Assembly: GCA_026195905.1 (NCBI GenBank)
Contig: JAPHRE010000026.1
Span: 1-64,000 of the forward strand
Reading direction: 5' to 3'
From: Pseudopelagicola sp.
GTDB taxonomy: Bacteria; Pseudomonadota; Alphaproteobacteria; Rhodobacterales; Rhodobacteraceae
Length of the DNA: 64,000 nt
Below, one piece after another: positions 1 to 64,000 of this stretch. A program made the translations under genes and the position numbers. The notes under the pieces were generated by a model, which saw only the letters and a program-made list of their open reading frames with translations, did not search any database and was not told the DNA's origin. How positions within the stretch are numbered: the first letter of the stretch is position 1; each line of letters begins with the position of its first letter.

Positions 1-99
1 GGCCTCGCAGTGGCTGCATACGCCGCCATCGAAACCAACACGAAAGATCTGGCCGCTCAGGCTGCGGCTGACATCAAAACGCAAATCAACGAAGAATAA
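1..99 (+). CDS. Flp-family mini-pilin, C-terminal end (partial)
   Basis: The reading frame is open from the left edge to a TAA at 97-99 and gives 32 residues. It begins with a short hydrophobic stretch (GLAVAAYAAIE) and continues as a charged, helical tail ending in NEE. This matches the end of the hydrophobic helix and the tail of a Flp-type pilin, the major subunit of tad pili. The next gene is a second mini-pilin and the rest of the tad locus follows. A GC-rich hairpin with a short T tail lies 30 bases downstream, so this gene probably has its own abundant transcript. The start codon and leader lie outside the window, so the assignment rests on context and the tail only. Confidence 0.6.
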   Translation, partial: GLAVAAYAAIETNTKDLAAQAAADIKTQINEE

Positions 100-129
100 T
101 ACGTCGCAGGCCTAATGCGCATAAGTCTT

Positions 130-163
130 GGGCCGCGCCTCGTTCGATGGTGCGGCCCATTTT
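130..163 (+). terminator. Hairpin terminator or attenuator after first pilin gene
   Basis: GGGCCGCGCC at 130-139 pairs with GGTGCGGCCC at 149-158 over ten base pairs, including one G-T pair, around a nine-base loop. ATTTTC follows. This looks like a Rho-independent terminator or partial attenuator that would raise pilin transcript over the downstream assembly genes. Confidence 0.6.
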
Positions 164-267
164 CGAAAGGTAACCCTTTCGCATATTACGAGTTCTTAAC
201 ACACGGTCGCCATTCTCCAGTGCATCACAGTGGCAAACGACCAGGGGCCAGTTCAAGGAATGACACA

Positions 268-444
268 ATGAAGCGATTTATTGCAAAGTTTCGTGGCAGC
301 GAACGCGGCGCAGTCACCGTCGACTGGGTTGTTATTGTTGCCGGAGTTGTGTCCTTGGGGGTCGCGGTTATGACCCTGATCGAGACCGAGGCAACAGACC
401 TCGCCACATCGACAGGCGAGCAGATTGCCAAAGGCATTGACTAA
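268..444 (+). CDS. Flp-type mini-pilin / pilin-like protein
   Basis: This is a 58-residue protein with the layout of a Flp prepilin. A short basic leader (MKRFIAKFRGSERG) is followed by a class III cleavage site after Gly14, then a hydrophobic helix of about 20 residues and a short polar tail. Position +5 is Asp and +6 is Trp (GAVTVDW), where classical Flp pilins have Glu-Tyr. The acid at +5 that guides assembly is thus kept conservatively. The prepilin peptidase at 10127 is the likely processing enzyme. The ATG at 268 is chosen because it puts the leader directly before the cleavage site; longer readings add an unlikely extension. It could be a minor pilin rather than a second major one. Confidence 0.75.
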   Translation: MKRFIAKFRGSERGAVTVDWVVIVAGVVSLGVAVMTLIETEATDLATSTGEQIAKGID

Positions 445-631
445 ACCAGCGCCGTGAGAAAAGCGCAGATCGCGTCTTCGCTTTATACCACCTCGAAAAC
501 GCTTTCCTTCAAAGCTTCCTGTTTTACCCGCGTTTTCGCCACATTCCTGCACCAAACTCAACAGTGGATACATGCGTTCGCCCAATCGATGATTGAGCAT
601 CAGAGCCATGTTAGACACGAGAGGAAACGTC

Positions 632-1495
632 ATGCGAGTGATCTTTGCAGTAGTTCTATTGGTGGGCCTCGGCCTCGCCGGGTTCGCCGTTTACATGGCC
701 CAGAGCTATATCGAAGGCTATCAATCCGCCCTTGCCAAAGAAAAGGCCGCGCGCAAGCCGGCTATTGAGACGGTTGAAATTTTCGTCCTGGAACGCGCTA
801 TGGAATATGGCGACACGCTCACATCTGAGGATGTGAAACTCGTCAAATTCCCCAAGGAATCGCTCCCCGAAGGCGTCTTTACAAGTGCCGACGATCTTTT
901 CCCGGAGAACGACGACCGCAAGCGTGTCGTTCTCCGCAAGCTTGAAGCGATGGAGCCGCTGATGGCGGTCAAAATCACCAAGCCAGGCGAAGATGCCGGC
1001 CTCCAAGCCCGCTTGGAAAAGGGCATGCGCGCCTTTGCAATCAAAGTTGATGTCTCCAGCGGGGTCGCAGGTTTCCTGCGCCCGGGTGATCGAGTGGATG
1101 TCTACTGGACTGGAAACGTTAAAGGGTCTGGTGGGGCAATCGGGAATGACGATGTGACCAAGTTGATTCAAGCCAATATTGATCTCATCGCCATTGATCA
1201 GAGTGCCAACCAAGACATCGAGTCAGGTCGCGTCGCCCGAACTGTAACCGTCGCGGTTAAGCCGCATCAAGTTGCCGCCCTTGCCCAAGCGCAATCAACC
1301 GGAAGCCTTTCGCTGGCACTTGTTGGGGCGCAGGATGACACGGTTGCCGAAGCCATCGAGGTCGATCAGCGAAGTCTGCTCGGGATCAAGAAACAAGAAA
1401 AAGTAGTCGAGTTGGAAGAAGCCAAGCCGGAATGCACGATACGAACACGGCGCGGATCGGAAGTGGTGGAAATCCCAATTCCTTGCACAAATTGA
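632..1495 (+). CDS. cpaB: Flp pilus assembly protein CpaB/RcpC
   Basis: This 287-residue protein has an N-terminal membrane helix (about residues 3-20, rich in Val, Leu and Gly), then an SAF-type domain (about 45-115) and the RcpC/CpaB domain with the GFLRPGDRVDVYWT motif. CpaB proteins lie in the periplasm and are thought to link or gate the secretin. An upstream in-frame ATG at 593 exists, but the ATG at 632 follows GAGAGGAAA and puts the membrane helix at the very N terminus. The C terminus has two cysteines (PECTIRT and IPCTN), possibly a disulfide. It lies between the pilin and secretin genes, the standard tad order. Confidence 0.9.
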   Translation: MRVIFAVVLLVGLGLAGFAVYMAQSYIEGYQSALAKEKAARKPAIETVEIFVLERAMEYGDTLTSEDVKLVKFPKESLPEGVFTSADDLFPENDDRKRVVLRKLEAMEPLMAVKITKPGEDAGLQARLEKGMRAFAIKVDVSSGVAGFLRPGDRVDVYWTGNVKGSGGAIGNDDVTKLIQANIDLIAIDQSANQDIESGRVARTVTVAVKPHQVAALAQAQSTGSLSLALVGAQDDTVAEAIEVDQRSLLGIKKQEKVVELEEAKPECTIRTRRGSEVVEIPIPCTN

Positions 1496-1515
1496 CGCCT
1501 TATCAATCACTTGAA

Positions 1516-1538
1516 GGGCTTTGCTACGCGCAAAGCCC
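1516..1538 (+). other. Hairpin in the cpaB-cpaC intergenic region
   Basis: GGGCTTTGC (1516-1524) and GCAAAGCCC (1530-1538) form a perfect nine-base-pair stem with a TACGC loop. No T run follows, so it is more likely an mRNA processing or stability hairpin than a strong terminator. Further on, TCTTGCAA (1601-1608) and TTGCAAGA (1634-1641) form a second inverted repeat around an A-rich stretch, 47 bases before the cpaC start. Confidence 0.4.
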
Positions 1539-1688
1539 TCCAGTCGCATTCTCAACTGTGTTCCCCAGCACACATGCAAATCACCCTCAAAGCCATTGAT
1601 TCTTGCAAAAAAAATGCAAATGCCGCACATTGCTTGCAAGAGTGGACAAAAGATCCACAAACGAGGCGTGATCAAAAAGGCAGGTCAC

Positions 1689-3086
1689 ATGACATATCGA
1701 AGACTGATCGGTGCCGCCCTATTCGGGCTGGCCATTGCCGGGGTGCCCGCGTTGGCCCCTATCTCGGCTCAGGCCGAGGCTTTACGCGTCGTGCGCAACG
1801 GCACTGAATCCGTGCTCAACGTTCCCATGAACCGCGCTGTGGTTGTCGAAAGCGACACGCCTTTTGCCGAACTGAGTATTGCCAACCCGGCGATTGCGGA
1901 TATTTCGTCGCTTTCGGATCGCTCTATCTATGTTCTGGGTAAAGCTCCCGGCGCAACAACCCTCACCCTCCTTGACGCCTCCGGGCGGCTCATTACCAAT
2001 GTCGAGGTGCGGGTCGCGCCTGATATTTCGGAATTCAAGGAACGCCTGCGCCAAATTCTTCCCAGCGAAAAAATTGAAGTGCGCACGGCCAATGATGGGA
2101 TTGTGCTTTCTGGCACCGTGTCGAGCGCACAGCGTCTTCAACGTGCCTTGGATCTCGCGCAGCGGTATGCACCCGAGCGTGTGTCCAACCTCATGACGGT
2201 CGGCGGTGTGCAGCAAGTGATGCTCAAGGTGCGCTTTGCCGAGATGCAGCGGTCAGTATCGAAATCTCTTGGGGCCACTTTCGGCGACACGTTTAGCGCC
2301 TTTGCTAGTAGTAGCAATGACGTTGGGATAGCTGGAGCAATTGCCTCGGGCTCTTCAATGTCCAACCCAATGGGCACCATGAGCATAGGAATCAAAGTAG
2401 GTCATGTCGAACTCGGTATGCTGCTCGAAGCCCTTGAAACAAAAGGCGTCGTGCGCACACTGGCAGAACCCAACCTGATTTCCCTTTCCGGGCAAGAGGC
2501 GAAATTCTTGGCTGGCGGTGAATACCCGATTCCCGTGAGCCAAGAAGGCGGCACAGTGACCGTTGAGTTCAAGCCGTTCGGCGTCGAATTGAATTTCATA
2601 CCTCGCGTCATTGATGGTGACTTGATCAACCTTGAGCTTCAGGCCGCCGTGTCTTCGCTTGATGCCACCAACGCTTATAGTGACGGCACTTTCACGATCA
2701 CGGCCTTCAAACGTCGCGAAACCTCTACAACCGTAGAACTGCGCGATGGTGAGAGCTTTGCCGTGGCGGGCCTCTTGCAAGATGATTTTCAGGATAATAA
2801 CACGCAAGTGCCTTGGCTTGGGGATATCCCTGTTTTGGGAGCCCTTTTCCGCAGCGCCGACTATCAGCGTTCGCAGTCTGAACTTGTCATTATCGTGACG
2901 GCTCATCTCGTTACACCGACACGCGGAGAGGCGCTGGCCCTACCGACCGACCGCGTCAAACCGCCGAGCGAAAAAGATCTTTTCCTCTTTGGTCGCGTGG
3001 CCAAAGAAAAAGCACCAACGCGTGGTGCCGCTGGTGAAGTCGCAAAACAGGACTTTTCCGGATCGTACGGCTACGTGTTGGATTAA
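1689..3086 (+). CDS. cpaC: Flp pilus outer-membrane secretin CpaC/RcpA
   Basis: This is a 465-residue secretin that forms the outer-membrane channel of the Flp pilus. A Sec signal peptide covers about residues 1-30, ending in AQA. The pilus/BON-like N-terminal domain follows (about 32-170, with NPAIADIS and VLGKAPGATTLTLLD). The secretin domain covers about 230-425 and includes the VRTLAEPNLIS segment and the VPWLGDIPVLGALFRS motif near the end of the barrel. The ATG at 1689 follows AGGCAGGTCAC and fits the signal peptide; an upstream reading from 1521 would bury it. The gap to the next gene is only 14 bases. Confidence 0.92.
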   Translation: MTYRRLIGAALFGLAIAGVPALAPISAQAEALRVVRNGTESVLNVPMNRAVVVESDTPFAELSIANPAIADISSLSDRSIYVLGKAPGATTLTLLDASGRLITNVEVRVAPDISEFKERLRQILPSEKIEVRTANDGIVLSGTVSSAQRLQRALDLAQRYAPERVSNLMTVGGVQQVMLKVRFAEMQRSVSKSLGATFGDTFSAFASSSNDVGIAGAIASGSSMSNPMGTMSIGIKVGHVELGMLLEALETKGVVRTLAEPNLISLSGQEAKFLAGGEYPIPVSQEGGTVTVEFKPFGVELNFIPRVIDGDLINLELQAAVSSLDATNAYSDGTFTITAFKRRETSTTVELRDGESFAVAGLLQDDFQDNNTQVPWLGDIPVLGALFRSADYQRSQSELVIIVTAHLVTPTRGEALALPTDRVKPPSEKDLFLFGRVAKEKAPTRGAAGEVAKQDFSGSYGYVLD

Positions 3087-3100
3087 GGGAAAACACCACC

Positions 3101-3736
3101 ATGAAACGCTACCTCGCCCTTCTCCCGATCCTTGCCCTTACCGCATGTAGCTGGGAAAACTACCCGGAAGCCGGGCGAGACGTCGACCGCCAAGGCCATT
3201 TCGGGTATGCCACGGCAAATAACGCTGGCATTCAGACGGGCGAGAAAAGCTATACCCTCGATCTGGCGCACCGTTTCGAAAACGAAGTCACGACAACCGT
3301 GAATTTCGCATTCAATAGCGTCCAACTTGATGCTGATGCACGCGCAATCCTGCGTCAGCAAGCGGATTGGATTCGCCAATTCCCCGAAGTTCGTTTCCGT
3401 GTCTTTGGACACACCGATGCCGTTGGCTCCAAAGGATACAACTATGCCCTTGGAAAACGCCGCGCGCAGGCAATCGTCGGCTACCTGTCCAGCCTCGGAA
3501 TCGGGCGCGATCGCCTTGAGGCGCTTGTCTCGCGCGGAGAAACACAACCGCTGATCGTGACCGAAGGGCGCGAACGGCGCAATCGACGTACCGTTACAGA
3601 AGTCTCTGGTTTCGTTGAGCGCCATCCTTCTGTGCTGGATGGAAAATACGCAGAGATCGTCTATCGCGACTACGTTGCGAGCGGCCAAGCTGCGACGGTT
3701 TTGAGCGGCACCGACACCGGTAGTAGCGAAGAGTAA
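3101..3736 (+). CDS. OmpA-domain lipoprotein of the tad locus
   Basis: This 211-residue protein starts with a lipoprotein signal peptide; the lipobox is LTAC, with Cys16 as the lipidated residue. Residues about 70-165 form an OmpA C-terminal peptidoglycan-binding domain (FNSVQLDADARAI and FGHTDAVGSKGYNYALGKRRA). Many tad loci have CpaD at this place. Here the OmpA-type lipoprotein lies between the secretin and TadZ, so it probably anchors the secretin complex to peptidoglycan or acts as its pilotin. That role is inferred from position. The C-terminal 45 residues after the domain are not recognised. Confidence 0.85.
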   Translation: MKRYLALLPILALTACSWENYPEAGRDVDRQGHFGYATANNAGIQTGEKSYTLDLAHRFENEVTTTVNFAFNSVQLDADARAILRQQADWIRQFPEVRFRVFGHTDAVGSKGYNYALGKRRAQAIVGYLSSLGIGRDRLEALVSRGETQPLIVTEGRERRNRRTVTEVSGFVERHPSVLDGKYAEIVYRDYVASGQAATVLSGTDTGSSEE

Positions 3737-3960
3737 TCGCGCTCAGAGCCGTCTATCGTCTCCAGATATCGCACAATTTCGGCATTTAAGCCCAAATGTT
3801 GCCCAAGTTCCAAGCGAAGTTGTCTTCAAAGGGAATAGTGCGTCCGACGTGAGTCGGTCGCCGGTTCCTCGGAAGACAGTATGACGCTGACGTGTATGTG
3901 TCTGTGAATATGCTGATCCCCCTTCCGAGGCCCAAAAGACCAAGGAACTTGAGGTTGCAG

Positions 3961-5208
3961 ATGACCAGTAACGCCACGATACATTCAGAGCAAAGCCCGA
4001 TCCTGGCATGTACGGTTTGCAGGGACGTGCAAAATTTTGAGCTGCTGATTGTCGATATGGAAGACATCATGGGCGAACAATGGGGCGATCTCGGGTTTGA
4101 TGATGCGCTTCAATTTCTCGCCCAACCCGATGCAGAAACGCTCGAATTCATCGCCATCGCGATTGACGACTACGATGAAGACAACCTTGATTTACTGCTC
4201 GACGTGATCAACGCCGCCAAAATGCGCGGCATCCACTCGATTTTGATCGCAGAAGATGTCACGCCCGCGTCGCTTCATAAGCTCCTGCGCAATGGGGCCG
4301 ACGATTTTATCCCCTACCCGCTTCCCGAGAACGAGCTCAAAGACGTCATTGCACGGATGAACGCGGCGGCTGCGCCAGAAGATGCTCCAACTGCTCCGGC
4401 AACGGTCGCCCTTAAAAGCAATGCGCAATCGCGAGAAGGCGTCCTTCTTGCGGTCCACGGCCTTTCGGGCGGCACCGGGGCAACAACGCTTGCAGTGAAC
4501 CTTGCATGGGAATTGGCCAATAGTTCCAAGGATAGCCCGCCGCGTGTCTGTCTTCTTGATTTCGATGTCCAATTCGGTTCGGTCTCGACCTATCTTGATC
4601 TGCCTCGCCGCGAAGCGGTCTTCGAGTTGATCACAGACACCGAAGGTATGGACAGCGAAAGCTTTGGCCAGGCCTTGCAAGAATATGAAGGCAAGATGAG
4701 CGTCTTGACCGCGCCGCCCGACATCATTCCGCTGGATTTGCTCAGCTCCGAGGATATTGAACGTATCATCGAAACCGCGCGCCAACACTATGACTATGTC
4801 ATCGTCGATATGCCCAAGACGCTCGTCGTCTGGACAGAAGCCGTTCTAAGCGCCGCGCATGTTTATCTTGCGACGATGGAAATCGACATGCGCTCGGCCC
4901 AAAACGCGATGCGGATCAAACGGGCGTTGCAAGCCGAAGATTTGCCCTATGAAAAGCTACGCTATGTGCTCAACCGCGCCCCAAAGTTCACCGACCTTGC
5001 TGGCAAAAGTCGTGTCAAACGGCTGGCTGATAGCCTGTCGATCTCCATAGATCTTCTGCTTCCAGACGGCGGCAGGCCGGTCATGAACGGCGCGGATCAC
5101 GGCCAGCCCCTTGGGATTGCAGCGCCGAAAAACCCGCTTCGCAAAGAAATCGCCAAGTTGGCCGAGAGCCTGCTCGAAGTGGATCAAAGCGATCCGAAAG
5201 CAGCGTGA
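3961..5208 (+). CDS. cpaE: Tad pilus localisation ATPase TadZ/CpaE
   Basis: This 415-residue protein has an N-terminal receiver-like domain (about 25-140) and a MinD/ParA-like ATPase domain (about 158-400). TadZ proteins mark the site of pilus assembly. The P-loop at about 167-175 reads LSGGTGATTLA and has no lysine. The family is known for atypical Walker A motifs, so this need not mean inactivity. The Walker B-like segments are VCLLDFDVQFG and YVIVDMP. The ATG at 3961 follows TTGAGGTTGCAG; an in-frame ATG at 3892 has no comparable ribosome site. A 224-base gap separates it from the OmpA gene, so a second promoter is possible. Confidence 0.9.
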   Translation: MTSNATIHSEQSPILACTVCRDVQNFELLIVDMEDIMGEQWGDLGFDDALQFLAQPDAETLEFIAIAIDDYDEDNLDLLLDVINAAKMRGIHSILIAEDVTPASLHKLLRNGADDFIPYPLPENELKDVIARMNAAAAPEDAPTAPATVALKSNAQSREGVLLAVHGLSGGTGATTLAVNLAWELANSSKDSPPRVCLLDFDVQFGSVSTYLDLPRREAVFELITDTEGMDSESFGQALQEYEGKMSVLTAPPDIIPLDLLSSEDIERIIETARQHYDYVIVDMPKTLVVWTEAVLSAAHVYLATMEIDMRSAQNAMRIKRALQAEDLPYEKLRYVLNRAPKFTDLAGKSRVKRLADSLSISIDLLLPDGGRPVMNGADHGQPLGIAAPKNPLRKEIAKLAESLLEVDQSDPKAA

Positions 5209-5218
5209 GGAAAAGAAC

Positions 5219-6700
5219 ATGTTTTCGCGATACAAAAAAGAACCCGCCAAACCGGTCCAGCCGTCAGCAAACGGTGTCCCCAAGGCCGCCCCGGCCAAGG
5301 CAACACCAGCAGCAACCGCGCCGCCGCCTGCCGCTACCCCTGCCGCTGAGGCTGCGCCCAAACCGTCGATGCGCAAACCCGCACAACGCGGCCCCGCGAA
5401 GGCGGCACCGGCCGACAAAGAACGCAAGCGCAAAGAACGCCTTGGCGAGATCAAGGTCGAGTTGCATCGTGAGCTGCTCGACAACCTGAACCTCTCGGCG
5501 CTCGAATCCGCCTCTGAACAAGATCTGCGCAATGAGATTAGCGCCATCGCTTCGGAGGTTCTTCAAGAGCGCGCAATTGTGCTGAACCGTGACGAGCGCG
5601 CGCTCATCAACCAAGAGCTTTACGACGAAGTCACCGGCTTGGGCCCGCTGGAGCCGCTCCTTAAGGATGATACGATCAGCGATATCCTGATCAACGGCCC
5701 GCAACAGATTTTCATCGAGCGCGATGGTAAGCTTCAACTGTCGGACACGACATTCAAAGACGAAAAGCACCTTCTGCGGATCATTGACAAGATTGTTTCC
5801 GCCGTTGGGCGTCGCGTGGATGAATCCAACCCGTATGTCGATGCGCGCCTTCAGGATGGATCGCGCTTCAATGCTATGGTGCCGCCGATTGCCGTCGACG
5901 GGTCGCTGGTTTCCATTCGTAAGTTCAAAAAAGATAAGCTCGGCATCGACGACCTCGTCAATTTTGGGGCGTTTTCCGAAGAGATGGCCGCTTATTTGCA
6001 AGCAGCAGTGTCCACACGCCTGAACGTGATCGTGTCCGGCGGGACCGGCTCTGGTAAGACAACAACCCTGAACGCGCTGTCGTCCTTCATCGACAATTCC
6101 GAACGAATTCTCACGATTGAGGACACGGCGGAACTTCAGCTGCAACAGGTCCATGTCGGACGCATGGAGAGCCGCCCCCCCAACGTTGAAGGCAAGGGCG
6201 CCGTCTCGCCGCGTGACTGCCTCAAGAATGCCCTTCGGATGCGCCCGGACCGGATCATCGTTGGCGAGACACGGGGCGACGAGGTCATCGATATGCTTCA
6301 AGCCATGAACACGGGTCACGATGGATCAATGACCACGATCCACGCCAACAACCCGCGTGACGGCATTGCCCGCTTGGAAAACATGATCGCAATGGCGGGT
6401 ATCGAAATGCCGATCAAAGCCGTGCGCTCACAAATCGCATCGGCGGTCAATCTCATCGTTCAGGCCTCGCGGCTTCAAGACGGGTCGCGCCGCATGACGT
6501 CTATTACCGAGATTACCGGCATGGAGGGCGATGTCATTTCTATGCAAGAGATTTTTCGCTTTCAACGCACGGGCCTCGGGCCGGAAAATAAGATCATGGG
6601 CCACTTCACGGCCACTGGTGTTCGCAGCCATTTCTCCGAGCGTTTCCGCCTCTGGGGGTATGATTTGCCAGCATCCGTCTATGAACCAACCGCGGGATAA
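5219..6700 (+). CDS. cpaF: Tad pilus assembly ATPase CpaF/TadA
   Basis: This 493-residue hexameric secretion ATPase powers pilus polymerisation. Residues 1-75 form a disordered Ala/Pro/Lys-rich tail not shared by the core family. The N-terminal domain follows at about 80-250. The ATPase core has Walker [10 protein letters not shown] (about 274-282), the Asp box [10 protein letters not shown], Walker [14 protein letters not shown] and the His box [13 protein letters not shown]. The start at 5219 follows GTGAGGAAAAGAAC, only 10 bases after cpaE. Translation is probably linked with its neighbours. Confidence 0.95.
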
Positions 6701-6705
6701 CCAAA

Positions 6706-7674
6706 ATGCCTTTTAGTCCAGAACTCATAATCTATGGTGTGATCTTTATCGCCGTTCTCGCGCTTGTCGAAGGGGTTTACCTTACCATCTTCGGCCGCTC
6801 AATCAGCTTGAATAGTCGCGTCAACCGTCGCCTAGAGATGCTCGAAAAAGGCACCAAGCGCGCAGAAGTGCTTGATCAGTTGCGCAAGGAAATGCAGCAA
6901 CACGGCAAGGTGCGGTCCATCCCGCTGTATTCGATGCTGGCATCCAAGGCCCAAAAAGCGGCAATCGCCTTCACCCCCAAGCAACTCATGCTGATGATGG
7001 CTGGCGTTACGGTTTTTGCTTTCATCGGCCTGACGATTGGAACCAATACCGGCCTGGTAATGAATATCATTATCTCGCTCTTGATGGGGGTCGGCGGCAT
7101 CTATTTCTGGGTCTCCATGAAGGCGAGCAAGCGGCTCTCCATGATCGAAGAACAACTTCCCGATGCCATCGAACTCATGGTGCGCTCGCTACGCGTCGGT
7201 CATCCGTTCTCCGCTGCGATTCAGATTGTGTCGCGTGAGATCGAAGACCCGCTCGCAACAGAGTTCGGTGTAATATCGGACGAGAGCGCCTACGGTCGTG
7301 ATGTTGGCGAGGCATTGAAGGACATGGCGGAACGCCTTGATATGCAGGATATGCGGTTCCTTGCCGTTGCCGTGACCATCCAACAGCAGTCTGGTGGTAA
7401 CCTCGCGGAAATTCTTGCGGGCCTCTCCAAAGTAATCCGTGCCCGTTTCCGTCTTTTCCGCAGGGTCAAAGCCATCACCGCAGAAGCAAAGTGGTCGGGC
7501 AAGTTCCTTTCCGGTTTTCCCGTGGCTGCGCTCATTTTCATCAATCTAAGCGATCCACACTACTATGACGAGGTGAAGACCCATGCCCTCTTCATTCCTG
7601 CCTGTATTGCTGTGGGGCTGTTTCTTGCCGTGAACCTGTTCGTGATGCGTATTCTGACCGACATCAAAGTCTAA
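6706..7674 (+). CDS. tadB: Tad pilus inner-membrane platform protein TadB
   Basis: This is a 322-residue type II secretion system F (T2SSF) protein. It has hydrophobic segments near residues 4-24, 90-135 and 265-315, and a cytoplasmic helical domain with EEQLPDAIELMVRSLRVGHPF and LAVAVTIQQQSGGNLAEIL, the typical GspF signature. With TadC it forms the inner-membrane platform on which CpaF acts. It begins five bases after the cpaF stop codon, so the two are surely co-transcribed. Confidence 0.93.
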   Translation: MPFSPELIIYGVIFIAVLALVEGVYLTIFGRSISLNSRVNRRLEMLEKGTKRAEVLDQLRKEMQQHGKVRSIPLYSMLASKAQKAAIAFTPKQLMLMMAGVTVFAFIGLTIGTNTGLVMNIIISLLMGVGGIYFWVSMKASKRLSMIEEQLPDAIELMVRSLRVGHPFSAAIQIVSREIEDPLATEFGVISDESAYGRDVGEALKDMAERLDMQDMRFLAVAVTIQQQSGGNLAEILAGLSKVIRARFRLFRRVKAITAEAKWSGKFLSGFPVAALIFINLSDPHYYDEVKTHALFIPACIAVGLFLAVNLFVMRILTDIKV

Positions 7675-7686
7675 GGAGAAACTGCG

Positions 7687-8643
7687 ATGCAATTTCTGAC
7701 CGATATGATTGGCCCATTTGGCCCCCTGATCATCGTAGGTGTTCTCGGTGTTTTGATGATCGCCGCAACCATTCCCATGATGCTCAAGGCGGGCAATGAT
7801 CCGATCGACAAGCTCAAAAGAAACGAGCGCGACAGCGCCGCATCCAAAGGGCCGCACAAGGAAAAATTGCGCCGCGGCGCGAACAACCAGCGTCTGGCCA
7901 AATACAAAGCCTTTCTAGAACCCAAAAACGAGGAAGAGCTTTCGAGCTTGCGCCTCAAGCTGCTTCAGGCGGGGTATCATTCCCGCGATGCGGTGCGAGC
8001 ATTCCACCTTGCCCAGATGGGGTTGGGTATTGGTGGTCTGGTGCTCGGGCTGGCCTACTTTTTTATCGTCAAGGAAGGCGTCTCCACTGGAACACAGGAT
8101 ACGCTCCTGCACATCTTGGGTCCGGGTGGCGCAGGGTATCTCCTGCCCAAATATTGGGTGACCCGCCGCGTGGAAACGCGCAAGGAAGAGATCACTTCCG
8201 GTTTCCCCGACGCTCTCGACATGATGCTGGTTTGCGTCGAAGCGGGGCAATCGCTTGATCAGTCGATTATACGCGTTGCTCGAGAATTGCGTGCATCCTA
8301 CCCCTCCCTGGCAGACGAGTTCGAAATCGTTTCGTATGAAATGAAGGCCGGCAAAGACAAGGCCGCCGTGCTTGGCGACATGAGCGAACGCTGTGGTGTG
8401 CAGGACGTGTCCTCTTTCGTCACGGTTCTCATCCAATCGACCTCTTTCGGGACGTCTATTGCGGATGCGCTGCGTGTCTACGCAGAGGAGATGCGTGACA
8501 AGCGCGTGATGCGCGCCGAAGAGAAGGCAAACAAGTTGCCAACCAAGATGACCCTTGCCACTATGATGCTCACAGTGCCGCCACTCCTCATCATTCTGGT
8601 AGGACCATCGGTACACAGCATCACCAAGCTGGGAGCCCAGTAG
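7687..8643 (+). CDS. tadC: Tad pilus inner-membrane platform protein TadC
   Basis: This 318-residue protein is the second T2SSF protein of the pair. It has an N-terminal membrane helix (about 10-30), a pair of helices near 105-150, the GFPDALDMMLVCVEAGQSLD signature, and a C-terminal membrane helix (about 292-310). It starts 12 bases after tadB with a strong AAGGAGAAA ribosome site. It is the expected partner of TadB and is placed in the standard order. Confidence 0.93.
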   Translation: MQFLTDMIGPFGPLIIVGVLGVLMIAATIPMMLKAGNDPIDKLKRNERDSAASKGPHKEKLRRGANNQRLAKYKAFLEPKNEEELSSLRLKLLQAGYHSRDAVRAFHLAQMGLGIGGLVLGLAYFFIVKEGVSTGTQDTLLHILGPGGAGYLLPKYWVTRRVETRKEEITSGFPDALDMMLVCVEAGQSLDQSIIRVARELRASYPSLADEFEIVSYEMKAGKDKAAVLGDMSERCGVQDVSSFVTVLIQSTSFGTSIADALRVYAEEMRDKRVMRAEEKANKLPTKMTLATMMLTVPPLLIILVGPSVHSITKLGAQ

Positions 8644-8667
8644 GCACCAGTTCAAGAGGGCGGATCA

Positions 8668-9234
8668 ATGCGATCTGTATTAAGATCGACGCTTGTTATT
8701 TTTGTCGTGTTTGCTCTGGCCGCCTGTGAATCAGGCGGCCTCGGCACACCTGAGAAAGGGCCTTATGCCCCCGGCGTCGATCATCGCAAAGACGCCGTAG
8801 ACGGGCTTGTTGTGGGCGACCGCCTGATGGAGTCTGGCGAGCACGAGCTTGCGCTCAAGTCCTATATTCGCGCGGCCGGGGATCACGGCATGACGCCGGA
8901 CGTCCTTATTTCGCTCGGCTCGGCCAATCTCGCGCTTGGTCGCCTTGGTCAAGCCGAGACCCTTTTGCGCCGCGCGCTTGAAGCAGACGAGACGCGGTCG
9001 GATGCATGGAATAATCTCGGGGTGATCCTGCTTGAGAAGGGCGCCGTATCAGAAGCCGTGCAGATATTTCGCAAGGCCTATGCTCTCGACAACGGCGATA
9101 GCGACATGATTCGTGACAATCTGCGGTTAGCACTCGCAAAATTGGAAAATCCCGCTTATGATGATGCTCAGGCAAACGAATACAAATTGGTGCGTCGTGG
9201 ACGGTCAAGCTACCTGATCCGGCAAAAACCATAA
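8668..9234 (+). CDS. tadD: TPR lipoprotein TadD
   Basis: This 188-residue lipoprotein has an LAAC lipobox (Cys20) after a short signal peptide. It then has at least three tetratricopeptide units (about 50-150), with the typical alternation in DVLISLGSANLALGRLGQAE and DAWNNLGVILLEKGAVSEAV. TadD proteins sit at the outer membrane and are needed for secretin assembly. A second TPR lipoprotein follows directly, so this locus carries two TadD-like genes. Confidence 0.88.
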   Translation: MRSVLRSTLVIFVVFALAACESGGLGTPEKGPYAPGVDHRKDAVDGLVVGDRLMESGEHELALKSYIRAAGDHGMTPDVLISLGSANLALGRLGQAETLLRRALEADETRSDAWNNLGVILLEKGAVSEAVQIFRKAYALDNGDSDMIRDNLRLALAKLENPAYDDAQANEYKLVRRGRSSYLIRQKP

Positions 9235-9264
9235 AAATGGCAAGAGCAGTAAGAGGTCGCAAAC

Positions 9265-10113
9265 ATGCGCCAACCTTTTATCGTATCCATATGTCTGATA
9301 GGCGCTGTGGCGCTTGCAGGCTGTGAACAAACGAAAACTTCGTCCGTCGAACGCGCCCTGCAGGATGTGAACGCGGTCGATGAAAGCGACCTTTCGGATA
9401 TCATGCTGACCGTGGCAGATCCGAACGAAGCCGTGTCCTATTTCCAACGCACCCTCAAAGACAATCCAGACCGGATTGATATTCAGCGCGGCCTCGCGCT
9501 CTCCTTGGTGCGGGCGCGGCGGTTCTCTGAGGCTGTTCCCGCGTGGCAACGGGTTCTCAAGAACGCTGACGCGACAAGCGTCGATCACGTTGACTACGCG
9601 GATGCTCTGGTTCGCGCTGGAAAATGGAAAGAGGCGGAAAAACAACTCGACGCAATCCCACCGACGCATGAGACGTTCAAACGCTATCGCCTTGAGGCCA
9701 TGATTGCAGACTCCAATAACGAGTGGAATAAGGCGGACAGCTACTATGAAACGGCTGTTGGCCTGACAACGCGTCCGGCCGGGGTTCTCAACAACTGGGG
9801 CTATTCCAAGCTCACACGGGGCGATTATGCCGATGCCGAACGGTTGTTCGCGGACGCCATCAAGCAGGATACATCGCTCTTTACAGCAAAGAACAACATG
9901 GTTCTCGCCCGCGGTGCTCAACGGAAATATACGCTTCCCGTCGTCCCCATGAGCCAGATCGAGCGCGCTCAACTTCTGCACACCTTGGCCCTGTCTGCGA
10001 TCAAACAGAATGATACGCAAACCGGTAAAACCCTTCTGCGCGAAGCCATTGATACGCATCCACAGCACTTCGAAGCCGCAGTGCGTGCACTGCGGGCGCT
10101 AGAAGAAACCTGA
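9265..10113 (+). CDS. Second TPR lipoprotein of the tad locus
   Basis: This 282-residue lipoprotein has an LAGC lipobox (Cys19) and TPR-type helical repeats from about residue 55 to the C terminus (AVSYFQRTLKDNPDRID, AGVLNNWGYSKLTRGDYADAE). It is longer than TadD and only loosely similar to it. The pair may form a pilotin/scaffold for the CpaC secretin, by analogy with TadD; this is inference. The start follows AAGAGGTCGCAAAC. Both lipoproteins would be substrates of Lgt, encoded at 30902. Confidence 0.85.
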   Translation: MRQPFIVSICLIGAVALAGCEQTKTSSVERALQDVNAVDESDLSDIMLTVADPNEAVSYFQRTLKDNPDRIDIQRGLALSLVRARRFSEAVPAWQRVLKNADATSVDHVDYADALVRAGKWKEAEKQLDAIPPTHETFKRYRLEAMIADSNNEWNKADSYYETAVGLTTRPAGVLNNWGYSKLTRGDYADAERLFADAIKQDTSLFTAKNNMVLARGAQRKYTLPVVPMSQIERAQLLHTLALSAIKQNDTQTGKTLLREAIDTHPQHFEAAVRALRALEET

Positions 10114-10126
10114 TAGGGCGCCCACG

Positions 10127-10627
10127 ATGTCAATGGATATTCCCGCAAGCGCAGCCCTTTGGTTCGCGCCATTTGTGCTCCCTCTGAGTTTCTTCGTGGC
10201 GTGGTCTGACATGCGCGCGATGCGTATTCCGAACGGATCTGTCATTGCGCTGTTGGCGATCTACCTCGTCGTTGGATTGATCGCTTTGCCGCTACCAATC
10301 TACGCGTGGCACCTTTTGCATGTGCTTGTCGTTCTGTTGGTCGGCATGGTGCTCAACGCTGGCGGCCTGATCGGTGCCGGGGATGCCAAATTCGCAGCTG
10401 CGTCGGCGCCCTTTGTTTTCCTTAGCGATGTGCGGTTTCTAATGGCCATTTTTGCCGCGACTCTACTGGCGGCTTGGGTGACGCATAGGCTTGCAAAATA
10501 CTCACCGATCCGTCGTCTTGTTCCAGATTGGGAAAGCTGGGACCAAGGCTGGGACTTTCCGATGGGCCTTGCCCTTGGGGGGGCGTTGTCGCTCTACCTG
10601 ATCCTGGGATGTCTTTACGGCGCCTGA
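10127..10627 (+). CDS. cpaA: Prepilin peptidase CpaA/TadV
   Basis: This 166-residue A24-family aspartic protease of the inner membrane cleaves the leader of Flp-type prepilins. The two catalytic aspartates lie in WSDMRAMRIPN (about residue 27) and in the GxGD motif GAGDAKF (about residue 87). Four or more hydrophobic helices cover most of the chain. The methylase domain of larger PilD enzymes is absent, as usual for the tad type. It may start at 10127 (MSMDIP) or 10133 (MDIP); both give the same mature layout. Confidence 0.9.
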   Translation: MSMDIPASAALWFAPFVLPLSFFVAWSDMRAMRIPNGSVIALLAIYLVVGLIALPLPIYAWHLLHVLVVLLVGMVLNAGGLIGAGDAKFAAASAPFVFLSDVRFLMAIFAATLLAAWVTHRLAKYSPIRRLVPDWESWDQGWDFPMGLALGGALSLYLILGCLYGA

Positions 10628-10737
10628 TCTCGGCCCGAAATTCGCCATTTTTACTCGGTTAAACTAGGGGAAAGCGACAGGAGTCCTGCATTCAATGGCA
10701 CCTGCGCAAAGGCAACCCGGGACCGTCGAGGCGCAAA

Positions 10738-12045
10738 ATGAATATGCAAGTTTCCAATGTCGTGGCTCCACCGGCCCCAAAGCGGGTTGGTGATATGCAA
10801 TTGCCGATCGTGATGATGCGCGACATTCTTATCAAAACAATGTTCCGCAAAAATGTCGACTTGGTTTCGGATATCGCCAAGGCACTCTGTCTTCCCTCTG
10901 CGGTCACGCAGGAGCTTGTCGATATGGCGCGCGAACAACGCCTCGTCGAGGCGACTGGCACACTCAATGCAAGTAGTGCCAATGAAATGGGCTATCAGCT
11001 TACCGATGCGGGCAAAGCGCGTGCTCTCGATGCCTTGTCGCAGTCAGAATATTATGGGGCTATGCCTGTGCCGCTTGACGTTTACCGCGAACAGGTCAAA
11101 CGCCAGTCGATCAAGAACGTGCAAATTACACGCCAGCAATTGACCGATGCTATGGGGCACCTCATCCTGCCCAATAGCCTTTTGGATCATCTTGGCCCCG
11201 CCGTTGGATCGGGGCGCTCCATCCTTATGTATGGCCCGCCCGGCAACGGAAAGTCTTCTATTTCCAATGGGATCCGCGATGCTATGGGCGATAAGATTTA
11301 TGTGCCACGGGCGATTGAATACGCCGGACAAGTGATCACCGTATACGATCCCATCGTGCATTCCGCGGCCGAAGCGGACGAAGACGATGCAACATCGCTG
11401 CGTCGTGTGGGCCGGTTTGATAGCCGCTATGTCAAATGTGATCGGCCCACAGTCATCACAGGCGGCGAGCTATCGCTGAGCATGTTGGACCTCGTCTACA
11501 ACCCGACGGCCCGCACGTATCAAGCGCCCCTGCAACTCAAATCAACAGGTGGGATATTCATCGTTGATGACCTTGGGCGTCAGGAAGAACCGCCACAGTC
11601 CCTTGTCAACAGGTGGATTGTTCCGCTTGAAGAGGGCAAGGACATTCTCGCGCTACAATCAGGCGAGAAATTCGAGGTGCCCTTTGATACATTGGTCATC
11701 TTCTCAACCAACTTCCATCCAAACGAGATTTTCGATCAGGCCGCCCTGCGCCGGATTTTCTTCAAAATCAAAATCGACGGACCAAACCAAGAGAATTTTC
11801 TCAAGATCTTTGCGCTGGTCGCCAAGAAGAAGAAAGTTCCGCTCGACGAAGAATCCCTTATTTACCTACTCAAGGCAAAATATCCGGCAATCGACAATAT
11901 CTACGCCAACTATCAGCCGGTCTTCCTCATCGACCAAATTATTTCGATCTGCGAGTTTGAGGGTATTCCCTACCAAATGTCCCCGGCCCTTATTGATCGT
12001 GCATGGGCCAATATGTTCGTGAAAGACGAACATATCGTTAAATGA
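10738..12045 (+). CDS. Winged-helix AAA+ ATPase at the end of the tad locus
   Basis: This is a 435-residue protein. Residues about 20-120 look like a small helical or winged-helix domain ending in an LTDAGKARALDAL segment. Residues 145-400 form an AAA+ module with Walker A GPPGNGKSS, Walker B GGIFIVDDLGR, sensor 1 STNFHPNE and an arginine-finger candidate in DQAALRRIFFKI. The start at 10738 follows GAGGCGCAAA. It lies on the same strand 110 bases after the prepilin peptidase. Its role in pilus formation or regulation is inferred from position only. It is not CpaF, TadZ or an NtrC-type activator, since no GAFTGA loop is visible. Confidence 0.8.
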   Translation: MNMQVSNVVAPPAPKRVGDMQLPIVMMRDILIKTMFRKNVDLVSDIAKALCLPSAVTQELVDMAREQRLVEATGTLNASSANEMGYQLTDAGKARALDALSQSEYYGAMPVPLDVYREQVKRQSIKNVQITRQQLTDAMGHLILPNSLLDHLGPAVGSGRSILMYGPPGNGKSSISNGIRDAMGDKIYVPRAIEYAGQVITVYDPIVHSAAEADEDDATSLRRVGRFDSRYVKCDRPTVITGGELSLSMLDLVYNPTARTYQAPLQLKSTGGIFIVDDLGRQEEPPQSLVNRWIVPLEEGKDILALQSGEKFEVPFDTLVIFSTNFHPNEIFDQAALRRIFFKIKIDGPNQENFLKIFALVAKKKKVPLDEESLIYLLKAKYPAIDNIYANYQPVFLIDQIISICEFEGIPYQMSPALIDRAWANMFVKDEHIVK

Positions 12046-12119
12046 CCCACACGCCCCTCGAAGCCCATAGAAATAAGGGAAACCGTTGCAGTGACGGGGC
12101 AATTGCGGCATGACGGGGT

Positions 12120-12809
12120 ATGTCAGCTCGAACCCTTGCGCTTAGCGTTCATTTGTTTACCGCCACTGGGGCGGTGTTTGCCATGTTGGCGATGCTTGCC
12201 GCGGTCGACGGTAAGTGGAGTCTGATGTTTCTGTGGCTTGTCGTGGCCTTTGCCGTGGATGGGCTTGATGGACCTTTGGCGCGAAAATACGACGTCAAAA
12301 CCAACGCGTCAGAGTTTGATGGCGTATTGCTTGATCTGATCATCGACTATCTGACCTATGTTTTTATCCCGGCCTTTGCCCTTTTCAAATCCGACCTCAT
12401 GGGCGGCTGGACCGGGTGGGCGTCGATCATTGTTATTACCTTTGCGTCAGCCATGTACTTTGCCGACACCCGCATGAAAACAAAGGATAATTCCTTTCAT
12501 GGTTTTCCCGGTTGCTGGAACATGCTGGTGTTGGTGATCTTCGCACTTGAGCCGAATTTCTGGGTCTCGTTTACGCTTGTGACCGTGCTATCCGTCGCGA
12601 TGTTCCTGCCCCTCAAATTCATTCATCCGGTCCGCACAGAGCGGTGGCGCAGCGTGTCGCTGCCAGTGGCGTTTGCGTGGACTTTCTTTGCGGGATGGGC
12701 CGCTTGGGTTGATTTTCATCCCGAAAGCTGGGCCCATTGGGGGCTTGTCGTGACCTCGGTTTACCTGCTTTTTGCGGGCATCGCGCAGCAGGTTTTTCCG
12801 GCAAAATAG
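12120..12809 (+). CDS. pcs: Phosphatidylcholine synthase
   Basis: This 229-residue integral membrane protein is of the CDP-alcohol phosphatidyltransferase type. It joins choline and CDP-diacylglycerol to form phosphatidylcholine, a lipid common in Rhodobacterales. The motif DGLDGPLARKYD followed by EFDGVLLDLIIDYLTYVFIP is the Pcs form of the signature. Six to eight hydrophobic segments are visible. The ATG at 12120 is preceded by GACGGGGT. It is not clearly part of the tad operon. A tandem repeat element follows its stop codon directly. Confidence 0.9.
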   Translation: MSARTLALSVHLFTATGAVFAMLAMLAAVDGKWSLMFLWLVVAFAVDGLDGPLARKYDVKTNASEFDGVLLDLIIDYLTYVFIPAFALFKSDLMGGWTGWASIIVITFASAMYFADTRMKTKDNSFHGFPGCWNMLVLVIFALEPNFWVSFTLVTVLSVAMFLPLKFIHPVRTERWRSVSLPVAFAWTFFAGWAAWVDFHPESWAHWGLVVTSVYLLFAGIAQQVFPAK

Positions 12810-12812
12810 CAC

Positions 12813-12854
12813 GTCTGTATCGCGTCGGTATTACGTCGGTATTGCGTCGGTGCG
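12813..12854. repeat. Intergenic repeat copy 1, made of 11-bp units
   Basis: Three consecutive 11-bp units of the form GTATyrCGTCG (GTATCGCGTCG, GTATTACGTCG, GTATTGCGTCG) fill the gap between the convergent genes pcs and ogt, led by GTCT and followed by GTGCG. A copy identical at 38 of 42 positions lies at 51554-51595. The function is unknown. Confidence 0.75.
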
Positions 12855-12863
12855 GTTTTTTTC

Positions 12864-13316
12864 TCAGATCAATAGCCCCGCCGCGCCCTCAAGGCGCAGA
12901 AGTGCGACCTTGGTCTCGATGCCGTTGCCACCTGAAAACCCGGTCAGCCCCTTGGCCCCCATCACCCGGTGACAGGGAATGAGGATCGGGATCGGATTCG
13001 CACCACAGGCCCGCCCGACCGCCTGTGCAGGCGCGCCAAGCTCGCGGGCGATCTCGCCATAGGTTCGGGTATAGCCGAAAGGGATCGCCGACATGGCCGC
13101 ACAGACCGCGCGCTGAAAATCGCTCCCATCGACACGAAGCACGAGGTCGAACGTCTCACGCTGTCCGGCGAAATAGGCATGAAGCTGGGCCTCGGCCTCT
13201 CGGAGGAGCGGCGTCTCGTCCTGAGCGCCCTGCCCCCATGCAAGTCGCGTGATCGCGCCGTCGGTTTCCACGATCCGTAACGCCCCGACCGGGCTTTTGA
13301 TTGTGCGCTCTGTCAT
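12864..13316 (-). CDS. ogt: Methylated-DNA--protein-cysteine methyltransferase
   Basis: This 150-residue suicide repair protein removes alkyl groups from O6-guanine. The active-site motif PCHRVMG holds the acceptor cysteine, and the DNA-binding stretch IPFGYTRTYGEIARELGAPAQAVGRACG precedes it in the usual order. The start at 13316 (MTERTIK) is chosen because an earlier in-frame ATG at 13334 falls in the T run of the ileS terminator. It is read in the same direction as ileS but separated from it by that terminator. Confidence 0.9.
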   Translation of the reverse strand: MTERTIKSPVGALRIVETDGAITRLAWGQGAQDETPLLREAEAQLHAYFAGQRETFDLVLRVDGSDFQRAVCAAMSAIPFGYTRTYGEIARELGAPAQAVGRACGANPIPILIPCHRVMGAKGLTGFSGGNGIETKVALLRLEGAAGLLI

Positions 13317-13331
13317 GTGAAAAGGGTGACC

Positions 13332-13362
13332 CATAAAAAAACGCCCCGCAAGCGGGACGTTT
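13332..13362 (-). terminator. Rho-independent terminator of ileS
   Basis: On the minus strand AACGTCCCGC and GCGGGGCGTT form a long stem with a tight loop, followed by a run of seven T. It lies 27 bases beyond the ileS stop codon and just before ogt. Confidence 0.85.
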
Positions 13363-13388
13363 TCAAACTTAAAATACCACGCGGACGC

Positions 13389-16304
13389 TTACCCGAGCGC
13401 CTCATCGCAGCGGCCACATACTGAAGCATGGGCATGACGCCCCACATCGGGCAGGATTTTCCAGCACCGCTGGCATTTCTCGCCCTCGGCTTTTTCAAAC
13501 ACCACGCCGACGCCATCAACTTCGGGCAGGCGGAAGGCTTCGGCGGGCATCGGATCACCAGTCAGGCGGATGTCGGAGGTGATGCAGATATCGGCAAAGT
13601 TCACCGATTTCAGCGCCTCAAGCACCTCGGCCTCGCGCACATGTACGACCGGTGCCGCCTCAAGTGATGCCCCGATGACCTTATCCGTGCGCTGCACTTC
13701 GAGCGCGGCGGTCACGGCGCGGCGCGCCTCGCGCACTTTGGCCCATTTCGCCGCAAGCGGTTCATTGAGCCAATCGGCAGGTGTATCGGGAATATCGGTC
13801 AGGTGCACCGATGCGCCCTCGCCCGGAAAACGTTCGAGCCAGACCTCTTCCATCGTGAAGGCCAGCACCGGCGCGAGCCATGTGGTCAGGCGGTGGAACA
13901 AAAGATCCAGCACGGTGCGCGACGCGCGGCGGCGGGCCGTGTCGCCGTCACAATAGAGCGCATCCTTGCGGATATCGAAGTAGAAGGCAGAAAGCTCGAC
14001 CGTGGCAAAGTTGAAGATCGCGCTAAACACGCCTTGGAAGTCGTAGGCGGAATAGCCGGTGCGCACCTTGTGATCCAACTCGGCCAGACGATGCAGCACC
14101 CAGCGTTCCAATTCCGGCATGTCCGAGGGGTCCACACGGTCGCTCTCATCGAAATGGGCCAGTGCGCCAAGCATGAATCGCATGGTGTTGCGCAAACGGC
14201 GGTAGCTATCGGCGGTTCCTTTGAGGATTTCCGGGCCGATCCGTTGATCGTTGGTATAGTCGGTCTGGGCCACCCAAAGGCGCAGGATATCGGCACCGTA
14301 TTGTTTAACGACCTCTTCGGGAAGGATTGTGTTGCCCAAGGATTTGGACATCTTGTTGCCCTTCTCATCGAGGGTAAACCCGTGGGTCAGCACGCCGCGA
14401 TAGGGCGCGCGACCTTTGGTGCCACAGGCCTGAAGCATCGAGGAGTGGAACCAGCCGCGGTGTTGGTCGGTGCCTTCGAGGTAGAGATCGGCAATCCCAT
14501 CGGGCGCGCCATCTTCGCGATCACGCAGCACAAAGGCATGGGTCGAGCCGGAATCAAACCACACGTCGAGCACGTCGAACACCTGTTCATAGTCATCGGC
14601 GTTGTAGTCCGTGCCCAAGAAGCGCGCCTTGGCTCCATCCGCATACCACGCATCCGCGCCTTCGGCCTCGAACGCGGCACAGACACGGGCGTTGACCGCA
14701 TCGTCGCGCAGAAGGAAATCAGGATCGGTTGGCAGGCTGCCCTTTTTGGTAAAGCAGGTCAGCGGCACGCCCCAGGCACGTTGACGCGACAGCACCCAGT
14801 CGGGGCGCGCTTCGATCATCGAATAGAGGCGGTTGCGGCCGGTTTGCGGCGTCCATGTCACCAGTTCGTCGATGGATTTTAGCGCGCGTTCGCGGATCGT
14901 CTTGCCGTAGGTGTCCTGACCGTCGCCAACCTCGCGGTCGATGGCGGCAAACCATTGCGGCGTGTTGCGATAGATGACCGGCGCCTTGGAACGCCAGCTA
15001 TGGGGGTAGCTGTGCTTGATCTTGCCACGCGCCAGAAGCCCGCCAACCTCGGCCAGCTTGGACATGACCGCGCTATTGGCGTCGCCTTCCCAATCGCCCT
15101 TCTTGGGCTTGCTGCGCAGGATACGCTTGCCGCCAAAGAACGGCAGGTCTTGGCGGAACGCGCCATCATCCATGACATTGTAGGTGATGACCTGTTCGAG
15201 CATCCCAAGGTCGCGGTAAAGCTCGAATTCCTCCATCCCGTGCGAGGGGGCACAGTGGACAAAGCCGGTGCCTTCCTCGTCGGTGACGAAATCGGCGGCG
15301 CGAAAATCGCGCAGGTCGTCCCATTCGCCATTGGCCCCTTCGGCCCCGGCCAGCGGGTGGCGCAGGGTCAGGCCGGCAAGCTCAGAGGTCGGCACATCGC
15401 GCACGCGGGTCCACATGTCGTCGTCAAGACGCGCGCGGCTCATCACGTCAGCCGCGAGTTTGTCGGCAAGGAGGAAGCGTTCACCCGGCTTGGCCCAGCA
15501 TTCCTCGGGCGTAGAGGTCACTTCGTAAAGACCGTAGGAATAGGCGTCGCCAAACACCACCGCCTTATTCGAAGGGATGGTCCAGGGGGTGGTGGTCCAG
15601 ATGACCACGTTGGCCCCTTCAAGCGCGCCCTCGGTTGCGACCGGGAACTTGACCCAGATAGTGAAGCTTTCCTTGTCGTGGTATTCGACCTCGGCCTCGG
15701 CCAGAGCGGTTTCCTCGACCGGCGACCACATGACGGGTTTGGAGCCCTGGTAGAGCGTGCCGTTCATGAGGAATTTCATGAATTCCTCGGCAATGACGCG
15801 CTCGGAATGGAAATCCATCGTTAGGTAGGGGTTTTCCCATTTGCCGGTGATGCCGAGGCGTTTGAATTCGTCGCGCTGGATGTCGATCCAACTATCGGCG
15901 AAGGCGCGGCATTCCTGACGGAATTCAACCACGGGCACGTCGTCCTTGTCCTTGCCCTTGGCGCGGTATTGTTCTTCGATCTTCCATTCGATCGGCAGGC
16001 CGTGGCAATCCCAGCCCGGCACATAGCGCGCGTCGCGGCCAAGCATCTGCTGGCTGCGGACGATGAAGTCCTTGAGGATCTTGTTCAGCGCGTGACCGAT
16101 ATGCAGGTGGCCGTTGGCATAGGGGGGGCCATCGTGGAGGATAAAGGGCGTGCGGCCCTCTTTCTCGCGCAGGCGGTCATAGATGCCGATGTCGGCCCAA
16201 CGCGAGAGCCATTCTGGCTCGCGTTTGGGCAGGCCCGCGCGCATCGGGAAATCGGTTTTGGGAAGGTTCAGCGTGTCTTTGTAGTCAAGCGTCTCGGCGC
16301 ACAT
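13389..16304 (-). CDS. ileS: Isoleucyl-tRNA synthetase
   Basis: This 971-residue class I synthetase charges tRNA-Ile. The HIGH motif is HLHIGHA at residues 66-72 and KMSKS lies at about 651-655. The CP1 editing domain lies between them ([16 protein letters not shown] and [12 protein letters not shown]). The C-terminal zinc-binding domain has CQRCW and CGRC. The length fits alphaproteobacterial IleRS. The ATG at 16304 gives the usual N terminus. No T-box leader is visible upstream. Confidence 0.97.
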
Positions 16305-16513
16305 CTTTCGGCGTCCTTGCGGTTCGGATCATGTCAGGATTTGTGAAGGCGGCGCGGTTTCCCATACGCCTTGTCCCGGCGGCTCGTCTGGATCAGAGCG
16401 CCGGGCATGTAATTCGAATGATGATCGCGAAATAGCGGGTCATGGCGGCGTTATAGGCCTGTGCTGCAAGCGCGGCAAGGTGGAACTGATGCGGGAAAAC
16501 CGCGCGTGTCCCG

Positions 16514-17224
16514 TCAGACGTTGAAGAAACTGCCAACGCCAAAAGCGATCAGTGCAGCGACCCCGCCGATCAGCAGGGTTTCAAGGCCGGATCGCCACCA
16601 CGGAACAAGCGCCCAGCGGCTTTTGAGCGCCCCGATGCCAAAGAACACGAACGCCGTCAGGATCGACGCAATGCGGAAGGCGTTGTCCAAGCCAAGAACA
16701 AAGGGCAAGAGCGGAATCACCCCGGCGACAAGAAAGGCGATAAAGGTCGCCAGTGCCGCGCGCATCGGATGCGGGTCAACGCCTGAAAGCCCGTATTCAC
16801 CTTCAAGCATGAGCTGCACCGAGGCCTCTTCATCCGCCAAGATCGCATCGGTTGCGGCCTCAAGCACGGCCCCATCCAGCCCCTTGAGGCGCAGGATTTC
16901 GCGGATTTCGCGACGCTCGCCCTCGGGATGATCCTTGAGGTGGCGGCGCTCAATCTCGCGCAGACGTTCGGCGTCATCCAGTTCCGCCTTGGTGCCGGAG
17001 TAATTGCCCACAGCCATTGAAAACCCATCGGCCAGCACATTGGCAAAGCCCAGCGCAACAATGATAAAAGGCGACAGCCCAGCCCCGGCAACCCCGGCGA
17101 CGATGGCGAAGGTCGTGACCGATCCGTCAATCGCCCCATAAACCACATCACGCAAATACCCACGCCCGCGCGGGTCTCTTATGCGTTTTTCAACTTCTGC
17201 CTGGCTGTGTCCGTGCTCGGTCAT
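16514..17224 (-). CDS. VIT1/CCC1-family metal transporter
   Basis: This 236-residue membrane protein resembles vacuolar iron transporter (VIT/CCC1) proteins, which move iron or manganese. Hydrophobic pairs lie at about 30-75 and 145-235. The first helix has DVVYGAIDGSVTTFAIVAGVAGA, the family signature. The charged middle region (about 85-140, rich in Glu, Arg and His) matches the cytoplasmic metal-binding domain. The start at 17224 (MTEHGHSQ) is preferred over the upstream ATG at 17281 because it follows GGCAGGGTAGC. Whether the transported ion is iron or manganese cannot be told. Confidence 0.85.
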   Translation of the reverse strand: MTEHGHSQAEVEKRIRDPRGRGYLRDVVYGAIDGSVTTFAIVAGVAGAGLSPFIIVALGFANVLADGFSMAVGNYSGTKAELDDAERLREIERRHLKDHPEGERREIREILRLKGLDGAVLEAATDAILADEEASVQLMLEGEYGLSGVDPHPMRAALATFIAFLVAGVIPLLPFVLGLDNAFRIASILTAFVFFGIGALKSRWALVPWWRSGLETLLIGGVAALIAFGVGSFFNV

Positions 17225-17292
17225 GAGGCTACCCTGCCAAAGCCAACGCAGAGCGTCCATAGGAAAGCCGCAGAGAAACACCGCCGATGCGA

Positions 17293-18285
17293 TTATTTCC
17301 CGAAAAGCCCCGTCAATGCGCGCTTGACGATACCGCCAACCGAGGGGCGGCGCGTCTTGGTAAAGGGCATCGGGCGGCAGACCTCCATCGCCGCGACACC
17401 GACGCGCGCGGTCAGCGCGCCGTTGACCAAGCCCTCGCCGAAACGGCGGCTCAGTTTCGACAAAACCCCGCCTCCGGCCAGAGACCCAAGCATATCATCG
17501 CCAATGGCCACCGCCCCGGTCGCGACAAGGTGGGTCATCACGGCGCGCAGCAGCCGCCAGCTTCCGAGGGTGCCAGCGCGCCCGCCGTAAATCTCGGCAA
17601 TGCGGCGGATCATGCGAATATTGGCCCCAAGCGCCGTCACCACATCGACAAGCGCCATAGGCACCAACGCGGTGATCGTGGCGACCTGCCGGGAGGCCGA
17701 TTCGATTTCTGATGTGGCGGCCTTATCGAGCGGTGCGAGGAGTTCGGTCTCGGCCAGGCCGAGGAGCGCATCACCATCCATGATCTCGTCTTTGCGCTCG
17801 GCCAGGCGGGCGCGGCCCCATTCCGTATCCGCGCGTCCGCGATAGAACCTGTCGAGCGTCGCCACCACATCGCGCGCCGCCTTGGGATCATCGCTCGCCA
17901 AGGCAAGCTCGGCGGATGTGCGCAGGCTATCCACGCGGCGCAGGCGGGCAAATCCCGCCAACTCGCGCAGGGCAATCGCGAAAACCACGATAAGGAAAAG
18001 GCCCACAAGCCCGGTCACAACCCAGCCTAAGATTGGCGTGCGGGCCAGCAGGCCATTGAGGAAATCCCACGCAGCCACGGATACCACCGTGCCAAGGAGA
18101 AGCCCCAATAGCCCCCAGAACCAGCGCGCCAAGCGCGAGGCTGGGCGCGCGGCAAGGCGGCTGGCCATCAGCATGGCCTGCCCCTCTGGCGCGGGTATGG
18201 CGAGGTCGGGCACCGGCGCGGCCTCTTGCACAGAGGGGGTTTTGTCGTCGTTTTCGAGGTCGATCAGAACGGGGCCATTGGTCAT
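17293..18285 (-). CDS. YcjF-type (DUF697/TIGR01620) membrane protein
   Basis: This 330-residue protein has two membrane helices near residues 52-72 and 83-105 and a C-terminal DUF697-like domain (ATITALVPMALVDVVTALGANIRMIRRIAEIYGG). It is homologous to YcjF, which in other proteobacteria is coupled to the YcjX GTPase and induced by envelope stress. Its start overlaps the end of the YcjX gene by four bases (ATGA), so the two are translationally coupled. The biochemical role of the pair is not established. Confidence 0.85.
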   Translation of the reverse strand: MTNGPVLIDLENDDKTPSVQEAAPVPDLAIPAPEGQAMLMASRLAARPASRLARWFWGLLGLLLGTVVSVAAWDFLNGLLARTPILGWVVTGLVGLFLIVVFAIALRELAGFARLRRVDSLRTSAELALASDDPKAARDVVATLDRFYRGRADTEWGRARLAERKDEIMDGDALLGLAETELLAPLDKAATSEIESASRQVATITALVPMALVDVVTALGANIRMIRRIAEIYGGRAGTLGSWRLLRAVMTHLVATGAVAIGDDMLGSLAGGGVLSKLSRRFGEGLVNGALTARVGVAAMEVCRPMPFTKTRRPSVGGIVKRALTGLFGK

Positions 18286-19697
18286 AGCCGGTCTCCCAAA
18301 AGGAATTCCGCCGCACGGTCGAGGCGGATATGGGGCGGGCCTTCGCCGGGTTTGAGCGACAGGCGGGCCGGGGCGAATTGCATCGCCTGAAAATCCCCAT
18401 CAAGCCATTTTTCCGCCCCGTCACGCGCCGGGGTCAGGAGCTGGGATGGGTCTTCGGGCAGGAGGCCGGGATAAAAGGCCGCCTGTTTGCCGGTCTCAAG
18501 CAGCGTGCCGCGCACGCAGTCGAGCATCTTGCCATCGTGGCGCAGGGTATCCTCGGTCGTGGCGCGCACCGAGGCGAGGGCCAAGGCCTCGGTCGCGGCC
18601 CCGGCGAACTGGGCGCGGTCTGCGGCATCGCGGGTCAGCGCCTGCATGATCGCCGTAAGCCGGGGATGTTGGGTATGGTGCAGGTGGTCGGATTTTGTCG
18701 CGGCAAAGAGGATTTTATCAACCCGCCGCCCACGCAGCAGGCGCGCCAGGAAACGGTTTGAACCGGGCCGGAAGGACGAGAGGATGTCGGCCATAGCGCC
18801 GCGCATATCCTCGACCGCACGGGGGCCGCGATGGATCGCGCCGAGGGCATCGACGAGGACGATCTGGCGGTCGATGCGGGCGAAATGGTCGCGGAAGAAG
18901 GGTTTGACGACACGGGCCTTGTAGGCTTCGAACCGACGTTCCATCTCGCGCCAGAGGCACCGGCGCGGCGCGCCAGTTTGCGGTGGCATCGGCGCGAAGG
19001 TCAGGACGGGCGAGCCTTCGAGATCACCGGGCAAGAGGAAGCGGCCCGGAGTGCAGTCATAGGCTCCCGCATCGCGGGCGGCGTTGAGATAGGTGGTGAA
19101 GGTGGCGGCAAGGCTTTGGGCCACGGGCTCATCAAGCGGTGCGCGGGGGTCGGTGTCGCGTAGAAGGGTGCGGAAGGCGAGCGCCTCTTCGCGGTGCTCA
19201 AGCCGGGCGAGGGTTTGGGCGGACCATTCGGCATAGGTTTTGTCGAGCAAGGCAAGGTCGAGCAGCCATTCACCGGGATAATCCACAATGTCGATATGTA
19301 CCGTGCGCGGCCCTTGCATACCGCCAAGAAGGCCCGTGGGCCGCACCTTGAGCGACAGGCGCAGCTCGCTGACGGCGCGAGTGCTTTCGGGCCAGTGGGG
19401 ATCGGGGCGGGTTAGGGCCGCGAGATGGGTTTCATAGTCAAACCTCGGGATGGTGTCATCGGGCTGGGGCTGAAGATGGGCGGCGATGATGCGCGCGTCG
19501 GCCACGGCGGAGAGACCGGGCATACGGCCCCGATCAAGCAGGTTGGCGACCAGCGAGGTAATGAAAACCGTCTTCCCCGAGCGCGCAAGCCCGGTCACGC
19601 CGAGCCGGATCACCGGCTCGAAGAAGGTCTCGGAGATGGTATCGCCCACGGTCTCGACACTGCGTGTCAGGCCGTCGGCAAGCGTTGATATGACCAC
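18282..19697 (-). CDS. YcjX-type GTP-binding protein
   Basis: This 471-residue P-loop protein of the YcjX family (DUF463) has Walker A GLARSGKTVFITS near residue 35. VHIDIVDYPGEWLLDLALL is the switch region and ILFAATKSDHL resembles a G4 (TKxD) guanine-specificity motif. It starts with GTG at 19697 after AAAGGGGACCGC. It is followed by the ycjF-like gene with a four-base overlap. In enterobacteria the pair belongs to stress regulons; here only the pairing is seen. Confidence 0.87.
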   Translation of the reverse strand: MVISTLADGLTRSVETVGDTISETFFEPVIRLGVTGLARSGKTVFITSLVANLLDRGRMPGLSAVADARIIAAHLQPQPDDTIPRFDYETHLAALTRPDPHWPESTRAVSELRLSLKVRPTGLLGGMQGPRTVHIDIVDYPGEWLLDLALLDKTYAEWSAQTLARLEHREEALAFRTLLRDTDPRAPLDEPVAQSLAATFTTYLNAARDAGAYDCTPGRFLLPGDLEGSPVLTFAPMPPQTGAPRRCLWREMERRFEAYKARVVKPFFRDHFARIDRQIVLVDALGAIHRGPRAVEDMRGAMADILSSFRPGSNRFLARLLRGRRVDKILFAATKSDHLHHTQHPRLTAIMQALTRDAADRAQFAGAATEALALASVRATTEDTLRHDGKMLDCVRGTLLETGKQAAFYPGLLPEDPSQLLTPARDGAEKWLDGDFQAMQFAPARLSLKPGEGPPHIRLDRAAEFLLGDRL

Positions 19698-19817
19698 GCG
19701 GTCCCCTTTCGTGTTACGCGTTCAAGCTATGTGTGGCGGGCGGATTTTGCCAGAGGGGAGTGTCAACGATATGCTCCCCCTCTTTTCGCGGGGTAAAACA
19801 TGGGCTATGCGCAGGCC

Positions 19818-20585
19818 ATGCCGAGATACGCCCTCAAAGTCGAATACAATGGTGCGCCCTTTGCGGGGTGGCAGCGCCAAGCCGATCAGCCCTCGGTGCA
19901 GGGGGCGATTGAGGCCGCGTTGGCGCGGCTCGAGCCGGGGCCGCATAGCATCGCCGCCGCCGGGCGCACGGATGCAGGCGTGCATGGGTTGGCGCAGGTG
20001 GCGCATTGCGACATGCAGAAGGATTGGGACCCATTCCGGCTTTCGGAGGCGCTCAACCATCATCTAAAGCCCAATCCGGTGGCCATTGTCGCGGCGGCGC
20101 GGGTTGCGGAGGATTGGCATGCGCGGTTCTCGGCTGTGGAGCGGCGATATCTTTTCCGTATCCTCATGCGTCGCGCACCGGCGACACATCAGGCCGGGTT
20201 GGTCTGGCAAATCAACCATCGCCTTGATGCAGACGCGATGCAGGCCGGGGCGGATATGCTTCTTGGGCATCACGATTTCACCACGTTCCGCAGTTCGATC
20301 TGTCAGGCGGCAAGCCCGGTCAAGACATTGGACGCATTGCGCGTAGAACAAATCGAAACGCTTTGGGGGCCGGAGGTGCATTTCCATGTGCGGGCGCGGT
20401 CGTTCCTGCACAATCAGGTGCGCAGCTTTGTCGGCACACTAGAGCGTGTCGGTGCCGGAGCTTGGCCCCCCGAACAGGTGCGCGCCGCGCTGGAGGCGAA
20501 AAACCGGGCCGCCTGTGGGCCGGTTTGCCCGCCGCAGGGGCTTTACCTTGCCGGGGTTGGCTATCCCGACGATCCATTTATCTAG
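19818..20585 (+). CDS. truA: tRNA pseudouridine(38-40) synthase TruA
   Basis: This 255-residue protein makes pseudouridine in the anticodon stem of tRNAs. The catalytic Asp lies in GRTDAGVHG (about residue 52), followed by the RNA-binding segments and the [15 protein letters not shown] motif. The start at 19818 ([12 protein letters not shown]) fits the family N terminus. The in-frame ATG at 19800 has the better ribosome site (CGGGGTAAAAC) and would add six residues, so either is possible. It diverges from the ycjX-like gene. Confidence 0.93.
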
Positions 20586-20615
20586 CGCCTTGGGGCGATT
20601 TTTCGCCCTCTCCCC

Positions 20616-20647
20616 TTGACCAACTGGTCAGGGTTAGGGATTGCTAG
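20616..20647 (+). promoter_or_regulatory. Palindromic operator overlapping a putative -35 box
   Basis: TGACCA at 20618-20623 and TGGTCA at 20626-20631 are perfect inverted repeats around AC. The left arm overlaps TTGACC, a possible -35 box. TTGCTA (20641-20646) is a weak -10 candidate 19 bases on. It lies 41-54 bases before the KAS III start and suits a TetR- or GntR-type dimer. Confidence 0.5.
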
Positions 20648-20671
20648 AAAACCGCTTGCAAGAGGTTCGCC

Positions 20672-21796
20672 ATGTATCAGCCCGCCATTACCGGCACCGG
20701 AGTCTTCACCCCAGAACAGGTCATCACCAACGACGAGCTTGTCGTGGCGTTCAATGCCTATGCTGACCGGATGAACGAACAAAACGCCGAAGCCATTGCC
20801 GCGGGCGACATGGCACCGATGGACCATTCATCATCAGAGTTCATCTTCAAGGCCTCTGGGATCGAGCAACGTTATGTCATCGACAAATCCGGGATACTTG
20901 ATCCCGAGGTCATGCACCCCCTGCTGCGCCAGCGCAGCGATGATGAAATTTCGCTGATGGCGGAAATGGCGCTGGATGCGTGTCAAAAGGCGCTCGATAT
21001 GGCGGGTATTGCGCCGGAAGAGATTGACCTTGTGATCTGTGCCGCCTCCAATTTGGAGCGCGCCTATCCTGCGGTGGCGATTGAAATTCAAAAGGCGCTT
21101 GGCGCGGGGGGCTTTGCCTTTGACATGAATGTCGCCTGTTCCTCGGCAACGTTCGGCATTCAGGCCGCCGCCGACATGGTGCGCGTGGGATCGGCCAAAA
21201 AGGCCATCGTGGTCAATCCGGAGATTTGCTCGGCGCATCTTGAGTGGCGCGACCGGGATTGTCATTTCATCTTTGGCGATGTGGCCACGGCAACGGTTAT
21301 TGAGCGCGCAGAAGATGCCAAGGGCGGGCGGTTCGATATCCTATCAACCCGCTGTGCAACGGAATTCTCTAACAATATCCGCAACAACAACGGTTTCTTG
21401 CGCCGATCACGCCCGTCCGGTGTCGCGGATCGCCGCGACATGCAATTCATGCAGAATGGGCGCAAGGTCTTTAAGGAAGTGGTGCCGATGGTATCGGCAC
21501 ATATCCTTGCCCATCTTGGCGATGAAGGGTTTACAGGCCAAGACCTGCATCGTCTTTGGCTACATCAGGCGAACAAGTCGATGAACGATTTTATTGGCAA
21601 AAAGGTCATGGGCCGCACCCCAGAGCGGGCAGAGCAACCCAACATCCTTCAGGATTATGCCAACACGTCTTCGGCGGGGTCGATCATTGCCTTCGCCAAA
21701 TATTCCGACGATTTCGAGAATGGCGAGCTTGGCCTGATCTGTTCTTTTGGGGCGGGATACTCGGTTGGGTCGGTGATCCTGCGCCGCGTCGCCTAG
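20672..21796 (+). CDS. Beta-ketoacyl-ACP synthase III family enzyme
   Basis: This 374-residue condensing enzyme is of the FabH type. The catalytic triad is visible: Cys in NVACSSATFG, His in WLHQANKSMN and Asn in YANTSSAGS. It is longer than standard FabH (about 320), with an insert at about 28-60 that has an Asn/Ala/Asp-rich helix. It stands alone, without plsX or other fab genes, and has its own palindromic promoter region. It may start fatty acid synthesis from an acyl-CoA or serve a specialised acyl pathway. The primer substrate cannot be read from the sequence. Confidence 0.85.
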   Translation: MYQPAITGTGVFTPEQVITNDELVVAFNAYADRMNEQNAEAIAAGDMAPMDHSSSEFIFKASGIEQRYVIDKSGILDPEVMHPLLRQRSDDEISLMAEMALDACQKALDMAGIAPEEIDLVICAASNLERAYPAVAIEIQKALGAGGFAFDMNVACSSATFGIQAAADMVRVGSAKKAIVVNPEICSAHLEWRDRDCHFIFGDVATATVIERAEDAKGGRFDILSTRCATEFSNNIRNNNGFLRRSRPSGVADRRDMQFMQNGRKVFKEVVPMVSAHILAHLGDEGFTGQDLHRLWLHQANKSMNDFIGKKVMGRTPERAEQPNILQDYANTSSAGSIIAFAKYSDDFENGELGLICSFGAGYSVGSVILRRVA

Positions 21797-21806
21797 GTTA
21801 ACGCGG

Positions 21807-22265
21807 TCAGGTCGTCTCTTCTTCGAGGTGTAGTTTCATGTCGATCAGCACATGTTGAAGCGCGACGGTTTCCTTGAGAAGGCGCTTGGCCTCGTTGACG
21901 GTAATAATGCCATCTTCGATTGATTGGCTATATTCGGCCATTAGCATGGCGAACCGCTGGCTCAGGGCGACGACATCGGAATTTACCCCGCCTTCGCGGG
22001 TGTCGTTCTTGCGGCGATCATCGTAGGACAGGGTAATCCGCTTGAGTTCGGCCAAGGCGGCCGTGACGTGCGGATAAGACGATGCTTCCTCAAGAAGCGC
22101 TACGGCGTCGATCGGCATGAAGCGATCTTCATGTTCGGGATGCTGAGAGTAATAGCGCCCCAGCGTGGCCTTGGATTTCCCCGTCAACGCGCAGGCGGCT
22201 TCGATTCCAACATCCTTGACCAGAGCCTCCGAGTGCTTTTTCAGATACGACCCCATCGCGTTCAT
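21807..22265 (-). CDS. Hypothetical protein with a putative HTH domain
   Basis: This 152-residue protein is soluble and charged. Residues about 3-35 (YLKKHSEALVKDVGIEAACALTGKSKATLGRYY, read here in outline) look like a helix-turn-helix of the transposase/phage-repressor kind. The rest is helical, with a coiled region near the C terminus (VNEAKRLLKETVALQHVLIDM). The start at 22265 follows CGGGGGTAAAC. Three alternating TTCCCC/GGGGAA half-sites lie 25-65 bases upstream, which suits autoregulation. I do not recognise a named family. Confidence 0.6.
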   Translation of the reverse strand: MNAMGSYLKKHSEALVKDVGIEAACALTGKSKATLGRYYSQHPEHEDRFMPIDAVALLEEASSYPHVTAALAELKRITLSYDDRRKNDTREGGVNSDVVALSQRFAMLMAEYSQSIEDGIITVNEAKRLLKETVALQHVLIDMKLHLEEETT

Positions 22266-22289
22266 GTAGTTTACCCCCGAAACATCACA

Positions 22290-22330
22290 TTCCCCAAGAT
22301 GATATGGGGAAACCTTCAATTTGTTTCCCC
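22290..22330 (-). promoter_or_regulatory. Alternating inverted repeats upstream of the HTH-like gene
   Basis: GGGGAAAC (22306-22313) and GTTTCCCC (22323-22330) are perfect inverted repeats with a nine-base spacer. A further TTCCCC at 22290-22295 forms a second inverted pair with GGGGAA. They lie just upstream of the start at 22265, where an operator would be expected. Confidence 0.55.
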
Positions 22331-22653
22331 TTAAAGACTTACAGGTTCAATGTCATTGATAAAGTGTTCTGGCGAATTTCATGCAATTACGTGAGGACAA
22401 TCGGGTGCAATCCCTCGGAACCGTGCCCGAAAAGCAGGGGGGTGTCTCTCGCGGCGTTTCGCGAAAGACAGCTTGTCAGTTTGGTAATAAGTGGCGCTTT
22501 CCGGCCATCCCCAGAGACCACGGTCTCCCGGAGAGCAGAGTAACGAGCTGCCGACAGGCGCGGAGCGGTTGATCATTTGATCGCCTCCGTCCCCAATCCC
22601 CCCCGTTTGCGGCGCTCTTGCATCCGATCCCATGACCAGCTTATGACCGCGCT
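22331..22653. other. Geneless, hairpin-rich stretch before tdk; possible structured RNA
   Basis: No convincing coding frame is present. Many short self-complementary segments occur: CGCG-GCGTTT-CGCG (near 22450), GACA-GCT-TGTC (near 22470), GAGACC-AC-GGTCTC (near 22522) and GATCA-TT-TGATC (near 22570). The stretch 22400-22560 looks like a folded RNA or its remnant. It does not match 6S, SRP, RNase P, tmRNA or a riboswitch well enough for a call. Confidence 0.3.
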
Positions 22654-23247
22654 ATGGCAAAGCTCTACTTTCATTACTCGACTATGAATGCCGGGAAATC
22701 GACGGTCCTTCTTCAGGCGGCGCATAACTATCGCGAGCGCGGCATGGAGACCTATCTTTTGACGGCTGCCGTGGACACGCGCGCGGGGCAAGGCAAGATT
22801 GCCTCGCGGATCGGTATTGAAAGCCCGGCAACCGCGTTCCGCCCCCAAGATGACCTTTATCACATGATCCGCTCGCGGCTTGCCGAGGGGTCCTGTGCCT
22901 GTGTTTTTCTTGATGAGGCGCAATTTCTGTCAGACGCTCAGGTCTGGCAGTTGGCCCGCGCGGTTGACGACCTTGGCGTGCCGGTCATGTGCTATGGTCT
23001 TCGCGTTGATTTTCAGGGCAAACTTTTCCCCGGCTCGGCCACGTTATTGGCGCTTGCGGATGAGATGCGCGAAGTGCGCACGATCTGTCATTGCGGCAAG
23101 AAGGCGACAATGGTTGTGCGTATGGATGCGCATGGCAGCGCGCTTCATGAGGGGGCGCAGGTTCAGATCGGCGGCAACGAAAGCTATGTCTCGCTCTGTC
23201 GGCGTCATTGGCGCGAGGCGATGGGCGACGCGATCGACGCGGGTTAG
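22654..23247 (+). CDS. tdk: Thymidine kinase
   Basis: This 197-residue type II thymidine kinase salvages thymidine to dTMP. The P-loop is STMNAGKST near the N terminus, the DEAQF motif is at about residue 88, and a zinc-binding cysteine pair is seen in ICHCGKKA, with further ligands near VSLCRRHW. The length fits TK1-type bacterial enzymes. It ends convergently with the following dehydrogenase gene and overlaps it by four bases. Confidence 0.95.
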   Translation: MAKLYFHYSTMNAGKSTVLLQAAHNYRERGMETYLLTAAVDTRAGQGKIASRIGIESPATAFRPQDDLYHMIRSRLAEGSCACVFLDEAQFLSDAQVWQLARAVDDLGVPVMCYGLRVDFQGKLFPGSATLLALADEMREVRTICHCGKKATMVVRMDAHGSALHEGAQVQIGGNESYVSLCRRHWREAMGDAIDAG

Positions 23248-24200
23248 TAGACCGGATTGGGAAGCGGGTTGCCCGTCGCAAACGCCGCGAGGTTCTCAAC
23301 GGCCATCAGTCCCATACCGATACGCACCTCAAGTGCGGCGGTGCCGAGATGCGGCAAAAGCACCACGTTTTGCATCGCTTTCAGCGCCTCTGGCACTTTG
23401 GGTTCTTGTTCATACACATCGAGACCCGCGCCGCCAATCGCCCCCGCTTTGAGCGCAGTTACAAGCGCCGTTTCGTCCACCACGTCGCCGCGCGAAATAT
23501 TGATAAAATGCGCATGCGGTTGCATCGCGGCAAATACATCTGCGTCAATCAGGTGGCGGGTCTCTGCTCCGCCCGGCACGGCAACGGCGAGCATATCCAC
23601 CTGCGCGGCGAGATTGTGCAAAGAGGCCACCTGCGTGGCCTCAAAAGGCAGGTCTTTGGCAGAACGGTTGACATACCGCACCTCCATCCCAAAGCCCAAA
23701 TGACAACGCCGCGCGATGGCCTGGCCGATGCGACCCATGCCGACAATCCCGACCGTTTTGCCCGAAAGATGTAGGCCGAGCATCTGGGTCGGGTGCCAGC
23801 CAGACCAATCTCCGGCGCGCAACATCCGTTCGCCCTCTCCTGCCCGTCGCGCGCTCATCAGCATCAGCGTCAGGGCAATGTCGGCAGTGGCGTCGGTTAC
23901 AGCGCCGGGCGTGTTGGTCACGGCGATTCCCGCGACGCGGGCTGCGGCCACGTCGATATGGTTATACCCGACCCCGAAATTGGCCAGCATACGACAGCGC
24001 GGCGCGGGCACATCGGCGAAAACCTCGGCGCTAAAGAGATCGCCAAGCGTCGGCAGCACAGCGTCATAATCCTGCAAGGCTGCACGCAATTCCTTTGGGC
24101 TAAGGGGCGCGTTGCTGTCGCGGATGGTCACGTCCCAAATCTCGCGCGCCTTGTCGATGACGGGCGCGGGCAAGGGGCGCGTCACAAGAAGGCGGTTCAA
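23244..24200 (-). CDS. D-2-hydroxyacid dehydrogenase (glyoxylate/hydroxypyruvate reductase type)
   Basis: This 318-residue NAD(P)-dependent dehydrogenase has the Rossmann motif VGIVGMGRIGQAIARR. Its catalytic residues are Arg in NISRGDVVDE, Glu in VYEQEP and His in LLPHLGTA. The substrate region FGVGYNHIDV resembles glyoxylate reductases. It is the last gene of a minus-strand operon proC-csaA-dehydrogenase; its ATG overlaps the csaA stop by four bases. Glyoxylate or hydroxypyruvate is the likely substrate, but other 2-oxo acids cannot be excluded. Confidence 0.87.
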   Translation of the reverse strand: MNRLLVTRPLPAPVIDKAREIWDVTIRDSNAPLSPKELRAALQDYDAVLPTLGDLFSAEVFADVPAPRCRMLANFGVGYNHIDVAAARVAGIAVTNTPGAVTDATADIALTLMLMSARRAGEGERMLRAGDWSGWHPTQMLGLHLSGKTVGIVGMGRIGQAIARRCHLGFGMEVRYVNRSAKDLPFEATQVASLHNLAAQVDMLAVAVPGGAETRHLIDADVFAAMQPHAHFINISRGDVVDETALVTALKAGAIGGAGLDVYEQEPKVPEALKAMQNVVLLPHLGTAALEVRIGMGLMAVENLAAFATGNPLPNPVY

Positions 24201-24535
24201 TGCATCCTCCCGCCGCGTGGCACGATTTGGTCCGGTCCGATCAGGACGATCTCGCCCGCCTCATCCGGCAGACCAAGGACAAGGATTTCCGACATGAACT
24301 TGCCAATCTGGCGCGGCGGGAAATTGACCACGGCCATGACCTGTTTGCCGATCAGGCTCTCGGGGTCGTAATGCTTGGTGATCTGGGCCGAACTTTTACG
24401 CTCGCCGATCTCACCGCCGAAATCCACCCAAAGCTTGATCGCGGGTTTGCGCGCCTCCGGGTAAGGTTCGGCGCGGGTCACGGTGCCGACGCGGATATCA
24501 ACCTTGAGGAACTCGTCAAAAGAAATCTCAGCCAT
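24197..24535 (-). CDS. csaA: CsaA-like tRNA-binding domain protein
   Basis: This 112-residue protein has a single EMAP/CsaA OB-fold tRNA-binding domain (VDIRVGTVTRAEPYPEARK and VVNFPPRQIGKFMSEILVLG). CsaA proteins act as chaperones in protein export or bind tRNA; the exact role is uncertain. The start at 24535 (MAEISFDEF) gives the usual length. A longer in-frame reading runs back into proC and is unlikely. Its first codons overlap the end of proC and its stop overlaps the next gene, so translation is coupled through all three. Confidence 0.88.
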   Translation of the reverse strand: MAEISFDEFLKVDIRVGTVTRAEPYPEARKPAIKLWVDFGGEIGERKSSAQITKHYDPESLIGKQVMAVVNFPPRQIGKFMSEILVLGLPDEAGEIVLIGPDQIVPRGGRMH

Positions 24536-25343
24536 TGGCCAACTCGCGCGAGCGATCTGCGGTGGCGGCAACGGTTCTGCGGATAAGGGGCGGCAAGCCG
24601 GTCTCCTCATTCATCAAAACCTCAAGCCCGGCCTGGGTCGTGCCATTGGGGCTGGTGACGTTGACGCGCAGTTGCGAGGGCGTTTCATCGGCGGCCTCGG
24701 CAAGTGCCCCTGCCCCGGCCACGGTCGCCTTGGCCAATGCCATAGCAAGCTCGGGGGCAAGCCCTTGCGCCTCGCCCGCGGCGGCCAAGGCCTCGATCAT
24801 ATGAAAGACATAGGCCGGGCCCGAGCCGCTTACGCCGGTCACGGCATCCATTTGGTCTTCGCTTTCGAGGCGCACAACTTGCCCTACGGCCTTGAGGAGG
24901 CTTTCGGCGAGATCAAGCATATCGGCGCTTGCTTGTGCATTGCCAATAATCGCGGTGATGCCGCGCCCTACGGCGGCCGGTGTGTTCGGCATGGCGCGGA
25001 TGATTGGCGTTTTGGCCCCCAGCATGTCTTCATAGGTGGCGCAGCCAATGCCCGCAGCAACCGTAATAAAGAGCGTCTCGCCATTGCCCATCGGTTGCAG
25101 AACCGGCAGCGCATCCGCCATCACTTGCGGTTTGACCGCGACCAGCACGATGGCGGGCGTTTCGGGGAGGGGCTCGTTCACATGCACGCCCGAGGCGTTG
25201 ACCCAATCGCTCGGGTGCGGATCCTGCACCCAAACGGATGTGGCTGGAAGCCCGCCTGCGAGCCAGCCCTCAAGCATGGCCGACCCCATTTTACCGCATC
25301 CGAGCAGAACGAGACCGCGCGCGGCGACGTGTTTCATATCCAT
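24528..25343 (-). CDS. proC: Pyrroline-5-carboxylate reductase
   Basis: This 271-residue enzyme makes the last step of proline synthesis. The N-terminal Rossmann motif is LLGCGKMGSAMLEGW. The C-terminal dimerisation domain has the family signature AVTGVSGSGPAYVFHMIEAL and the LRVNVTSPNGTTQAGL segment. The start at 25343 (MDMKHVA) follows TTGGGGGACATC, a strong ribosome site. An upstream open frame that continues to 25610 overlaps the YbjN gene and is rejected. It is the first gene of the operon with csaA. Confidence 0.94.
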   Translation of the reverse strand: MDMKHVAARGLVLLGCGKMGSAMLEGWLAGGLPATSVWVQDPHPSDWVNASGVHVNEPLPETPAIVLVAVKPQVMADALPVLQPMGNGETLFITVAAGIGCATYEDMLGAKTPIIRAMPNTPAAVGRGITAIIGNAQASADMLDLAESLLKAVGQVVRLESEDQMDAVTGVSGSGPAYVFHMIEALAAAGEAQGLAPELAMALAKATVAGAGALAEAADETPSQLRVNVTSPNGTTQAGLEVLMNEETGLPPLIRRTVAATADRSRELANG

Positions 25344-25375
25344 GATGTCCCCCAATAGCTTTTCCGGGGGAAGTG

Positions 25376-25876
25376 TTACGCGCGACCGTAAGCCTCTGCA
25401 ATGGCGACCTGCATCGCGTCTTCGACCTTGCGGTCGCCCCAGACGACAAGCTGAAACGCGGGGTAAAATCGCTCGGCGTTGAGGACTGCGGCGCGGATCA
25501 TTGTATCGACCTGGTCGGGGCTTGCCATTTGGCCGCCGGCAAGAACGAGACCATAGCGATAGATCATCAGCTTTTGCTCGGCCCAGAAGGTAAATGCCCC
25601 GGCCCAACATTGATCGTTCACCGCATTGAGCGCGGCGTGTAGCGCGCTTAGTTTTTCTTCGGGAGGCTCCATTTCAAAGGAACAGACCAGCCGCAACGTT
25701 TCGTCATAATCCGACCATGCAAGGGTAATCGAATAGGTGCGCCACTGGCCCTCTACGGCCATCGCGATCTGGTCATCTCCAAGCCGATCGAAGGTCCAGT
25801 CATGATGCTCTGCGATATGCTCGACGATGTCGATCGGGTGAATATCGTCTTCGAAAAACTGCTCGGACAATGCCAT
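25376..25876 (-). CDS. YbjN-domain protein
   Basis: This 166-residue soluble protein has an YbjN/DUF1790 fold. It begins with short acidic helices and the segment PIDIVEHIAEHHDWTFDRLG, then alternating strands and helices such as TLAWSDYDETLRLVCSFEMEPPEEK. YbjN-type proteins are small alpha/beta proteins related to type III secretion chaperones and of unclear function. It is transcribed in the same direction as proC, 32 bases before it, and may be the first gene of that operon. Confidence 0.8.
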   Translation of the reverse strand: MALSEQFFEDDIHPIDIVEHIAEHHDWTFDRLGDDQIAMAVEGQWRTYSITLAWSDYDETLRLVCSFEMEPPEEKLSALHAALNAVNDQCWAGAFTFWAEQKLMIYRYGLVLAGGQMASPDQVDTMIRAAVLNAERFYPAFQLVVWGDRKVEDAMQVAIAEAYGRA

Positions 25877-26164
25877 AGCGCCACCTCTTTCTCTTTTACG
25901 CCGGGGGAATGGCGGCGCCCCTAGCGCTTGGTGCCTGCTCTAGGGACAGCGGAAATTCCCGCGCCCCTTACTATATATGGTGGCGGTAGAGAGGGGCGGC
26001 TGTAAAGCAAAATATTTGTGGATAACGCAATAAGTTGTGGATTACTCGGCGAATGGCACAAGAAACTGTCATGGTAACGGCGTCAGCTTCGCAGCCCCTA
26101 AGGCCTCTCTGCCTTGGCCGCGGCATATCCGGCAGCACGATGCGAAACCCGCATGATGCGTGTT
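25877..26164. other. Intergenic region with AT-rich promoter-like segment
   Basis: This 288-base region lies between the YbjN gene start and the end of the HlyD gene. An AT-rich stretch around 25970-26040 (ACTATATATGG, AAAATATTTGTGG, TTGTGGATTA) contrasts with the GC-rich surroundings and probably holds the promoter of the YbjN-proC operon. TTTGTGGAT and TTGTGGAT are a short direct repeat. No gene is seen. Confidence 0.4.
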
Positions 26165-27382
26165 TTATCCGGCGCTGCGCGGGGCAATGCGGGTTCCGTC
26201 CACCAGGGTTGCCGACGGGTAGAGAACGACGGCGTCGCCCGCATCAAGGCCGTTCAGGATTTGCACCTCAAAGCCATTGTTGCGCCCGGCATCAACCGGG
26301 GTCAGCACCGCACGCCCGTCGCGGACAACAAACACGGCCCAGCCGCCTTCGTGCCGGAACAACGCGCTGGACGGGGCAATCAGGATGTCTTCGCTTTGCC
26401 AGACAACAATGCGGGCCTCAACACGAAACCCATGCCCAAGCCCGGCGCGCACCTCGGGCGGATCGGCAAACCGGATAACGGCGTTCACGCGCTGTTCTTC
26501 GACGCCAAGCGCCGAAAACTTGGTAAAGCCGAAGGGGTCAATCCGCTCAACCACACCCTTCAAAACGCCCTCGCCGCCCCAATTGTCGATCTCGACCGGA
26601 TCGCCCACGGCAACGCGCACCGCATCACTACTGAGAAGTTCGACAACGATTTCGAGATCCGTCGCAGTATCCCCGATCTCAACAACGGGGGCACCTGCGG
26701 GCAGGATGGTTTCGCTTTCCTGGATCACGCGCAGCACCACGCCAGTGATCGGGGATGGCAGGTCTATGGCTTCGCTCGCGCTCCGGGCCTGGCCGATATT
26801 GTCGAAGGAAATAAGGTTCGCCTCGGCATTGTTGAGATCGGCCACACGCATAGAAATAGCGGCACGGGCGGTATCGACAACGGCCTGCGCGGTGAGCATG
26901 GCGCTTTCGGATTGCTCCAGGGCCGCCTGCGAGACGTTTCCTTGAGCAAAAAGTTTGCGGGTGCGCTCAAGGGCGGTTTGGGCCAAATCCCGGTCGGCCA
27001 GCGATCTCTTGAGGTCGGCCTCGGCAACGCGCAGGGCCGCCTTGGCGGAATCAATGGCGGCGCGGGCCTGTTCACGGGTGCGGATATCGAGCGCAGCCGG
27101 GTTGGTTGGCAGCATCCGCGCGACAATGGTTTGGCCTTGCTCAACCCGGTCCCCCGGTTGCAGGTCAATGCGCAGAAGATGCCCCGCGATGGGCGTCGAT
27201 ACGACGTAAGGGTCGCGCACCTGTGTGCGGGCTTCCTCATCAACCGTCAGGCGCATGGCCCCGCGTTTCACCGCGCCAAGATCAACCTCTGTCGGCTGTG
27301 GCCAGAAGGCCGCAACAAGCGCCGCTGCTACGAGGCCCGCAACCCCAACCATGAGCGCATTTCTAGATTTCCGCGTCGCCAT
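26165..27382 (-). CDS. HlyD-family periplasmic adaptor of an ABC exporter
   Basis: This 405-residue membrane-fusion protein has an N-terminal membrane helix (about 9-27), a biotinyl-lipoyl-like part (VVSTPIAGHLLRIDLQPGDRVEQGQ), a long coiled-coil hairpin (about 100-190) and a beta-barrel domain with VVELLSSDAVRVAVGDPVEI. It starts seven bases after the FtsX-type permease. With that permease and the ATPase it forms a tripartite exporter. The substrate is unknown; MacA- and DevB-type systems are the nearest analogues. Confidence 0.87.
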   Translation of the reverse strand: MATRKSRNALMVGVAGLVAAALVAAFWPQPTEVDLGAVKRGAMRLTVDEEARTQVRDPYVVSTPIAGHLLRIDLQPGDRVEQGQTIVARMLPTNPAALDIRTREQARAAIDSAKAALRVAEADLKRSLADRDLAQTALERTRKLFAQGNVSQAALEQSESAMLTAQAVVDTARAAISMRVADLNNAEANLISFDNIGQARSASEAIDLPSPITGVVLRVIQESETILPAGAPVVEIGDTATDLEIVVELLSSDAVRVAVGDPVEIDNWGGEGVLKGVVERIDPFGFTKFSALGVEEQRVNAVIRFADPPEVRAGLGHGFRVEARIVVWQSEDILIAPSSALFRHEGGWAVFVVRDGRAVLTPVDAGRNNGFEVQILNGLDAGDAVVLYPSATLVDGTRIAPRSAG

Positions 27383-27389
27383 TTTCGCC

Positions 27390-29753
27390 TCACTCTCTCG
27401 TCTTGAGGGTCGCTACCAAATCGACCTTGTCAATATCGCGTCGCACCAATGCCCCGGAAACAACCGTTGCCAAAAGCACCGCCACCCCGGCGGTTCCAAA
27501 AGCGTCGGGGCGAAAACCCGTTGGGATTTGATAGAGATCGGTGCTGAATCCGGCGGCAATCAGGAAGGATAGATAATAGCCAATCCCAACCCCAAGCGGC
27601 ACCGCCAAAAGCACAACGACCGCAAGTTCGCCAAGGAGAACATAGGCCGTCTCGCCACGTGTAAATCCCATCACGCGTAGGCTTGCAAGGTCGCGAGCCT
27701 GTTCGCCAAAGGCGATACGGGCGGCATTATAGACGATGCCAAAGGTGATAATCCCGGCAATCGCCGCCATCACATAGCGCATCGCGCCCGCCCCGGTATC
27801 CATGAGCTTTTGCATCGCGGCGCGGGCATCTTCGCGTTGGGTCACGCCGGCAACGGTCGGCATGTCCTTGAGCGCGGCATAAAGCGCGTCCATCTCGGAG
27901 GCGTCCACCCTTAGGTAGACAGTCGACACCCTGCCCCATTCGCCAAGCGCGCCGTTCAACACATCAAACCGCATAAATGCGGGCGCCCCAAGGAGGGTCT
28001 CGGCCACCTCTGCCACGGGCACGTCAATCACGGGCCGCCGCCCGTCAAGCACCTCGACGCGCAGCGTTTCGCCGGGGCCGATATCGAGCGTGTCGGCCAA
28101 GGCACGGGCGAGAACAATGCCCTGTGAGGGCATGGTGATATCGCTCATATCTTTGTTCACCGCGCGATTGAGGCGGGCATTTTCGACAAGCCCGGTCACG
28201 GACCCACGGTAGCTTTCGCGCCCATTGCGCAAGACCGCACCCACGCCGCGCACGGGTTCGACCTCAAGCACGCCCGGCAGATGGGCCATCGCGTTGACGG
28301 TCTCTGCGGGCATCGGTTCAAAGAAGGACACGGCCACATCTGAGCGGTCGATAACACCAAAGGTCAGGTCCAGGGTATCATCAAAGCCCGACATCAGCGA
28401 CATCTGCGCCGAGGATAGCCCCATCCCCACAGCAATCCCGAGGACCGAGCCGCCAATGCGTCCGGGATTGCGCAGGATGCGGCGCAGAACCATGCGTGTT
28501 GGTTGATCGAGCCAGCGGCGCAGACGGTTGTTGAGCGCGCCGGTGCGGGAGAAATCTATCGGAGCGGGCGGGCGCATGGCAACAGCGGGTGTAAGGCGGA
28601 AAACCCCGCGCAACACAAATATCCCGCCCGCAGATGCCACGAGAACCGACGTCAGGACGCCGGTTACAAGAGAAGAGGGTTCGACCCGGAACACCAAAAA
28701 GGGGAAATGGTAGACGGTTTGATAAATCCCCGCCATCAGGCGCCCGCCCCAAAGGCCCAACGCGCAGCCCATCGCCGCCCCCAGCACGGCGATCACAACC
28801 ACCATCTTGAAATAGTGCAGCGCGACCTCAAAATCGGTGTAGCCAAACGCCTTGATAAGGCCGATTTGCTCCCGTTCGGCCTGCACCAGTCGCGTGATTA
28901 CGATATAAAGCAGAAACGCCGCCACCCCGAGAAAGATCGGTGGCACGACAACAGATGTTGCGGACAACCCGGCGATCTCCTCGGTTATGAAGCGGTCCGA
29001 CATGCTATCCTTGCGCTCATACGCCCCCTGCCCGCCATAGCGATCCAGAAGATGATCGAGTTTGGTCAAGACGTCCTGCGGATTGGCCCCACGCTCCAGG
29101 CTGACGAGTATCTCGTTGACCGCCCCCTTGACGTCAAAGGCCGCAGCCAGCGCCTCTTCGTGCATCCACAACACGGCAAAGCGCGCATCGTCGGGGACAA
29201 ACTCGCCCGGCGCGGTGGTAAAAAGAAACTCTGGCGCGGCGGCAAAGCCCACGATCTGAAACGCGCGGCGGTTGCCTTGCATGGTCGCCACAAGATGATC
29301 CCCGAGCGCGAGATCATGGGCCTTGGCAAAGCTATCCAGCACCACGACCTCGTCCATATGTCCGGGCGTGAGCAATCGCCCATTTTTGAGGTAGAGATTG
29401 TTGAGGCGCGGCGTCATGGAGCGGGGTAGCGATAGGGCGGCAGCCCGCACAGGAAGGGCTTGGCCTGGCATATCAAGAAGGGCTGCGCCGCGAATACGCC
29501 CCTCGGCAGCGGCGATCCCCTTGATCTCGGCGGCGCGCTCGACAATCGGCATAGGGGCGCGGGTCACGGGCGCAAAGATTTCCGCAAGCCGGTAGCTTTC
29601 ATAATATTGCAGCCGCGTCTCACGCAGGGATTGCAGCATGCCCGACATCATCACCAAAAGGCTCACACCGACGGCAACCACAAGCATGATGGCCGCCGCC
29701 TGTCCGCGTATTCGCCACAGATCGCGCATCAATTTGTGATCAAGGGCGCGCAT
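27390..29753 (-). CDS. FtsX-type ABC transporter permease (double FtsX domain)
   Basis: This is a 787-residue permease. The first membrane helix lies at about 15-40, followed by a large periplasmic domain. Three-helix FtsX-like clusters then lie at about 270-385 and 660-775, so it carries two FtsX units in one chain, as some lipoprotein or glycolipid exporters do. It lies between the ATPase (gap of three bases) and the adaptor (gap of seven bases). Its length is about twice that of MacB-type half-permeases, so it may work as one polypeptide. Confidence 0.87.
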   Translation of the reverse strand: MRALDHKLMRDLWRIRGQAAAIMLVVAVGVSLLVMMSGMLQSLRETRLQYYESYRLAEIFAPVTRAPMPIVERAAEIKGIAAAEGRIRGAALLDMPGQALPVRAAALSLPRSMTPRLNNLYLKNGRLLTPGHMDEVVVLDSFAKAHDLALGDHLVATMQGNRRAFQIVGFAAAPEFLFTTAPGEFVPDDARFAVLWMHEEALAAAFDVKGAVNEILVSLERGANPQDVLTKLDHLLDRYGGQGAYERKDSMSDRFITEEIAGLSATSVVVPPIFLGVAAFLLYIVITRLVQAEREQIGLIKAFGYTDFEVALHYFKMVVVIAVLGAAMGCALGLWGGRLMAGIYQTVYHFPFLVFRVEPSSLVTGVLTSVLVASAGGIFVLRGVFRLTPAVAMRPPAPIDFSRTGALNNRLRRWLDQPTRMVLRRILRNPGRIGGSVLGIAVGMGLSSAQMSLMSGFDDTLDLTFGVIDRSDVAVSFFEPMPAETVNAMAHLPGVLEVEPVRGVGAVLRNGRESYRGSVTGLVENARLNRAVNKDMSDITMPSQGIVLARALADTLDIGPGETLRVEVLDGRRPVIDVPVAEVAETLLGAPAFMRFDVLNGALGEWGRVSTVYLRVDASEMDALYAALKDMPTVAGVTQREDARAAMQKLMDTGAGAMRYVMAAIAGIITFGIVYNAARIAFGEQARDLASLRVMGFTRGETAYVLLGELAVVVLLAVPLGVGIGYYLSFLIAAGFSTDLYQIPTGFRPDAFGTAGVAVLLATVVSGALVRRDIDKVDLVATLKTRE

Positions 29754-29756
29754 CGC

Positions 29757-30467
29757 CTACCACTCGATCTCGTCGGGGCTTTGGCGGATTTCATTCTCGA
29801 CCACGTCCCGAATCGCACCATCGGCAAAATGAATGACCCGATGCGCCATGCGCGCGGTGGCCGCCGCATGGGTCACGATCAAGACCGTCGCCCCAAGGCG
29901 GGCATTCACATCGTTCAAGACATGCAACACCGCGCGTCCCGTGGTCGAATCGAGCGCCCCGGTGGGTTCGTCGCAAAAGAGCACCGTCGGGTTCTTGGCA
30001 ATGGCACGCGCGATGGCCACGCGCTGTTGTTCGCCCCCCGACATTTGGGCCGGGAAATGATCCATACGTTCTTCTAGGCCAACCAGTCCAAGCGCCTCTT
30101 CAACGGCGAGCGGATCACTGGCGATTTCGGTCACCAGTTCGACATTTTCCCGTGCCGTCAGCGAAGGCATGAGATTATAAAACTGAAACACGAACCCCAC
30201 ATGATCGCGCCTATATCGGGTGAGCGCACGATCCGACATTTCGGTCAGGTTCTCTGACTCGAAAAAGGCCGTGCCGCTTGTCGCGTGATCCAACCCCCCA
30301 AGAATATTGAGCAGCGTCGATTTCCCGGAGCCGGAAGGACCAAGAAGAACGACAATCTCGCCGCGCGGAATTTCGAGATCGACCCCGCGCAAGGCATGAA
30401 CGGCGGCCTCGCCCTCGCCATAGGTCTTGGTCAGACCTTCTGTCTTGAATGTGTGATTCTGAGCCAT
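29757..30467 (-). CDS. ABC exporter ATPase (LolD/MacB-like)
   Basis: This is a 236-residue nucleotide-binding protein with Walker [13 protein letters not shown]-loop [10 protein letters not shown], signature [15 protein letters not shown], Walker [13 protein letters not shown] and switch His in VTHAA. The sequence belongs to the LolD/MacB/FtsE group that pairs with FtsX-type permeases. The start at 30467 (MAQNHTFK) places the first strand correctly; longer frames add a low-complexity tail. It is the first gene of the three-gene exporter operon. Confidence 0.9.
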
Positions 30468-30547
30468 CCTGCGCCAGAGGCTAGCGGACCAAGCGGGGGC
30501 GGCAAGGATATTCGGCCCGTTCGCGCCGACACGTGGCGCAGGCATCG

Positions 30548-30574
30548 CAAAAAGGGGCGCCATAAAAGCGCCCC
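30548..30574 (-). terminator. Rho-independent terminator of ubiK
   Basis: GGGGCGC at 30554-30560 and GCGCCCC at 30568-30574 form a perfect stem around CATAAAA. On the minus strand it is followed by TTTTT. It separates ubiK from the ABC exporter operon. Confidence 0.85.
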
Positions 30575-30583
30575 TCATGCATT

Positions 30584-30823
30584 TTATTTTGCTTCGAGCG
30601 CCTCGATCCGTGCCTTGAGCGCCTCGTTTTCTTCGCGGGCTTTCTGGGCCATAGCGCGCACAGCATCGAATTCCTCACGTGTCACGAAATCACGATCCGC
30701 CAACCAACGATCCATCATTGATTTCATTGCGGTTTCGGCTTCGTCCTTGGCCCCTTGTGCCACGCCCATAGCGTTGGTCATCAATTGGGAAATATCGTCC
30801 ATGATTTTGTTGCGGGTCTGCAT
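30584..30823 (-). CDS. ubiK: UbiK/YqiC-type accessory factor (BMFP domain)
   Basis: This 79-residue protein has an N-terminal amphipathic helix ([21 protein letters not shown] in outline) and a C-terminal coiled coil (about 48-78, [21 protein letters not shown]). This is the BMFP layout of YqiC/UbiK, which supports ubiquinone synthesis in other proteobacteria. The start at 30823 follows CGGAGACGATC. A TTG at 30838 would add five residues. A hairpin terminator lies ten bases after the stop codon. Confidence 0.8.
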
Positions 30824-30901
30824 GATCGTCTCCGGCAATTGCGTTGGCCCCTATATGGGGGCAGATGCGACGCGGCACAAGGTTGACTTCCTGTGCGAGG
30901 C

Positions 30902-31804
30902 ATGGACAAAACCTTGCCCATGCGCGCCATGATCCCCTTCCCCGATATCTCGCCCGAACTCTTCTCGTTTAGCCTGTTTGGCGTTGATATTGCCCTGCGT
31001 TGGTATGCGCTTGCGTATATCGTCGGCATCATCATCGGCTGGCGGCTTATCGTGATGGCCCTGCGGCGTCCAAAGCTATGGCGCGCGCCGGGGGCACCGA
31101 TGGATGCACGGCAAAGCGAAGACCTGCTGACATGGGTGATTCTTGGGGTGATCCTTGGCGGGCGGCTTGGGTATGTGTTGTTTTACAAACCGGCCTACTA
31201 CCTTGCCAATCCGACCGAGATACTTGTGATTTGGCAGGGGGGCATGTCGTTTCACGGCGGGTTTCTTGGCGTTGTGATCGCCGCATGGATTTGGTCAGGA
31301 CGCCAGAATGTGCCGCGCCTGTCGCTGGCCGATACGATGGCGCTGGGCGTTGCGCCGGGGGTGTTCCTTGGACGGATCGCCAATTTCATCAATGCCGAGC
31401 TTTGGGGACGGCCAACGGACCTGCCTTGGGGCGTCGCCTTTCCGGGCTATCACGCCCAAGAGTGCGGGCAGGCTGTGGGCGAGATTTGTGCGCGCCACCC
31501 GTCGCAACTCTATGAGGCGTTGCTTGAGGGGCTTATCCTTGGCGGACTGCTGATCCATCTTGCCTTCAGGCGCGGGGCGCTCAAGAGGCCCGGCGTCATC
31601 GCGGGCGTTTTCTTTGCCGGATACGGTATAGCGCGGTTCCTAGTCGAATTCGTCCGCCAACCGGATGCGCAATTCATATCGCCGGGCAATCCGCTTGGCC
31701 TTGCGCTTGAAGTCGGCGGCTATGGGCTTACGATGGGACAGCTTCTATCACTGCCGATGATCCTCTTTGGGGTCTGGTTGGTGCGGCGGGCGCGGCATGG
31801 GTGA
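30902..31804 (+). CDS. lgt: Prolipoprotein diacylglyceryl transferase
   Basis: This 300-residue membrane enzyme transfers diacylglycerol to the lipobox cysteine of prolipoproteins, such as the tad lipoproteins here. About seven membrane helices are visible. The Lgt signature region has [15 protein letters not shown] and [21 protein letters not shown]. The start is uncertain: ATGs at 30902, 30920 and 30929 and a GTG at 30893 are in frame. 30902 follows GCGAGGC, though closely. It overlaps the next gene by eight bases. Confidence 0.93.
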
Positions 31805-32870
31805 TCCCGTGACGGATTTGACAGCGTATCTCATGGCACGAATCCGTGCTGGAGGGCCGATGCGGATCTCGGAATTCATGTCCGAGGCACTTTTGAACCC
31901 CACGCATGGCTATTACACGACGCGCGATCCGTTGGGCGCAGAGGGCGATTTTACCACCGCGCCGGAAATTTCGCAGATGTTTGGCGAGATGATTGGCCTT
32001 TGCCTTGCACAGACCTGGATCGACCAAGGCCGTCCGCACCCGTTTACCCTGGCCGAGCTTGGCCCCGGGCGCGGGACATTGATGGCGGATATCCTGCGCG
32101 CAACCCGCGCGGTGCCGGGGTTTCGCGAGGCGGCAAACCTGCATCTTGTTGAAGCGTCGCCCACGCTGCGCGATGCCCAAAAGAGGCGGCTTGGGGATGC
32201 GACGCGGTGGCATGACAGCGCCGAAAGCCTCCCCGATGATGCGCCGCTTTTCCTTGTGGCTAATGAATTCTTCGATGCCCTGCCCATCCGTCAATTCCTG
32301 CGCAGCGGTCCCGGCTGGGCCGAACGGCTTGTCGGGCTGGAGGGCGACCGCCTTGCCTTTGGGCTTGGGGAGGTGCTGGCACAACCGGCGCTGAAGCATC
32401 GGCTCGCGGACACACAAGAGGGCGATCTTGTCGAACTCTCGCCGCAGGCCGCACCGATTATGGCCGCCATCGGGGCGCGAATCGAGGCGCATGGCGGGGC
32501 GGCGATCGTGATCGACTATGGCGGCTGGCGCTCGCTTGGGGATACGTTGCAGGCACTGCGCGCGCATGAAAAAGTGGCCCCGCTCGACGCGCCGGGGCAG
32601 GCCGATTTAACCGCCCATGTGGATTTCGAAGCGCTGGCCAAGGCCACGCCGTCAGCGCATAGTAAGCTGATTTCGCAGGGTGTTTTCCTTGAGCGGCTTG
32701 GGATTACTCCCCGTGCGCGGACACTTGCCCAAAACCTCTCCGGGGCCGCCCTTGAGAGCCATATCGCCGCACATCGCCGCTTGACGCACCCGGATGAAAT
32801 GGGAAACCTGTTCAAGACGCTGGCAGTCTACCCAACGACCGCCCCCCCGCCCCCCGGATTCGAGGCCTGA
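31797..32870 (+). CDS. MidA/NDUFAF7-type SAM-dependent methyltransferase
   Basis: This 357-residue protein belongs to the MidA/NDUFAF7 (DUF185, COG1565) methyltransferases; the mitochondrial member methylates an arginine in complex I. The SAM motif I is [16 protein letters not shown] (about residue 80). The family signatures [27 protein letters not shown] and [14 protein letters not shown] are clear. The ATG at 31797 overlaps the lgt stop and the stop codon overlaps the pgeF start (TGATG), so lgt, this gene and pgeF form one coupled operon. The target in this bacterium is not known. Confidence 0.9.
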
Positions 32871-33625
32871 TGCTTGAAATCATCACATCCGATCACCTGA
32901 CGCCTTTGCGTCATGGCTTTTTTACCCGCAAGGGCGGTGCGTCTTCTGGTGTCTTTGCGGGGCTGAACTGTGGCGCGGGGTCTTCGGACCAGAGCGAGAT
33001 TGTCCGCATCAATCGTGACCGGGTGGCCCAGGCCATGCAGGTCACGCCAGACAACCTCATCACCGTGCACCAGACCCATTCCAACGATGTGGCGGTTGTT
33101 GAAGAACCGTTTCAGGCAAAGCCCCCCGAAGCCGATGCGATGGTGACAAAGACACCGGGGCTTGTTCTTGCCATTTTGACTGCGGACTGTCAGCCGGTTC
33201 TCTTTGCCGACCACGAGGCCGGGGTCATTGGCGCAGCCCATGCGGGGTGGCGCGGAGCGCGGGACGGCATCCTTGAGGCGACCGTCGCCGCGATGGAAGG
33301 GCTTGGAGCGCAACGCAACAACATTGTCGCCGTGATTGGCCCATCGATCAGCCAGCGCGCCTATGAGGTTGGGCCAGAGTTTCTTGAGGATTTCCTCATT
33401 GAGGATAGGGACAACGGGCGCTTTTTTGCCGGTGGCAGCGGCGACAAGGCCTTGTTTGACCTTACCGGCTATGGGTTGGACCGTCTCCGAAAGGCAGGCA
33501 TTGCAGAGGCCCAATGGACCCGTCACTGCACCTATTCGGACCCGGCCCGGTTCTTCTCGTTTCGGCGCACCACACATGCGGGCGAAGCGGACTATGGGCG
33601 GCTTATCTCCACCATCCGGCTCTGA
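32870..33625 (+). CDS. pgeF: Purine nucleoside phosphorylase / polyphenol oxidase family (PgeF/YfiH)
   Basis: This 251-residue protein is of the multicopper-oxidase-like DUF152/YfiH family, whose members process purine nucleosides or edit peptidoglycan precursors. The metal ligands are His in TVHQTHS, Cys in LTADCQPV and His in GAAHAGWRGA. The N-terminal motif HGFFTRKGGASSG is also typical. It starts within the stop codon of the preceding methyltransferase gene. Functional naming within the family is unsettled. Confidence 0.9.
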   Translation: MLEIITSDHLTPLRHGFFTRKGGASSGVFAGLNCGAGSSDQSEIVRINRDRVAQAMQVTPDNLITVHQTHSNDVAVVEEPFQAKPPEADAMVTKTPGLVLAILTADCQPVLFADHEAGVIGAAHAGWRGARDGILEATVAAMEGLGAQRNNIVAVIGPSISQRAYEVGPEFLEDFLIEDRDNGRFFAGGSGDKALFDLTGYGLDRLRKAGIAEAQWTRHCTYSDPARFFSFRRTTHAGEADYGRLISTIRL

Positions 33626-33776
33626 TCTGCTGCCATGCTGCCTCGAAAAGAGACCGGCATTTTCCTAAAAACAGACCGTTCCCGCCGTATCCTTGCCCCA
33701 TTTCAGCGCGACATTGAGGGCAACCAAGATACAGCGCAGCTCATATCGCATGGGCTCGGAGCAAAGGAGACAAGAC

Positions 33777-33920
33777 ATGGCAGGCAAATCCCGCTTCATC
33801 AAATCAATCATGGACGGCGCAAAATCGGATGTGCCCGCAATGCCTTGGGCGCGAGGCGCACGTCGTCAGGCCTTTATCTCCAAGCGCAACGCGCTCAAAC
33901 TTGAGCGCAGCGCCGCCTAA
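33777..33920 (+). CDS. Small basic hypothetical protein
   Basis: This short gene encodes 47 residues. An excellent ribosome site (AAAGGAGACAAGAC) stands just before the ATG and a strong terminator follows, so the gene is very likely real. The protein is basic and helical (KSRFIKSIMDG, WARGARRQAFISKRNALK) with no membrane segment. It might bind RNA or ribosomes, but no family is recognised and this is speculative. It stands as a single-gene unit between pgeF and the Lrp-type regulator. Confidence 0.7.
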   Translation: MAGKSRFIKSIMDGAKSDVPAMPWARGARRQAFISKRNALKLERSAA

Positions 33921-33942
33921 GACCCCCACAGCACATGATAAA

Positions 33943-33976
33943 GGCCGCGCCAGAGCAATCCGGCGCGGTCTTTTCT
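33943..33976 (+). terminator. Rho-independent terminator after the small basic gene
   Basis: GGCCGCGCC (33943-33951) pairs with GGCGCGGTC (33962-33970) and is followed by TTTTCT. It closes the short transcript of the 47-residue protein and faces the end of the Lrp-type gene. Confidence 0.85.
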
Positions 33977-33992
33977 AATTCATAGACAGGTC

Positions 33993-34493
33993 TCAGGCTT
34001 CGCGGCTCAGGCGATCTTCGAGCACGTCAAACGGCACGCCCGGATCATCTTTGGCACAGCGGATCACCAGCGATGTTTTCACACTGGCCACATTGTCGGC
34101 CTTGAGCAGGTCTTCTGTCAGAAAGCTCTGAAACGTCGACAGGTCCGGCGCGACGCATTTGAGGACAAAGTCGACTTCGCCATTGAGCATGTGGCATTCG
34201 CGCACGAGCGACCATTTGCGGCAGCGTTCTTCAAAAGCGGCGAGATCCGCTTCGGCCTGGCTTACAAGGCCGACCATTGCGAAAACCTGCACCTCAAAGC
34301 CAAGTTCGCGCGCATCGACATCCGCATGATAGCCGCGTATATACCCGGCCTCTTCAAGCGTACGGACACGGCGCAAGCAGGGCGGTGCCGAGATTCCGAC
34401 GCGCTTGGCCAGTTCAACATTGGTCATGCGCCCATCGGCCTGAAGTTCGGCCAAAATTTTGCGATCAATCGGATCGAGCCGTGTCCCGGGCAT
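33993..34493 (-). CDS. Lrp/AsnC-family transcriptional regulator
   Basis: This 166-residue regulator has an N-terminal HTH domain (about 5-60; LDPIDRKILAELQADGRMTNVELAKRVGIS, outlined) and a C-terminal RAM ligand-binding domain (about 75-150). The start at 34493 (MPGTRLD) follows a GAGAG ribosome site; the longer reading to 34547 lacks one. It is divergent from trxB, with a 211-base gap between them that could hold operators for both. The effector is probably an amino acid. Confidence 0.92.
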   Translation of the reverse strand: MPGTRLDPIDRKILAELQADGRMTNVELAKRVGISAPPCLRRVRTLEEAGYIRGYHADVDARELGFEVQVFAMVGLVSQAEADLAAFEERCRKWSLVRECHMLNGEVDFVLKCVAPDLSTFQSFLTEDLLKADNVASVKTSLVIRCAKDDPGVPFDVLEDRLSREA

Positions 34494-34512
34494 TGCGTAT
34501 CTCTCACTGTAG

Positions 34513-35649
<1,137 letters not shown>

Positions 35650-35656
35650 CCCACGA

Positions 35657-35693
35657 ACGTGGCCGCAAAGACACATGCGGCCACGTCCCCTTT
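35657..35693 (+). terminator. Hairpin terminator after trxB
   Basis: ACGTGGCCGC (35657-35666) and GCGGCCACGT (35677-35686) form a perfect ten-base-pair stem with a ten-base loop. Only a short CCCCTTT tail follows, so termination may be partial. Confidence 0.6.
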
Positions 35694-35835
35694 GCAGCGC
35701 ATCCGGTGAACGGGTTTCACGACGCAAAGCGCGCATATGAACAGATCACGCCACGGCACGACCCAACCCAAACAGGGTTCCAAAGTGATCCGCCGTGCCG
35801 AAAACTCTCCTTTGAATGATCGTGCTTGTGGCGTT

Positions 35836-35927
35836 GGCAATTCGGCTCATTTTGCCAAATTCCACGGAATTGCCTTTCTTTTTTCTTTTCTGCGACTGCA
35901 AAATATGCAATGCGTTCACCCGTGAAC
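35836..35927 (+). promoter_or_regulatory. Operator-like palindromes upstream of the HTH-sulfurylase gene
   Basis: Two perfect palindromes with two-base centres lie here: AATTCCACGGAATT at 35858-35871 and GTTCACCCGTGAAC at 35914-35927. The second extends to TGnGTTCACCCGTGAACnCA and lies 18 bases before the start codon. In addition GGCAATTC (35836-35843) and GAATTGCC (35867-35874) form a wider inverted repeat. The layout suits autoregulation by the HTH domain encoded just downstream. Confidence 0.6.
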
Positions 35928-35945
35928 ACACATTGGATTGCTTTC

Positions 35946-38024
35946 ATGTCCACGCCCGAGCCAAATCTAAACCCGGAAGAGGAAGACCAACTCTTTCGCC
36001 TTCTGCGTCAGCTTGACCTGACGCCGGACGCGTCTCAGCGGGCAATAGCGGCGGCTTTGGGGGTTTCCCTTGGGCGTTTGAACGCTCAGCTTCGTTCGGC
36101 CGCCGACATTGGCTTGATCAAGATCACCGAACGCGTCGGGCCGGATAAACGCCAACGTTTTGCCTACGCGCTCACAACACGAGGCGGTGCAGAAAAAACC
36201 CGCCTTGCCGACCAATTTCTCGCCCGAAAATTCGACGAATATGACGCGCTCCACGCCGAATTGACCGGCACAACCAGTGGCCTCGTCCCCTTCAAATACA
36301 GGACCAAACTCATGCAGAATAACCTTGCGCCTATCACCGAGCTTTATGTGTCGTATGACAGCGCCCAGAAACTCAAAGTTGAAGCCGCCGATCTGGTGAG
36401 CCATGATCTGACACCGCGTCAGATCTGTGACCTTGAACTGCTGATGAACGGCGGGTTCAACCCGCTCAAAGGGTTCCTGTCCGAAGCGGATTATAACGGC
36501 GTCGTCGAAAACATGCGCCTTGCCGATGGGCAGCTTTGGCCAATGCCGATCACGCTCGACGTGTCCGAAACATTCGCGCAAGAAATCGAGATCGGGCAGG
36601 ATATTGCCCTGCGCGATCAAGAGGGCGTCATTCTTGCCACGATGACCGTCACAGACCGCTGGACCCCGAACAAAGCGCGCGAGGCCGAAAAGGTCTTTGG
36701 TGCCGATGACGACGCGCATCCGGCCGTCAACTACCTGCACAATCAGGCGGGCAAGATCTATCTGGGTGGCCCCATCACCGGCATCCAGCAGCCCGTCCAT
36801 TACGATTTCCGCGGTCGTCGCGATACACCCAACGAGCTGCGCGCCTATTTTCGCAAGCTGGGCTGGCGCAAGGTTGTGGCGTTCCAAACCCGCAATCCGC
36901 TCCACCGTGCCCATCAGGAGCTTACATTCCGCGCCGCCAAAGAAGCACAGGCCAACCTGCTTATTCATCCCGTTGTCGGCATGACCAAGCCGGGCGACGT
37001 TGACCACTTTACCCGTGTGCGCTGTTACGAGGCGGTTCTCGACAAATACCCAAGCTCGACCACCACGATGTCGCTTCTGAATCTCGCCATGCGTATGGCA
37101 GGTCCGCGCGAGGCCGTCTGGCACGGGCTTATCCGCAAGAACCACGGCTGCACGCATTTCATTGTTGGCCGCGATCATGCCGGTCCGGGCAAGAATTCGG
37201 CGGGCGAAGATTTTTATGGCCCCTACGACGCACAAGAATTGTTCCGCGCCCACCAAGAGGAAATCGGCATCGAAATGGTCGATTTCAAACATATGGTTTA
37301 TGTGCAGGAACGCGCCCAATACGAAGCCATTGACGAGATCGCCGACAAGGACGATGTCACCATTCTTAACATCTCCGGCACAGAGCTGCGTCGCCGCCTC
37401 TCGGAAGGCCTTGAGATTCCCGACTGGTTCTCTTTCCCCGAAGTCGTCTCTGAGCTTCGCAAGACGCGGCCGCCGCGCTCCAAGCAGGGGTTTACCGTCT
37501 TCTTTACCGGCTTTTCTGGATCGGGCAAATCGACCATCGCCAACGCTCTTATGGTCAAGCTGATGGAGATGGGCGGGCGCCCGGTGACGCTTCTTGATGG
37601 GGATATCGTGCGTAAGAACCTCAGCTCGGAACTTGGCTTTTCGAAAGAGCATCGTGATTTGAACATTCGCCGGATTGGCTATGTCGCATCGGAAATTACC
37701 AAGAACGGCGGTATCGCCATCTGTGCTCCGATTGCGCCCTATGCCGCGACCCGTCGCGCGGTGCGCGAAGATGTCGAGCAATTTGGAGCCTTCATCGAAG
37801 TCCACGTCGCAACCTCGATTGAGGAATGCGAACGCCGGGACCGCAAGGGGCTTTATAAGCTGGCGCGTGAAGGGAAGATCAAGGAATTTACCGGGATTTC
37901 AGACCCTTATGACATCCCCGCAACGCCGGAACTGCGCGTTGAGACCGAAAATGTCGATGTCGACAACTGCGCGCATCAGGTCATCCTCAAACTTGAGAGC
38001 ATGGGCCTGATCGCCGCGCACTAA
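35946..38024 (+). CDS. cysC: MarR-type HTH domain joined to ATP sulfurylase/APS kinase
   Basis: This is a single open frame of 692 residues. Residues 10-108 match the MarR-family EPS-associated regulators (SQRAIAAALGVSLGRLN, then RFAYALTTRGGAEKTRL and FLARKFDEYDALHAEL). Residues 123-692 form the usual bifunctional enzyme of Rhodobacterales: ATP sulfurylase (QTRNPLHRAH, GRDHAGPG) then APS kinase (FTGFSGSGKST). It makes APS and PAPS from sulfate. An ATG at 36312 (residue 123), preceded by ACAGGACCAAACTC, could start a separate enzyme. So it is either a true fusion or two genes in the same frame with no stop between. The gene symbol cysC covers the kinase part; the sulfurylase part is sat-like. 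Confidence 0.85.
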   Translation: MSTPEPNLNPEEEDQLFRLLRQLDLTPDASQRAIAAALGVSLGRLNAQLRSAADIGLIKITERVGPDKRQRFAYALTTRGGAEKTRLADQFLARKFDEYDALHAELTGTTSGLVPFKYRTKLMQNNLAPITELYVSYDSAQKLKVEAADLVSHDLTPRQICDLELLMNGGFNPLKGFLSEADYNGVVENMRLADGQLWPMPITLDVSETFAQEIEIGQDIALRDQEGVILATMTVTDRWTPNKAREAEKVFGADDDAHPAVNYLHNQAGKIYLGGPITGIQQPVHYDFRGRRDTPNELRAYFRKLGWRKVVAFQTRNPLHRAHQELTFRAAKEAQANLLIHPVVGMTKPGDVDHFTRVRCYEAVLDKYPSSTTTMSLLNLAMRMAGPREAVWHGLIRKNHGCTHFIVGRDHAGPGKNSAGEDFYGPYDAQELFRAHQEEIGIEMVDFKHMVYVQERAQYEAIDEIADKDDVTILNISGTELRRRLSEGLEIPDWFSFPEVVSELRKTRPPRSKQGFTVFFTGFSGSGKSTIANALMVKLMEMGGRPVTLLDGDIVRKNLSSELGFSKEHRDLNIRRIGYVASEITKNGGIAICAPIAPYAATRRAVREDVEQFGAFIEVHVATSIEECERRDRKGLYKLAREGKIKEFTGISDPYDIPATPELRVETENVDVDNCAHQVILKLESMGLIAAH
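36312..38024 (+). other. Alternative internal start for a stand-alone sulfurylase/APS kinase
   Basis: The ATG at 36312 would give the 570-residue length usual for the bifunctional enzyme. AGGA lies about ten bases upstream, a reasonable ribosome site. If used, the first 122 codons would either be read through as a fusion or serve as a regulator whose stop codon is missing. Confidence 0.5.
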
Positions 38025-38041
38025 GCCGGTTGAAAAAAGAC

Positions 38042-38070
38042 AAAAGCCGCCTCTCGGGGGCGGCTTTTTC
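38042..38070 (+). terminator. Rho-independent terminator of the sulfurylase gene
   Basis: AAAAGCCGCC and GGCGGCTTTTT form a strong stem around a TCTCGGG loop, 18 bases after the stop codon. A T run follows. Confidence 0.9.
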
Positions 38071-38114
38071 TTTGCGGCGCAATTTATACCGGACGCAACA
38101 CGCCCGCGCAGGGA

Positions 38115-38342
38115 TCAGTGGACCGTCACCGGCGCAAAATCATTCTGGCGCGCGAGGACAAATGCCAAGCTACGCTCTTTGACGAGCGCCAAACGTTCGC
38201 CATCCGCCGCATGAACAGCATAGATCACGTCAGCGCCTTCGACCTGATCGCGCATTTCTTCGGGGAGGTCGCTTACGGACACTTCGCGAACATAGACAAT
38301 CCGGTTTTCGTGTTCCTGACCAAAATCATAATGCGTATACAT
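38115..38342 (-). CDS. DUF1150 family protein
   Basis: This 75-residue acidic protein has the DUF1150 pattern (IVYVREVSVSDLPEEM and ALVKERSLAFVLARQND). It is a small alphaproteobacterial family of unknown function. It starts two bases after the stop of hsp20 and must be co-transcribed with it, so it is likely heat-induced. This suggests a role in protein quality control, an inference from context only. Confidence 0.85.
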   Translation of the reverse strand: MYTHYDFGQEHENRIVYVREVSVSDLPEEMRDQVEGADVIYAVHAADGERLALVKERSLAFVLARQNDFAPVTVH

Positions 38343-38344
38343 GG

Positions 38345-38758
38345 TTATTTCGTCCTGATTTCTATCGTTTGCACAACAGTTTCCGGCCGGGTGCGGCTTA
38401 GATCAACATGCAGCAGGCCGTTTTCGATAATGGCCTCGCCAACCTCCACCCCATCCGCGAGCACAAAGCTGCGCTGGAACTGGCGGGCGGCGATTCCGCG
38501 GTGCAAAAAGATGCGGCCCTCATCGTCTTCCTGTTGGCGGCCACGGATCACGAGCTGACGATCCTCGACCGTGATCGAAAGGTCCGATTCGCCGAACCCC
38601 GCCACGGCCAGCGTAATGCGGTAGGAATAATCCGATGTCTGTTCGATATTATAGGGCGGATAGCCTTCGTTGCCCGATTTCGCGGTGCGTTCCAAAAGGC
38701 GTTCCAGTTGTTCAAACCCGAGCATGTTCGGGTAAGCGTTGAGAGTCAGTTTACTCAT
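38345..38758 (-). CDS. Small heat-shock protein Hsp20/IbpA
   Basis: This is a 137-residue alpha-crystallin chaperone that binds unfolding proteins. The alpha-crystallin domain covers about 35-125 (YRITLAVAGFGESDLSITVEDRQL, outlined; GRIFLHRGIAARQFQRSF). The N-terminal part has MSKLTLNAYPNMLGFEQLERLL. The start at 38758 lies just after an AAGGA site that is masked by the ROSE hairpin described next. A longer frame to 38815 is rejected because its extra codons are this leader. Confidence 0.93.
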   Translation of the reverse strand: MSKLTLNAYPNMLGFEQLERLLERTAKSGNEGYPPYNIEQTSDYSYRITLAVAGFGESDLSITVEDRQLVIRGRQQEDDEGRIFLHRGIAARQFQRSFVLADGVEVGEAIIENGLLHVDLSRTRPETVVQTIEIRTK

Positions 38759-38812
38759 CGACACGTCCTTGCATAAGCGACAGTCCAGCGCAGACCCCGT
38801 TTTGGCGATCCA
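38759..38812 (-). promoter_or_regulatory. ROSE-type RNA thermometer in the hsp20 leader
   Basis: In the minus-strand leader the segment GTCGCTTATGCAAGGAC (38765-38781) can fold so that GUC-CUU pairs with AAGGAC and one G bulges out of the first arm. The UCGCU sequence facing the AAGGA ribosome site is the hallmark of ROSE elements (UYGCU). An upstream hairpin (GTCTGCGCTGGAC) supports it. Heat would melt the stem and free the site. Confidence 0.75.
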
Positions 38813-38817
38813 CAAAT

Positions 38818-38850
38818 ATAAATATGGGAAAGCTGCGCGCAGACTGCAAG
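38818..38850 (-). promoter_or_regulatory. RpoH (sigma-32)-like promoter of hsp20
   Basis: On the minus strand CTTGCAG (38844-38850) and CCCATATTTAT (38818-38828) resemble the -35 CTTGAA and -10 CCCCATNT elements of heat-shock promoters. There are 19 bases between CTTG and CCAT, within the usual range. The predicted transcript starts about 54 bases before the hsp20 start codon. Confidence 0.65.
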
Positions 38851-38914
38851 GGCTTTGCAGCCAAGACGCTATTCGCTATGCTAGAGGTCTGACGAATATC
38901 AGGAAATCCCGACC

Positions 38915-39139
38915 ATGAACGCCCCTCGTGATCTGTCTATGAAAACCAATGATGTATTGCGCGTGGAGCTTGAAGTGTTCCGGCAGGAACACCGCGATCT
39001 TGACGAGGCGATCCATGCCTTGACCGAGCGCAATACGGGCGACCAATTGACCCTTCAGAGGCTAAAGAAACAAAAACTTCGACTGAAGGATCTCATCGCA
39101 CAAATCGAGGATCGCCTAACCCCTGATATCATTGCGTGA
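38915..39139 (+). CDS. YdcH family protein (DUF465)
   Basis: This 74-residue protein is almost entirely helical (EVFRQEHRDLDEAIHALTERN, outlined; LQRLKKQKLRLKDLIAQIEDRL) and matches the DUF465/YdcH family of unknown function. The AGGA upstream of the ATG at 38915 supports the start. It lies divergently from hsp20 and 76 bases before purE. Confidence 0.87.
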   Translation: MNAPRDLSMKTNDVLRVELEVFRQEHRDLDEAIHALTERNTGDQLTLQRLKKQKLRLKDLIAQIEDRLTPDIIA

Positions 39140-39215
39140 TGGTTTCTTGGCCTGCCGCATTGCACCGCGCGGAGCATCGTCTATAACCCCTGTTTTTAAG
39201 GCGTCGGAGGCATGA

Positions 39216-39704
39216 ATGGGCGACATCACAGTTGGGATCATCATGGGAAGCCAGTCGGATTGGCCGACCATGAAAAATGCAGCAGATATTCTTGACGAAT
39301 TGGGGATCCCCTATGAGGCCAAGATCGTCTCGGCCCATCGCACCCCGGACCGCCTTTGGAGCTATGGCAAAGAGGCTGCGGGTCGTGGTCTCAAGGTTAT
39401 TATCGCAGGCGCGGGCGGTGCGGCGCATCTTCCCGGCATGATGGCGTCAAAGACGCGGGTGCCGGTCGTCGGTGTGCCGGTACAGACCAAGGCGCTCTCA
39501 GGTGTCGACAGCCTTTATTCCATCGTTCAGATGCCCAAGGGATTTCCGGTCGCGACAATGGCGATCGGTGCCGCAGGAGCAGCCAATGCCGGCTTGATGG
39601 CGGCGGGTATCCTTGCCACCTCTGATCCCGCCCTTGCCGCGCGCCTGGACGCATGGCGCGATGCCCTTTCCGCCTCTATCCCTGATGAGCCGCAAGATGA
39701 CTGA
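39216..39704 (+). CDS. purE: N5-carboxyaminoimidazole ribonucleotide mutase
   Basis: This 162-residue class I PurE interconverts N5-CAIR and CAIR in purine synthesis. The motif [12 protein letters not shown] holds the substrate-binding Ser-Asp, and SAHRTPD holds the catalytic His. [11 protein letters not shown] is also intact. Class I PurE works with PurK, which follows with an eight-base overlap. Confidence 0.96.
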
Positions 39705-40773
39705 TCCCCTCCCCCTCGGTAGCACCATTGGTATTCTCGGCGGCGGTCAGCTTGGCCGGATGCTCTCGGTCGCGGCCTCGCGGCTTGGCTATGTGACACA
39801 TATCTTCGAGCCGGGCACCAACCCGCCCGCCGGGCAGGTTGCCGATACGGTGACCACCGCGCCTTATGAGGATGTGGACGCGCTCAAGGCGTTTGCGGAC
39901 GCGGTGGATGTCATCACCTACGAGTTTGAGAACATCCCCACCTCTGCGCTTGATATCCTTGAGGCGCACCGCCCGATACGACCGGGCCGCGAGGCGCTTC
40001 GGGTGAGCCAGGATCGCCTGACGGAAAAGGATTTTCTGCAAGGTCTTGGACTCAAGACCGCGCCCTATGCCGCCGTGGAGACCCTTGAAGAGCTTGAGGC
40101 CGCCGTCTCAGATATCGGCGCACCCGCGATCCTCAAGACCCGGCGTTTTGGCTATGACGGTAAGGGACAAGCGCGGATCAACGGCCCCGAGGATATGCCC
40201 CGCGCGATTGAGGATATGGCAGGTGCCCCGGCGCTCCTTGAGGGGTTTGTCGATTTCAGCCATGAGGTTTCGGTGATTGCCGCGCGTGGCCTTTCGGGCG
40301 AAGTCGCCTGTTTCGATCCGGGCGAGAACGTCCATCGTGACGGTATCTTGCGCACCACGACCGTCCCGGCCAACCTCACCGCCTCGCAGCGCATGGATGC
40401 GGTGCTTCTCGCGGCAAATATCCTGAACGCGCTCGATTATGTCGGCGTGATGGGGGTCGAGCTTTTTGTGACGGGCCAAGGGCTTGTCGTCAACGAGATC
40501 GCGCCGCGCGTGCATAATTCCGGTCACTGGACCCAGAACGGCTGTGTGGTGGATCAGTTTGAACAGCATATCCGTGCTGTGACGGGCCTGCCTCTCGGAG
40601 ACGGCCAGCGCCACGCCAATATCGTGATGGAAAACCTGATTGGGGACGACCTCGCGCAAATCCCGCAACTCTTGCGCAGTGGCGATACCGCCCTGCACCT
40701 TTACGGCAAGGCCGACGCCAAGCCGGGCCGCAAGATGGGACATGTGAACCGGGTTCGCCCAAAGGCAGACTAA
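39697..40773 (+). CDS. purK: N5-carboxyaminoimidazole ribonucleotide synthase
   Basis: This 358-residue ATP-grasp enzyme makes N5-CAIR from AIR, bicarbonate and ATP. The N-terminal motif is [13 protein letters not shown], the ATP-grasp segments are [14 protein letters not shown] and [15 protein letters not shown]. The start at 39697 (MTDPLPL) fits the family; the ATG at 39685 is a possible alternative. It overlaps the end of purE, so the two are translationally coupled. Confidence 0.95.
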
Positions 40774-40780
40774 CCGGCGA

Positions 40781-41911
40781 TCAAGACAGGAACCGGGCCG
40801 CAATCGGCCCGGCCATATAAGCAATCCTCCCGGCGACAAAGGTTGCGCCGATGCGGCCCGTTTTCGGGTCCATGACCACAAGGTCAGCGCGTTTGCCGAT
40901 CTCGATCCGACCGCGATCTGTCAGGCCAAGAACCCGCGCCGGCCCCTCCGAGACAAGCCGCCACGCCTCTTCGAAAGGCATGATGTTTTCCGCCACGAGC
41001 CGCACCACCGCCTGCCGCATGGCCGGATAGTGATAATCCGAGGCAATGGCATCGCCGATCCCGTCGCGCAGCAGGTCCGTCGCCGAAACGTTGCCCTTAT
41101 GCGAATTGCCCCGCACCACATTGGGCGCGCCAAGCACAACAGCGTCGCCCGCGGCGTGTGCCGCCGCTGCGGCCTCATGGGTTTCTGGAAATTCTGCAAG
41201 CGCCGCGCCACGCCCCCGCCATTGCGCGCGCTCTGCGGCGGTGTTGTCATCATGGCTCCCAAGAAAAACGCCTTTGGCGGCAAGGCGAGAGGCCAGCGCG
41301 GTCACTGCCTCTGGCACGGCGTCGCGATGATCATGCAACGCTTGCAGGAGCGCGTGATGGGTCTCTGGATTGCGCCCTGCCTTGAGCGCCTGTCCGGTCA
41401 GGCGCGGCGGGCGGCGGCCTTTGGCCAAGGCATCATGCGGCACATGATCGTTAAAGACGACATAGCGTGCGCCGCTGCTCGCAACGAGCGCCTCGAACCG
41501 CGCATACTCCTCAAGCAAATGGGTCTCAAGCCGCAGTTGCAGTTTCATATCCGTCAAAAGCCCCGGCTCGTCGCGCAAGGCGGCGGCAAAACGTTCGGCA
41601 AAATCAGGGCCGCGCATCCCGCCTTCCCAAGAGAAGAACTGGGCCAACATGGCGGTTGTAATACCGCTTGAGGCAAGCTCGGCATCCGCCGCATGAAGCC
41701 CAGGCGAGAGATCCTTAAGCGCCCCACGGCGCGGCGCGATATGGCGTTCAAATCCGTCGCCATGCAGGTCAATCATCCCCGGAAGCACCCAAAGCCCGGT
41801 CAGGTCAACCGCGCGCCCCTCTCCATTGTGCGCGATGCGGCCATCGACAAGGGCCATGTCGCCCTCCTCAAAACCCTCGGGGCCAAGGGTTTGCATACCA
41901 GTCAATCTCAT
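40781..41911 (-). CDS. phnM: PhnM-type alpha-D-ribose 1-methylphosphonate 5-triphosphate diphosphatase
   Basis: This 376-residue amidohydrolase is of the PhnM group, which removes pyrophosphate from a triphosphate intermediate of the C-P lyase pathway. The metal motif is [16 protein letters not shown]. Further conserved segments are [17 protein letters not shown] and ASDYHYPAM. No phnGHIJKL genes are near, so it is an orphan here. The rest of the pathway may lie elsewhere or the enzyme may have another substrate. Its start overlaps the end of the preceding hydrolase gene by four bases (ATGA). Confidence 0.88.
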
Positions 41912-42651
41912 CGCCCGATCCCTGCCCAGAAAAGCACATCCCCGAGCGACATATCGTGGTGAAACCGACCATTGGCAAGGAAATACACGGTCTCGGCAAT
42001 CACGTGGGGGTTGTTCATCATGAACGTATGGGTCACCGGCAATACAATATGATCCGCCATCCCCTCAACGCGGGTCGACCCGACCGAGACCTTGCCATCA
42101 TCCGGCCCCGGCACGAGCATTGACGTGAGCGGATTGAGCGAGCGACTCCCGGCGATAATCCCAAGCTCAAACTCCACAGGCGGCAAATGTGACGGTAGCC
42201 CATCCGTGCCAAGCTGTGCGCCTGCCGGGCCATTGAACCACTCGAAGGCTTCACCCCAAAGCTCGATCTCCTTGCCCCACTTGGTCATTTCATCGACAAG
42301 TTTGCTGCCGTGATTGGGCGGGCCAAGCATGACAACGCGGCCAAGAGTCTCGGGCTTATGCTGCGAAAGCCAAAGCCGGGTCAGTATCCCCCCCATCGAA
42401 TGGGTCACAAAATGCACCTTGCCCGCGCCGCACTCCGCGACGGCCTGCGGCAAGAGCGGGTCGATGAGCGCCTGCAACTCGGCCTTTGTCGAGGGATAAC
42501 CGGGGCGCACCACATCATAGCCCTCGCGGCGCAAAGCGGCCTCCATCACGACAAAGCTCGTCTCTGTGCGCGCCAACCCATGCAGCAGGATCACGCAATC
42601 GGCCACCGCAGGGGCGGGAATCAGGGCCAGTATGAGAACAACGAGACGCAT
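41908..42651 (-). CDS. Secreted alpha/beta hydrolase (lipase-like)
   Basis: This 247-residue protein starts with a signal peptide (about 1-17, [17 protein letters not shown]). The alpha/beta hydrolase fold has the oxyanion motif [10 protein letters not shown], the nucleophile elbow [10 protein letters not shown] and a likely catalytic His in [10 protein letters not shown]. It resembles triacylglycerol lipase or PGAP1-like esterases, which may act on lipids in the periplasm or outside. Its stop overlaps the phnM start, but a functional link with PhnM is unclear. Confidence 0.82.
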
Positions 42652-42711
42652 CCTATTGAGATAGGCCGTGTTGGACGGCTACAAAAGCCCTGTTGCAAAG
42701 GAAAACAGCCC

Positions 42712-43182
42712 ATGACCACGCCTCGTCTCGCCGTGCGCGCCCTTATCATGCAGGACGATCGCCTTTTGCTGGTGAATGCTTTCCCCGGTGACATTGACGA
42801 TCTTTGGTGCGCGCCGGGCGGCGGGGTTGAAAAGAACGCCTCGCTCCCCGCCAACCTCGCACGGGAGGTTTGGGAAGAAACGGGCCTGCGCATTTCGGTC
42901 GGCGCGCCCTGTCTCGTGAATGAATTTCACAATCCAGAGGACGGGTTTCATCAGGTCGACCTCTATTTTCGCTGTCGGATTATGGCCGGGACGCTTCGCG
43001 ATGATTGGCAAGACCCCGAAGCCATCGTCAATCGCCGCTGCTTCTTTGACCGTGCGGAGATGACGGGCATCCGGTTCAAGCCGGATAGCCTGCCGGATGT
43101 GGCATGGGGCCGCGATGGGGTCAGCTATGACCCTCTAGAGCTTTTGGTCAAACCGCGTCAGGCTCCGAAAGGTGGCGCGTAG
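42712..43182 (+). CDS. Nudix hydrolase with an altered Nudix box
   Basis: This is a 156-residue Nudix protein. The box runs from GGGVEKNASLPANLA to REVWEETGL. The Arg-Glu and Glu-Glu that bind magnesium are present, but the glutamate that follows GX5 in the canonical box is Ser here. Such changes occur in some family members, so activity is uncertain. The start at 42712 follows AAAGGAAAACAGCC. It is divergent from the lipase-like gene and its 3' end overlaps the GNAT gene by 25 bases in convergent orientation. The substrate is unknown. Confidence 0.87.
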   Translation: MTTPRLAVRALIMQDDRLLLVNAFPGDIDDLWCAPGGGVEKNASLPANLAREVWEETGLRISVGAPCLVNEFHNPEDGFHQVDLYFRCRIMAGTLRDDWQDPEAIVNRRCFFDRAEMTGIRFKPDSLPDVAWGRDGVSYDPLELLVKPRQAPKGGA

Positions 43183-43625
43183 ACGAGCGTTTCAGCAGGC
43201 TGTTGCGCCTCAAGTTTTGGCGCGTAAAGGCCGGTGTAGGTGACGGGAAACGGCGTCTGAAGCCGCGCCGTGCGGGTATAGTCAAACCCAAACCGTGCAT
43301 AATACGCCGGGTCGCCAAGCACCACGACCGGCGCGTTGGCGTAATCGACCGCCATTTGACACAAGGCAGAGCCGATGCCTTTTGCCTGACGTTTGGGGTC
43401 AACCGAAACAGGTGCCAAGGCGAGCCACCCCTTGGGGCTATCCATCCGCGACAAAGCCACATGCCCGACGATCCGGCCCCGATCCTCGGCCACCAGTTCG
43501 AGCGCCATATAGCCCCCTTTGCGCAGCGCCTCGACAAGCACCGCTTCTTCATCCTGCCCAAAGGCGCGTTTGACGATATCGCGCACCTTGGCAGCATCCT
43601 TGGGACCATAACCGCGAATAATCAT
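43158..43625 (-). CDS. GNAT-family N-acetyltransferase
   Basis: This is a 155-residue acetyltransferase with the acetyl-CoA motif VDPKRQAKGIGSALCQMAV (motif A) and the following strand VVVLGDPAYYARFGF, typical of YhbS-like enzymes. The acceptor is unknown. Its 3' end overlaps the Nudix gene, which is read the other way, by 25 bases. Confidence 0.88.
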   Translation of the reverse strand: MIIRGYGPKDAAKVRDIVKRAFGQDEEAVLVEALRKGGYMALELVAEDRGRIVGHVALSRMDSPKGWLALAPVSVDPKRQAKGIGSALCQMAVDYANAPVVVLGDPAYYARFGFDYTRTARLQTPFPVTYTGLYAPKLEAQQPAETLVYAPPFGA

Positions 43626-43661
43626 GGCGCGACCCTAGGCGCTCGCGCGCTGCGCAACAAG

Positions 43662-44507
43662 TCAGCCGCGCCGCAGAGAGACAAGAACACCGCCCATCAC
43701 CAACGTCGACGCCAACACAAACCGCAGGGTCAGCGGCTCTTGCACGAAAAAGGCGCCGCCCATCAGGGCAATGACCGGTACGCTCAACTGTGCCACGGCG
43801 GCCCGCGCCGCGCCGAGCGTTGGCAACAGATGATACCAAAGCGCATAACCCATCCCCGACATCACCGCGCCCGACACCACCGCAAGCAGGATGCTCTGTG
43901 CAGACCATGTCCCGGATGTGCCCGCAATCGCGACCCAGAACAGACCGGCAATCGCCGCCCACAAGAAATTGACGGCGGTCGCCTGAAGCGGATCGCCCGC
44001 AGTGCGGCCAAGAAGCGAATATATCCCCCAGCCAATCCCGGCGCCCGCCATAGCCACGATATGCGGCCCGGAACGGACACCCTCACCGCCCGGCCACAAG
44101 AGCCAACCCAACCCCGCCAGCGCCAAACCTGCCCCGATCCAACGCGACGTGGGCACGGTCTCATGTGCAAGAAGCGCACCCGCAAACATGGTGATCTGCA
44201 CCACCGAAAACAGGATCAACGCCCCAAATCCGGGATCAAGCGCGGCATAGGCTGCGGAAAAGCCGAAGATATATGCCAATAGCGCCAGCACCGGCCAACT
44301 CTGACGCCAGCCGCTCTGCCCTCCACCAAAGTCAACGCGCCGCCCCTGAAGCCCCAAAAGCAACATCAACATTGCCGCCCCCGAGACGAGGCGCAGCAGG
44401 CCGAACAACTCTGCATCCATGCCGCCATCGGTCAGCGCCACGCGATTGAGAACAGAATTGGCCGCAAAGGCGACCATCGTCAGAGCGGTCAGAAGAAAAA
44501 GGCGCAT
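43662..44507 (-). CDS. EamA-type drug/metabolite transporter
   Basis: This 281-residue protein has about ten hydrophobic helices in two EamA repeats (starting near 5 and 147). The second repeat includes WGIYSLLGR and QLSVPVIALMGGAFF. DMT transporters export amino acids, metabolites or drugs; the substrate cannot be read. It is transcribed in the same direction as the GNAT gene 36 bases upstream of it, so the two may be co-transcribed. Confidence 0.87.
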   Translation of the reverse strand: MRLFLLTALTMVAFAANSVLNRVALTDGGMDAELFGLLRLVSGAAMLMLLLGLQGRRVDFGGGQSGWRQSWPVLALLAYIFGFSAAYAALDPGFGALILFSVVQITMFAGALLAHETVPTSRWIGAGLALAGLGWLLWPGGEGVRSGPHIVAMAGAGIGWGIYSLLGRTAGDPLQATAVNFLWAAIAGLFWVAIAGTSGTWSAQSILLAVVSGAVMSGMGYALWYHLLPTLGAARAAVAQLSVPVIALMGGAFFVQEPLTLRFVLASTLVMGGVLVSLRRG

Positions 44508-44598
44508 GAGGTCCGGTCCAAAGAGGGCGAGAGCTGCAATCTGCGCGACAGCGGCACGCAGCGCAACTCAATCAACGTCACCGGCCCCACCCAATATG

Positions 44599-44626
44599 AA
44601 AAAGGGCCGCCCGAAGGCGACCCTTT
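44599..44626 (-). terminator. Rho-independent terminator of groESL
   Basis: On the minus strand AAAGGGTCGCC and GGGCGGCCCTTT form a stem around a TTC-containing loop, followed by TTTTTC. It lies 25 bases beyond the groEL stop codon. Confidence 0.85.
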
Positions 44627-44651
44627 GAATGTTCCAGATGGAACGGCGCGA

Positions 44652-46298
<1,647 letters not shown>

Positions 46299-46331
46299 TT
46301 ACCTCTCTTGAATTCTTTTCTGGGGCGACGA

Positions 46332-46619
46332 TCAGGACAGAATGCCCATGATGTCAGCTTCTTTCATCATCAGCAGCTCTTCGCCGTCGACGGAAACTTC
46401 GGTGCCCGACCATTTGCCAAACAGAACGCGGTCGCCCGCTTTCACGTCGAGCGCAATGCGGTCGCCGTCATCATCGCGCAGGCCAGCGCCCACGGCTACG
46501 ATTTCGCCCTCAGCGGGCTTTTCTTTTGCGCTATCGGGGATAATGAGGCCGCCTGCGGTCTTCTCTTCGCCTTCAACGCGACGAACCAGCACGCGGTCAT
46601 GCAGAGGTGTAAGTGCCAT
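46332..46619 (-). CDS. groES: 10 kDa co-chaperonin GroES
   Basis: This 95-residue co-chaperonin caps the GroEL cavity. It has the N-terminal [19 protein letters not shown] mobile loop and the [18 protein letters not shown] terminus. The gene starts 50 bases from the CIRCE element on the minus strand and is followed by groEL. Confidence 0.98.
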
Positions 46620-46651
46620 TGTCTAGGTTTCCCTAACTAAATTTTCTCCCT

Positions 46652-46668
46652 GACTCCTCAGCGGAGTC
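46652..46668 (-). other. Hairpin in the groES leader
   Basis: GACTCC and GGAGTC form a perfect six-base-pair stem around TCAGC, between the CIRCE element and the groES start codon. It may stabilise the mRNA; no ribosome site is masked. Confidence 0.5.
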
Positions 46669-46669
46669 G

Positions 46670-46696
46670 TTATCACTCCCTGTCGGCGAGTGATAA
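46670..46696 (-). promoter_or_regulatory. CIRCE operator (HrcA-binding site)
   Basis: TTATCACTC (46670-46678), a nine-base spacer and GAGTGATAA (46688-46696) form the inverted repeat of CIRCE. The fourth base is T instead of the consensus G, with a matching change in the other arm, and a G-C pair extends the repeat on each side. HrcA repression is expected. Confidence 0.93.
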
Positions 46697-46703
46697 CAGC
46701 GCA

Positions 46704-46732
46704 TAGTTAGGATCGGCGCAAACCCGAGTCAA
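46704..46732 (-). promoter_or_regulatory. Sigma-70 promoter of groESL
   Basis: On the minus strand TTGACT (46727-46732) and TAACTA (46704-46709) are separated by 17 bases, the optimal spacing. The CIRCE operator begins eight bases downstream of the -10 box, at the expected transcription start, as in other HrcA-controlled promoters. Confidence 0.8.
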
Positions 46733-46816
46733 CCAGATCACATGACTTTTTTGAGCAGAATTCAAAACCAGCGGGACACCTGTGAAATCCCGATAAAAAA
46801 CAAGGGGCTGAAAATC

Positions 46817-47482
46817 TTATATTTGCTGCGATGCGGCAAGAATTTGGCGCCCATCAGCGCTTAGGTCATAGACGCCGACCGCCACCTTCACGAACCACCC
46901 AAGATGATTGTCCCGCATGATCCGTGTGGCCTGAGGCACCTCTGCGCCCTTGGTAACAGTCGCGCCCTTGCTTGGCCCATATTCCGCAAGGTAAGCCGCG
47001 CACCGCAGTGCTTCTTGCTTGTAAGCGGTTGTGATCTGGCCGCGTGTGCCGCCCGCATTGGGATCACCCCGGCGGCGCTCAAACTCTTTCAATAGTGCGC
47101 CTTTGCGGGGCTTGGATTTGCGCGGACGGAACTCTACCGGGTCACAATGCGCCTGCACATGCCCATCCTCAAGCCGCACCGACAAGACCCCGATGCCAAG
47201 CCGCTTGCAAAGCCCCACATTGCCTTTGAACATCCGCCACGCCGGTTTTCCCGACCAACGCGGCACCGCGACATAGACCCAATCGCTCACGCTCTGGCGC
47301 GCGACGGCCTGCTGCAAAAGCTTGAGGGTAAAGCCGGTTTTCAACTCAACGATCACAGGGTCTTCGCCGGGACGCCGCGCCATGACATCTACAGCGCCAA
47401 CCTCAGATTTGACCTCAAAGCCCTGCGCTTCAAGCCATGCCTTGACTGGCGCATAAAGCTCCGTTTCGCGCAGCGCGGCCAT
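46817..47482 (-). CDS. DUF2161 protein, PD-(D/E)XK nuclease-like
   Basis: This 221-residue protein has a restriction-enzyme-like core: VGAVDVMARRPG and VIVELKTGF provide the Asp and Glu-X-Lys of a PD-(D/E)XK motif. A basic linker (RPRKSKPRKGAL) and a small C-terminal domain follow. It matches the DUF2161 family found in Rhodobacterales, whose role is unknown. It lies upstream of groES on the same strand; the downstream stretch (46733-46816) is AT-rich. It begins three bases after the aldolase-type gene and may be co-transcribed with it. Confidence 0.75.
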   Translation of the reverse strand: MAALRETELYAPVKAWLEAQGFEVKSEVGAVDVMARRPGEDPVIVELKTGFTLKLLQQAVARQSVSDWVYVAVPRWSGKPAWRMFKGNVGLCKRLGIGVLSVRLEDGHVQAHCDPVEFRPRKSKPRKGALLKEFERRRGDPNAGGTRGQITTAYKQEALRCAAYLAEYGPSKGATVTKGAEVPQATRIMRDNHLGWFVKVAVGVYDLSADGRQILAASQQI

Positions 47483-47485
47483 AGC

Positions 47486-48529
47486 CTAACCTTTGACCAG
47501 CCCGACAAAGCGGTCAATCTCGGCGCTGTCGATCGACCAGTCACAGACAAACCGCGCCTCAAGCATCTCTTGCGGATCATCGCCCGCAAGCGATCCCGAC
47601 CAAACATTATAGACCACCCCCGCCTCATGCAGGCGCTTGTGGATGGCTCGCGGCATGGCACAGAATACGATATTGGCCTGCGGCGCATAGGTAAACGCCA
47701 CACCCGCCGCGCGCAGCCCTTGGGCAAGCCGCGCGCAATTGCCATTGGCTCGACGTGCGCTCTCGCACCAGAGATCGTCTTTGAGGTAGGCGTTCATCTG
47801 CGCAGAGAGGTAGCGATGCTTGGAGAAAAGATGCGCCCCGCGTTTGCGGCGCAGCTCGAACTCCCATGCCTTTTGGGGGTCAAAGAGGATCACCGCCTCA
47901 ACCCCGACACAGCCGTTCTTGGTTCCGCCAAAGCTCACCGCGTCAACGCCCGCTTTCCACGTCATTTCCGCAGGCGAGCAGCCCAGCGCCACAAGCGCAT
48001 TGGCAAACCGCGCCCCATCAAGATGCACCGGCAGGCCAAACCCCTTGGCCACATCGCAAAGCGCGGTCAACTCCTCCACGCTATAAACGGTGCCGCGCTC
48101 TGTCACCTGTGTGATCGACACGGGGCCACGTTGCGGCCCATGCACGCCCCGGCTTTCCTCGGCCTCAATCGACGCGCGCAGGGCATCCGGCGTCATCTTG
48201 ACCGCATCCCCCACCAATGTGAGCTTGGCCCCGCCGGTAAAAAATTCCGGCGCGTTGCATTCATCCTCATGGATATGCGCGACCGGCGAACAGAAAACCG
48301 TCTCAAAAGGCTGGCACAGCGTTGCAAGGGCCAGAGAATTGGCCGCCGTGCCCGTCGCCACAAGGTAAACCGCCGCCTCAGGTGCCTCAAAAATCTCGCG
48401 GATTTGGGCGCGCACCTCATCCATGATTGGATCGGTGCCATAGGGGGGCGCATAGCCCTCATTGGCTTTGACAAGCGCGTCCATAATCGCCGGATGCGCC
48501 GGGCCTGCATTGTCAGAGGCAAAAAACAT
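47486..48529 (-). CDS. Low-specificity threonine aldolase / beta-eliminating lyase
   Basis: This is a 347-residue PLP enzyme of fold type I. HLDGARFANALVALG and DAVSFGGTKNGCVG carry the Asp and the PLP-binding Lys of threonine aldolases. It splits L-threonine or allo-threonine to glycine and acetaldehyde. The start at 48529 follows GAGGAGATCACCTG. Its ATG overlaps the stop codon of the YcgN-like gene by one base. Confidence 0.9.
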   Translation of the reverse strand: MFFASDNAGPAHPAIMDALVKANEGYAPPYGTDPIMDEVRAQIREIFEAPEAAVYLVATGTAANSLALATLCQPFETVFCSPVAHIHEDECNAPEFFTGGAKLTLVGDAVKMTPDALRASIEAEESRGVHGPQRGPVSITQVTERGTVYSVEELTALCDVAKGFGLPVHLDGARFANALVALGCSPAEMTWKAGVDAVSFGGTKNGCVGVEAVILFDPQKAWEFELRRKRGAHLFSKHRYLSAQMNAYLKDDLWCESARRANGNCARLAQGLRAAGVAFTYAPQANIVFCAMPRAIHKRLHEAGVVYNVWSGSLAGDDPQEMLEARFVCDWSIDSAEIDRFVGLVKG

Positions 48530-49005
48530 CAGGTGATCTCCTCGATAATATGCTCTTCCCACTCGTCCTCGGGAACCTCGAACTCCGATACCGTCCAGCC
48601 TTGCACCGAGATACCTGCATCATGCACGGTTTGCGGCGTCCCGGAAATAAGCGGGTGCCAATCATAGAGCGGCTTGCCCTCCCAAAGCAGACGATACGCA
48701 CAGGTGCGCGGCATCCAATAAGCATGGGTCGCGATGTTCTTGGGCGACAGGACGATACATTCGGGCACGAATTGATGCCGGATATCATATTGCGCACAGC
48801 GGCAGGATTCATCGTCCAACAAGCGACATGCCACACGCGTCAGGGCAACCTCGCCCGTATCCCCGTCTTCAAGTTTATTGAGGCAGCACCGCCCACAGCC
48901 ATCGCACAAAGCTTCCCATTCCGGGCGCGTCATCTTGGAGAGCGGCTTGCGCTCCCAAAACCGAGCGCGAAGACCCTCTCGTTCAATCGGATCTGACACG
49001 CTCAT
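48529..49005 (-). CDS. YcgN/UPF0260-type cysteine-cluster protein
   Basis: This 158-residue protein has conserved cysteines in LCDGCGRCCLNK and CRCAQYD, with more at ECIVL and RTCAYR. The pattern matches the UPF0260 (YcgN) family, thought to bind an Fe-S cluster or zinc; the function is unknown. The start at 49005 (MSVSDPIERE) overlaps the ribF stop region by four bases (ATGA). It lies in an operon with ribF upstream and the threonine-aldolase-like gene downstream. Confidence 0.87.
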   Translation of the reverse strand: MSVSDPIEREGLRARFWERKPLSKMTRPEWEALCDGCGRCCLNKLEDGDTGEVALTRVACRLLDDESCRCAQYDIRHQFVPECIVLSPKNIATHAYWMPRTCAYRLLWEGKPLYDWHPLISGTPQTVHDAGISVQGWTVSEFEVPEDEWEEHIIEEIT

Positions 49006-49934
49006 AGGTCCGCAAGAATGCCGCGACATTGCACACAATCTGCATCAATCTGCGCCACCAGCGCCTCAAGGCTTTCGAATTTCCATTCCGGGCGCAGGAA
49101 GTCTATAAGCCCGACCGAAAGCGGCGTGCCGTAAAGATCGCCAGAGAAATCAAAAATATGGGTTTCGATATTGGCACGGTTTTTGCCAAACATTGGGCGC
49201 ACACCGACCGACGCCGCGCCCATGTAGCTGCCCACATGCGGCCCGTCGAGCACATCCACCAGCACCGCATAGACGCCGAATTTCGGCGGGTGCAGCCCGT
49301 CGATAGACATATTCGCCGTCGGAAACCCAAGGTCGCGCCCACGCTGCGCACCGCCGATCACCGGCCCATCAATCCGGTGCCAATGCCCAAGCATCGCCGC
49401 CGCATCGCGCGGGCGTCCATCGCTTAGGGCTTGTCGGATCGCGGTTGACGAAACCTGTCCGCCCTCCCCCGCAAGGAGCGGTGCGATACTGACTTCAAAG
49501 CCAAGCTCCTGACCCAACGCCACAAGATCCTCCGCACTGCCTGCGCGCCCCTTGCCGAAACAAAAATCCGCGCCAACCACGACATGCTTGAGGCCAAGAC
49601 CCTCATGGATCACATCCCGCGCGAACTCTTCCGGCGTCAAGGACGATAGCGTTGCGTTGAAGGGCAGCTCATAGAGCCGCTCCACCCCGATTTTTGCCAG
49701 CCGATGCGCACGGGTTTCGGCGCTTGTCAGGCGAAAAGGCGGGGCGTCCGGCGCGAAGAACTCGCGCGGGTGCGGCTCAAAGGTCATAACACCCAACGGC
49801 GCGCCCTGCCCTGCGGCGCGGGCAAGATCAATCACCGAGCGATGCCCAAGGTGCACACCATCGAAATTCCCGATGGCCGCACTGGCCCCCCGGTCTTCCT
49901 TGGCGACAAACTTATAATCCCGAATAATCCGCAT
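49002..49934 (-). CDS. ribF: Bifunctional riboflavin kinase / FAD synthetase
   Basis: This 310-residue enzyme makes FMN and FAD from riboflavin. The N-terminal FAD synthetase domain has IGNFDGVHLGHRSVI and VVGADFCFGKGRAGS with SSTAIR. The C-terminal kinase domain has GRDLGFPTANMSIDGLHPPKFGVYAV in outline. The order and length fit RibF. It heads the operon with the YcgN, aldolase and DUF2161 genes. Confidence 0.96.
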   Translation of the reverse strand: MRIIRDYKFVAKEDRGASAAIGNFDGVHLGHRSVIDLARAAGQGAPLGVMTFEPHPREFFAPDAPPFRLTSAETRAHRLAKIGVERLYELPFNATLSSLTPEEFARDVIHEGLGLKHVVVGADFCFGKGRAGSAEDLVALGQELGFEVSIAPLLAGEGGQVSSTAIRQALSDGRPRDAAAMLGHWHRIDGPVIGGAQRGRDLGFPTANMSIDGLHPPKFGVYAVLVDVLDGPHVGSYMGAASVGVRPMFGKNRANIETHIFDFSGDLYGTPLSVGLIDFLRPEWKFESLEALVAQIDADCVQCRGILADL

Positions 49935-50004
49935 GACGCGGAGGTAGCCCGTTGATCCAAGGCATGCAAGAGGGGCGCGACGGCAGGGCGCTTAACAAGC
50001 CACG

Positions 50005-50030
50005 AAAAAGGCCGCCCGATACAAGCGGCC
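50005..50030 (-). terminator. Rho-independent terminator of the maoC gene
   Basis: GGCCGC (50010-50015) and GCGGCC (50025-50030) form a stem around CCGATACAA. On the minus strand it is followed by TTTTT. It lies 26 bases after the maoC-type stop codon. Confidence 0.8.
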
Positions 50031-50055
50031 CAGAGCATCCCTGCTGAGATATGGC

Positions 50056-50499
50056 TCAGTCGAATTTGCGCGATGGCGCAAGAACCGTCGCTTCGCCAAT
50101 CAGAACCTTTTTGCCATCAACCGAACAATGGCACTCAAGCTTTACGCGGCGCTTGGCGTGTTCGATGTCAATCACCTTGACCTCGGCATAGACCATGTCG
50201 CCGGGACGCACCGGCGCGAGAAACTTGAGCGTTTGCCCCATATAGACCGTGCCGTGGCCCGGAAGCTGTTCACCGATCACCGCAGAAATAAGACCTGCGG
50301 TCAGCATGCCATGCGCAATACGACCTTCGAAAATCGTGTCGTTGGCGTAATCGTCATCCATGTGCACCGGGTTATGGTCGGTCGAAACTTCGGCGAACAT
50401 CTTGATGTCCTCATCCGTCACTACCTTACGCAAGTGGCGCGACATACCCATCTCGATGTCTTCGATACAGATCGTTCCGCGTGGCAGGTTATCCAACAT
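50056..50499 (-). CDS. MaoC-type (R)-specific enoyl-CoA hydratase
   Basis: This 147-residue hot-dog-fold protein hydrates trans-2-enoyl-CoA to (R)-3-hydroxyacyl-CoA. The catalytic Asp and His are in STDHNPVHMDDDYA, and the GRIAHGMLTAGLISAVIG motif is typical of PhaJ. It could supply monomers for polyhydroxyalkanoate or act in fatty acid degradation; no pha genes are adjacent. It has its own terminator and is probably a single-gene transcript. Confidence 0.9.
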   Translation of the reverse strand: MLDNLPRGTICIEDIEMGMSRHLRKVVTDEDIKMFAEVSTDHNPVHMDDDYANDTIFEGRIAHGMLTAGLISAVIGEQLPGHGTVYMGQTLKFLAPVRPGDMVYAEVKVIDIEHAKRRVKLECHCSVDGKKVLIGEATVLAPSRKFD

Positions 50500-50602
50500 T
50501 CCACCCTCCGGTCTTTACTGGCTGTGTAATTTTCAAGCAGCCTTGAGCCGCGTTTTGCAACTTTATTACTTTGCAGGCGCAGAAAATCAACCCCCAATCG
50601 AC

Positions 50603-51478
50603 CTAACGCAACTGCCCGATACTATAATTCGGCGCGACGTTTTCCTGTGTCAGATAGGCCTTGAGGGCGTCGGGGTTGGGGTGGTGGGTGGTTTGAGTTT
50701 GGGTGGCGGCGAGGCCGCCGGTGATGAAGAGCGAATCGATGTCTTCTCCCATAGCGCCTCGGATGTCGGTCTGGGCGCCGTCGCCGATGGCGAGGATCGA
50801 AGCGGCGGGGATATCCTTGCCGAGCGCCATGAGGCGACGGCGTGCGAGGTCATAGATCGGCGGATGGGGCTTGCCGAAATAGAGGCTTTCGCCGCCCATT
50901 TCGGTATAAAGCCGCGCCAGTGCCCCGGCGCACCATTCGCGCACCTCGCCTCGGTCCACGACAATATCGGGATTGGCACACAGCAGCTTTAGCCCCTTTG
51001 TCTTGGCATAGAGGAAGTCGGCGCGATTGACCTCTGGGTCGGCCATCGGATCGAACGGCCCACAACAGACAATGCCCTCGGCCTCGGCCAGCGGCACACG
51101 GGTGATGGCCACAGGATCATCAATAACATCAAGGGGTTGAAAGAACTCCGCGTCCCGCTCCCACTCGCCCATAAAGTAGACTTTTTCGCCCACGGCCCCG
51201 GTAAACATCGCCGCGCGGGCGGAATCGCCGGAGCTTGCGATTGTGTCATAGGCATCGCTGGGGACGCCGAATTTAACCAACTGCGTCGCCACCCCGGCGC
51301 GGGGTTTGGGCGAGTTGGTCACCAGCACCACAACCCCACCCTTGCGGCGATAGTCCTGAAGCGCGGCGACCGCCTCCGGGTAGGCCGTAACCCCGTTGTG
51401 CACACAGCCCCAGAGGTCCACATAAAGCGCCTCATAGCGGTCGGAAATGTCGCAAAGCGCGGTGATGATCTCGGTCAT
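50603..51478 (-). CDS. HAD-superfamily hydrolase (TIGR01459 type)
   Basis: This 291-residue HAD phosphatase is of the class IIA group. Motif I is YVDLWGCVHNG, motif II VLVTNSPKP and motif III/IV GDGAQTDIRGAMG. The first motif departs from DxDGT/V: the second Asp is Trp (DLWG), as in the TIGR01459 subfamily. The substrate is not known; sugar phosphates or nucleotides are usual. It lies divergently from the acyl-CoA dehydrogenase, with the second repeat copy between them. Confidence 0.85.
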   Translation of the reverse strand: MTEIITALCDISDRYEALYVDLWGCVHNGVTAYPEAVAALQDYRRKGGVVVLVTNSPKPRAGVATQLVKFGVPSDAYDTIASSGDSARAAMFTGAVGEKVYFMGEWERDAEFFQPLDVIDDPVAITRVPLAEAEGIVCCGPFDPMADPEVNRADFLYAKTKGLKLLCANPDIVVDRGEVREWCAGALARLYTEMGGESLYFGKPHPPIYDLARRRLMALGKDIPAASILAIGDGAQTDIRGAMGEDIDSLFITGGLAATQTQTTHHPNPDALKAYLTQENVAPNYSIGQLR

Positions 51479-51553
51479 TGGGGCGTCCTGTCGGCTGTGG
51501 TCTGCGGGCCAAGATATGACAGTGCAGGCGCAGCGATGCCAGTCAAAACCGGG

Positions 51554-51595
51554 GTCTGTATCGCGTCGGTATCACGTCGGTATTGCGTTTGTGCT
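51554..51595. repeat. Intergenic repeat copy 2, made of 11-bp units
   Basis: This copy matches the one at 12813-12854 at 38 of 42 positions, with the same GTCT lead and three GTATyrCGTCG-type units, the last one degenerate (GTATTGCGTTT). It lies between divergent genes for the HAD hydrolase and the acyl-CoA dehydrogenase, 78 bases before the start of the latter. Confidence 0.75.
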
Positions 51596-51672
51596 GCAAC
51601 GCGGCGGCGCAACGTCGCGCTGGACACGGGGCGCGCGCTGCGTGAAACCCTCTCTATAATGGAGGACTTATC

Positions 51673-52818
51673 ATGGAACAGCATCTTTTTCTCGAAGAAG
51701 ATCATACGCTTTTGCGCGACCAAATCCGGCGCTTTGTCAACGAGCGCGTCAAGCCCGTCGCCGACGCATGGGAGGATGCAGGCATGGTGCCGCGCGAAAT
51801 CCTGCGCGAGATGGGCGCGCTTGGGTTTTTCGGTATCCGCTATCCCGAAGCCTATGGCGGCAGCGAGATGGACACCCGCGCCACCGCCGTTTTGGCAGAG
51901 GAGCTTGGCCGGTCAACCTTTTCCGGTTTTGCCATCACGGCGCTTGTGCATACGGATATGGCCTCGGTGCATCTTTACAATGCCGGGAGTGAGGCCCAGC
52001 GCGCGGCGCATATGCCCGATGTGATCGCGGGCAAGAAGATCGTCGCCGTGGGCGTCACCGAACCGGGCGCAGGATCGGATGTCAAAGGCATCCGCAGTTT
52101 TGCCCGCCGCGAGGGGGATCATTATGTCCTCAACGGATCCAAGATGTTTATCACCAACGGCGTTCATGCCGATCTCTATTGTGTCGCCGCCAAGACCGAC
52201 CGCGACGGCCCCGCGAGCCAGTCGGTGACCATGTTCCTGCTTGAGAAAGGCATGGAGGGGTTCAGCGTAAGCCGCGCCCTCGACAAACATGGCTGGCGAT
52301 CGTCGGACACCGCCGAGTTGAACTTTCAGGATGTGCGCGTTCCGGCGGAAAATATCCTTGGCGAGGAAGGGCGCGGGTTCTACGCCATCATGCAGAATTT
52401 CCAGAACGAGCGCATTGTCATTGCCGCAATGGCGGTCGGCGAAGCGCAGGCGGCGATCGACCTGACCCTCGATTACGTCAAAGAGCGGCAGGCGTTTGGT
52501 GCGCCGCTCTGGGACAAACAGGCCATCCGTCAGCGTATGGCGATGCTGGCCGCGCGGGTCACGGCGGCGCGCGCCCTCGTCTATCAGACCGCGGCGCGCG
52601 ATGCGCATGGCGAAGAGGTCGTGCGCGAGGTGTCGATGCTCAAGGCGCTCTGCGGCGAGTTGGTCAATGACGTCATGTATGACTGTCTGCAATTCCACGG
52701 CGGCGCGGGATATCTGCGCGGCATGGCCATTGAGCGCATGGCGCGCGATGCCCGTGTGCAGGCCATTGGCGGCGGGGCGACCGAGGTCATGCTTGAGGAA
52801 GTGGCAAAGCGGCTCTGA
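51673..52818 (+). CDS. Acyl-CoA dehydrogenase
   Basis: This is a 381-residue flavoenzyme that makes the first step of beta-oxidation or of branched-chain amino acid breakdown. The signatures are GVTEPGAGSDVKGIRS (flavin binding) and QFHGGAGYLRGMAIERMARDARV near the C terminus. The catalytic Glu is probably Glu of AIERMARD. The start at 51673 follows GGAGGACTTATC. It is not next to other fatty acid genes except the maoC-type gene 1.2 kb away. The substrate chain length cannot be told. Confidence 0.93.
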   Translation: MEQHLFLEEDHTLLRDQIRRFVNERVKPVADAWEDAGMVPREILREMGALGFFGIRYPEAYGGSEMDTRATAVLAEELGRSTFSGFAITALVHTDMASVHLYNAGSEAQRAAHMPDVIAGKKIVAVGVTEPGAGSDVKGIRSFARREGDHYVLNGSKMFITNGVHADLYCVAAKTDRDGPASQSVTMFLLEKGMEGFSVSRALDKHGWRSSDTAELNFQDVRVPAENILGEEGRGFYAIMQNFQNERIVIAAMAVGEAQAAIDLTLDYVKERQAFGAPLWDKQAIRQRMAMLAARVTAARALVYQTAARDAHGEEVVREVSMLKALCGELVNDVMYDCLQFHGGAGYLRGMAIERMARDARVQAIGGGATEVMLEEVAKRL

Positions 52819-52837
52819 TCGCCCGCTTCAAAAAAGG

Positions 52838-52865
52838 AAAGGCCCGCCGAGAGGGCGGGCCTTTT
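52838..52865. terminator. Bidirectional terminator between acyl-CoA dehydrogenase and OM barrel
   Basis: GGCCCGCC (52841-52848) and GGCGGGCC (52854-52861) pair around GAGAG, with TTTT after it on the plus strand and AAA plus a further A run before it. It can end both converging transcripts. Confidence 0.87.
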
Positions 52866-52890
52866 GAAGATTTAGGCTCTGTTGCCGGAC

Positions 52891-53853
52891 TTAGTAGAGC
52901 GACAGGAGGTGGCTAATTGCAGTGCGACCACCGTTCGACGCTTTGTAAGCTGCGCTGTTGAGCGGCAGGCTCTGACCTTTGTGACCGAGCGGAATGGTCA
53001 GGCCAATGCGGATTTCGTCATAGTCGGCGCTGCCGTTGACCGGATCAGTAAGCGCAAGATCGGTGCGGACCAGTTCGAGGCTCGCCGTCATCGGCATCAT
53101 CTGACCGTTGCCACCAAAGGTGTAGGCTGCGCCGATGCTGTAACGGTTGGCATGTGCGCCGATCGAGGTGCCAAGGATGGTCTCGGACACCCACTGACGG
53201 CCAAGGCCACCAAAGACGACGAGATTATCACGCACCATGTATTCGCCACCGAGGCCGACCGAGAAGATGCTCCCCCCATTGATCGGGGCAGGGATATCTA
53301 CATCGGTGTAGATGAAGTGACCACCAAGGGAGAATTTGTCGTTGACCTGGTAGTTGCCGCGCACACCCACGTCCATGATGTCGACGCTGCCGATGAGGCC
53401 CAAAACATCCATGTCGCTTACGCCGATATGACCTTCGATGTCCCACTGACCGAAGTCTTTACCAAGAGTTAGACCCATAGAGTCACCGCCAGTGGAGATG
53501 CCGATGGGATCAAGGCTGAAGTCGACGTTTTCATAATAAGCGCCGATGATCAGGCCATTCGCCATAGTGAAGCGCGGTGTGAGCGAGAATTCGGTAACGT
53601 TCAGCTCAATCGGCCCGATGCCGGGATCAACCGCGCGGGCACCAAGGCCGAGGTCAAATTCAAAGTTGTCCGCGAGGAAAACCGTCGAGTCCATGCGGAT
53701 GCTGGGCACGTCAACGTCCTGGCTGCCACCAAAGGCTTTGATTTTGCCAGACGAGTAACCCAAGGTCACAGTGCCTTCAAAAGTGGCTTGTGCGTAGGCT
53801 GCGGGGGCGCAGAGGGCTACGGCAGCCACGGCAGAGAGAATGCGTGTTTTCAT
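52891..53853 (-). CDS. Outer-membrane beta-barrel (porin-like) protein
   Basis: This 320-residue secreted protein has a signal peptide ending in AYA-QA (about residues 1-22). The mature part alternates hydrophobic and polar residues with many Gly, Asp and aromatic residues, as in beta barrels (VTLGYSSGKIKAF, GVGLGGEYM-type strands, YSIGAAYTFGG). The last residue is Tyr after Leu, but a classical C-terminal Phe is missing. It looks like a Rhodobacterales outer-membrane protein with no named function. The ribosome site AAAAGGAAAGATC is strong. Confidence 0.75.
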   Translation of the reverse strand: MKTRILSAVAAVALCAPAAYAQATFEGTVTLGYSSGKIKAFGGSQDVDVPSIRMDSTVFLADNFEFDLGLGARAVDPGIGPIELNVTEFSLTPRFTMANGLIIGAYYENVDFSLDPIGISTGGDSMGLTLGKDFGQWDIEGHIGVSDMDVLGLIGSVDIMDVGVRGNYQVNDKFSLGGHFIYTDVDIPAPINGGSIFSVGLGGEYMVRDNLVVFGGLGRQWVSETILGTSIGAHANRYSIGAAYTFGGNGQMMPMTASLELVRTDLALTDPVNGSADYDEIRIGLTIPLGHKGQSLPLNSAAYKASNGGRTAISHLLSLY

Positions 53854-54146
53854 GATCTTTCCTTTTCAATCAATCGCCCGCTCTGTGAGAGGCAAAAAAA
53901 TCCGGGCGCAAATCACTGAAACTCATCAGCGGTATACGTAATAATCTTTGAATGGACCCTAGCGAATGCCGCTAAGGAGCGCCAATTGATGTTACTGCGC
54001 GGGAAAGTATTTGCCCGAAATGTGGCATCATCGCCACATTGTTATCGCACGAAAGTTGAAATTAATGGAATCTAAACTAAAGGGGCACCCGAGGCGCCCC
54101 TTTTTTGTGCACTGGCGCTGATGCGCCCGAAACTGAGGTCCGAGAC
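53854..54146. other. Intergenic region with hairpins and the promoter of the OM barrel gene
   Basis: This 293-base gap holds the leader of the barrel gene (minus strand, 53854-53910). A perfect hairpin TGTGGC-ATCATC-GCCACA lies at 54021-54038. Near 54082-54106 GGGGC-ACCCGAG-GCGCCCC, with T6 on the plus side and A-rich sequence on the other, ends the ppaC transcript. The stretch around 53930-54000 is AT-rich and probably holds the promoter; no gene is seen. Confidence 0.5.
54081..54106 (-). terminator. Terminator hairpin of ppaC
   Basis: GGGGC and GCCCC pair around a GC-rich loop. On the minus strand the hairpin is followed by TTTAGTTTAG, and on the plus strand by TTTTTT. It lies 40 bases after the ppaC stop codon. 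Confidence 0.65.
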
Positions 54147-55067
54147 TCAGACCTTAAGGTTGGGAATGATCTGTTTCTTGCGCGACATGATTCCCGGCAG
54201 AACCACCATGTCGCCCTCAACCGATGCGCCAAAGCTCTTCTCGGCCACGCCCTTGATAAGGTCGTTGGGCACAAAGAGGGTCGCCTCTTCGTTGAGGATA
54301 TCGACGACGAAGAGCAGAACCTCATCCACGCCATCTTCTTTGGCAACATCCGCGAAGGAAGCCATCAGGCTATCCTTGCGGTCGAGGACGAGTTTCGGCG
54401 CGGTGGTCTCAAGGACGGAGACGCGGAACTTGGTGCCGTCGACCGCGTATTCTTTGGAATCCATGCGGATCAAGTCAGCGTCAGAGAAGGCCGACACGTC
54501 GGATTTGGCTTCGAACATTTCCGAGGCATAGGTGCCAAGGTCGATATTGAGTTCGGACGCGAGTTTTTGCGCCAGCGCCTTGTCGATGTCGGTCGTGGTC
54601 GGCGAGCGGAATTCGAGCGTGTCGGAGAGGATACAGGACAGCATCATCCCCTTGACCCAGTCGGGCATTTTGTCGGCCGCGTCGCCCATGAGATCATACA
54701 TGATCGTCGCGGTGCAGGCGAGCGGGCGGATGGTGATGTCGATCGGACCCGCCGTTTCAAGCCCGCCGACAAGTTTGTGGTGGTCGATGATCTCGACGAT
54801 GTCGAGCGCGTTGATATTCGCCGGAAGCTCGGCCGGGTTATTGGTATCGACGATCACGGCTTTTTGGCCGTCTTCGAATGTCTCGACGATGCGCGGCTTC
54901 GGGCAGGACCATTTCTCAAGAACAAAAGCCGCTTCGGTGTTGGGCTCACCAAGCAGCACGGCTTCGGCGGGGTCGCCTTTGATTTCGTTGAGATACCACG
55001 CCCAGATGATGGGCGAGCCGGTGGAATCGGTATCGGGGGATTTATGGCCGAAAACGAGGGTGGTCAT
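54147..55067 (-). CDS. ppaC: Manganese-dependent inorganic pyrophosphatase (family II)
   Basis: This 306-residue DHH-family enzyme splits pyrophosphate to phosphate. The metal motifs are GHKSPDTDS, VDTNNPAEL and IIDHHKL. The C-terminal DHHA2 domain ends with PGIMSRKKQIIP, which carries the substrate-binding Ser-Arg-Lys-Lys. The start at 55067 follows GAAGGACACTTGCTC. Family II pyrophosphatases occur in some alphaproteobacteria instead of, or besides, the usual family I enzyme. Confidence 0.95.
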   Translation of the reverse strand: MTTLVFGHKSPDTDSTGSPIIWAWYLNEIKGDPAEAVLLGEPNTEAAFVLEKWSCPKPRIVETFEDGQKAVIVDTNNPAELPANINALDIVEIIDHHKLVGGLETAGPIDITIRPLACTATIMYDLMGDAADKMPDWVKGMMLSCILSDTLEFRSPTTTDIDKALAQKLASELNIDLGTYASEMFEAKSDVSAFSDADLIRMDSKEYAVDGTKFRVSVLETTAPKLVLDRKDSLMASFADVAKEDGVDEVLLFVVDILNEEATLFVPNDLIKGVAEKSFGASVEGDMVVLPGIMSRKKQIIPNLKV

Positions 55068-55212
55068 GAGCAAGTGTCCTTCATCGAACGGGGATAATTT
55101 GCGCGCGTTATAGGCGTGAAGGCGTGTCTTGTCACGCCCCGCAAGGGACGTTGTGCAAGGGGATAGGAAATCAGTTCACACCCGGTGCCGCAATGCAGCA
55201 TATTGAGACTTG

Positions 55213-56016
55213 CTACTCCGCCTCACTCAGGGTCTTGCGAATCTCGGCGGCCACCTCGGCGGGATGCGTGATTGGCCCCATATGGCCCGCGCCCGCGATA
55301 CAGACCCGACGCGCGCGGGGCATCTTTGCGGCAAGGCCGTTTTGCACAACCCGCATCAGGTCGGGCGACGTCTCGCCCCGCATCAGAACACACGGAATGT
55401 CGATACTGCCAAGCCGGGGAATGATCCCGGCTGCGTCATCAGCGAGCATCGGCTGGCTTGCACTGATGAAGGGAATAAGGCGAGTCGCAGATTCGCGCAG
55501 ATCGTCCGGCAACTTGTCCCACGGGCGCCCATCGCCCCAGACCCGCAGAAAAGCCCGCGCGCCTTTGTCCGGCTCTCCGGCGGCGATATTGGCATCAATT
55601 TTATCCATAAGCGCTTGATTCCACTTATGTTCTTCATGGTCCTCCTCGCGGGATACCGCCATCAGGACCGGCTCAAAGAGCGACAGGCTGCGCACCATCT
55701 CGGGGCGTTCTAGCGCAATCAAAAGCGACAGCACACCGCCAAAGCTATGACCAATGAGATCAACCGGCTCGGTTACAAACGGCAGAACGGCCTCAAGGGT
55801 TTCCAGAACCAAATCGCCATCGCCACTCCAGGCGGGGCTTTGGCCATGACCGGGCAAATCAAGCGCGGTAATAGAGAGCGTATCGGACAGGCGGTCCGCT
55901 ACCCCGCGCCACGCCCCGGAATGGGCCAGCGAACAATGCAGCGCCAACGCTTTGCGCGGCCCCGTGCCATAATGGCGTGCGTAGAGCGCCTGCGCGCCCG
56001 TTCTGTGTATGGTCAT
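55213..56016 (-). CDS. Alpha/beta hydrolase
   Basis: This 267-residue hydrolase has the oxyanion region LALHCSLAHSG, the nucleophile elbow LIGHSFGGVLSL and the catalytic His near GAGHMGPITHP. The order fits the haloalkane dehalogenase or esterase group; the substrate is unknown. The start at 56016 (MTIHRTG) lies four bases after the chromene-isomerase-like gene; a longer frame overlaps that gene and is rejected. The two may form a small operon for aromatic or ester breakdown. Confidence 0.85.
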   Translation of the reverse strand: MTIHRTGAQALYARHYGTGPRKALALHCSLAHSGAWRGVADRLSDTLSITALDLPGHGQSPAWSGDGDLVLETLEAVLPFVTEPVDLIGHSFGGVLSLLIALERPEMVRSLSLFEPVLMAVSREEDHEEHKWNQALMDKIDANIAAGEPDKGARAFLRVWGDGRPWDKLPDDLRESATRLIPFISASQPMLADDAAGIIPRLGSIDIPCVLMRGETSPDLMRVVQNGLAAKMPRARRVCIAGAGHMGPITHPAEVAAEIRKTLSEAE

Positions 56017-56020
56017 GATC

Positions 56021-56617
56021 CTAGAGGTCTCCAGCAAGATGCAGGTCGAGATATTCAAGTCGATCCTGCCCAAAGAAACGCGCGCCATCGTCGGTCACAT
56101 AAAAGGGAGAGCCAAACGCCCCGGCCTCGACCGCCTCTTCAAGGTTGCGCGGATAGGTTTCAGCCCCCAGAAGCAGGCCAGTATCGGCAAGACCCGGATC
56201 GAACCCCGCCTCTTCAAGGCAGGCGCGGATCACGCCATCCTCGGCGATATCCTTTTGCTCGGACCAGCAGGCCCGCATGATCGCCCGCGCCAGCGCGCCA
56301 ACATCGCCACCCGCCTCTTGCGCGGCAATGATCGCATAAGACGACGGCGCAGCATTGGTCGGCCAATGGGCGGGCTTAAGATGAAAATCCATTCCACTCT
56401 TTTTCGCCTGCCGCACGAGATCCTGTGCGCGGTATTCCATGCGCGCGGGGTGACGATCTGCGGGGGCCGTGCCGCCCGTGCGGGCAAAAAGCGCGATCAC
56501 ATCCACAGGTTTATAGGCAATCGTCGCGCCATGACGTGCCGCGATGGTCTCAAGACGGTCGCTTGCCAGATAGGCATACGGCGAAATCGTCGAAAAATAA
56601 TAGTCGATATGTGGCAT
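56021..56617 (-). CDS. 2-hydroxychromene-2-carboxylate isomerase-like DsbA-fold protein
   Basis: This 198-residue protein has the thioredoxin-like DsbA fold of glutathione-dependent HCCA isomerases ([16 protein letters not shown], where Ser replaces the DsbA cysteine). Conserved [22 protein letters not shown] fits the family. In naphthalene breakdown these enzymes isomerise the named substrate, but in other bacteria the role is unknown. The start at 56617 follows GGAGAGAACAA. Confidence 0.87.
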
Positions 56618-56744
56618 TTGTTCTCTCCGCGCGCCCAGCATGTCTTTGCCAGAGAGTAGGCCCATGTTAAGCGGTGTGCAATGTCACGAATCTGTCATCG
56701 CAGGGAAAGCGACGCGGCGACAGCACGCCCTGGGGACCACATAT

Positions 56745-57767
56745 ATGGCACATATTCTCGAACCTAAGCTCATCACAGGCACGTCGAACCAGCCGCTGGC
56801 CAAGGCCATCGCCCGCCGCATGTCCATGCATCGCGGCAAGACGCTCGGTCTTGTGGATGCGCGCGTCGAACGGTTCAACGATCAGGAAATCTTTGTCGAA
56901 GTGTTCGAGAACGTCCGCGGCGAGGATATGTTCATCGTGCAGTCGACCTCGCGACCGGCCAATGACAACCTGATGGAACTGCTTATCATGACCGATGCGT
57001 TGCGCCGGTCATCGGCCGCGCGCATTACCGCCGTGATCCCCTATTTCGGCTATGCCCGACAGGATCGCCGCGCCAAGGCCCGCACGCCGATCTCGGCCAA
57101 ACTGGTCGCCAACATGCTCGTCGAGGCCGGGGTTGAGCGGGTTCTCACGATGGACCTGCACGCCGCACAGATTCAGGGCTTTTTCGATATCCCCGTCGAC
57201 AACCTTTATGCCTCGCCGATTTTCGCGCTCGACATCATGAGCCAATTTCCCGGCGACGGGCTAAAAGACGTTATGGTCGTGTCGCCCGATGTCGGCGGCG
57301 TGGCCCGCGCCCGCGAGCTTGCCAAGCGGATCAACGCGCCACTGGCCATCGTCGACAAACGCCGTGAAAAACCCGGCGAAGTGGCGGAAATGACCGTGAT
57401 CGGCAATGTGAGCGGTAAGAAATGCATCATCGTGGACGATATGTGCGACACCGCCGGCACGCTTTGTAAGGCGGCAGAAGTGCTCATGGAGCACGGCGCG
57501 ACCGAGGTCCACTCCTACATCACCCACGGCGTCATGTCCGGCCCGGCGGTCGAGCGGATCACCAATTCCGTGATGAAATCGCTCGTGATTACCGATTCAA
57601 TTGAACCGACCGAAGCGGTCAAGGCGGCGCAGAATATCCGCATCCTGCCCACTGCACCGCTTTTCGCCCAAGCGATCCTCAATATCTGGAACGGCACCAG
57701 TGTCTCGTCATTGTTCGAGACCGAGACCCTCGAACCCTCTTATGAGGGGCTGTTCAACGCGGGCTGA
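56745..57767 (+). CDS. prs: Ribose-phosphate pyrophosphokinase
   Basis: This 340-residue enzyme makes PRPP from ribose 5-phosphate and ATP for nucleotide, histidine and tryptophan synthesis. Characteristic motifs are [20 protein letters not shown] and the PRPP-binding loop [11 protein letters not shown]. The start at 56745 (MAHILEP) follows TGGGGACCACAT; longer frames are rejected. A strong terminator follows. Confidence 0.95.
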
Positions 57768-57790
57768 TCCGTGCGGATACGATCAAACGC

Positions 57791-57818
57791 AAAAGGGCGC
57801 CTTTTCGGCGCCCTTTTA
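57791..57818 (+). terminator. Rho-independent terminator of prs
   Basis: AAAAGGGCGCC and GGCGCCCTTTT form a perfect stem around TTTTC. Its A-rich left arm would also serve transcripts from the opposite strand, where the H-lectin gene ends three bases away. Confidence 0.93.
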
Positions 57819-57820
57819 TA

Positions 57821-58171
57821 TTAGTCGATCTGCCAATCATCGGCATGGTGCAATTCGCCAATCGCGAACCAACTCATCCGCACCCGCGCGATCCGGGTAT
57901 CGCCCCATGTGCGGAACACCAGCTCAAACCCTGTCTCTGTGATATTTTCGGCCTTCACCTCGGCGCGTGTATTGTGGGCGCTATCCATATCCGACAGCGA
58001 AAGCCCCACCTGCACGGCGGGGACATGACGAAACGCTTCGGAAAAGCTGACCGACTTGCGCCGTTCGCGCGGGCCGGTGCCCGTCCACATCTCGCCGCCG
58101 TCTTCGAAGTCGGAAAAAAGGGGGACATCCCCTTGATCTACCCCGATAAGATGATTTCGCAGTCTTTTCAT
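57821..58171 (-). CDS. H-type lectin domain protein
   Basis: This 116-residue protein has an H-type lectin-like domain: FSEAFRHVPAVQVGLSLSDMD, then ENITETGFELVFRTWGDTRIARVRMSWFAIG in outline. The fold binds sugars in animal agglutinins. No signal peptide or membrane helix is visible, so it would be cytosolic, which is odd for a lectin. The gene lies downstream of the F1 operon on the same strand, separated by a terminator. Its role is unknown. Confidence 0.8.
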   Translation of the reverse strand: MKRLRNHLIGVDQGDVPLFSDFEDGGEMWTGTGPRERRKSVSFSEAFRHVPAVQVGLSLSDMDSAHNTRAEVKAENITETGFELVFRTWGDTRIARVRMSWFAIGELHHADDWQID

Positions 58172-58277
58172 GTCATTGTCCCGTCGTCGCCCCGGCCTCG
58201 TGACATTCCGAAGCCGTTGGCCGTTGGAAATAGGGCATAACGCCTGTGAACAAATCCGGCAACAAAAGACGCCGCAA

Positions 58278-58311
58278 AAGAAAAGGCCCCCACCATACTG
58301 GAGGGAGCCTT
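58278..58311 (-). terminator. Terminator of the atp operon
   Basis: On the minus strand AAGGCTCCCTCCA and TGGTGGGGGCCTT pair with small bulges around GTA, followed by TTCTTTTG. It lies 26 bases after the atpC stop codon. Confidence 0.8.
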
Positions 58312-58336
58312 GTTCCGGTCCTGTCGGGCCGATGGA

Positions 58337-58732
58337 TCAATCCATTGCGTCGAGCAGGTCAACCATATCGGCAACGAATTTCTCCGCCGCGTCCTTGTCA
58401 TCCGCATCCGCGTTCTCGGCTGCGGCGCGGGCCGCAGAGAGAACGTCTTCGAGATCGGCCTTTGTCACGTCGCCGCCCACATGGGCGTGCTCTGCGATAA
58501 CGGAAATCGAATCTGCCGAAATCTCGGCAAAACCGCGGGTGACGACAAAGTCCTTGTCGCCTTCGGGCGATTGGACTTTCACCACGCCGGGGCGCAGCGA
58601 GGTCAGCGTTGCCGCATGTCCCGGCATGGCGGTCATGTCGCCATCTGCGCCGGGAATTTGCACGGAGGTCACCTGAAACGAAGCGAGGCTCCGCTCAGGG
58701 CTGACCAGGTCAAATTGCATCATGTTTGCCAT
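58337..58732 (-). CDS. atpC: ATP synthase F1 epsilon subunit
   Basis: This 131-residue subunit forms the N-terminal beta sandwich (about 1-85, with [24 protein letters not shown] outlined) and a short C-terminal helical hairpin. It couples the rotor to catalysis and can inhibit ATP hydrolysis. It is the last gene of the F1 operon, 11 bases after atpD. Confidence 0.96.
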
Positions 58733-58743
58733 TTCGGGCCTCC

Positions 58744-61060
<2,317 letters not shown>

Positions 61061-61072
61061 TGGCCGAACCCC

Positions 61073-62611
61073 TTAAGCGAAGTCTGCTGCGTATTCGTCC
61101 AGCGCGGCTTTGACTTTGTCAGCGGCATCGCCCTTGATCTTGGGATCTTCATCGGTGATCCACTGAAGCAAGTCGGCGTGTTTGCCGCGCAGGTGTTGCA
61201 GGAGACCCTGCTCGAAACGACCGACTTCCTTGACGTCGACTTTGTCGAGGTAGCCGTTCACACCCGCGAAGATGACGCAGACGATTTCCGCGTTGGTCAG
61301 CGGCGAATACTGAGCCTGTTTCATCAGCTCGGTCAGACGCGCACCACGGTTCAGCAACTGCTGGGTCGAGGCATCAAGGTCAGAGCCAAACTGGGCGAAG
61401 GCCGCCATCTCACGATACTGAGCCAGCGACAGTTTCACCGGACCCGCCACCGAGGACATCGCCTTGGTCTGGGCCGAAGAGCCCACGCGCGACACCGACA
61501 GACCGGTGTTCACGGCCGGGCGGATACCTTGGTAGAAGAGTTCGGTTTCGAGGAAGATCTGACCGTCGGTGATCGAGATCACGTTGGTCGGAATAAAGGC
61601 CGAAACGTCCCCACCCTGTGTCTCGATGACCGGCAGAGCCGTCAGCGAGCCAGAGCCGAAATCTTCGTTCAGCTTGGCCGAACGCTCAAGCAGGCGCGAG
61701 TGGAGGTAGAAAACGTCGCCCGGATACGCTTCACGTCCCGGCGGGCGGCGCAGAAGCAGCGACATCTGGCGATAGGCCACGGCCTGTTTGGAAAGGTCAT
61801 CATAAATGATGAGCGCATGCTTGCCGTTGTCGCGGAAATATTCCGCCATCGCGGTGGCGGCGTAGGGCGCAAGGAACTGCATCGGTGCCGGGTCGGACGC
61901 GGTAGCAGCAACGACGATCGAATATTCGATGGCGCCGGTTTCTTCGAGCTTTTTCACAAGCTGCGCAACGGTCGAACGCTTCTGGCCGATCGCGACGTAG
62001 ACGCAGTAGAGCTTTTTGCTCTCGTCGTCGCCCGCAGCGTCGTTGTAGGATTTCTGGTTCAGGATCGCGTCGAGCGCAACAGCGGTTTTACCCGTCTGAC
62101 GGTCGCCAATGATAAGCTCACGCTGGCCACGGCCAATCGGGATCATCGCGTCAACCGATTTGAGGCCGGTTGCCATCGGCTCATGCACCGATTTACGCGG
62201 GATAATGCCCGGCGCCTTGACGTCTGCGACGTTGCGCTGGGTGGCTTTGATCGGACCTTTGCCGTCAATCGGGTTGCCGAGACCGTCGACCACGCGGCCG
62301 AGAAGTTCAGGACCAGCAGGCACGTCCACGATCGAGTTGGTGCGCTTGACGGTGTCACCTTCTTTGATGTCACGGTCCGACCCGAAAATCACGACACCGA
62401 CGTTGTCGCTTTCAAGGTTGAGGGCCATACCCCGGATACCGCCCGGAAATTCCACCATCTCACCGGCTTGAACGTTGTCCAGGCCATAGACGCGCGCAAT
62501 ACCGTCACCGACGGAAAGCACACGACCGACCTCGGCCACTTCGGCTTCTTTGCCAAAGTTCTTAATCTGGTCCTTAAGGATCGCAGAGATTTCGGCTGCT
62601 TGGATACCCAT
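61073..62611 (-). CDS. atpA: ATP synthase F1 alpha subunit
   Basis: This 512-residue non-catalytic nucleotide-binding subunit has the P-loop [13 protein letters not shown] and the arginine-finger region ([19 protein letters not shown], outlined). Its ATG overlaps the atpH stop codon by one base (TAATG). The gene order atpH-A-G-D-C on the minus strand is complete. Confidence 0.98.
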
Positions 62612-63171
62612 TATCCGACCTCTTTCATTGCATTCTGGAGGGAGGCGAGCTTGGAGGCGATCGAGGTGTCGATCATCTTGGAGCCCACTTTAACGACAAG
62701 ACCGCCGACAAGAGATTTGTCAACGGCCGCATTGATTTTGACATCTTTGCCGACACGCGCGGCAAGAGTCTTGGCAAGTTTTTCGCTCTGCGCCTTGGTC
62801 AACGGCTTGGCCGTGACGACATCGGCCGTCACCTCACCCTTATCCTCTGCGATCATGTCACGCAGTTGGGCGATAAGGTGGGGCAGGACATAGAGGCGAC
62901 GCTTTTCGGCCATGAGGGCCAAAGCGTTCTTCAGCACCGGCTGAAGTGCCATTTTTCCGGCGATTTCGGCAATGGCCTTGGCCTGATCGTCGCGGCTATA
63001 GAGCGGCGAGGAAATCAGGTCGCGCAGGTCAGCACTGTCGCCCAGTGCGCTGCTCAGGTCGTCAAGGCCACCTTCCAGTTTGGAAAGCGTCTTGTTCTCT
63101 TTCGCGATCTCGAAGACCGCGGTGGCATAGCGTTCGGCGATGCCGGAGGAGATCGAAGCTGGTTCGGACAC
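62611..63171 (-). CDS. atpH: ATP synthase F1 delta subunit
   Basis: This 186-residue stalk subunit links F1 to the F0 stator. The N-terminal helical domain begins [17 protein letters not shown] and the C-terminal part has [24 protein letters not shown] at 63171 (VSEPAS) is the likely start because AAGGGTGGAC stands just before it; the GTG at 63177 is possible. It is the first gene of the operon. Confidence 0.93.
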
Positions 63172-63547
63172 GTCCACCCTTCCGCGTTCTGGCCCCGAAT
63201 TTCTGCATACCATTGTATGCTGCGCTCGGGGGCGTTTCATGGCCCCGCTGGATCGGGGCAGTAAAATCCTGCGTGGATGTAGCAGAGCCTCGCGCACCTA
63301 GCAACATTGTTTGGCGTTTTACGATTTTCGGGGAAACCCTTTATTTTTAAGGCGTTCGGGCACATGCGACCCTTTGCTCGCGACCCTGCGTCAAAAAAAA
63401 ATCGCGGAATCCGTCATTTTTGGCGATTCCCAAAGGCGACAGGGCATGAAATGTTAGCGACAACAGCCCCTTTTTGCCGCCACGCGCCGCGCGCTGGATA
63501 CCGCCGGGATGGTATTTCAGGTCGCCCTGCGACCTCAGCCTGCGACC
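63172..63547. other. Leader and promoter region of the F1 operon
   Basis: This 376-base stretch has no convincing gene. The part nearest atpH is GC-rich. Around 63310-63350 an AT-rich segment (GTTTTACGATTTTC and TTTATTTTTAAGG) is the best place for the atp promoter. The part at 63393-63430 is the terminator of the methyltransferase gene on the right. Confidence 0.5.
63393..63430 (-). terminator. Terminator of the methyltransferase gene
   Basis: On the minus strand GGAATC and GATTCC pair around a loop of 13 bases, and after GCGA a run of nine T follows. It lies 118 bases after the stop codon of the methyltransferase gene. Confidence 0.65.
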
Positions 63548-64000
63548 TCAGACAGGGGCCGTTCCCGGTTTCGGGCTGAGCACGCCCAGGGATTTGGGCA
63601 CCTTGACGCTGACCCCCGGTCCACGCGGTGCATGGACGCGTTTGCTTGCCTCGACCATCAAAACGCCGCCCGCCATGACCGGCGCGACGGTGCGCCCGAT
63701 GCCTTCCCACATGCCCCCGGTTTTGCGCCAAAAGCGTTTGTGCGAGGGCGGCTGGTAGAGCGTGGCGCGATTGCGTTCCGGCATGAACCCGGCATCGCGC
63801 AGTTGGGATTCAAGCTGGCCTATGGAATAGGGCCGTCCAAAGCCAAACGGCGTCGCATCGCTGCGCGACCAAATCCCGGCGCGGTTGGGCACCACAAACA
63901 GCGCCCGCCCACCGGGGCCAAGCGCCCGATAGGCTTCGGCCAATAGGTCGGCGGGGCGTTCGCTTGTCTCAAGCCCGTGCATCATCACAAGACGATCCAC
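63548..64000 (-). CDS. SAM-dependent methyltransferase, C-terminal part (cut by window edge)
   Basis: The frame continues to the right edge, so only the last 150 or so residues are seen. The segment [26 protein letters not shown] matches the middle of class I (type 11) methyltransferases after the SAM-binding motif, which lies outside the window. The C-terminal part (about 100-150, with [20 protein letters not shown]) is not typical of named families. The substrate is unknown. The true start lies beyond the window. Confidence 0.8.

Follow-up and report, generated by a model that had tools for sequence, protein, structure and literature searches.

Based on the comparison of sequences from related genomes, we propose that in many Roseobacter-related marine bacteria a sulfate-activating enzyme probably steers its own production by means of an attached DNA-binding domain. 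The gene lies in the window, by which we mean the whole 64,000-nucleotide stretch of DNA analyzed here, and codes for a 692-residue HTH-ATP sulfurylase-APS kinase protein, hereafter the long form (35946-38024, plus strand). We consider it quite likely that the product is an autoregulatory trigger enzyme, in which one gene supplies both a 692-residue repressor-enzyme and a 570-residue enzyme, with the long form bound to an operator. In addition to the architecture itself, the analysis yields a candidate regulator together with the site that it likely uses as operator, predicts a second form of the protein and points to a set of natural knock-outs, namely the unfused relatives and one gene with a broken HTH domain.

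The reading frame contains no stop across its 692 codons, and domain searches divide it into a MarR_EPS-like winged-helix domain (residues 12-107; 35979-36266, plus strand), PUA-like and ATP sulfurylase domains (residues 130-506; 36333-37463, plus strand) and an APS kinase domain (residues 514-665; 37485-37940, plus strand; PF01583). Within the middle part Pfam separates PUA_2 (PF14306) at residues 130-281 from ATP-sulfurylase (PF01747) at residues 292-506. Residues 121-690 are matched by the bifunctional SAT/APS kinase model NF004040 with 1048.4 bits, against a cut-off of 669, and with model positions 4-571 of 572 covered. The protein further contains the sequences QTRNPLHRAHQ and GFSGSGKST, the latter a P-loop, and we take the two together as pointing to the predicted formation of APS and PAPS. 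By sequence, the catalytic and DNA-binding domains share one polypeptide.

For the N-terminal region, the Pfam HTH_24 model matches residues 15-59 with 26.9 bits, above its cut-off of 21.9, and TIGR04176 (MarR_EPS) matches residues 12-107 with 81.7 bits in the NCBIfam search of the whole protein, 85.9 bits in the genome search and 86.3 bits for residues 1-122 alone, all below the cut-off of 88. In the search of the family genomes seven fused relatives exceed this cut-off, and, going by the scores, the HTH domain of the window is a close relative of the TIGR04176 family that falls slightly under the family threshold. The predicted structure of residues 1-122 (pLDDT 86.3) is a winged helix with a long C-terminal helix at residues 78-107, and its best Foldseek matches are MarR-family chains (E of about 1e-4, TM of about 0.5-0.6), with Sso10a-2 also among them. 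As judged from this model, the HTH part is a MarR-type winged-helix fold; the AlphaFold model of the full-length protein is poor (pLDDT 50.1), and the structural reading rests on residues 1-122. Upstream of the ATG at 35946 the nearest in-frame stop in the window lies 42 codons away, and alternative starts are found at codons -40, -12 and -8. We regard a start near 35946 as credible, if not certain, because 89 of the 108 fused loci described below (a set that includes the window) have an in-frame stop no more than 10 codons ahead of the chosen start.

The comparison of the locus in related genomes, which the original prediction had put forward as a check, finds the fusion kept in one open frame. 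Among 110 aligned enzyme loci, which were picked by similarity so that the proportion is not a frequency, 108 join the MarR_EPS-like winged helix, the ATP sulfurylase and the APS kinase in a single frame without a stop; the sample was drawn from loci with a long enzyme match, 28 fused and two unfused at the outset and then 80 more fused. When compared over codons 12-690, 101 of the 108 fused genes are distinct. Together with the open frame and the domain matches, this bears out the claim that the 692-codon combination of HTH and sulfate-activation domains is real. A survey of 394 family genomes, in which a match was counted as fused if it began at query residue 12 or before, found the fusion in at least 88 genomes, and many other rows among the matches listed are the 570-residue enzyme alone; among the matches listed from a further survey, which took in 289 genomes of the class, fused rows are confined to the genus of the window. 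Two further loci had been flagged for stops (L112 and L113, in G345 and G284), which proved to be merely upstream and terminal; both are ordinary fusions, and L131 is likewise fused.

We then examined the DNA before the gene, where the palindrome GTTCACCCGTGAAC (35914-35927, unstranded) is, from the comparison of loci, our proposed operator of the HTH domain. The pattern GTTCA-N4-TGAAC is present between -250 and +30 of the start in 106 of the 108 fused loci (99 of the 101 distinct genes), and its position is -34 to -32 in 69 of these 106. All 108 of its occurrences in the 1.23 Mb of locus DNA fall within this same interval, and the additional fused loci L112, L113 and L131 have one palindrome each. 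As for the two fused loci that lack an exact site, L095 holds a variant and L065 ends at the end of its contig. Conversely, none of 37 unfused loci (17 from the first set, 17 from the family and three outgroups) has the palindrome. In several loci a second, degenerate copy further upstream is discernible by eye. An RNA hairpin in place of a DNA operator was also considered and is not favored: the arms are invariant, the center is variable, and the distance to the free-standing genes discussed below varies.

A weaker feature on the plus strand (35885-35912) consists of a conserved CTTTTC (35885-35890) and TG..ATG (35906-35912), possibly a -35 element and an extended -10. When columns are anchored on the palindrome in 106 loci, the conserved stretches are CTTT from -29 to -26 and TG..ATG from -8 to -2, and a scan for consensus promoters found no promoter. 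Were these columns promoter elements, the palindrome would, at a guess, cover the transcription start. At the other end of the gene, directly 3' of it, lies a terminator-like stem-loop (38042-38068), which the scan reports on the minus strand; the region holds four such sites, no more than the 3.4 or so expected from shuffles, so that this candidate is weak, and the palindrome itself is one of them, again on the minus strand.

The relationship between domain and palindrome was placed on a DNA tree of 85 enzyme genes, comprising 46 of the 111 fused genes, 34 unfused genes, one broken gene, one divergent gene and three outgroups; L095 and L065, the fused loci without an exact site, are absent from it. 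On this tree, which was built by a quick method, leaves 23 of its 82 inner branches open and has long outgroup branches, all 10 independent pairs on supported branches show HTH and palindrome changing in step (two-sided sign test, p 0.002), and a reversed control palindrome occurs in none of 82 tree rows. The original prediction that a DNA-binding enzyme of sulfate activation may control its own gene is thereby strengthened, in that the palindrome comes and goes with the HTH domain. The tree requires at least 10 changes on supported (starred) branches and 20-21 overall, and since its deepest rows are fused it suggests an old fusion followed by repeated loss; it does not settle the direction of change, and transfer may have played a part.

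Two of the tree genes are informative exceptions. In L118 (G205:C81:4500-7600), from a genome that is 80% complete, only the second half of the HTH domain is left, spread over two frames with three stops, and no palindrome is present, yet the AGGA..ATG signal discussed below and the whole enzyme are intact; this looks like domain loss in progress. In L128 (G343:C156:1200-4300) a diverged MarR_EPS-type HTH domain (65.6 bits) is fused in frame via a longer linker and is accompanied by two palindromes, with an AGAGGA ahead of its ATGACCATG; the gene is scored as lacking AGGA in the count over tree rows since that count looked before the second ATG. L128 may have arisen by a separate fusion, or its fusion may be old and much diverged. 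Outside the family, a sulfurylase/kinase homologue lies within a 1101-codon open frame (L193; G647:C3:373300-377200); the translation upstream gives no match to an HTH and resembles a frame that is open by chance in high-GC DNA.

Given the co-occurrence of domain and site, we infer that the winged-helix domain of the long form would bind GTTCA-N4-TGAAC before its own gene and that, when bound, it would repress that gene. Enzymes of this kind form dimers or hexamers, which would bring two HTH domains together. Repression seems likelier than activation, and the closeness of the palindrome to the start codon is a better fit to it. A different reading, which we think unlikely though it fares best among the alternatives, makes the fused domain an activator of its own gene or has it act chiefly elsewhere, for instance at EPS loci with free-standing MarR_EPS genes that bear the palindrome. 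Counting fused genes, 30 of 149 family genomes have TIGR04176 matches that exceed the cut-off. Of 23 free-standing MarR_EPS genes, 10 have the palindrome within the 300 bases before them, at -62 to -140, which gives independent support to the site in the main reading and also lends the different reading some force (the 23 remain from 25 free-standing loci, 11 with the site, after removal of L168, the same gene as L002, and of L143, which was found through the motif). Among palindromes with 5-base arms and gaps of 0-10, GTTCA-N4-TGAAC is the commonest before free-standing MarR_EPS genes, and L174 has a further copy at -295. Before the remaining 13 of the 23, the paralogue in the genome of the window included, the exact palindrome is absent. 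In an alignment of 21 free-standing rows (A2) the palindrome accompanies N at the position of N46 in eight of 12 rows, H in one of eight and Y in none of one, a comparison made post hoc. We propose GTTCA-N4-TGAAC as the putative site bound by some members of the MarR_EPS regulator family. The locus set aside above, L143 (G023:C9), has its palindrome at about 1500-1513, 116 bases before a free-standing MarR_EPS gene that runs from about 1617 and adjoins glycan genes; the same genome carries the fusion, a further point for the reading of action elsewhere, and cross-talk between its fused and free-standing regulators is possible.

Against a principal role elsewhere stands the distribution of sites in the genome of the window itself (3.06 Mb), which has two exact sites, the second within an unrelated ORF, and none in two other sulfur or EPS stretches that were examined (C70 as a whole and C51:6000-14000). 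A many-gene regulon in this genome is for the same reason set aside. Furthermore, the palindrome has been lost on the tree wherever the enzyme has lost its HTH domain. Other genomes of the genus have two to eight exact sites each, the fused gene's own included, versus zero to five for the reversed control, and the gene need not be the sole target of the fused domain. The suggested tie to polysaccharide sulfation found no support: the genome of the window has no match to Sulfotransfer_3, the one sulfotransferase family searched. On C70 of this genome, outside the window (L213, 878-2124), a free-standing MarR_EPS gene is directly followed by a second cysH-type reductase and then by a UDP-sugar dehydrogenase. 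No cysH is found near the free-standing MarR_EPS genes of L163-L167, L169-L185 and L143 within flanks of up to about 1.5 kb, and a general link of such genes to cysH was dropped, the arrangement being seen in the genome of the window only among the loci examined.

The second element of the proposed trigger enzyme is a shorter product. Unfused relatives begin at the place equivalent to codon 123 of the fused gene, and there the linker contains a conserved internal ribosome binding site, AGGA (36300-36303), followed by an ATG (36312-36314; together 36300-36314, plus strand). Based on NF004040 and the unfused relatives, the predicted short form is a 570-residue bifunctional sulfate adenylyltransferase/adenylylsulfate kinase (36312-38024, plus strand). 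Within this linker, which is variable, all 108 rows have AGG at codon 119 and A as the first base of codon 120, where the encoded residue varies (Thr 94, Asn 7, Ser 5, Met 2). At codon 123, 102 rows have ATG and six have GTG, and the alignment has no gaps between codons 119 and 123, the spacing being fixed. The 101 distinct genes give the same picture (AGG in 101, A next in 101, ATG in 95 and GTG in six). AGG is rare in these genes, accounting for 35 of 5522 other Arg codons, and codon 119 is the only AGG-only position among the 37 with Arg in at least 106 rows. Likewise, a start codon recurs in at least 90 rows at 15 positions, and of these codon 123 alone has an SD-like word (AGGA, GGAG or GAGG) before it in all rows, the runner-up having one in 17 of 108. 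At the main start such a word is present in two of 108 loci and a weaker GAG, GGA or AGG in 85 of 108. Pairing with the anti-SD is stronger for the internal SD than for the main leader in 104 of 108 (means -4.21 versus -2.07); random in-frame positions average -2.66 with a standard deviation of 2.44, and the value for the internal start is within that spread. The pairing energy by itself is hence unexceptional, and the conservation of the signal is what is exceptional. AGGA stands ahead of the enzyme start in 46 of 46 fused tree rows versus one of 34 unfused rows, and the internal signal is therefore not simply the inherited SD of the enzyme. The idea that two genes share one frame, with a start at 36312, thus survives in part: the start signal is there in 108 of 108, and it marks a second start within one gene, with no second gene.

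That unexceptional energy, the rarity of AGG and the position of the signal at a domain border are all compatible with a slightly less probable alternative to the one just weighed, in which the long form is the only product and some other cause, such as a rare-codon pause between folding domains, has preserved the AGGA and ATG at codons 119-123. A pause, however, needs the rare codon only, and would not call for a following A in 108 of 108 across four different residues, a fixed spacing and a codon 123 limited to ATG and GTG. L118, whose HTH domain is broken, moreover retains an intact enzyme behind the same AGGA..ATG signal. Under the trigger-enzyme model, the conserved signal suggests that a second ribosome start at codon 123 would yield the 570-residue enzyme without the HTH domain, and the two products would uncouple catalytic capacity from repressor dose. 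The catalytic state of the fused enzyme, through sulfate, APS, PAPS or ATP, would probably tune DNA binding, or the tuning would come from the mixture of long with short subunits in an oligomer. A fuller version of the model, which we advance tentatively as slightly more apt to be wrong than right, holds that the single gene with its internal start sets the ratio of DNA-binding to plain subunits, and that mixed oligomers read enzyme activity or the level of APS or PAPS and feed back on the gene; throughout a large lineage of marine bacteria the arrangement would be a self-contained substitute for a dedicated repressor of sulfate assimilation, and it would have repeatedly been lost along with the operator.

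Uncorrected pN/pS ratios from 400 random pairs, with pS of 0.58-0.68 near saturation, are 0.08 for the APS kinase, 0.13 for the sulfurylase, 0.28 for the HTH domain and 0.49 for the linker, and on this evidence the HTH part is under purifying selection. Residues invariant in 108 rows include R32, S41, L42, G43, N46, D67, R69, R71 and Y74. That the domain is a non-regulating structural appendage of the enzyme, as could be argued from unfused relatives that manage without it and from a TIGR04176 score slightly below the cut-off, is very improbable given that 106 of 108 fused genes keep the palindrome and all 37 unfused ones lack it, and given the invariance of the HTH helix residues S41, L42, G43 and N46. 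The remaining alternative is a lost stop or one-base error, or any other fault of sequencing or assembly that joined two genes; we found nothing in its favor and reject it as having a negligible chance: 108 of 110 aligned loci are fused without a stop, in an identical arrangement in 101 distinct genes.

Metabolic enzymes that bind DNA and control genes are termed trigger enzymes in the available parts of two accounts (PMC8249747, PMC6978683), the former of which names BirA, NadR, PepA, PutA and PyrH from E. coli. None of the examples covered in those parts of PMC8249747 and PMC6978683, BirA, PutA and PepA among them, concerns sulfate activation. The window gene further differs from these in its conserved signal, which would give a second product that lacks the DNA-binding domain. 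The closest parallel is NadR of Enterobacterales, in which, as in the window protein, an N-terminal HTH repressor domain is followed by a nucleotidyltransferase and then a kinase; there these are NMN adenylyltransferase and ribosylnicotinamide kinase, and most orthologues outside one lineage are without the HTH domain (PMC12421817, in the portion available). Patchy presence of the HTH domain is thus common to NadR orthologues and the relatives of the window enzyme. The enzymes, the pathway and the HTH family are all different, and NadR represses several genes according to the same portion of PMC12421817, whereas for the window protein only its own gene is supported as a target. No NadR model is among the matches listed (25 of 26 for NCBIfam, 20 for Pfam, E up to 1), and the likeness, as far as these comparisons go, is one of architecture only.

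With respect to its component families, residues 121-690 of the window protein match the full NF004040 model, and the gene adds to such enzymes 122 N-terminal residues with the HTH domain, the upstream palindrome and the internal start. Its HTH domain resembles the TIGR04176 regulators in sequence, in modelled fold and, for part of that family, in the upstream palindrome, and differs from them in being fused to an enzyme. In the open-access literature we found no published HTH-sulfurylase fusion and nothing on the control of sulfate activation in roseobacters; the available parts of PMC10599003 and PMC8007912 merely mention a gene or a modified protein by the MarR_EPS family name, and in that of PMC5343134 the single mention of sulfate is in the acknowledgements. 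If the proposal is correct, sulfate activation would become another pathway in the charge of a DNA-binding enzyme, one built along the same lines as NadR, and the gene would offer a comparative case of two conserved starts in one gene separating a regulator from an enzyme. Lastly, with regard to gene neighborhoods, a thioredoxin reductase gene (34705-35649) lies just upstream of the fused gene in the window, and nearly all long fused loci (70 of 71) have a trxB-like match as well, the end of which is less than 1.5 kb away from the gene, on its upstream side, in 44 of them.
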